Below are positions 1-35,075 of a stretch of 35,075 bases of DNA, in pieces. A program made the translations under genes and the position numbers. Numbering within the stretch: the stretch's first letter is position 1; each line of letters opens with the position of its first letter. Source of the stretch: Saccoglossus kowalevskii (lineage: Eukaryota; Hemichordata; Enteropneusta; Harrimaniidae); assembly GCF_000003605.2 (NCBI RefSeq), contig NW_003155237.1:1330437-1365511 (forward strand), written 5' to 3'. The notes below the pieces were generated by a model. The model searched no databases. It saw nothing but the letters and a program-made list of their open reading frames with translations, and had not been told where the DNA came from.

Positions 1-235
1 GGCTCTGAAATGGATTATTTGTAAATATCTAGGTTACTAACAATCATTTGATATGTTGTCTTCTGTCCGTTGTTTTATGTCATAACATTTTCATTAAATT
101 CCCATCACAATGTCACATACTAGTACTTAACAATAAAACAATTTTTTCTAACAAGAACTATTTATGAAATATCATTTATTATTCCGTGTCACACCTTGAC
201 TACATTATACTAGTAGATGGATGACAAACACTAAG

Positions 236-254
236 GAGAGAGAGAGAGAGAGAG
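236..254. repeat. (GA)n microsatellite
   Basis: About nine and a half perfect GA dinucleotides follow AAGG and end at TGATGCC. This is a simple sequence repeat in non-coding DNA. Confidence 0.9.
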
Positions 255-537
255 TGATGCCACAAGATACGCATACTTTAACATTCATGTAATGTATTAT
301 TTAATTTAAAACGAAATATTATAATTCCATCCATCATTTGTAACAAATTCACTACTGGAAATGTCACTAGATGCACTTAACAATCCATTTAACAAGTAAT
401 ACACTGTACGTGATGAATGTATTTCTTAGGTCCTACAATTAATTCACAAAGATACCTTGTCGATTCGCGAACTCAAAGCTATATTATAAGTCTACCTATT
501 CCGAGGTAACCACTATATACCTATTTGGTGTGTGTAT

Positions 538-549
538 GGGGGGGGGGGG
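538..549. repeat. poly-G run (12 G)
   Basis: Twelve consecutive G residues lie in otherwise AT-rich DNA, after a short GTGTGTAT stretch. Similar runs occur at 2870-2881 (12 G), 3157-3166 (10 C) and 12133-12143 (11 G). Confidence 0.9.
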
Positions 550-1879
550 CTATTATTATATTTGGTCAGAATGTTCATGCATTAGGTTATATTTGGTTGA
601 ATCGGTTACAGTTAGTGATGTTTGTTATCTGTAATATATAGTTATACCCATTGCACACTTATCCAGTGATATACCTCCGTCTACCATATACACAATATTG
701 TAATGCTGATAGATTGCCTGTTAAGTAATTATGTAGTACGTGTTGGATTTATTTATTCCCCAGATGAGACTATTTGAATTCATGAGGTAACTTAGTCGAT
801 TTAAGAACGCGTCCGAAAATATAGATAATTATCTTTGGCGATTCCTTAGTTTAATCATGAGTAATTATTATTAGTAATGCACACAGTTTAATTGTTCTGT
901 ACGTTACGTCAGCAAGTAGGTTTTATTTGTCATTTGCAGAATAAACTACCCGTGTACCTTGTTGTGTTTTACAAATCATCTTGCTTGTACGGTCTGTCGG
1001 AATACTTCATAGAACACTTCGAACGGCGCACATAATAGTAGGGAATTTACATTACAACACAAGTTCATTATTGTCACATCGCTGTTACAAAGATGGTATC
1101 AGGCCTGCTTATATTGTCTTCGAGGCCCTCAATATCAGATGTGGAACATAGTTTTCTAAGCACTTTGAAAATGTAACGTGTGGGTAGCACAACATGTGAA
1201 GAAGACAGAATATACTAGCTATGTTCAATATATCTCACTTCTTTGTGTGCTTGGCGATCTCTATATTCATTTTTACACCGAATTGTCCATGTGTGTGTTC
1301 GTTTTGGTTCTCCAATATTTCAGGATTGTTTATTTTATTTATTTTTTCACGGTGAAAACAATAATGAGTGGGAGAAATTATGCATATAATAAAAAGTGTG
1401 AATGCAATTTTATTACACCAATATTTACAATTCTAGAGTACCGAATATTGCGGTAGTGAATTCGATTGCATCTCTCAAGTAATTGGAGAATAATATTTAA
1501 CCATTGTAGTGCATACATTGTTCTGCTTGACTGAGTACTCCACATACGGAGACTCGTTACCACTTTAATGAATAATTAACCTCTTATCTCGCAACATGAA
1601 ATAAATTTAATGAGGTCAAAAGCTAATTGGCATTGCGGCTGCTCGTTTTTCACAGCATATAACAGGTCTATTTTCGTAATCAAAACTTCGTACTGAAATT
1701 AAAATACACGATCAGAGTCTGTAGGTCATTTCAAGAATTTACATCAAATTAAATATGTACAAACAATCTAATTGCTCATTACAGGGAGTAAAACAGCAGA
1801 CAGTTCTGTTCTTGTTACGCATCTATAAAAATAAACACAAGACAAATTAATTATATATTTAGATAAAAAATGTTTAGTT

Positions 1880-4000
1880 TCAATATGCATATGGCAAAAG
1901 TTTCTAAAATGAATAATTAGTACATGGTGATGAAAATATATATTAAATTGAAATGATTTGGTGGAAATAGCGCCCTTCTCAACATCCTCAACTTATTATT
2001 ACCTTGTACATATAATAACATGAAAATATCACCAGGATAATGCGGGTTCATGTTATTTTATGTGCGTTTTCTAATAAATTTTATATATCTAATAAATTCA
2101 AACATAGTTCCAACCAAACTTAAATTGATATAATGTACATATAACATACGTTCATTTTCTCACACATTTTTTGTTGATGAATATGACTTCATACAAAATA
2201 TATGCACCAAATTAAACAGCGAGAATTGTGAATCAAAGCTTGCTACTACAGATGGAATTGGTATTGACTGTGTGGATATGAGTGTGAGTATGCGCATTAT
2301 TTATATCGCCGACCATCTGTCTATTGTTGGTAGAAAAAAAGACTAACTACAAAGTAAATGAAAACACTACACAATGGATTTATTTGCAGGCATTTTGTTT
2401 TTATATTATATTCTAGCAAAAAGGTAATACGGTATTTTCATAACAGGGGCCACCATTTTAACAATGACATCAAATGACGGTGTTTCTAGGGCATAATCTG
2501 TATTATTTGTTCATTTTTAATAGGTCACAAATGCATGGCATTATTGTCTAAGTAATTTTTATGTATATTATATATGTTTAAATAGAAATTAATAATAAAT
2601 ACATTAAATGAACGAGTCAATGCTGTATCAAACAAGAATAATTTGTTCACTGGTAAAAGTCACAGAGTTCAACATCTCAAAACAAATCAAACAACATGGC
2701 TACTTTTAATCGTATTGTGATTAGCCCTGTATCATAAACTCAGTCCAATTATATGAAATTGGTCGTACGTCGAATAGAAAAACATCTAGATTGCGCCAGG
2801 GATTTTTGTTCAAGCACGGATAGTTTTTCAATAAGACCAAAATTACTACGGCGTGTGTAAACGATAATTGGGGGGGGGGGGTAATTACAGCAAGATGACT
2901 GTACAATCATGCATAGGCATACTATATTGTGAACAGTGTCTTTGTTGCCGTTTGCTACATGCACTGTTGAATTCAATACATTTGAAAACAATACAATTTT
3001 CATTTAGATGATAAAATCCAAAATATTGTTCGCATAAGCCACACTTATTTACATGATTAAGCATGTTATTTCAATTCCATTCGTATGAATACTGTATAGG
3101 TAAGCCATGTTGGCTTAACAGATTGGAGTGAGTGGTCAATCAACATTGTAATTTGACCCCCCCCCCAAATAGTAATTATTTAAAAAAATATTTATTTTGG
3201 AAGTCAATGAAATGAAAGAATAATATCATATTTAATTCCGGACATTTGAAATAATGTAAATGCATCTTCCGTGCTGTCTTGTAATTTCAAAGTTATTTCT
3301 GACATTCACTGATAAATACACGTATGCTATGACGTATACATTCACATAATGATTTATATAAGATAAATATCACGTGTAGACTATGGTAACATTCATATAT
3401 ATACTAGCAATCGCCATCGATGTACTCCTTCAATTTAAATGTAATTTTACTTTGCATTCCGATAGTAACATTATCTGCATAGATCGGGATCACTCAAACG
3501 CCATAAGAAGGCTTACAATTAATGTAGCAGATTAAAGAATATATAAACAACAGTTTGTTTGTTTTTCAAAATATAATTTAACTATTTATTAATTTATCAC
3601 CTTTTGCAGGACCCGGACACGTTTGTTTTGCCCAACTCCGACTGCGACTAACTAATCGCGATTGTTATTCCGTGTTTGATTACGCTCAACTACGATCATA
3701 ATTAGAATCACGCTCTGGGCAGCCATTTTCACGGTTAAACATGGGGGACAGACGACCAGCGGCTGTTGGGCAATGACGAATTAACATTCCAACGTCCTAA
3801 AAAGGTTAACTATTTTCAGCCAGCGGTGTGTATATTCTAGTTTCTCGTATTTAACTCCACTGTCATCGGCTTATTTTGGCAGCCAAGTGTTTTAGGGGTC
3901 AAGATTCAAGATTGCTGATTATACACAGTATTAATTACAATATTCTGTAATTTGAACTTGACGCCTTGATAGGAGACAAATCCATCTAAATGGAGTAACT
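1880..4000. repeat. diverged tandem non-coding unit, copy A
   Basis: This is the first of three diverged, same-orientation copies of a non-coding segment. Matching landmarks occur in the same order in all three. One is a TTGATATA block followed by AACATA (about 2125; B about 4232; C about 6700). A second is CAAATGACGGTGTTTCT at 2471 (B 4549; C 6926). Copies A and C share the TTGTTCGCAT..AAGCCACA block (about 3028 and 8138-8200). A third block in all three is GACATTCACTGATA near 3302 (B 5176; C 8358). No reading frame is conserved between copies. Boundaries are approximate. Confidence 0.65.
2870..2881. repeat. poly-G run (12 G)
   Basis: Twelve consecutive G residues within copy A of the tandem unit. 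The equivalent place in copies B and C has no such run, so it arose after duplication. Confidence 0.9.
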
Positions 4001-4139
4001 AGTCAAAATGAAAAATTAAGGAGAGGCACAAACACTTGCTGGTTTACGTCTTGTTTAACTCATAATGAAATATTGTTCTCTTTTATTTTATGAATGTTGT
4101 ATTCAGACTAACATTGTAAGTGATAAACAGATAAACGTT

Positions 4140-6455
4140 TGTTAAATTGTAATATTAGTATTATATATACATGTTTCCAATATATACATGTTTCAAACAA
4201 ATTGAAAAACGAGTTCCACCCAATCTCGCATTGATATATTGTGCATAACATATGCTCGTTTTCGTGGCTATGACTGTCATGAAAAGATATGACAGTCATT
4301 CAAACAGCGGGTAACATGATACACGTGTTTTAATTGAATCGGCGCTTCTAATATAAATGAAACAAGTATGTTAATATCGCCGACTATTCTTGGTGAAATG
4401 AACGAAGACTAATTTCTAAATTAATGAAAAGAACAGTGAACAACGAGAAACTGGAGAGTATCGAGGCATTAAAATTTGAAAGACAGTGAAAATTAGGTTT
4501 ATAGTGTTATTATTTGCATAATTGGTGCTATGATTCACCTGGTAATGTCAAATGACGATGTTTCTCCGGCATAATCAGCAATAGTAAACTTGTCTTGTTG
4601 AAATTCGGAAGGTCATATCGTACGGAATTCTAATGTACATGCTCTATGTTTCAATATATTTTAGAAATTAATATTAAATACATCAAATGAATGCTTTATA
4701 CGTTATACCACGCATGAGAATAATTTGTACACTGGTGAATGTCACGAGTTCATCAATCAATCAAGCATCATTTGAATAGTTTGTGACAAGCCCTGTAGCA
4801 TTAACTATGTTAAATGAGGTGAAATTGGTCAAGTAGCGAAACATCTTGTTATGGTCGACACAGATTTGTGTTTAAGCTCAGACTAGTAATACAATTACTA
4901 GTAAATCCCAAAATGAAGGTTTTTTTACTCATGTTTATTTCATTCATATGGATATTGCGATAATGGATCACATCAATGTACTAGATTAAAGTTAGTGGTC
5001 AGCCAACACAGCAATTTGACCACTAAGATTCTCAATAATTAGGCTTTACGTATTTCAGACATTATTTGATATTCTAGAAGTCGTTGAAATACACGGTGAA
5101 TGTCAAATGACATTCGATATGATGAGAATGTTAATGCAAATACATATATGTGGTCTTGTAAGTTCAAAGCCATTGCTGACATTCACCGATATTGGAATAC
5201 ATGGATGCAATGCGTGTTAATGAATGCAGCATACACTTTTCTAATGATATCAGGTATTTATCCCGACGTACAATTTTACATATTGTATTATATAGCATAT
5301 ATATAATATTAACGTTACGTGCAGATCATGTGATAACGTGATCATTTTCACTTACCCTACTGGTCATTATCACTAGCCTCAGGTCATTCACCCATTCATT
5401 CATTCAATTTCATTAATTTTGACACATTCTTATAGTACATGTAATATTATCTTCAACCATCGGAAAACTCCTGAACGCCGCTGTGAACGATATAATACGT
5501 GTCGCGATATCTACTCGAAATAAAACAACATTCTATGACGGAACTGAAGATGCAGACCACACGGACGTCACGCTGGCCACTCGCGTACATACATTTGTTT
5601 TACCAGTTACTAAATAAGGCACAAACAAGCGTTTTTTCCAAATCGTTAATTAAATATTATTTTTTATATTTTTTTTTGTATAAACACAAAACCTATCATG
5701 ACAATGTTATCATAACTGATATGCGTTGAACCGTAGTTATCTTGTTTAAAGATGGTGGACGGCAATGAACGTATATATTTTTCTTTTCGGGTAAAAGACC
5801 TGGACGCAATTTGTATGTCACATCACGATTGTGATTAACCAATCACGTAATTCGGAATTGCGTGTTCGTCAATGCTCAAAAAAGATCGTGATTTTTGTGA
5901 AACTGCAGACAAACAAATCAGCTTTCAAAACGTTGGTGATTTTTTAGCTAGCGGCATGCATACATATATTCTGATCAAATAGTTTCGGCTATCATTGGCT
6001 TCTCACACATTATTTACTTATTATTAGTAAGTCCTGGAAAGAAAACAACCCCAAACATGATTATGCGTTTGGAGCAGTTCACATTAGATTCCTGTACACA
6101 TCAATGCATATTAACTAGTCTTTGTGTTACGCCTTGATACTGTTATCTAACTTTGACAATAATAAAGTCGACGACGGCGTGTTTGAAACAAATAATCACA
6201 CAAGAAAAATAAAAAGCTGTAATATGTGTTTCAAACGTTTTTTCAACTTTTGAATGAAATGTTAGTGTAATGAAGCAGAAATCCAATTGTGATCAGTCGT
6301 CTTAAAGAATTTGTTGAAGCTTTGAAAGTAATGCAATATTTGTCATTGTGATATAGATGTGCGGGGTTATAAAAACATAGACCACAATTACTACGACGGT
6401 AAAGTAATACATGTATACATTAAATTGTGCAGAGCAGCGTCATCATATCAATTAC
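4140..6455. repeat. diverged tandem non-coding unit, copy B
   Basis: This is the second copy of the tandem unit. It matches copy A at the TTGATATATT..ATAACATATG block near 4232, at GTCAAATGACGATGTTTCT (4547), at the AGCCCTGTAGCATTAACT block (4789; A 2724) and at TTCAAAGCCATTGCTGACAT (5162). It matches copy C at the end through a GGGTTATAAAAACATAGACC-like block near 6364 and the GCAGAGCAGCGT block near 6430. It also contains a perfect 11-bp stem hairpin at 4270-4299. No coding sequence is seen. Confidence 0.65.
4270..4299. repeat. perfect 11-bp inverted repeat
   Basis: ATGACTGTCAT (4270-4280) is followed after an 8-base loop by its exact reverse complement ATGACAGTCAT (4289-4299). It lies in copy B where copies A and C have only a single TATGACTT-like half, so it looks like a local inverted duplication. 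Confidence 0.8.
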
Positions 6456-6539
6456 TAGCATGTGGGGGTATTTTATAAATATTGTGAAGAAGCAGAGACT
6501 GGCACAACAAAATTTATGTTTCGAATTGATAAACTTAAA

Positions 6540-9485
6540 ATGCCACGAGGATTTTACAATAAATAATTAGTACAATATAATGTTTCAAATTTAAATAATA
6601 CATTGTCTACAAAAGCCTATTTAAAATTTCTATAATTTATCCGTGTTATTTTAGTCGCATTTTCTATTAGATGTCAAAGAAATTCCAGGTAACCTCGAAT
6701 TGATATATTATGTAACATATGTTTTTTTTCCGCGCATTTTTTTTAGTACCGGCTATGACTTTTAAGAGAATATATACACTCATTTATGACTTATGTTATT
6801 TTACAGTGGAATGTTAATATTGCCGAGCTTAATTGCTTAATTAAATGGAAACAATACAATATGACAAACTTGTTTTGTTTTTCAGCATCTTAAACTCAAT
6901 ATTTTGAAAGACTACAATTTAAAGTCAAATGACGATGTCTCGAGGTAATTTGTAATTTGTACTTCGGCCTAATAATTAATAACATAACTATGCAATTTAC
7001 TTCATTAATATCTCTACCATATTTTATTAATAATTTTGTAATTTCCTTTTGTAAAATACCAAATTGAGTCTTGAATATTTAAAAAAAATTTTTTAATGAT
7101 TTGAAAATGGTGAAGAATCCTTCAAAATGCTTTCCTGTCATGTAGTCAAAAACATGCATAGGGCTTTCGTGGCAAAAATGCAATATATGTCACATAAATT
7201 AATAATAATAAAAGAAATGCTGTCACCATGGAATCTTGACCAAAATCTCTCCCAAAATACAATTGCTCGTTTTGTGTGTGAAGAACAAACCCTCGAAAAA
7301 AATCATACAATAAATGTTTTGAGTTATCTTGCAATGAATAGTCATTCAAAACATTTTTGTTTCCATAGCAACGATATTCACAGCTCCATCACAATATTAT
7401 TGATTGATCCTACTGTCAAGGGCAACCTCGACTGACAATCTCATGAGAATGCGTTCATAACTTTTTTGGTTATCAATGAAAAGTCATTTTCTAAATTGTT
7501 GTTTCCAGGGCAACATTCTGTCAAAATTTAATCGAATGGTTCCATATAAAAAACAACCTCGGGTGTCAATCATAACTGTTTTAGTTATTATTAGAACATA
7601 TATATATATACATACATACAGACAAATGAACAAACGCCGCCAAAATCAAAACAACTTTGGTGGAGATGATAAGGCTGTGTACACATTATAGTATGTGCAC
7701 CGACTCGTAGATATAATAGACATATCATTTAACATTCATTAAATATAGATTATTTCTGCATCATTACAGTTAAATTAGATGATATTGTCGAGTCGCGAGA
7801 AATCTAGACGTCAGTTTTTCAATATTACAAACGAGGCAAATGTAATTGTACATGTGTACGAACACGGAAATCACATGCATTAGCAAGGATTCTTTAAAAG
7901 AAGCGTGTCATTAAAATCGAGCAAGAATCGCATAAAATGTTGTACAATATTATAGAAGGAAGAAAGCGAATCTTAAAAAGAACCATTTGCTGGGAAATGG
8001 AGCATTTTGATTTCCGATAAATAAATGTGCCATGAAATGTCATGCTCTGTTCTTACAACAGTTACCGCAGTATCTTAGCAACAGTTAACGTTCACGACAC
8101 ACGACACGCTGTAGTTTCAAATGTAAACCCCAGACCGTTGTTCGCATTTATTTTGTGAATATTATAAATCGTATATTTGTCACTCACTAAGCCACATTTA
8201 ATGAGAGCAATGTGGGCACCAAGATAATAGTTGATCTTAACAAGTAAGCTCCATGTATTTCAGAGCACGGTGAATATCATATACCATTGGGGGATATTTG
8301 ATATTATAAGTATGTTAATTCAGATCAATGTATTTAGACCAAGAGTTCACAGCTTTTACTGACATTTATGGAGAGTGAAATTCCTGCAATTTTCGTTGAA
8401 TCAACCAATATCATTCGATCGGGTATAATACCATCTTACATAATATAAATAATGTATTTATGTATAGGTCGTGTACAGAAATATGTATTTGACACGTTCA
8501 TACTGTTATATGGAGTGTTAAAACAAATATATGCTGAAGACCTATCGTTGACCCCTCTGGTCATTAACCCACTCCTTTAATTTCAATGTAATTTGAATTT
8601 GCGCATTCCGATAGCAATATTATCTTCATCAATCATAAACTCCAGGACTCCTACAAGCATAGAATTAATGTTAAGAAGTCTACTCGAAATAAACAACTAA
8701 ACATGCTGTGTTAGGATTCGCTGTTCAATCGTTAGCATATATTCGCACTAAGCGTGGTTTCAGAATATGCGCACAGGGTACGTCTTTATGATGGTCGTTT
8801 GAGGGCAGTAGAACGGTCCATCTATCATTGAAGGATTGTGTTATAAATTGTTTATTTTTAACACAAGTCAGTATTTTTGTCGGTTTTTGTATGGTATGTG
8901 ATGAATGCCAGACTGATTAGGTTTATCTGTGTATATGAATCTAATCATGTTAACTTATTTATCCCGTTTGTACTAGACACTTTCCTCTCAATGCACAACA
9001 TATAGTTCATCAAATATTTAAAGTAAAAACAAAAAGCAAGGTGATTGAGTTCCATACAATTCAACCATCACAATGAATACTAAATTTATTTATATGGAAA
9101 TTTTGTCTGTACATTTATATCCAGTACACGTGTAGTCGTTCAAAACAAGAGTTTTTCTTCGTATATAGTTTAAGTTAGGTTAAGTTTGGCCATGAATTAG
9201 GTTAAATATCTCTCACATCATGAGCGATTTCGGTAAAAACATAGACCTTCGGAAACATTTTCTGCTAAAGTTTAGTTAAAGTAGACTTGTGTTCTCTACT
9301 AAATTAATCTTCAGTGATAATTATGGGAGGTCCAATATGGTTCATACGTTTAAAATTAGTTTGACTTAATTAGAATGTAGTAAGTAGTCAATTAAAATGG
9401 AAACTGATAGGCGTGTTGGGTTTTATAAAACACAGTCCACAGTCCATTGTGGTGTGCAGCATCGGAGTGCGTTATCAAAACAACC
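6540..9485. repeat. diverged tandem non-coding unit, copy C (interrupted)
   Basis: This is the third copy of the tandem unit. Early landmarks are at 6550-6730 and 6924-6937. The alignment to A and B is then lost from about 7,000 to 7,700, where an unrelated repeat sits, and resumes at about 7,763 with a CATTACAGTTAAATTAGATG-like block. Later landmarks are AAGCCACATTTAATG (8197), GACATTTATGG (8358), the TCTACTCGAAATAAA block (8679; B 5510) and the GGGTTTTATAAAACACAGTC block (9418). No conserved reading frame is present. Confidence 0.6.
7000..7700. mobile_element. putative dispersed-repeat insertion inside copy C
   Basis: This stretch has no counterpart in copies A and B. It carries GTTTCCATAGCAAC (7368) and GTTTCCAGGGCAAC (7501), statements of one short theme, and ends with a CATACATACAGACAAATGAAC run (7611-7631). 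A near-palindrome follows: CCGCCAAA and TTTGGTGG flank an 11-base spacer at 7638-7664. The layout resembles the 3' ends of dispersed repeats I have seen in marine invertebrate genomes, but I cannot name a family. No intact protein is visible. Ends are approximate. Confidence 0.4.
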
Positions 9486-9707
9486 ATTGTTCCCAACCTC
9501 GTTCATTGCTAGTCGTGGATCGAGGTATTGATGTGAACTGGTGACCTGCATGAACTTCGAACGAGTCTACAGGTCTCAAGCTTATGTTAAATGACGTTTT
9601 ATAATAGATATCATTAGTTACAAAGTTTTTATATATCCTATTACATTTCTTGTAGATTAGTGAACTCTTTGCCCATACAACCCGTTTTGGTCCTCATCAT
9701 GTGAAAT
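9485..9707. other. non-coding spacer
   Basis: Short non-coding segment between the tandem units and the minisatellite. Nothing recognised. Confidence 0.5.
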
Positions 9708-9955
9708 CCGCAGTGGTTCCTATATAAACCGCACCGGTACCCACATAGCTTGCACTGTTTTCATATAATCAGTATTGGTTCCTATATAGTCCGCATTGAT
9801 TCCAATATAATCTGTATTGGTTCCTAAATAATCCGCATTGATTCCAATATAATATTGGTTTTCATATAATCCATACTGCCCCTATGTAATCCTGATTTGT
9901 TCTTAAGTAATCCACAGTCGTTTCAATAGAATCCGTACTGTTTCCTATAGAATAT
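9708..9955. repeat. 20-21 bp minisatellite, about 12 diverged copies
   Basis: Successive imperfect units read approximately CCGCATTGRTTCCTATATAAT. Recognisable unit starts include 9708 (CCGCAGTGGTTCC) and the twice-repeated CCGCATTGATTCCAATATAA. Divergence is greatest at the two ends. The array is non-coding: the unit length varies between 20 and 21 and no frame is kept. The unit is close to two helical turns of DNA. Confidence 0.8.
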
Positions 9956-11740
9956 GCACGTACTTGTCCAATCTGACGTTAGTGTGCGAATACGTATTGA
10001 GATACTGAGTTCCATTACTGGGAAACGATTACTAGTACATATTCAAATGTCAGACCTCGTGACAAATGAAAGGCAAGGATGATGCATCGTCTCAGATAGA
10101 ATATAAAGCACGCAAATTTATGATCGATTCAAAAAAGGATTACATAAGATGTAGTATTTTCCCATTTTATTGCTTCTGTAAGATAGTAATGTACGACTGA
10201 TTTATATCACTGGAAATTCCATGTTTGACTTTTCATTCTATAAGACGTAACGCACAAATCACAATAAATATGTGATTTATAGTAAGCCATTTGGGAGACA
10301 TATTTTTAATCTGCTTCTTTCCTAGAATACACTATTTATTGTTAAACTACAAAAGAACCTGTACGATGTACGCGATTCAGATATTGTTATAACAAACGCT
10401 ACATTCGCTCTGTTCGACGCACTGTTCCCGATTTTAATCCAATGCAAATATGTATAGTACCTGTCGTGGATGAAGCGTGGAGGTCATTACTGAGCGCGTT
10501 ATAGATAATATTATCGACAGCAACATATCGGCATGAAAACATAGTGGGTGTTTGTAATTGGGCAACCTACACACACTGTTGTACCGTGACAGGAGAACAT
10601 TCAACCAATGCTGGACTGGCTGGATGATTGTTTCTTGTCACGCACTAACAGGATAGAGAGATACATAATAATCAGCGAGTAATTCAAGTAGTGAGATCCG
10701 AAATTGCCGATTCTACTTTACGACATCAATTTACATTTTTCAAGTGAGTATAGCAATTCATATGTGACAGTAGTAATTAGTTATGCACGATAAAAATAGA
10801 TTACGAGTGGGAACATTCGAGTACTTTGCTGTACTCGAGATTCTGAAGATCAGCAGAACTTCATGTCTTGACAGCGGTAACAAAGGTCAAATTCAATTTA
10901 CAGATGCCAAGACCTTACCTACTTGCTTGCTTGATTGGTTATTACCAAATTCTGCACTAATTAAAATCCATACCATTTGAAATATTTATATTATAAAAAA
11001 ATACATAAGTGTACGAATGTAAATGTCTGGCTCATGATATGTTTATATCAATCTTAGTACAGCATACGACCAATTGGTGAGATTTTTGGGGTTGTAGCAT
11101 CTGCATACGGACGTTCTGATATCATGCAAGAAATCACTCGTGGCAGTACTCGTGCGCATGCGCTGTCGGGCGTTCAGCGATTCAGAGATATATTTCACGT
11201 TCTGTTGGATCTACTACACAGCAAAGCAGAACATGTCTAACTTTGTTGCGACGACAAAAGATCAGCTCATTTGCATATTCACCACATTGATTCACTAAAC
11301 ATCTATTTTGACAACAGTACTCGACAGGAAGTTTTCTTACTTGATAGTACTGTAGGCATCCGCGAGCCTGTAATAATATGACCCAAAATATATTCAAGAT
11401 TATGCATAAATGTTACTCGACTTCTCGGTCAGACGTACGCCCTCTATGTTTAACGATAATATATATGTATTGATGAGTATATCTTCCAGTATTGTATCGA
11501 TTAATTGTTAGTAATGAGTACAAAGTTTATCGAATGTTTATCACCTTAGAAGAAAACAGATTGTGACGTTTCTTGCTTAGCACTATTCTGAAAATAAATC
11601 ATCAGCAATCCCGACGGAGCAGCTGCTTCTAATACTATCCAGTCTCATGATAATTCTCAATATGTCGTGTAACGGTTATGCATCACTGAAATGGTCAGTT
11701 AACTGAGCTAGACGGCATCACCTTATGCAGAATTTTGTCA
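9956..11740. other. non-coding region
   Basis: No supported gene. The longest open frames (about 65-70 codons) are within chance expectation for this composition and have no splice-site or conservation support. No repeat family was recognised. Confidence 0.5.
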
Positions 11741-11817
11741 TTAAAGCGGGGGGANNNNNNNNNNNNNNNNNNNNNNNNNNNNNNNNNNNNNNNNNNNNNN
11801 NNNNCCCTCCGCTTTAA
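11741..11817. mobile_element. TTAA-flanked element with inverted ends; interior is the assembly gap
   Basis: On the left TTAA (11741-11744) is followed by AGCGGGGGGA. On the right CCCTCCGCT is followed by TTAA (11814-11817). The two ends are near-perfect inverted repeats (AGCGGGGG against AGCGGAGGG) bounded by the same TTAA tetranucleotide, as in elements that insert at TTAA (piggyBac-type specificity, family knowledge). The interior is 50 N, so size and content are unknown. A solo relic with the same end occurs at 24119-24159. Confidence 0.6.
11755..11804. other. assembly gap (50 N)
   Basis: Fifty consecutive N. The round number suggests a placeholder rather than a measured length. It falls exactly between inverted repeat ends, so a hairpin-prone or multicopy element probably broke the assembly. 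Confidence 0.95.
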
Positions 11818-13007
11818 CAGTCAACAATGTATTCACAAGACTAATAACAAATCAATATTGATTACATACGATCGCATATTGGGATGGTACACTACTGGTT
11901 AATTTAGATTTACGGGCGTGTTGGGGATTAAAATAATTGGTCGGGCTGGCAAATTGCATTTGTAGTTGACAATCTTTCCCTGTGACATATATACTGTCTA
12001 GTGGCGAACATTCAGGCCACCATACTGTAAAACCAATCCATGTACATGAATTCATGGATGTAACTGTTTATGGTAGACCAAACAGAACCCACGTTAAAAG
12101 GAAATAAATGACATTGTTTTGGGGGGTTTTCTGGGGGGGGGGGTAAACCTGCAAAAAAAATGTTTTTTATAGGAAAATTGAGAAATATATATATTCATAA
12201 TGAAACATAATCTGTATGCATACCAATGGTAATTTTCAGAATTACAGATTACACATGAATATTACAGAAAACATTTAATTCTCTATATTCTCTGTGTTTT
12301 TGCATTTTACATTGTACAGACACTTTGTACTATACGACTGCTCTGGTTGATACGACACCCGTACCTTTACACTATAGGAATAACTAATAACTATCTTCCG
12401 TGATACCCGCTGTGGTTGCAATGTAATGGAACATCGCAATCAGATGGATCACGATTTCTTTATAATTTCAAGTATCTGATAAATTTAAATAATTTTGAAA
12501 TTTCCAAATTCGCTATCGATGTGAACGGTACCAATCGTCCATAACGGAACACAAATCTATGTGTAAGCAATGACAATACTCTGTATGGACTGGATACGGC
12601 TTTTGCGGCCCGAGGTCGTACCTTATAGGTGTAATTACAATTTTACCACGCCGTGACCTCAAACACACGACATAATTTAGAATGACGCGTTTTGTTTTGA
12701 TTAATGAAAGCCGGGCACTGGGACTAGCATGATACGGGAAATTATTGCCTTGATATGGGGGCGCACTTCCCAAAGCGATACGAGGCCGACCAATACAAGG
12801 TATGTGATAACACACAATAAAGTCTGTTTTATTTAATAGAGTAGATAGAATGAAGAGGATGCTACTGGCACATTCGACGCGAAAGATTAGCGCGTAAATG
12901 TGCTAGTTCGTCACAGCCCAACAATGAATAAACGAAGACGTCACTTTAACCTCAAGAGACTGGCTCCGGTGACAAAGCAACGAACTGGCATTTAATCAAA
13001 AGTACGG
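11818..13007. other. non-coding region
   Basis: No supported gene. A G-rich patch at 12117-12143 has two G runs (8 or more and 11) separated by TTTTCT. The slightly GC-richer part around 12,500-12,800 has a 100-codon minus-strand open frame, but with no recognisable domain or splice support. Confidence 0.5.
12117..12143 (+). repeat. G-rich tract, possible G-quadruplex
   Basis: TTTTGGGGGG, then TTTTCT, then eleven G. Several GGG blocks within 27 bases could in principle fold as a G-quadruplex. No gene is nearby, so any role is unknown. Confidence 0.5.
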
Positions 13008-13230
13008 CTAATCTACCTCACGACTCTTAGCACATAAAGTAGGCCGAGAGTATCCAATTATTTGCGTGTATAATATTGCACGTGGGAGAGTGTTATTATT
13101 GCACTGACATAAAGTATCAATTTTCTAATTCCACTACATTTTATCTTTTGAGTCTGTGTTACCTATAAAATGAATTATGCTTAGGGCTGTAAACACATTA
13201 TATGCATTTCTTTAAAATCAGTTATGGCGG
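13008..13230 (+). repeat. large inverted repeat, left arm
   Basis: This arm matches the reverse complement of 13999-14234 over about 220 bases at roughly 75% identity by eye. Shared blocks, in order, are GAGTATCCAATTATTT (13046), GTGTTATTATTGCACT (13091), TTTTCTAATTCCACTA (13121), GAATTATGCT (13171) and ATATGC near 13200. It is non-coding. Confidence 0.75.
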
Positions 13231-13598
13231 ACAATCATGTTTCAAAATAAGCGTGTGTTGCTGATAAAAATGGATATTGAATCGGAATTTTAAAAAAATA
13301 ACCTGGGAGGTTACGACAACTCAAGCAAACATTTGTTCATCGTACTAAGAAGGCAAATGAAGTAATGTCAGTGTAGCCACGTTGTTTGATACACCTGTTG
13401 CGTGTATTTGGAAACTTGAAATTTTGACTTTCTTAGAGAACCAAACATTGTAGAAAATGTGTGACTATTTATATGATAACAAAATCTTGAGTTACAATCC
13501 CAATGAACGAGAAATGGTCTATTAGCCAGCGTCTCATTAGTTGACATCTACATGTTATAGTACGTGATTTGCATTTTAATTGTGTTGTACGTTTGAAG
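13231..13598. other. loop of the inverted repeat, left part
   Basis: AT-rich non-coding DNA between the left arm and the MITE. Nothing recognised. Confidence 0.5.
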
Positions 13599-13810
13599 TA
13601 CTGTAAAAGGGGTAATTATTCACTGGGTTTTAATTTAGCTTATTTCGCTGACTGGAAAAATGCGCTAAATTAAAACACAGTGAATATGTAAAATTTAGCA
13701 TAGAACACATTATCTAAATGACGAAACCGTGAATTTAAAACTCACTGAATATGCCTGAAATGGTAAATCAGTGAAATTTAAACCCAGTGAAAATTAGTCA
13801 TTTTACAGTA
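13599..13810. mobile_element. 212-bp palindromic MITE with TA-type ends
   Basis: The element starts TACTGTAAAA and ends with its exact reverse complement TTTTACAGTA. The terminal similarity continues inward for about 36 bases on each side (TAATT, then TTCACTGGGTTT, then AATTT). An internal hairpin pairs 13621-13639 with 13664-13682. The CACTGGGTTTAAATTT / AAATTTAAACCCAGTG theme recurs several times in both orientations. TA at both borders fits a Tc1/mariner-type target duplication. It has no coding capacity, so it would be non-autonomous. Confidence 0.75.
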
Positions 13811-13998
13811 TGCTATTCGCGTTTCAGTCGTATGCGCAAACACTGCGCGGACGACTAAAAACTCGAGTGCCGATAGATAATTACAATTTTATAGGCAATT
13901 TGTATTGCGATGAACAATTTCCCAGGAAACAGAGGTCTCGGTGTTTGCATTTCAATCACTGAAATCTCAGACGGTTTAACGAGGGACACGCACTTGCT

Positions 13999-14234
13999 CG
14001 CCGTAACTAACTGCATGAGTTGAACGTACAGAGCCGAAAGGCATATGCATGAATTTACAGCATAATTCTTTTTTTATAAGTAAACTAAGATGGATGTAAT
14101 GTATAAAATTTAGTGGAATTAGAAAATTCAAGTTTATGTTAGTGCAATAATAACACTGTCCTAAGAGCGGCATTATCAACGTAAATAATTGGATACTCCA
14201 GGCCTTTTAACCAAGAATCGTAAAGTAGCGGGGG
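13999..14234 (-). repeat. large inverted repeat, right arm
   Basis: Reverse-complement partner of 13008-13230. On this strand it reads, from the far end, GTAGCGGGGG..., then AAATAATTGGATACTC near 14185, AGTGCAATAATAACACTG near 14141 and TAGTGGAATTAGAAAA near 14112. The intervening loop of about 770 bp carries the MITE. The arms have diverged too much to have formed recently. Confidence 0.75.
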
Positions 14235-15964
14235 ATGTACTAAATACTCAATTGACATATATTCTGACCATGTGTAATGGTCATAGCACATACACTAGTA
14301 TATGTCGTAACCATCACGTTGCTTTGAGTTATACAATCACCGCCGTGACTGTCATTGCTGTTATTATAAATCGAGGGACTATGACCAATTACGGCCAGTT
14401 TAAGCACTAACTTACTATTTGTGCTAACTATTTATATTTTGGACTACTACGCCAAATATAATAAGTGCCATTATTCAATTAATTGTGCTGCCGCTCATGT
14501 GATTGGCACATCTGGCAGTCATTTTATTCCATAATAATTTGCATATCGCTTGTGAAAATACCTATTGTAAACCTATAGATTCACGGCTCTAAATACATGT
14601 TGCATGTTCCATGGCATTACAATACATTACGAATAATACTACATGGACACAAAAATAAACAGACGGGGGTCCTTCTGGTTGTTGTCAATGCAGCAATCAA
14701 TTCACGTGCTTTGTGACTTTTGACATGTAAAGTAATTATTTAAATTATTAAATAATTAAATAAAGTACTACTTGTTGAACGTCCAGGGTGTTAAAACATT
14801 GTCTATCGAGTTACTGAACCAGTTGATATCGGACAGTAGTAAGTGAAATAGTAAATAGAGATTCAAGTTCAGTGATATGGTAATTTATTAAAAAAGTATT
14901 GGTCACATGACCGTTCAGTCATTCCCGGGTTGTCAAAATGGCGTGTGTCAAGAATGTGTGATAAGACAGTGATAATGTACGCAGATACATTTTTGTTTAC
15001 ATTGTGAAATTTAGCAAATTTTATTGTCATTTTGTCCGTTCATGTCAAACATTCATTTTCACTGACATATACTAGTAACATGTAATTAGTTATTTTTTGC
15101 TTTGCTCGCTATTATACATATTGCACTGTATAATCGGAGGTGTAGGCGTATCTGAAATGAAAAAGTTAGTCTTTTAAAAAGTACAAGTATAATACATTCT
15201 GAGCACAATATCGATCCCAGTCGTTCTATACAAACGCCTTGATCAAATCAATGAAAATAAAGCCCAAGCTGTAAACTTTATCAGCCCATAAACCTAGGTT
15301 GTGCGAATATTTCGACAGGAGTGGTCACCGACAACAAGTAATTTCATAATATCCACCATCAGTCGACACTGATCAATCACCAACCTATACCGCACCTGTT
15401 TTACAATTTCAATGCTTAAATAACTACACACTCTTAACGACAACTGCTACTTTATATTTTGCTGGAGGAATTAGCTATAAGTAAAAACACGTGACATATT
15501 GGTGTTATAGTGTAATCCCTCTGTTCTGTGGTGTTACCTTCTTATACATTATACACTTTGATTTAGTCAGCAGATCAACCTAATTCTACCATCAACAAAT
15601 AATTTCCATCATCTGATGCTATGACCACTCAACAACACTGAAAAGTTCAGGCCAGCTGTTCTAAACTTTGAATTATGGCCAGTATTACCGTGTCTCACCC
15701 CTTTACTACAGAAAATCACCAGATGTGATGCTATCGCTGGTTGGATATTCGTGCTGTCAATCACTTGTCTGGTGTATATATCAGACAATCGACAATTGTG
15801 CGCAATATCCGGTGACGTCAACTGTACCAACCCCTCTTAATGTTGGATAAGCTACAAATTTGACATGTTGAGCAAATTTTTTTTTAAAATACACAACCAG
15901 ACTTTTCTAAAAATATCCTACATCATTAGTACGTCTACTCGAATGACTATACTTATTTAGTTGT
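14235..15964. other. non-coding region upstream of the duplicated K2P segment
   Basis: No supported gene. Contents are an 11-bp perfect hairpin at 14733-14758 and a palindromic TGACGTCA at 15813-15820, which is a CRE-type site by sequence. Confidence 0.5.
14733..14758. repeat. AT-rich perfect 11-bp inverted repeat
   Basis: TAATTATTTAA (14733-14743), a 4-base loop, then TTAAATAATTA (14748-14758). This would extrude as a cruciform or hairpin. No function is indicated. Confidence 0.75.
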
Positions 15965-16570
15965 TTTGTAACCATAGCCTGTTATTATGTATCAATATGA
16001 TGAGCATATTACATGTGTAATCTGCATATAATGCGTCACAATTTGTCTAAATAATCATGTTCTATGCCATGAATAGTTCTGATCGTGTAAAAATAGTTGG
16101 TCATGTGGGATTTCTACGACATAAGTTTGGGTCTTTCGCAACCTCAGGCTTGATGGTAATGGTAATGTGATGGCCCTAACACAGGGTCTCAATACAGGGG
16201 CCTACGTGATTACATTAATTATGACGGACGATGAACCTTCGTGTAATGATCTCGCGAGAAGTGTGTGTATAAGGTATACAGAGTCGTTTCGCCCAAAGGG
16301 ATAACTAGTAAATTAACTTGGATATTATTTTCGAAATAGAATAAACTGAAAATGTTCGGTCCTCTTTAAATTTGTAGACTGTGATTAAGTATATCGTTTT
16401 AATCATAAAATTTGAAGGTTTTCGATTATTGGGGGTGTTTCATTTTTATGGGATATTCCGTCTCCCCATCGCCACTTCACTGTTGCATAAAGTGTACAAC
16501 GCACTGACCATATATTTTAGTGTTTAAAACTAAAGAGGACGAGAAAGCGTTTTTTACATCCTGAGTCACA

Positions 16571-16584
16571 ACAGTTACCAAGAC
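16571..16584 (+). promoter_or_regulatory. X-box-like motif (RFX type), unit 1
   Basis: GTTACCAAGACAAC resembles the RFX X-box (GTNRCC, short spacer, RGYAAC) with one mismatch in the right half. The equivalent in unit 2 is GTTGCCAAGACAAC. The block around it, from AAAGAGGACGAG to AGTCAAGCG, is among the better-preserved parts of the upstream duplication. Regulatory function is an inference. Confidence 0.3.
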
Positions 16585-17302
16585 AACGAACAGTCAGTCA
16601 AGCGGTAGGTCCGTAGGTGATTATATCACTCTCGTTCACTGTCTTTAAATGGAGATGGTATTGTTTTCTAGGTCATTTAAACACTCGTTGGATTTTAATA
16701 ATACACATCTTCTGTTCAAATTATAGAAAACAAAATTATAGAAAACAAAATCTATTTTGATTATAGAAACATTTCCATGCTTTCGTCCAGCCGGTCGTTG
16801 TCATGGACATTGTTACAACATTTCAAAACCGCTCTTTGTTGACCATATGTACAGTACCACAAGCTCGGCTGTGTGAAATTTATTATCCTACAATATATGT
16901 CGCATTAATTCAGTAATCAATTATAAATTATGCATACTCTATAGATTATTCATAATGCACTGGCGGCAATCACGTTCAAATTTCCCCCGGGTTGATCGTA
17001 TCACCAGACATACCATACCATCAACATGCGTTGATCAATTTCCCGTGGGTGTTGAGTCACATATAATATAGGACGTACTTGATTTACAGCTGAGGAAACA
17101 TTCATCTACACTCAGGGGGGATTCAGTATGCAATTATTAACGGCTATTCCATTTATTGGACACACAGCTGTGGCGAAAGTTAACAGGCATCTGCCATAAT
17201 TTCGGATGTAAACAACGTGGTAACAAGCGGATGGAAACAAAATAGCTATGGTGTGGTTAACAATATCATCGTAGATATAATAATCAGATATGCACAGAGG
17301 GT

Positions 17303-17371
17303 CCAATGACCGTAAACTAATCGCCGAGAGGTGACTGTTCTCCACTGTTATTGGATAATCACAGTATTGCG
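17303..17371 (+). promoter_or_regulatory. conserved CCAAT..ATTGG block upstream of exon 1A
   Basis: About 66 bases from CCAATGACCGTAAACTAATC through ATTGGATAATCACAGTATT differ from unit 2 (22928-22996) at only about two positions, while neighbouring DNA is far more diverged. A direct CCAAT (17303) and an inverted one, ATTGG (17350), bracket the block. It lies about 260-330 bases before the ATG. It is a plausible promoter or 5' UTR element; no TATA box is evident. Direct transcription evidence is lacking. Confidence 0.4.
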
Positions 17372-17511
17372 CTGTGTAGTCAATACCGCGTTATTTTCTC
17401 CGCTGTTGAAGACACCGCTGATGTATTGGTTGATGTAACAACATCTGCAGACGCCTGGTCTACTTGTGAACCCAACCACCAACATGCTCGAATGACTATA
17501 ACGGTTATCAG

Positions 17512-17515
<4 letters not shown>

Positions 17516-17553
<38 letters not shown>
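17516..17553. repeat. (TA)19 microsatellite
   Basis: A perfect TA tract sits 76 bases before the ATG of exon 1A. The corresponding place in unit 2 has only TTTGTGTATAG, so the tract expanded after duplication. It could alter the promoter or 5' UTR of copy A. Confidence 0.95.
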
Positions 17554-17556
<3 letters not shown>

Positions 17557-17629
17557 CAATCCATAGCAGCAGCCACGCCCATATCTGTACGGTACCGATT
17601 TATTTATCTGTGGTGTGGAACCACTAATC

Positions 17630-18035
17630 ATGCAAGCAACAGAAGGGGGCGGCGGTGGGAGACACTTCTGTAAACCGAGCCGCATTTTCAGTTTACTCTT
17701 CACCCATGTTGGCTTAGCCTGCATGCTAGTCGTATACGCCGTTATCGGGGCTGCAGTGTTCCAAGCGATTGAAGGACAGTTCGAAATCCGGGAACGAATA
17801 CATTTAGAGCAGACACGTAAAAATGTGTTTGAACTCATCTGGAATATCACAGTAATCGACGGCCAGGAGAATATCAATTTCACCAGTTGGTCGGAGCAGG
17901 TTGCAAACATATTCAGAAAGTACGAGCATGAACACAGACGAGCCGTTATCCACGGTGTTTCCGATGAACTGCAGCCACTGAGATGGACATTTTCTGGCTC
18001 GTTATTCTTCGCTTGCACAGTGTTCACCACCATAG
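17630..18035 (+). CDS. K2P potassium channel, first coding exon, copy A
   Basis: This exon encodes residues 1-135 and the first base of codon 136 of a two-pore-domain K+ channel subunit. ATG 17630 is the first in frame after TAG at 17564. Residues 1-19 form a short Gly-rich cytosolic N-terminus, and about 20-44 form M1. About 45-118 form the extracellular cap, with N-glycosylation sequons NIT (72) and NFT (83) and no cysteine. P1 begins at RWTFSGSLFF and ends TTI|G. The exon ends inside the glycine codon of the GYG filter at donor ATAG|GTGGGT, the intron position long known to be conserved in K2P genes. It must splice 8,184 bp to the acceptor at 26219/26220, skipping copy B. It differs from copy B at H12, K64 and L117. 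The frame, donor and filter are intact, so it is not an obvious pseudogene. Confidence 0.88.
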
Positions 18036-20250
18036 GTGGGTATATTTCAAAATATACTCTGACATTAAAAAGAATGTTGTGTTCAACAGTTTTACATAAC
18101 ACAATACTGTGTATAGTTGTATAGATAATATAGAATAGTTAACTATGTCAAAATTGCAACAGCTGTTTCTTTTGAATCAGTGTATATATATAGCATGTAT
18201 TAGTAATATTCTGCTACATATTTCCCGTCGACCCCCCGGGTTAAAATGTATTCAGCATTATACCAAAACATATTTTGTATCTGATTTATCGAATATTTGT
18301 CATCGGAAGGTGTCCGAGATTTGCCTCGTCTCCATCTGACTAAATTGGTCACAAAGGTGACTGTCTCATGCGTATTGTTGAACGTAGGAGTATGATGATA
18401 TCGGTTTGGTAAATAACAGCGACATTGTACACACAATACTAATCACAAAATCGTACATGTCTCTATGGAGATACAGACTAGATAAACACTGTTACCATGG
18501 ATTTATCGCACTGTGATTCCAAAACGGTACCACTGTCTATGTTTGGTAGATTTTGTTAGACACGCGTTATGTGGTACGTACCTAGTGATTCCGTAACTGG
18601 ATAATTGGAACGAGGGTATATAATAAAAGGAAGATAGCGTGTCCGAGCTTTTCAAACCGCGCGATGGTAGTAAAGTACAATAGCATTCTAGTATCAATTA
18701 TATTTCACGTGTCATGTCAGAAGTATGTATAAATTGACAACATTGTAAATTACTCGTTCCACACGCGATGACTAATTTATTCTACCATTTAATTTCAATA
18801 TAAAAGGCTCATTAATGTTATCGATCACTGCAATGTGCAATTTTAAATGATTTTTTTAAATATGCCCTATCATGGTTAACCGTTGAATACAAGGTTTATT
18901 TTGTACATTAATGCTTAAAAATCAAATATGCTCAGAAAATAATTGATATTTTCAACATGAAGTGGTCGTACCGCTGATTACATATATTTTAGCTAGATGA
19001 TATTATATTAGTGAAGTGAATTTTCAGCCGTGACGTTACGACCATACTAAACGTTCACTTACTTGGTGTATTTATGTATGGAATATAGACTACAATAGCA
19101 CAGTCAGTGCCATTATAGTAACTAGTGGGCTGTCATTTAAACAGGTTGAACACAGTAATAATATGTGCATATGGCAGGGTACCTGTTAGTCCATTTAGTC
19201 CATCACATGTTTTGTTTCCTTGGAGACGTAACGACAAGAGCTAACCAGTTTCTGTCTATAAACTAAATGCATTAACGTAAACCAGTCAAATTTATGACTG
19301 TTTAGTTAATTACACTGTATATTACGAAGGTGTATTGGTCCTAAATCTCGCGATTCATTCGGACACAATTTGAAATCACGCAGTGTCTACTGAATTATGA
19401 TCTGGATTATGTTCAATGTTCTTGACAAAGATATTTGTATTTGAAAAAATCGCGCAGCTGCTTAAACTAAATGGATATTATCTCGTTATCGATACTGCAT
19501 GTGGCTGCGTGGCTGACGTTCCACCACTTCATAAATTACTGTGAATGTCGCTTTAGTTGTAATGATTATATTTTGATGCCAGTTAGCTTGTGAATTCTTC
19601 GGGCAAAGTGTGTTATGACAACTGCTTTCAACGTGATTACTTATTTACCACGCAATCGAATCGACCCCACGTTACCCACAGAATCAATAAAAGTCAAACA
19701 TATCTAATAAGCTGTAATATTTTAAAAGCTATAATCTTTTTTTCTTTTGTATCAGTGGTTTGAAAATATACGTGGAGCTATGTACTGATTACGTAAACGT
19801 AATAATAGGGGTTCAATGACGCCACTTTTTCACCCTCAGTTGTTTTTGTTTTGCAAAAATCTCCATATCGTTACCGCCTTAAGGTATAAACGAAAAGCGA
19901 AATTTACATTTTAATTGAATTTTCAGGAATTGTAGACAGCATAAATTATTCATATCTTGTTTGCATGACCTAATTTTTTTGCAAGACTTCATGGAAAACA
20001 TTACCAAAACGGTTAAATAAACAAATGGCGTTTGGTACGATGAATACACGAATGTTGATTCAGCGAAATGAAATATTGAAAATACATGTATCAGTTTTCA
20101 CCTTCGTATAGCATAGTACGATGTATGCTCATAAATAATGACCTGACTGCTTCTCAATATGAAATCATACCAAGGATAAATACAGCTGATAGAATCACAT
20201 ACAACAAGTTATGAAAGAACGGTCACGAGATTCCAGCAGGAGTTAGTTAC

Positions 20251-21769
20251 CCTGGGAGAAATAGATGGTTGTCACGACAACGGTGCTTTTGGTAATGATT
20301 CTTTGTTCATCGCTGAAAAAATTATACACGAATTGTCATGAAAACGTTGAGGCGAATGTAAATAATGTACATGTGTACAATTTACATATACTCTACATCG
20401 AAATGAAACTGTGAAAGTGAAACCGCTTTACTGGTGTATTGAGACACTTTGGGTTTATTTACTAATAACCTACAGATCATTGCCAGTAGCGGTGTTTCTT
20501 CTCTAGATTAAACAAGATCCCGAAGACATGGTAGAATAAAACTACGCGTAGCTGAGTATGGATGTGTTGTTCGGGGCGTCCCTTACACACAGAACTCCAT
20601 CGAACAGGTAGATCCGGAGAACACGCATTCCAGTGGCACTATGTTCGATGTCATCTAATCAAGTTATTAAACCCGTTTTCAGCAGCCATAACATCTTTCC
20701 TTAATAGAGGATTACTGCGATTTAATGAATTCTATGGAAGATTTATGTCTTTGTTACTGTGACTGAATGGCATGCCGATACTGGTGATAGACGTATACAT
20801 TGGTAAGGCGGTTTCACTCTCCCAGAGTTTCCATAAAACGGCTGAATTTTATTAAACACCACATTTGTTATTGCTCCATGTATAAGTAATATTTCGACAT
20901 CAAAATAATTGAAAACTTACCTCATAGTCGTGAGGTTCGTACGAATATATAATTCTATGCTTGGTGCATACGCTAACAGCAGCCATGATGAAAGAAAGTT
21001 TCAGTATAAAACAAACACTCTTGTAAACTTGCTCTGTGATTGGTCGGCAAAATATAACTACTGGAGCTCTCGTTTTACGAGATTTATATGGCAAATGAGT
21101 CAGGTGTAGGTTGGGCGTCAAAAGAAACACATTTTAAAACCAATACCGCTAATTCAAACAAAATAAATAATAATTTAACATGTAAAAAATGAATAAATAA
21201 ATTTGGAACTCGACATTGGTATCAGTGTGGGAAGACATTGATGCATTCATAAGTCGTTTATTGCAACTTGTAGCCTCCAGTAGTTGAAACATTTACAGGA
21301 AACTAACCATGTATGGTTAGACTGGAACACCGCGAATACTCCTACGATTAACTAAACTTATCTTATTATTTTGTTTTTTATATAAATGACAAAATACCCC
21401 CGATTGAAGGGGTGGTCTTACAACAATCACCTGGAATGATGCAATGACTCAGTATGAACCAAGACCACGGGATCTGTGTTTTTTTCAATTCTGTATTGGT
21501 AATGATGTTGTCATTGAAGTCTAATATCATGACACGTTAAAAAATAATAATTTATCATTACTAATATCTCAATTCAATCATCGAGTTCCATTCAAATCGA
21601 GAATAGTAATAACAATGACTGAGAATGGGTTACTATTGGAAGTTAAGATGACATCAATATTAAGGGTCATTGCATAGAATTGTACTATAGCGTATTGTCT
21701 TTGATGATGTAGGGCCATTTATAATATTTAATAAATTGACTGACTGACTGAATGGCAATGGTTGATACA
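20251..21769. other. unduplicated spacer between the two units
   Basis: About 1.5 kb present once. No supported gene. It holds an 8-bp hairpin (CTAACCAT/ATGGTTAG near 21305) and a short GACT run near 21737. I looked here for a copy of the shared last exon and saw none. Confidence 0.5.
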
Positions 21770-21958
21770 TTGTAACATGTGTAACCATAACTTGTTATTA
21801 TTTATCAACATACTGAACATATTACATGTGTAATCTGCATATGATGCAGCCTTATTTAATTGTTTGGATTGTGATTACGTACATTGTGATCTTCAATCAT
21901 ATATTTTGAAGCTTTTCGATGAATTAAGATACATTGGTAATGATAAACTGGTGCGTGT

Positions 21959-21990
21959 TCCGGAAGGTGCTTCTCCGCCATTTTTTACGT
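21959..21990 (+). promoter_or_regulatory. ETS-like and GCCATTTT motifs in unit 2
   Basis: CCGGAAG (21960) and CCGCCATTTTTTACG (21976) match the ETS core and a YY1-like GCCAT core. Unit 1 has lost both at the aligned place, reading GGGGTGTTTCATTTTTATGG. If real, they would give the copy B promoter inputs absent from copy A. These are short motifs and weak evidence. Confidence 0.2.
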
Positions 21991-22138
21991 GTTATTCAGT
22001 CTCCCCCAGCGCCACTTTGTTGTTGCATACAGTGTACAATACATATTTTATTGCGCCACTCGACAGCTGCTCGGTTCTCAACTCTATCTATACAACTAAA
22101 GAGGACGAGAAAGCGGTCTCCTACATCCTGCAACACAA

Positions 22139-22152
22139 CAGTTGCCAAGACA
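22139..22152 (+). promoter_or_regulatory. X-box-like motif (RFX type), unit 2
   Basis: GTTGCCAAGACAAC fits GTNRCC-NN-RGYAAC except one base in the right half. It is conserved with unit 1 (16571) apart from one G/A change that keeps the R position of the consensus. Confidence 0.3.
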
Positions 22153-22927
22153 ACGAACAATCAGTCAAGCGCAGTGAATACAAAAACAAATCATAATCGA
22201 ATTTGTCACTGCATTGTAGGTAATTATAGCACTCTCGTTCACTGTCATTCAATGGACGTGGTATTGTTTTCTAGGTCATTTAAACACACTTACACTAAAT
22301 AATGAATTTATGGCCAGGAAATAAAACCATATTCTAGAACAATGTACTCATTAGTCTTGTATTTTAAAAATACACATCGTCTGTTTTAATTATAGAAAAA
22401 CAAATCAGTTGTAATTATAAAACCATTCTCTGTACGGTCGTTTTCATTGACAATGTTACTGCATTTCAAAAGATAATGTTGTTGACCATATGTACCGCAA
22501 GCTTGGCCATGTGAAGTTCATAATACATGTTTGTATTAATTCACTGATTAATCAAATATGAATTATTCATACTGTACTCGCTGTAACGTTCAAATTACCC
22601 CTGGGGTGATCGTATCACCATATCAGAACCAAATGAATGATTCGCCACATGCGTTGATCAATTTCCCGTGGGTCACATATACACACAATGGAACGTACTT
22701 GATTTACAGCTGAGGAAATAATCATCTACATTGGGGGGAGATTCACTATGCGATTATTCGCGGCAATTCCATTTATTAAACACACGGCTCTGGCTAAATG
22801 ACATGTGCCAAGTAAATAGGCACTTGCCGTAATTTAGAATGCACCAACGTGGTAACAAGGAATGGAAAAATTAGTTATAGTGTGAATAACAATATCATCG
22901 TATGATAATTAGATATATACGGAGGAC

Positions 22928-22996
22928 CCAATGACCGTAAACTAATCGTCGAGAGGTGACTGTTCTCCATTGTTATTGGATAATCACAGTATTCAG
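22928..22996 (+). promoter_or_regulatory. conserved CCAAT..ATTGG block upstream of exon 1B
   Basis: Partner of 17303-17371, with about two differences in 66 bases. CCAAT is at 22928 and ATTGG at 22975, about 295-360 bases before the exon 1B ATG. Its preservation inside otherwise diverged flanks is the main argument for function. Confidence 0.4.
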
Positions 22997-23289
22997 TATT
23001 AGAACTGACGTATTTTACTCACGCTGTGCACTCAGTATCGAGATACTTTCCTCTGCCGTTGAAGACATCCCGATCTACTGTACTTTACTGGAAGAGCATC
23101 TGGCAATTTTAAAATGCCTGGGTCTACTGGTGATATTAAATGTATTTCCAAAAGACGCAAACTCTACACATGCTGGAATAACTGTCATAACTATAACAGC
23201 TATTTGTGTATAGTTCATACAACAAGTAGTTGCAACGCTCACATGTGTGTGGTACCGATGTGTTTATCTGTGGTGTGGAACCACTAATC

Positions 23290-23695
23290 ATGCAAGCAAC
23301 AGAAGGAGGAGGCGGGGGGAGACGCTTCTGTAAACCGAGCCGCATTTTCAGTTTACTCTTCACTCATGTTGGCTTAGCCTGCATGCTAGTCGTATACGCC
23401 GTTATCGGGGCTGCCGTGTTCCAGGCGATTGAAGGACAGTTCGAAATCCGGGAACGAATACATTTAGAGCAGACACGTAACAATGTGTTTGAACTCATCT
23501 GGAATATTACAGTAATCGACGGCCAGGAGAATATCAATTTCACCAGTTGGTCGGAGCAGGTTGCAAACATATTCAGAAAGTACGAGCATGAACACAGACG
23601 AGCCGTTATCCACGGTGTTTCCGATGAACTGCAGCCAGTGAGATGGACATTTTCTGGCTCGTTATTCTTTGCTTGTACGGTGTTCACCACCATAG
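23290..23695 (+). CDS. K2P potassium channel, first coding exon, copy B
   Basis: Same structure as copy A: M1 at about residues 20-44, a cysteine-free cap with NIT and NFT sequons, and P1 ending TTI|G at donor ATAG|GTGAGA, a better consensus donor than copy A's. ATG 23290 is the first in frame after TAG at 23227. It differs from copy A at 13 of 406 bases, ten of them silent; the replacements are R12, N64 and V117. Bases 23509-23637 are identical to copy A, 129 bases without even a silent change. It joins the shared exon over a 2,524-bp intron and is the nearer, probably default, first exon. The product would be 381 residues. Its role would be background (leak) K+ conductance at the plasma membrane as a dimer (family knowledge). 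Confidence 0.92.
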
Positions 23696-26219
23696 GTGAG
23701 AATATGTCGAAATATATTTTGACATAAAAAAGAGAATGATTTACAGTTTTAAACACATTTCTATTATTTTATTAGATTATAGATAGTATACAATATTTAA
23801 CCCTGTTCCAATCGCAACAGCTGTTCCTTTTGAATCAGTGTGTGTATATATAGTAATATTCTGCTATATATTTTTCCGTCGACCATTGGGTAAAATGCAT
23901 TCAACATTTTTGTTGTCGAATATTTTTCATCGGAAGGTGTTCAATATTTGCCTCTGACTGGACACAAGGGCAAATGCCTAATGCTCGTTGTAAAACGTCG
24001 GAATAGAGTAATATCAGACTAAAAACAACTAGCGACACTGCACATAAATAATAATCACACATTCACCAATCACACATGTCCATGCGACTAGGGATCAACA
24101 CGGGTTTATCACTGTTAAAATGTCTGTGCCCTACGCAGGTGACGACTCCCCCGCTTTAACATAGATTTATCGCACTGTGGTTCCCAAACGATACACATAT
24201 CACTCTATGTGTGGCAGATTTTGTTAGGCACGCATATGATTTTAAACACCATGCTAGTACAGCATTTTTGTATTAATTATATTTCACGTGTCATTTTAGA
24301 AATATATTTAAATTGACAACACCTTAAATAGGATAATGTATTCTATTGTGTAATTTCAAAATCATTCAGTTCAAAATCATTAATGCTATTGATCTTCGAA
24401 ACGTGTAATAAAAAATGTTTTTTTTTTGTTTTTTTAAATTATGGCTTATCACTGCCATGGTTAACCGTTAAATACAAGGTTTATCATGTCAAACATGCCG
24501 AGAAAGTAATCGATATATTCAATATGAAGTGGTGGTGCCGCTGAATACATTTATTTTAGTTAGATGGTTTTATATTATCACGGAAAGGTTATATTGACAT
24601 GAGAAATGAAGTGAAGTGAATTTTTCACGGGCGTGACGTCACGGTCAAACTAAACGTTCGCTTGCTTGGAGTAGTTATGTAGCAGGGGTACAGAATACCA
24701 TTGCAGATTCCAAAATCGCATATTAATATTACCCAAAATAAAAAAAAAAATTTGTGACAGACTGTACACCAGTAACACAAATGAGAGGCGATTATATTGT
24801 TGCCGAAATACAGTCATTATAGTAACATTATAGTAACTGTCATTTACGTGGATTGATCACAGTAATAATACGTGCTTGTGGCGGGGTACAGGGGATGGCA
24901 ATCTGTTAGTCCATTTATGCCTTTGTTCGCCTAAGTTATGTTTTGTTTCCTTGGAGACTTAACAATATGACCTAACCAGTGACATGTCTATAAACTAAAT
25001 GCATTGGCGGAAAACAGTTTATTTAATTGCAATGTAAATTGCAACAATTTGCCACAAAATGTATTGGTACAAACCCTGCAATCGACTGAGAAATAATTTC
25101 AAATCAAGCAGTGTTTACTGAATAATGATCGGGATTATGTTCTATGTTATTGACAAAGATATTTTATATTTAAAAGAAAATGCACAACTGCTTAAACTAT
25201 ATGTATAATATCTCGTTATCGATACGGCATACGTGGCTGTGTGCCTGACGCTCAACTGCTTCAGGCAATACCATGAATGTTCCTTCGCATGTAATGACTA
25301 TAAGAAAAGGTTAATTAAACAAATGGCGTTCAATATAATACATACAGACATGTTGATTTAGCGAAATGAATAACCGCTAAATAAATATCAGTTTTCGCCT
25401 GCATATAACTTAGCATGATGTATGCTAATAAATAACCGCCTTACTCTTTCTCTGATGAAGTCTAAGTTATGCCAAGGAACGATACAGCTGATAGAATCAC
25501 CACACACAGAAGTGTTTCTTGCCTACAAGTTAATCGAGTTGTTTAGCATTTGCATAGTTTTGCTGAACGTGAATACAAATGTGCATAAATTGTATAAGCT
25601 CCACGGCTTGTAGAACATATAAATGAATTTGATTATAATACATATCTCTGAAGGAAGTGATGTTTTGCCGGCGTTTGTTTGTGTTCCTGATTTTAGGCAT
25701 TATAAGTTGCCCTTGGCACGAGGACCAATCCATAACAAATTGATAGAGATGTGGAACCGGTTTCAATTTAGAGAATTTGTTTTGTTTAACACATAACGTT
25801 ATTGATGGATTTTTGAAAATGTCAGGAAGGGTTGGCTTTGCCACTGGGACCAGTCGATTAGATTTAGGTAGAGACTGAAGTGGATCAGGTTTTCATGGTA
25901 ACTGAATTTGTTTCAACAAGTTATGAAAAGAGTGATCATTAGATTCCAGTTGACATAAGTACAAATCAATTAAATATTGGGAAATATGGATCCAGTGTAA
26001 CAGTAATTTTGGGAATTATTCTTCTTTTATGGTTATGGTTATGGTGAATGTACATGTGAATATGTATATGCAAGACATCGAGGTGCACATGAATGCGAAT
26101 GCATATACATTTCTTATCAAATGAATGTCCATATAGTTCAAGTCGCACTAAAATGATGCTCCCCCAAAACATACCGACAGTTTACTTGAGAATAATTATT
26201 TTTCTTTCTACTTCACCAG
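23696..26219 (+). other. intron of transcript B
   Basis: GTGAGA..TTCACCAG intron in phase 1. It splits the first glycine codon of the GYG filter. It contains the rest of duplication unit 2, including the block around 24,600-24,665 with a perfect TGACGTCA (24634-24641; unit 1 has TGACGTTA), and a short (TTATGG)3 run near 26,027. The acceptor has a pyrimidine-rich tract (TTTTTCTTTCTACTTCACCAG). Confidence 0.85.
24119..24159. mobile_element. TTAA-flanked relic insertion absent from unit 1
   Basis: Unit 2 has about 41 extra bases here relative to unit 1 (near 18495). They are bounded by TTAA (24115-24118) and TTAA (24156-24159). The right end, read on the minus strand, is AGCGGGGGAGTCG, matching the left end of the gap element at 11745. 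It looks like an internally deleted copy of the same TTAA-inserting family, and it arrived after the segmental duplication. Confidence 0.55.
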
Positions 26220-26959
26220 GATATGGACATATGGCACCAGAGACAACAGAAGGTCGTGCTTTCTGCATGGTATATGCATTCTTCGGCATTCCTCTACTTA
26301 TGCTGGTCCTAGTTGATTTGGGTTCATTGCTTGCAAGAGGAACCAAATTGTTATATCTTAAAATATTTCGACCGTACATCAACAAGACAAGTGGTAAAGT
26401 GTCTTGTTTCAAGAACAAACGGGGATCTGCAGATATACAGCAAAATTCTATTAGGGATGAACGTGGAATTGAAAATCCTGTTCCCGTGAACGAGGGTGAG
26501 AATAATAGGAATGATAACATCTTTAAAAGTGATTATGGCGGAGATGTTATAGTGATGGAAAGCCAGGAAGGTACAACAAATAAAAATGACAAAGAAGAGC
26601 ATGATGAGATGGATATTCCTATGTTGGCGATCATTGCCTTTGGATTTCTATACATGTGTGTATTAGCGGCACTTTTTTCAGCATGGGAAGAAAACTGGGA
26701 TTACTTCGAGTGCTTTTATTTCTCTTTTATTACACTGAGTACCATCGGGTTTGGTGATTTGGTTCCAGAACATCAAAAGTTCACCATAGCATCATCGTTT
26801 TTTATTCTACTGGGCATGACTGTGATGACGATGTGCATCACATTATCGCAGTCCAAAATACAGCACTCGTTAACGTGGATGGGATGGAGAATCGGTATCA
26901 AACCAAAGCCCAAAGAAGACGATGCGCAAAAAGATGGTGGTGGTGATGTACACGCGTAG
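26220..26959 (+). CDS. K2P potassium channel, shared last coding exon
   Basis: This exon completes either first exon. The first two bases finish glycine 136, giving TIGYGHMAP, the first selectivity filter. M2 is about residues 148-174 and contains the GIP motif (158-160). A hydrophilic M2-M3 loop of about 90 residues follows (175-267), longer than in TWIK or TASK channels and reminiscent of TRESK and nematode TWK proteins. M3 is about 268-290. P2 carries TIGFG (310-314), and M4 is about 323-347. The C-tail is short and charged (Lys/Asp/Gly), and TAG is at 26957. Total length 381 is normal for K2P. GYG in P1 with GFG in P2 fits K+ selectivity. By similarity I would call it an invertebrate TWK/TRESK-like subunit, but the subfamily is uncertain. 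Confidence 0.95.
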
Positions 26960-26960
26960 A

Positions 26961-27012
26961 GCAGGTGAATTGGAACATATACAAGTGCAGGTGAATTGGA
27001 ACTTATACAAAT
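26961..27012 (+). repeat. 26-bp direct repeat x2 in the 3' UTR
   Basis: GCAGGTGAATTGGAAC followed by WTATACAARt occurs twice head to tail, starting two bases after the stop codon. This may be a simple slippage duplication. Confidence 0.85.
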
Positions 27013-27151
27013 CAAACTAACAACACATAAATTGATACAATACAAATATGTGAATATTATGTTTTGAAAATGCGATATGATATAAAATTGGCATAATTTA
27101 AATATTGGTTATAGTAATGTTTATAGTTTATTTTACACATATTTGTAAATC

Positions 27152-27157
27152 AATAAA
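27152..27157 (+). terminator. AATAAA poly(A) signal
   Basis: Canonical AATAAA 193 bases after the K2P stop codon, followed by TGTATGT and TGTACAT, which are T/GT-rich. Suitable as the cleavage and polyadenylation signal of the shared last exon. Confidence 0.65.
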
Positions 27158-27180
27158 TTGTATGTACCAGTGTACATCAT

Positions 27181-27566
27181 TCCTACCATGAAACTGGATA
27201 GACAATTTTAAATCAGTGCCATGGACATTAAACTGATTCCTTTCACATCAAAGAGATTCTATTTTGAACTAAACAATTATGGTAAAATGCTTTCTTAAAA
27301 TTTACAAGGGTATTTCTACTATTATATAGTGGACAAATGTAAGTGTTTCCTGTCAGAACTATTCCGACATTAAAATCAATTCAATTTATATGACATACAT
27401 AGATCAGCAACATGACAGATTTAGCATTTAATGTGTGCATACATGCAAACATAATGACAGCAGATATTATCAGAGAACTCAGCAAAGACATTAACAAGTA
27501 CACACACATATCGATTCGTATGGTTCTAATGTGCATCCTGATGCCTTCTGTAGAGATATTTACAAA
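27181..27566. other. non-coding region
   Basis: AT-rich DNA downstream of the K2P poly(A) signal. Nothing recognised. Confidence 0.5.
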
Positions 27567-27880
27567 CAACACATCACCACTCAAAACAGGCAAGACATAT
27601 ATCACTACTATAACCCCAAAGATATGTAGTACCACTCGAACTGGACATGACACATAGCACACATCGAACCTGGAAAGATAGTCATCACCAATTATCACCC
27701 CTTGAATATAACAAGACAAATATCAACATATGTATCACCTCTCTAACCTGACAATTTATCGCTTTTCCAAAATGAGAAGATACATTTACCCAATGAAGTG
27801 TGACAAAAAAATTATAACTTCTTGAACCGAACAAGACATTCAAAGCCTCTTGAACCAACCAAGACATGTATCACATTTCA
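27567..27880. repeat. degenerate minisatellite, about 28-bp theme
   Basis: Variants of ATCACCNCTTGAACC followed by AACAAGACATAT recur irregularly, for example near 27,585, 27,632, 27,690, 27,737, 27,820 and 27,850. Units are strongly diverged and of uneven length. No coding frame is kept. Confidence 0.45.
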
Positions 27881-28043
27881 AAACTAATCTATTCTATGAA
27901 TTCGGGATGACATAACCTTTAACTGTAAATGGTGAGGGGTGTGGCTTCTTAACTCTCTTGATGATTGAAAGAATTATTGTATGTGCATGTTGTTTCATAT
28001 ATATCCACGCGGGTAGGGCATACAAAATCTGGACCCCGAAGAA

Positions 28044-28073
28044 ATATTGGAATGCATGTAGGGGTTCCAATAT
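28044..28073. repeat. 9-bp hairpin
   Basis: ATATTGGAA (28044-28052), a 12-base loop, then TTCCAATAT (28065-28073). Just upstream of the 202-bp duplication. Confidence 0.6.
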
Positions 28074-28105
28074 ATATCAAACAGGGATCGAACATTATAT
28101 TTACG

Positions 28106-28511
28106 AATCTGTACCAACAACTAAGGTCTTGCAATTATCCCATATTATTTAATTACCTAATCTGATTTGAATCAGAAAAAATTGTATTATGTCAATGTGT
28201 GCACAAACAGTACTTAACTAGATATTGAACCTTTCATAATTAATATTTTTACAATTCATGTCATACAGTGAAATAGAAAAAGACTGAACATACATAAATA
28301 ATATACAAATCTGTACCAACAACTAAGAACTTGCAATTATCCCATATTATTTAATTACCTAATCTGATTTGAATCAGAAAACATTGTATTATGTCAATGT
28401 GTGCACAAACGGTACTTAACTAGATATTGTACCTTTCATAATTAATATTTTTACAATTCATTTCATACAGTGAAATAGAAAAAGACTGAACATACATAAA
28501 TAATATACAAA
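28106..28511 (+). repeat. 202-bp tandem duplication (two copies)
   Basis: 28106-28307 and 28308-28511 are nearly identical, with only a handful of substitutions by eye. Each copy contains an imperfect palindrome TCTGATTTGAATCAGA. The high identity indicates a recent duplication. It is non-coding. Confidence 0.9.
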
Positions 28512-30826
28512 TACAGTTAACGAGTATGCACGGGACTGAAAATTGAAATCAACCCCCGAGATATGATTCTCACCTATTACCTGAATTAAGTGACTTATTT
28601 TACAAATACAAATTACTGAGACAAAATGTTTAATTCATATTACATGAATGTGTATACCTGTAATTGTTCAATGGCATCTCGTTATTGTAATCTGTTTGAA
28701 ATGTCTAAGTGCCTTGTTTTGCAAACATGGTGACTGACAGCGCTATGGCATAAATCCTCATTTTGCACAAGAGCTATCAATAGAATAATTGGTGCAATAC
28801 AATGTTTCATCTTTAAAATAACATGGACATATGTAAATGATTTTTGGAGTTTTTATCTAATTAAAATGTCATGTTTTAATATTATAATATATTGATTTAG
28901 ATTTAACTTGCTTCATAATAAACATGGATTTGTACCGGTACACTAATGACATATTGCCAATATCCGGTAGTTTGATTATCGTCAGCTTCAATAACTCCCA
29001 AGGTTTCAATTCATTAAAATTTCAAATTCAATTAACATATTTATTGTACTTTGAAATTGCATGTCTTTCTCTCACATTATCTATTTCTGTAGAGTCTTAC
29101 AATATAGTTCTTTCAACTTTTGTATTTGAATGGAAAATTTCATTATTTTTTTGTGAAAAACAATTTTGTGCAATAAAGAAATTTATTTCGTTTACAATTG
29201 AAAATGTGACAAATACTGAACTACATTCAGATAGAGTGGGTATATGATATATCGCATATTATATGATACATAAACAGTTCATTCCATTCATTGGCAACAA
29301 AATGAGTGAATTTCAGCTTACACGTCATCGACAAGCATATTTAATAGCTACGAGTCCTGTAGTATAAATAACTTCATAAAAAAAGATGTTTGGCTCCTTT
29401 GTATCAGGATTATTTATTACAGAACTACCTTAATGTACACATTACCATATGTATACAATGCATTACTACGTTGAGCTCTTCACTCAGAAAATTGTTAAGA
29501 CGTCCTCTTCCCCAAGCTCAACAGTAGTACAAGCTCAAAGACAGACGCATTTGAGCCCAGTTGTCTGCCTGTTGAAGATATTTTGTGGTTTCCAGTTAGG
29601 ATTACAAGATTTGGTTTTAAGATCTTCTGCAAGAAATTATTTTATGTGCTGGTTATTTTCTCAGGCCTTTTCACCGGATCAAAGGCATTTATTTACGAGA
29701 ATAAGCAAGATAAAAAAAGCATAACTCATTATTTTCTCATTTGAACGTGTTGAACATTCCACTACAAATATAACTATACGCCTGTCTGAGAAAACGTGTC
29801 CTCAATTTAATATTGCAAATCGTCGGGGGAGGCTATGTGCTATAATCATATAGTTGTAAAAATACTTAATCAATATTGAAGTTGTAAAGTTGATAAGCAT
29901 ATTATTTCATTTTCTAGTAAATAAATTATTGAGCAATATTTGCCACAAGCAATATGATTTGGTAATTTATATATGATGTTATTATTAGTACATATGCCAC
30001 TGACAACACCAGGGGTGTATGTGAGTACCTACAATTGTTTTTAAATCTAAGATGAGATCAAACCATGTGACTAATAGTAAATCAATTTCCAAAGATTAGT
30101 GCACACAAACCAAATTTGAAATCAATGTGGTTAGTTTTTCTAAAACGTTTAAATTGACAATACATTTCAAAATCATTCAGTTCAAAATCATTTTTAAAAC
30201 GTTTTATATATTTTTGTCAGTGAATTGGTTATATACTTTTACAAAACGTCACATAATATCTCACTCTTCTATTTATATCGGTTATATTGACATGTGTACA
30301 AGGAACAAAACAAAATGATCAATTTTAGCAACAAATTACATTTTATCATCATTTTACAATTTGTCATCTATGCACACAATACCCAGTTAGTAGTAAAGGT
30401 GTTTCTATAACATATGAAATTAGGTATGCGCATAATTAACACTGGATCACCCAAATACGTTAAACCATAAGCATAAAACTAGGTTAGTATTAAATATGTA
30501 TATATATTAGACTTATGTCAGTAATATATGTGTATATCATGCTGCCACAGTTTTTTTCAGATTGCCTGATAAGTTTGATAAAAAGAGAATTCGCATTTTT
30601 TTCAAATTTTGCATGGCTACCACACCTTGTAACCAATCTCAAAAAGAATTTCAAAAATAAGGAGCACTGACATACCCTTCCAATAATCCAAACTCAGCAG
30701 TCGAGTAATGGGCATATAATACTATAACAATATACAAAGCATATTTACACACATAAATCAACGTACACGTGTACAGAAACGAATAGTCTTGGAGAACAAA
30801 TAACTTTAATACACATGGTACACGCA

Positions 30827-30841
30827 AAAAAAAAAAAAAAC
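30827..30841. repeat. poly-A tract
   Basis: Fifteen A following ACACGC. It could be a retroposon tail or a simple homopolymer. No upstream retroposon body was recognised. Confidence 0.7.
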
Positions 30842-32083
30842 AGTTGAAGATTTAAGGCATTTTATGAAATTTTCCTAGTTTAGTAAATTCCTTAAATGCG
30901 TGTTTGTTTTTTTTGAGCATTACATAATATTTGAGAATATATCATAGTGTTAATGATCGACATAGTCACTCAGTACGTGTCCATCTAAAAATGGTAAGAT
31001 GACGTCATACAGTTTTTGTGAATTTTAGTTACAGGGGGAGACGTGTTGTTATTCAATAGCTTATTGATTAGAAAGAAGTAATGGCAGTCATGTATCATCG
31101 CATTATTGGATTAACCTAGAGTCACGTTATAATCAGGAGAAGCCAGGTGTATCAACCACCGACAAGGACACTTACTACAGAATGTATAATATAATTTTAT
31201 TTGAGCGTCAACTATTGTTCTACAAGACTGTCAAGGGTAGTTACAGAGGTCAGCCACCTAAAAATTGTCTGCATAGACAGAGTTGGCCACTTGATTTGCC
31301 TACTCGTAAATGTGCAGTTTAACGCGGGCCTCTCTCATATACAATAGGATGTGGACATCTCAGCTGATTAACCAGTCATTGCCGGGTATTTTCATTCATT
31401 CATTTCATTGATTTCATTCTAAAATGTTGATATAATCAAGTATACTTCCAATATTTCGAATTTCTGAAATTGTTTTTTAACTTCCTTCTTTAATTGCACA
31501 TCCTGTGTCATAATTGCTGACTGATAAAATTATATAACCTAATTAATAGCGTGGTTTGTATAACTGTAATTCTGCGACTACTATGTTGTATGTTCTAAAA
31601 ACTCGCCATTCAGTAACTGTGAACATTGTTACTTTAGGGGAACTGCATCAGTATTTGTCGTAGTAGTTGCGGTAGCTGAAACAGCCATAGTTCTGCTTCT
31701 CCAGTGTACAACCTGACACAGTTGTTCCCTCACCCTCTGATTGATTCATGTAGAATTCATTTCGACAAGTGTAAATAACTCTTTATAGGCCTCTGGTGAT
31801 AGAATGTAATGCCACGCAAGGGCATTCCATCAACTGACACATCTAATCTGAAGATGTGTGTCCAGGGAGAAACATCTAAGTACATACGATTAGTTTCCAG
31901 ATTGAAAACACAATATGACACCTGCGTAATGTACAATATTATTAAACTCTTGGTTTAAACATAATGGCATGGCATGGTATGCTAATAGCGTTATGTTGTA
32001 GCAACCAGGATGGGATGGACCAAAGACTCATGGGTAATTGCATGAAAAATTGCCACTAAAGTGTCTTGAATGAAGTCCCTCTA

Positions 32084-32112
32084 TAAGGATCATTTTCTAG
32101 AAATGATCCTTA
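32084..32112. repeat. perfect 12-bp hairpin
   Basis: TAAGGATCATTT, loop TCTAG, AAATGATCCTTA. The stem is perfect with a 5-base loop. No neighbouring gene explains it. Confidence 0.75.
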
Positions 32113-34377
32113 GTTAGGCTCAAAACTGCAGAAAGAAATACAGAAAGAGGTCTTAGCATCTGCTCAATTGCTTCATGCCTATCAGTCTTCATGTACAGAA
32201 ATACTTTGTGCCAACTATTGTATAACCTCTTCTGGAATCACGTTGTATCATCTTAATATTTATCTTAATAATCATCACAGGAAGAACATTGTACAAGACC
32301 TGAGAAAGAACAAGAACAACATACTTTGTTACATATATGTATATACTTAATATTTTATGAGAATATACACAAAGGCAGAATAATGATGGTATCAACCAAC
32401 GTAAGCAGAGGTCGATGCGACAAGTACTTCCCGAGGGCATACTTTGCGTTATTTTCGTGGTAATTTTTTCCTGTGTGTAGTAATAATTATAGGCCGATAT
32501 GACAACGAAAGACATTTTCCGTTGTGCGAACATGTGTGTTATATTTCTCCTGCGTCCAACAATGAAAGTGTGTTCAATGTGACATCCATAACCATATCAG
32601 AGAATAGGCGAAATCAACAGTCAGTCACATGTGAACAGACAACTCAGGATGGAAGGACGGATATATGATATGTAGGTCTTACCTTATTATAAGATAATAA
32701 ATGTATGGTTTCGAAATTAGTTCTGAAGATATAGATCGTCAAACACTCACTCCACAGACGAGTATGTTATCTTGTGGGCATAACTCAAAATCAGAGGCAC
32801 ACAAAAACTTCTATGGAACGTCTCATTTTTTAGCTTATTCTGTTGTGAATATATGGTGTAACATCTGCTAACCATGGTAAATGAACCAAAATAACATCAG
32901 TTTCAATTTGATGTTGTTTAACCGAGTTTCTCTTGTTTTCATTAGAATACGTGAGTATATTTAATGAACTTATCAGAGTGTAACTGCGTGATTCACAACA
33001 GAAAAAGAACTGATTAACATGAAAATACTATACACACTTCAGCTATGGAGAAGCTGACACATGTAATCTTTCTTTGGAAGCTTTGGAGGGATGCAGTTAC
33101 CGATTGAATAGCTGCACAATGATGGACACTAAAAACTAGGTAAATTCCAGGGGGCACAACCATCTGATCAGATGATATTAAGACCACAACTGATGGTTCT
33201 TCCTTCTTCACAACAAGTGTGAGTTTGATCCTGTCAAGATAAAAATTTACACATTACAAAATCATTGTGAATCATATCATTCTAATATTGACTGTGAGAT
33301 GCTTATGTCATTCGGCCATTATATACTCTGTGGGGTGAAGATAGCCAAAATTATATACAGGAAAAATGAACAAATTTGTGTAAGTTGTGAACTAGATTTC
33401 TTTGAGGGTGACGTTATACTGTAAATTTGTTTTTGCCTTGTTCTATGTATTCTGATTTAGTATTTTTTTTAATTAATATAGCTATTTTTGTTAATTAATA
33501 TAATATAGTTGCAAGTTTTCTTGGATTTGTTTTCACCTCTCCCAGCGTTCCTACTGGTATTAATTTAGAATGTTGTCTATATGCTTTACTTTACTGCATT
33601 ATGCAGAGTGACATACATTATGTTCTAAAGGGCATGGCATCGTATATTAATAGCACAGCTGACAATGCAATAACAAATAAAAATATAATCCTTGTGAACG
33701 ACAAGCTGTCAATACATTGGATAATAATATTCAATAATTATTAATTAGCTAATAATCAATATATTGATTTAGAAAACAATTCAAACAGCTTAGGGAACTT
33801 TATACAATCTTACTAATTAGAGTTATGATAAATAAATCAATCAATCAAACAAACAAACAAATATTTATTCAATAATTACAGATTCAGGCAAGATGTTACC
33901 ATGTGTACTGCGTATCCCCTTTCTTTTCGGTTATACCTGCATATTTAAACTAATTTAAATACCCACTGGAAACGCCCATTCCATTAAATACTGCACAGAA
34001 CATATCAAGGACATCATCCACTAATCATCATCCAATAATGTACAGTGAAATTATATTGATAAATAATGAATTTTTAGTTAATTAAATAATTGTTTACAAC
34101 ACCATGATCAAATACATTAATGCTAAGGTGACTGACAATAAATGTAATATTATTTTCTTATGTGTTGTATACAAATCATGCAATTTTGTTAACATATAAA
34201 ATATATATATTAATCCATAATTTCTGCAGCTGACCTGACATTTTCACGTAAGGAAATCAAAAGTTAAACCCTTGAAATGTCACTAGTCATATCTCTAGTA
34301 CATGCATTTCAATGTCGGGTATCCATATTGAAAGGTACCAAGCAGACATAGCATTTTAGGATACTGTGTAAGACTTT

Positions 34378-34570
34378 TTATATATTGAATAAGTCATTTA
34401 ATATAGACGAAGTCAGATTGGAGTTTGAACACTGTCCTTTGTTGTAGTCTCCAGACTCTTGCTTTAGGAGTAGGCTTGAGATGAATCCATCTGTAATCCA
34501 GATTTCTCTCAAGGAAGGCTGGGAGGCGAGCAGTATTCTGTTCCCGCACTCTACAACATTCAGCACAAAT
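34378..34570 (-). CDS. candidate last coding exon of an unrecognised minus-strand gene
   Basis: Read on the minus strand, acceptor TATTGGACAG precedes this exon. Its first base A completes the codon begun by the upstream exon (GA|A, Glu). It then encodes 63 residues beginning FVLNVVECGNRILLASQPSL and ending SSILNDLFNI before TAA. There is a hydrophobic first half and a polar Ser/Asn-rich tail. The frame used is the only one that is in phase with 34750-34937. I do not recognise the family. Open frames of this length do occur by chance here, so the support is the phase match, the splice sites and the less AT-biased composition. Another frame of the same DNA is also open. Confidence 0.4.
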
Positions 34571-34749
34571 CTGTCCAATATAAAGGTATTTGCCAAAAAG
34601 AACATTCAAAAATAATTTCAGATCAGCCCAAGAATGGAATTTTTATTCTTGGATGCTGATGAATCAGTGGATCATGTAACGCCTGTGGTTCACCCCTCAA
34701 ACACAGCCATTGGTTTCTTGCGATCTGACACAACATTAATATCTTTTAC

Positions 34750-34937
34750 TCTCGCAATGGTTTGAGCTCTGATGGAATGGAAGTCACTGAGTCCCCGAGT
34801 TGATCACCTCTAGTTCTAGCCTTTTCATTTACTTTATTTGACATACCATCATCCATACTTCTACCAGATTCACTTATTTTCATCGAGATATCATCTGTAC
34901 CGAGTCGGTGCAGCAGGAGGCGGGTGAGATTTTGTGG
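34750..34937 (-). CDS. candidate internal exon of the same minus-strand gene
   Basis: On the minus strand this exon follows acceptor CAACGTTTTAG, with a CTAAC branch-point-like motif just before it. It runs 188 bases, encoding 62 residues that start PQNLTRLLLHRLGTDDIS and end SELKPLR, plus two bases. It stops at donor GAGA|GTAAAA. The first part is a Leu/Arg-rich amphipathic segment and the rest is polar and probably disordered. The intron to 34570 is 179 bp and in phase. The frame is closed immediately outside both splice sites, as expected for an exon. No function is proposed. Confidence 0.42.
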
Positions 34938-35030
34938 CTAAAACGTTGGGTTAGACTGAAATACGATATTAAGCTGAGTGCTTATAATATCTATTGGTGC
35001 TATTTCACATAAGATTCCTCAAAGACATAC

Positions 35031-35075
35031 CTCAAGCAGTGTCTGCAAATATGCATGACAGACCAAAACAAGTCA
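35031..35075 (-). CDS. candidate partial exon at the window edge, same gene
   Basis: On the minus strand this exon ends at a strong donor, CTTGAG|GTATGTC. The 93-bp intron that follows is phase 0 and joins the frame of 34750-34937 (..CHAYLQTLLE then PQNLTRLL..). The 5' limit is not visible. An acceptor-like TTTGCAG lies inside at 35043-35049, so the coding part could be as short as 12 bases or continue beyond the window. Confidence 0.35.

Follow-up and report, generated by a model that had tools for sequence, protein, structure and literature searches.

Similar first coding exons stand in tandem in UGT1 and GCNT2, all in one frame and each with a promoter before it, and one set of constant exons serves them all. 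The UGT1 promoters carry a conserved upstream motif, and, within the part of that account on which we draw, gene conversion is predominant among the variable exons of the protocadherins and is not so in UGT1 or GCNT2 (PMC1885805). The clustered protocadherins and the chelicerate sDscam genes are described, in the portion of a second account used here, as tandem 5′ units that each have a promoter before them and are spliced to constant exons, the sDscam cassettes generally containing two or four exons (PMC4835542). The locus analyzed here is a gene for a K2P potassium channel in which every product draws on two coding exons. It lies in a 35,075-nt stretch of DNA; we call this whole stretch the window. 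Like UGT1 and GCNT2, as far as the consulted portion describes them, the K2P locus has tandem first coding exons in the same frame and a shared downstream exon. We consider it likely, from the sequence evidence given below, that two homologous first exons, together with their promoters, feed one exon 2 and provide nearly one channel with two starts.

Of the 406 bases of the first coding exon, 13 differ between copies A and B (Table 1), and there is not a single indel; ten of the differences are silent and three are replacements (H12R, K64N and L117V). A first-pass annotation of this DNA had called both exons intact, which their open frames and gap-free alignment bear out, and had placed their ends at the identical base of the GYG glycine codon, where the exon ends indeed fall. 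It had also predicted two 381-residue products that differ only at the three replaced positions, and conceptual splicing of either exon to exon 2 yields exactly these proteins, with no internal stops. Both spliced products carry the filter signatures TIGYG at 134 and TIGFG at 310 and four hydrophobic segments ordered around the pores as M1-P1-M2-M3-P2-M4, with about 70 residues between M1 and P1 as judged by eye. The spliced copy-B product matches the Pfam family Ion_trans_2 over two stretches (E 4.5e-37), and its best match among solved structures is KCNK3 (E 3.9e-28), followed by KCNK9 (E 9.8e-28). With two pore loops that carry the K+ filter signature and four membrane segments, the predicted protein qualifies as a K2P (KCNK) channel. 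The sites of H12R, K64N and L117V vary across the six paralogues that were read, and polarizing the replacements by means of these paralogues was dropped on that account; as predicted from sequence, the replacements give no hint of a functional difference.

Table 1. Positions of the channel gene's parts, its candidate upstream elements and the duplicated units, counted from the first letter of the window.
Feature	Positions	Strand	Description
Duplication unit A, outer detectable limits	15967-20408	+	5′ flank, exon A and most of intron A; from self-blastn and Smith-Waterman
Conserved upstream block A	17301-17368	+	CCAAT at 17303, ATTGG at 17350; ends 261 bp before ATG; candidate promoter A core
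5′ UTR-like stretch, copy A	17565-17629	+	65 bases aligned to B, 11 differences, no gap
First coding exon, copy A	17630-18035	+	Codes from the N-terminus through M1 and the cap to P1; its last base is the first of the GYG glycine codon
Donor A, GTGGGT	18036-18041	+	U1 duplex -9.5 kcal/mol
Dispersed repeat in the A-B junction	20792-21204	.	Three further genomic places found, 69-76% identity
Duplication unit B, outer detectable limits	21780-26153	+	5′ flank, exon and intron; from self-blastn, global alignment and Smith-Waterman
Conserved upstream block B	22926-22993	+	CCAAT at 22928, ATTGG at 22975; ends 296 bp before ATG; candidate promoter B core
First coding exon, copy B	23290-23695	+	Codes for the parts named for copy A, with its last base at the same place in the glycine codon
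Donor B, GTGAGA	23696-23701	+	U1 duplex -9.5 kcal/mol
Last coding exon, single, common to A and B	26220-26959	+	Remaining glycine-codon bases, YG, M2, loop, M3, P2, M4 and stop TAG

We now turn to the splice sites. An intron that interrupts the GYG motif of P1 at its first glycine codon is a feature of the K2P family. At this locus, exon A ends in CCACCATAG followed by GTGGGT, exon B ends in CCACCATAG followed by GTGAGA, and the acceptor reads TTTTTCTTTCTACTTCACCAG followed by GATATGG. The working-looking donor that had been annotated at each copy is upheld by the pairing of both with U1 (Table 1), a strength reached by 0.19% of the 2124 GT sites in the window; the donors of six paralogues pair with U1 at -6.4 to -10.2 kcal/mol. 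Nine paralogue first exons were found, and the six of them with loci were read; all six stop at this phase of this codon and are followed by a GT donor, and all seven exon-2 loci that were read (the window's and six of the 28 others) start at that point of the codon, after AG. Because the paralogue splice points agree, the split of the filter codon is common to the family and was not made by this duplication, and it is this family-wide split that lets a copied first exon fit the existing acceptor.

The copy number of the two exons was determined by protein searches. In the window, the exon-1 protein has strong matches at A and B alone (E 3e-91 and 1e-89), and there is no third copy with an E-value below 0.78, that of the next match; the exon-2 protein matches strongly at 26222-26956 alone, and its next match has an E-value of 2.4. 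Searches of the gene's own genome covered a 572-Mb assembly of 4830 contigs. There, the exon-2 protein finds 29 places, of which the window's is 100% identical and the remaining 28 reach at most 54% (short pieces); the runner-up by E-value has 38% identity. The one acceptor exon at 26220 is accordingly confirmed as annotated, with no second copy in the window or in the assembly. The first-exon protein finds 11 places, of which one of the two copies is 100% identical, the other 98%, and the remaining nine 26-39%. The 5′ flank of A matches the assembly at A and B alone, in a search that passes over simple repeats and words of very high frequency, and the copy is thus private to the locus and no known mobile repeat. 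Among viral contigs, a search for relatives of exon 2 gave 14 pattern matches, of which none was confirmed.

The likeness of the A and B units exceeds chance by far. Each unit comprises about 4.4 kb of 5′ flank, exon and intron, and the two align in pieces that are split by indels, each unit having inner stretches that lack a counterpart in the other. The last homologous piece, 20202-20408 against 25914-26153, scores 65, compared with a maximum of 42 in 60 shuffles, and the detectable homology of unit B ends 66 bp upstream of the exon-2 acceptor. Left of 15967 (the edge of B beyond 21780), no further homology stood out, with a score of 34 matched by 50 of 60 shuffles and a score of 50 by 5 of 60. 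No RNA families were found in the window or in the A-B junction, and no Pfam families were found for the open reading frames at 21834-22193 (+) and 12513-12902 (-).

Other repeated DNA lies elsewhere in the window. Upstream of the channel gene, there is a further tandem duplication (2054-3331 and 4159-5212), in three pieces of 70-76% identity with a spacing of about 1.9-2.1 kb, and an inverted repeat pair (13013-13144 and 14103-14228) that is 80% identical, with about 1 kb between its arms. A 50-N gap at 11755-11804 has G-rich/C-rich inverted ends, GCGGGGGGA before it and CCCTCCGC after it. A 26-bp unit in about two repeats (26961-27010) adjoins the stop codon of exon 2, and about 1.1 kb past that codon a 202-bp unit occurs twice, head-to-tail and 96% identical (28099-28512).

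The 5′ flanks of the two copies share short stretches of high similarity. The conserved upstream blocks differ at 4 of 68 bases (64 alike), and the flanks have an overall identity of 0.76. The most similar noncoding stretch, 17297-17376 against 22922-23028, agrees in 75 of its 80 aligned columns, and a permutation test for the best 80-column window gives P 0.0068 (local correlation ignored and gaps excluded). Directly before the ATG, the copies differ at three of 40 bases. The upstream blocks and the stretch near the ATG are candidate promoter and 5′ UTR elements; between block and start codon there are four upstream ATGs in A and five in B. In both copies the motif TATAG precedes the 5′ UTR-like stretch, ending at 17554 in A and at 23213 in B, and it is a possible acceptor; exon B might then be spliced into, or a noncoding exon might lie further upstream. 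Copy A has a (TA)19 microsatellite (17516-17553) just ahead of its 5′ UTR-like stretch, and copy B lacks it.

We next compare the divergence of the exons with that of the DNA around them. The homologous noncoding DNA of the units differs by 22-29%. Around the exons, two regions of the 5′ flank have Jukes-Cantor (JC) distances of 0.258 and 0.319, and two of the intron have distances of 0.372 and 0.260, perhaps somewhat inflated by poor alignment (17452-17551, 53% identity); these four noncoding regions supply 2349 aligned bases and 56 gap events. The count of divergence was confined to 16500-19570, because in the global alignment the far left end is misplaced and 19601-20520 is badly aligned (40-58% identity). 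Between exons A and B, dS is 0.116 and dN is 0.0096 (dN/dS 0.083). When one lineage was simulated 5000 times as drifting at the intron rate, 88.8% of the runs acquired a stop, and the mean number of amino-acid changes was 38.4 and the lowest 21; the two lineages together show three such changes and no stop. A test conditioned on the 13 differences, which assumes equal rates and neutral silent sites, gives P 0.004 for a neutral A paired with a fully constrained B and P 6e-5 for two neutral copies; as it uses these differences alone, gene conversion that preceded them leaves it unaffected. A copy A that was neutral since the last common sequence would also be expected to show about two indels and shows none, which is weak evidence. 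On these sequence comparisons, drift of exon A ever since the last sequence common to both copies is rejected (P 0.004, n=13), the exon pair is held by purifying selection or was homogenized, and both first halves seem to have been kept in working order. The extent of the duplicated units, their end shortly before the acceptor and this contrast between exons and flanks go beyond the first-pass annotation.

The silent sites suggest that selection on the protein may have been joined by a second process. Silent differences occupy 10 of 93 exon sites and 329 of 1357 intron sites (Fisher P 0.002). Since the exon dS of 0.116 lies below the flank divergence of 0.26-0.37, gene conversion or silent-site constraint likely acts on the exons, and the likeness of the exons may stem in part from gene conversion, which would refresh even an unused exon. 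The silent differences number three at 8.5 sites in the first 35 bases, four at 77.0 sites in the middle 345 and three at 6.8 sites in the last 26. Their clustering at the edges (P 0.035, in three zones that were chosen after the data were seen; longest silent run, P 0.07) is modest evidence that fits a conversion tract within the exon.

These observations may be combined into one mechanism. A tandem duplication of about 4.4 kb would have taken the promoter region, the first coding exon and nearly the whole first intron, and exon 2 would have stayed single. Each copy would then drive its own transcript. In a transcript that starts at A, the donor at 18036 would be joined to the acceptor at 26220 and exon B lost with the intron; exon B, being a first exon, would normally not be a splicing target. 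In a transcript that starts at B, 23696 would be joined to 26220. The coding copies would be kept alike by purifying selection and probably by gene conversion as well. Alternative first exons spliced into one last exon, as the first-pass annotation had proposed, are the reading best supported by the constraint or homogenization of the exon pair, the donors, the copied 5′ flank with its conserved block and the sole exon 2; the separate promoters of that proposal are a prediction from the flanks. Transcription of A, splicing from A to 26220, differing expression from the promoters and gene conversion are, likewise, what we infer. As both channels have 381 residues and differ at three positions, what has been retained would be two promoters over one channel. 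Somewhat more tentatively, and with slightly less than even confidence, we suggest that the locus is a minimal variable-first-exon cluster of the K2P family, in which two promoters are kept, the coding exons evolve in concert and retention serves expression control alone.

The main rival to two working starts holds that A is an orphan without exon 2 and without a useful product, which is intact through recent silencing or conversion from B. It would account for an exon dS so far below the noncoding distances and for silent differences clustered at the exon's edges, as an inner conversion tract would leave them, but the ten silent changes against just three replacements since the last common sequence speak against full neutrality, and a conserved upstream block and a strong donor would not be expected to persist in an orphan; we judge this explanation unlikely. 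The annotation's own alternative, that A is a dead relic still to decay, is hard to square with an old relic, since decay is plain in the noncoding DNA; it could still hold for a copy recently silenced or refreshed by conversion. Copy A might instead make a truncated M1-cap-P1 protein through an intronic poly(A) site, which would act on the B channel, for example as a dominant negative. Frame A stays open for about 29 codons beyond its donor (within a 185-residue open reading frame, 17567-18124), and between donor A and exon B there are 14 AATAAA or ATTAAA words, of which AT-rich DNA yields many by chance, so that A transcripts could terminate early. However, identity falls after the donor, the donor is strong and frame B closes sooner (23727), and we give a truncated product only a very slim chance.

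Two further explanations may be weighed. The tandem might be an artefact of assembly, in which two alleles, or a paralogous contig, were set one after the other, and the presence of a 50-N scaffold gap in the window (11755-11804) and an assembly in 4830 contigs give some room for it. Yet the gap falls outside both units, and no first exon of allelic identity and no further 5′ flank was found elsewhere in the assembly. Allelic divergence is usually far below 22-29%, and the noncoding divergence of the units, with its many indels, goes far beyond it; we regard an artefact as very unlikely. Alternatively, and as a matter of origin more than of present function, the whole gene might have been duplicated, after which A lost its exon 2 cleanly and later shared that of B or died. 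The end state would look identical, and the junction of about 1.4 kb carries a dispersed repeat (Table 1), a possible companion of a deletion. But a search of the junction (20300-21900) found no relic of exon 2, whose score of 32 was equalled in 38 of 60 shuffles of three-base blocks, nor a clear one of its 3′ flank, whose score of 55 was equalled in 6 of 60. In contrast, three simulated exon-2 copies that had decayed at the one-lineage intron rate scored 925-1020, and a 100-bp piece scored 132-146 in five runs. As decayed copies are so readily scored, exon 2 was either never copied or cleanly removed, and an origin by whole-gene duplication appears highly improbable.

Returning to the reading with two promoted first exons, the position of the intron gives the duplication its meaning. 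Since the first intron of K2P genes sits in the selectivity-filter codon, a copy of promoter and exon 1 gives a half-channel that can be joined to the existing second half with the splice sites already there. Should both starts be in use, the locus would offer a clean case in which a promoter was duplicated and the protein hardly altered, and with it a natural test of whether regulation is what keeps partial tandem duplications. Open-licence titles and abstract openings mention no such K2P gene among the matches listed, which is weak evidence of novelty. Variants of TREK-2/KCNK10 arise from alternative 5′ exons and differ in the N-terminus before M1. The present gene resembles TREK-2/KCNK10 as a two-pore channel with more than one start and differs from it in that the duplicated exon is a tandem copy carrying M1, the cap and P1.

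The locus has tandem homologous first exons in a common frame and phase, with a single downstream exon in both window and assembly, and by analogy its best reading is a two-member variable-first-exon gene like UGT1, GCNT2 and the protocadherins. Set beside UGT1 and GCNT2, in so far as the consulted portion of their account describes them, it differs in that there are only two copies, which encode near-identical peptides, that a single exon follows them and that the product is an ion channel. Promoter use is documented in that portion for UGT1 and GCNT2, whereas at the K2P locus it is predicted from sequence; gene conversion, which is not predominant there, is suspected here. The protocadherin and sDscam clusters, as their own partial account presents them, make diverse proteins. 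In contrast, the two K2P products are nearly alike, and the gain from a second first exon would be one of regulation.
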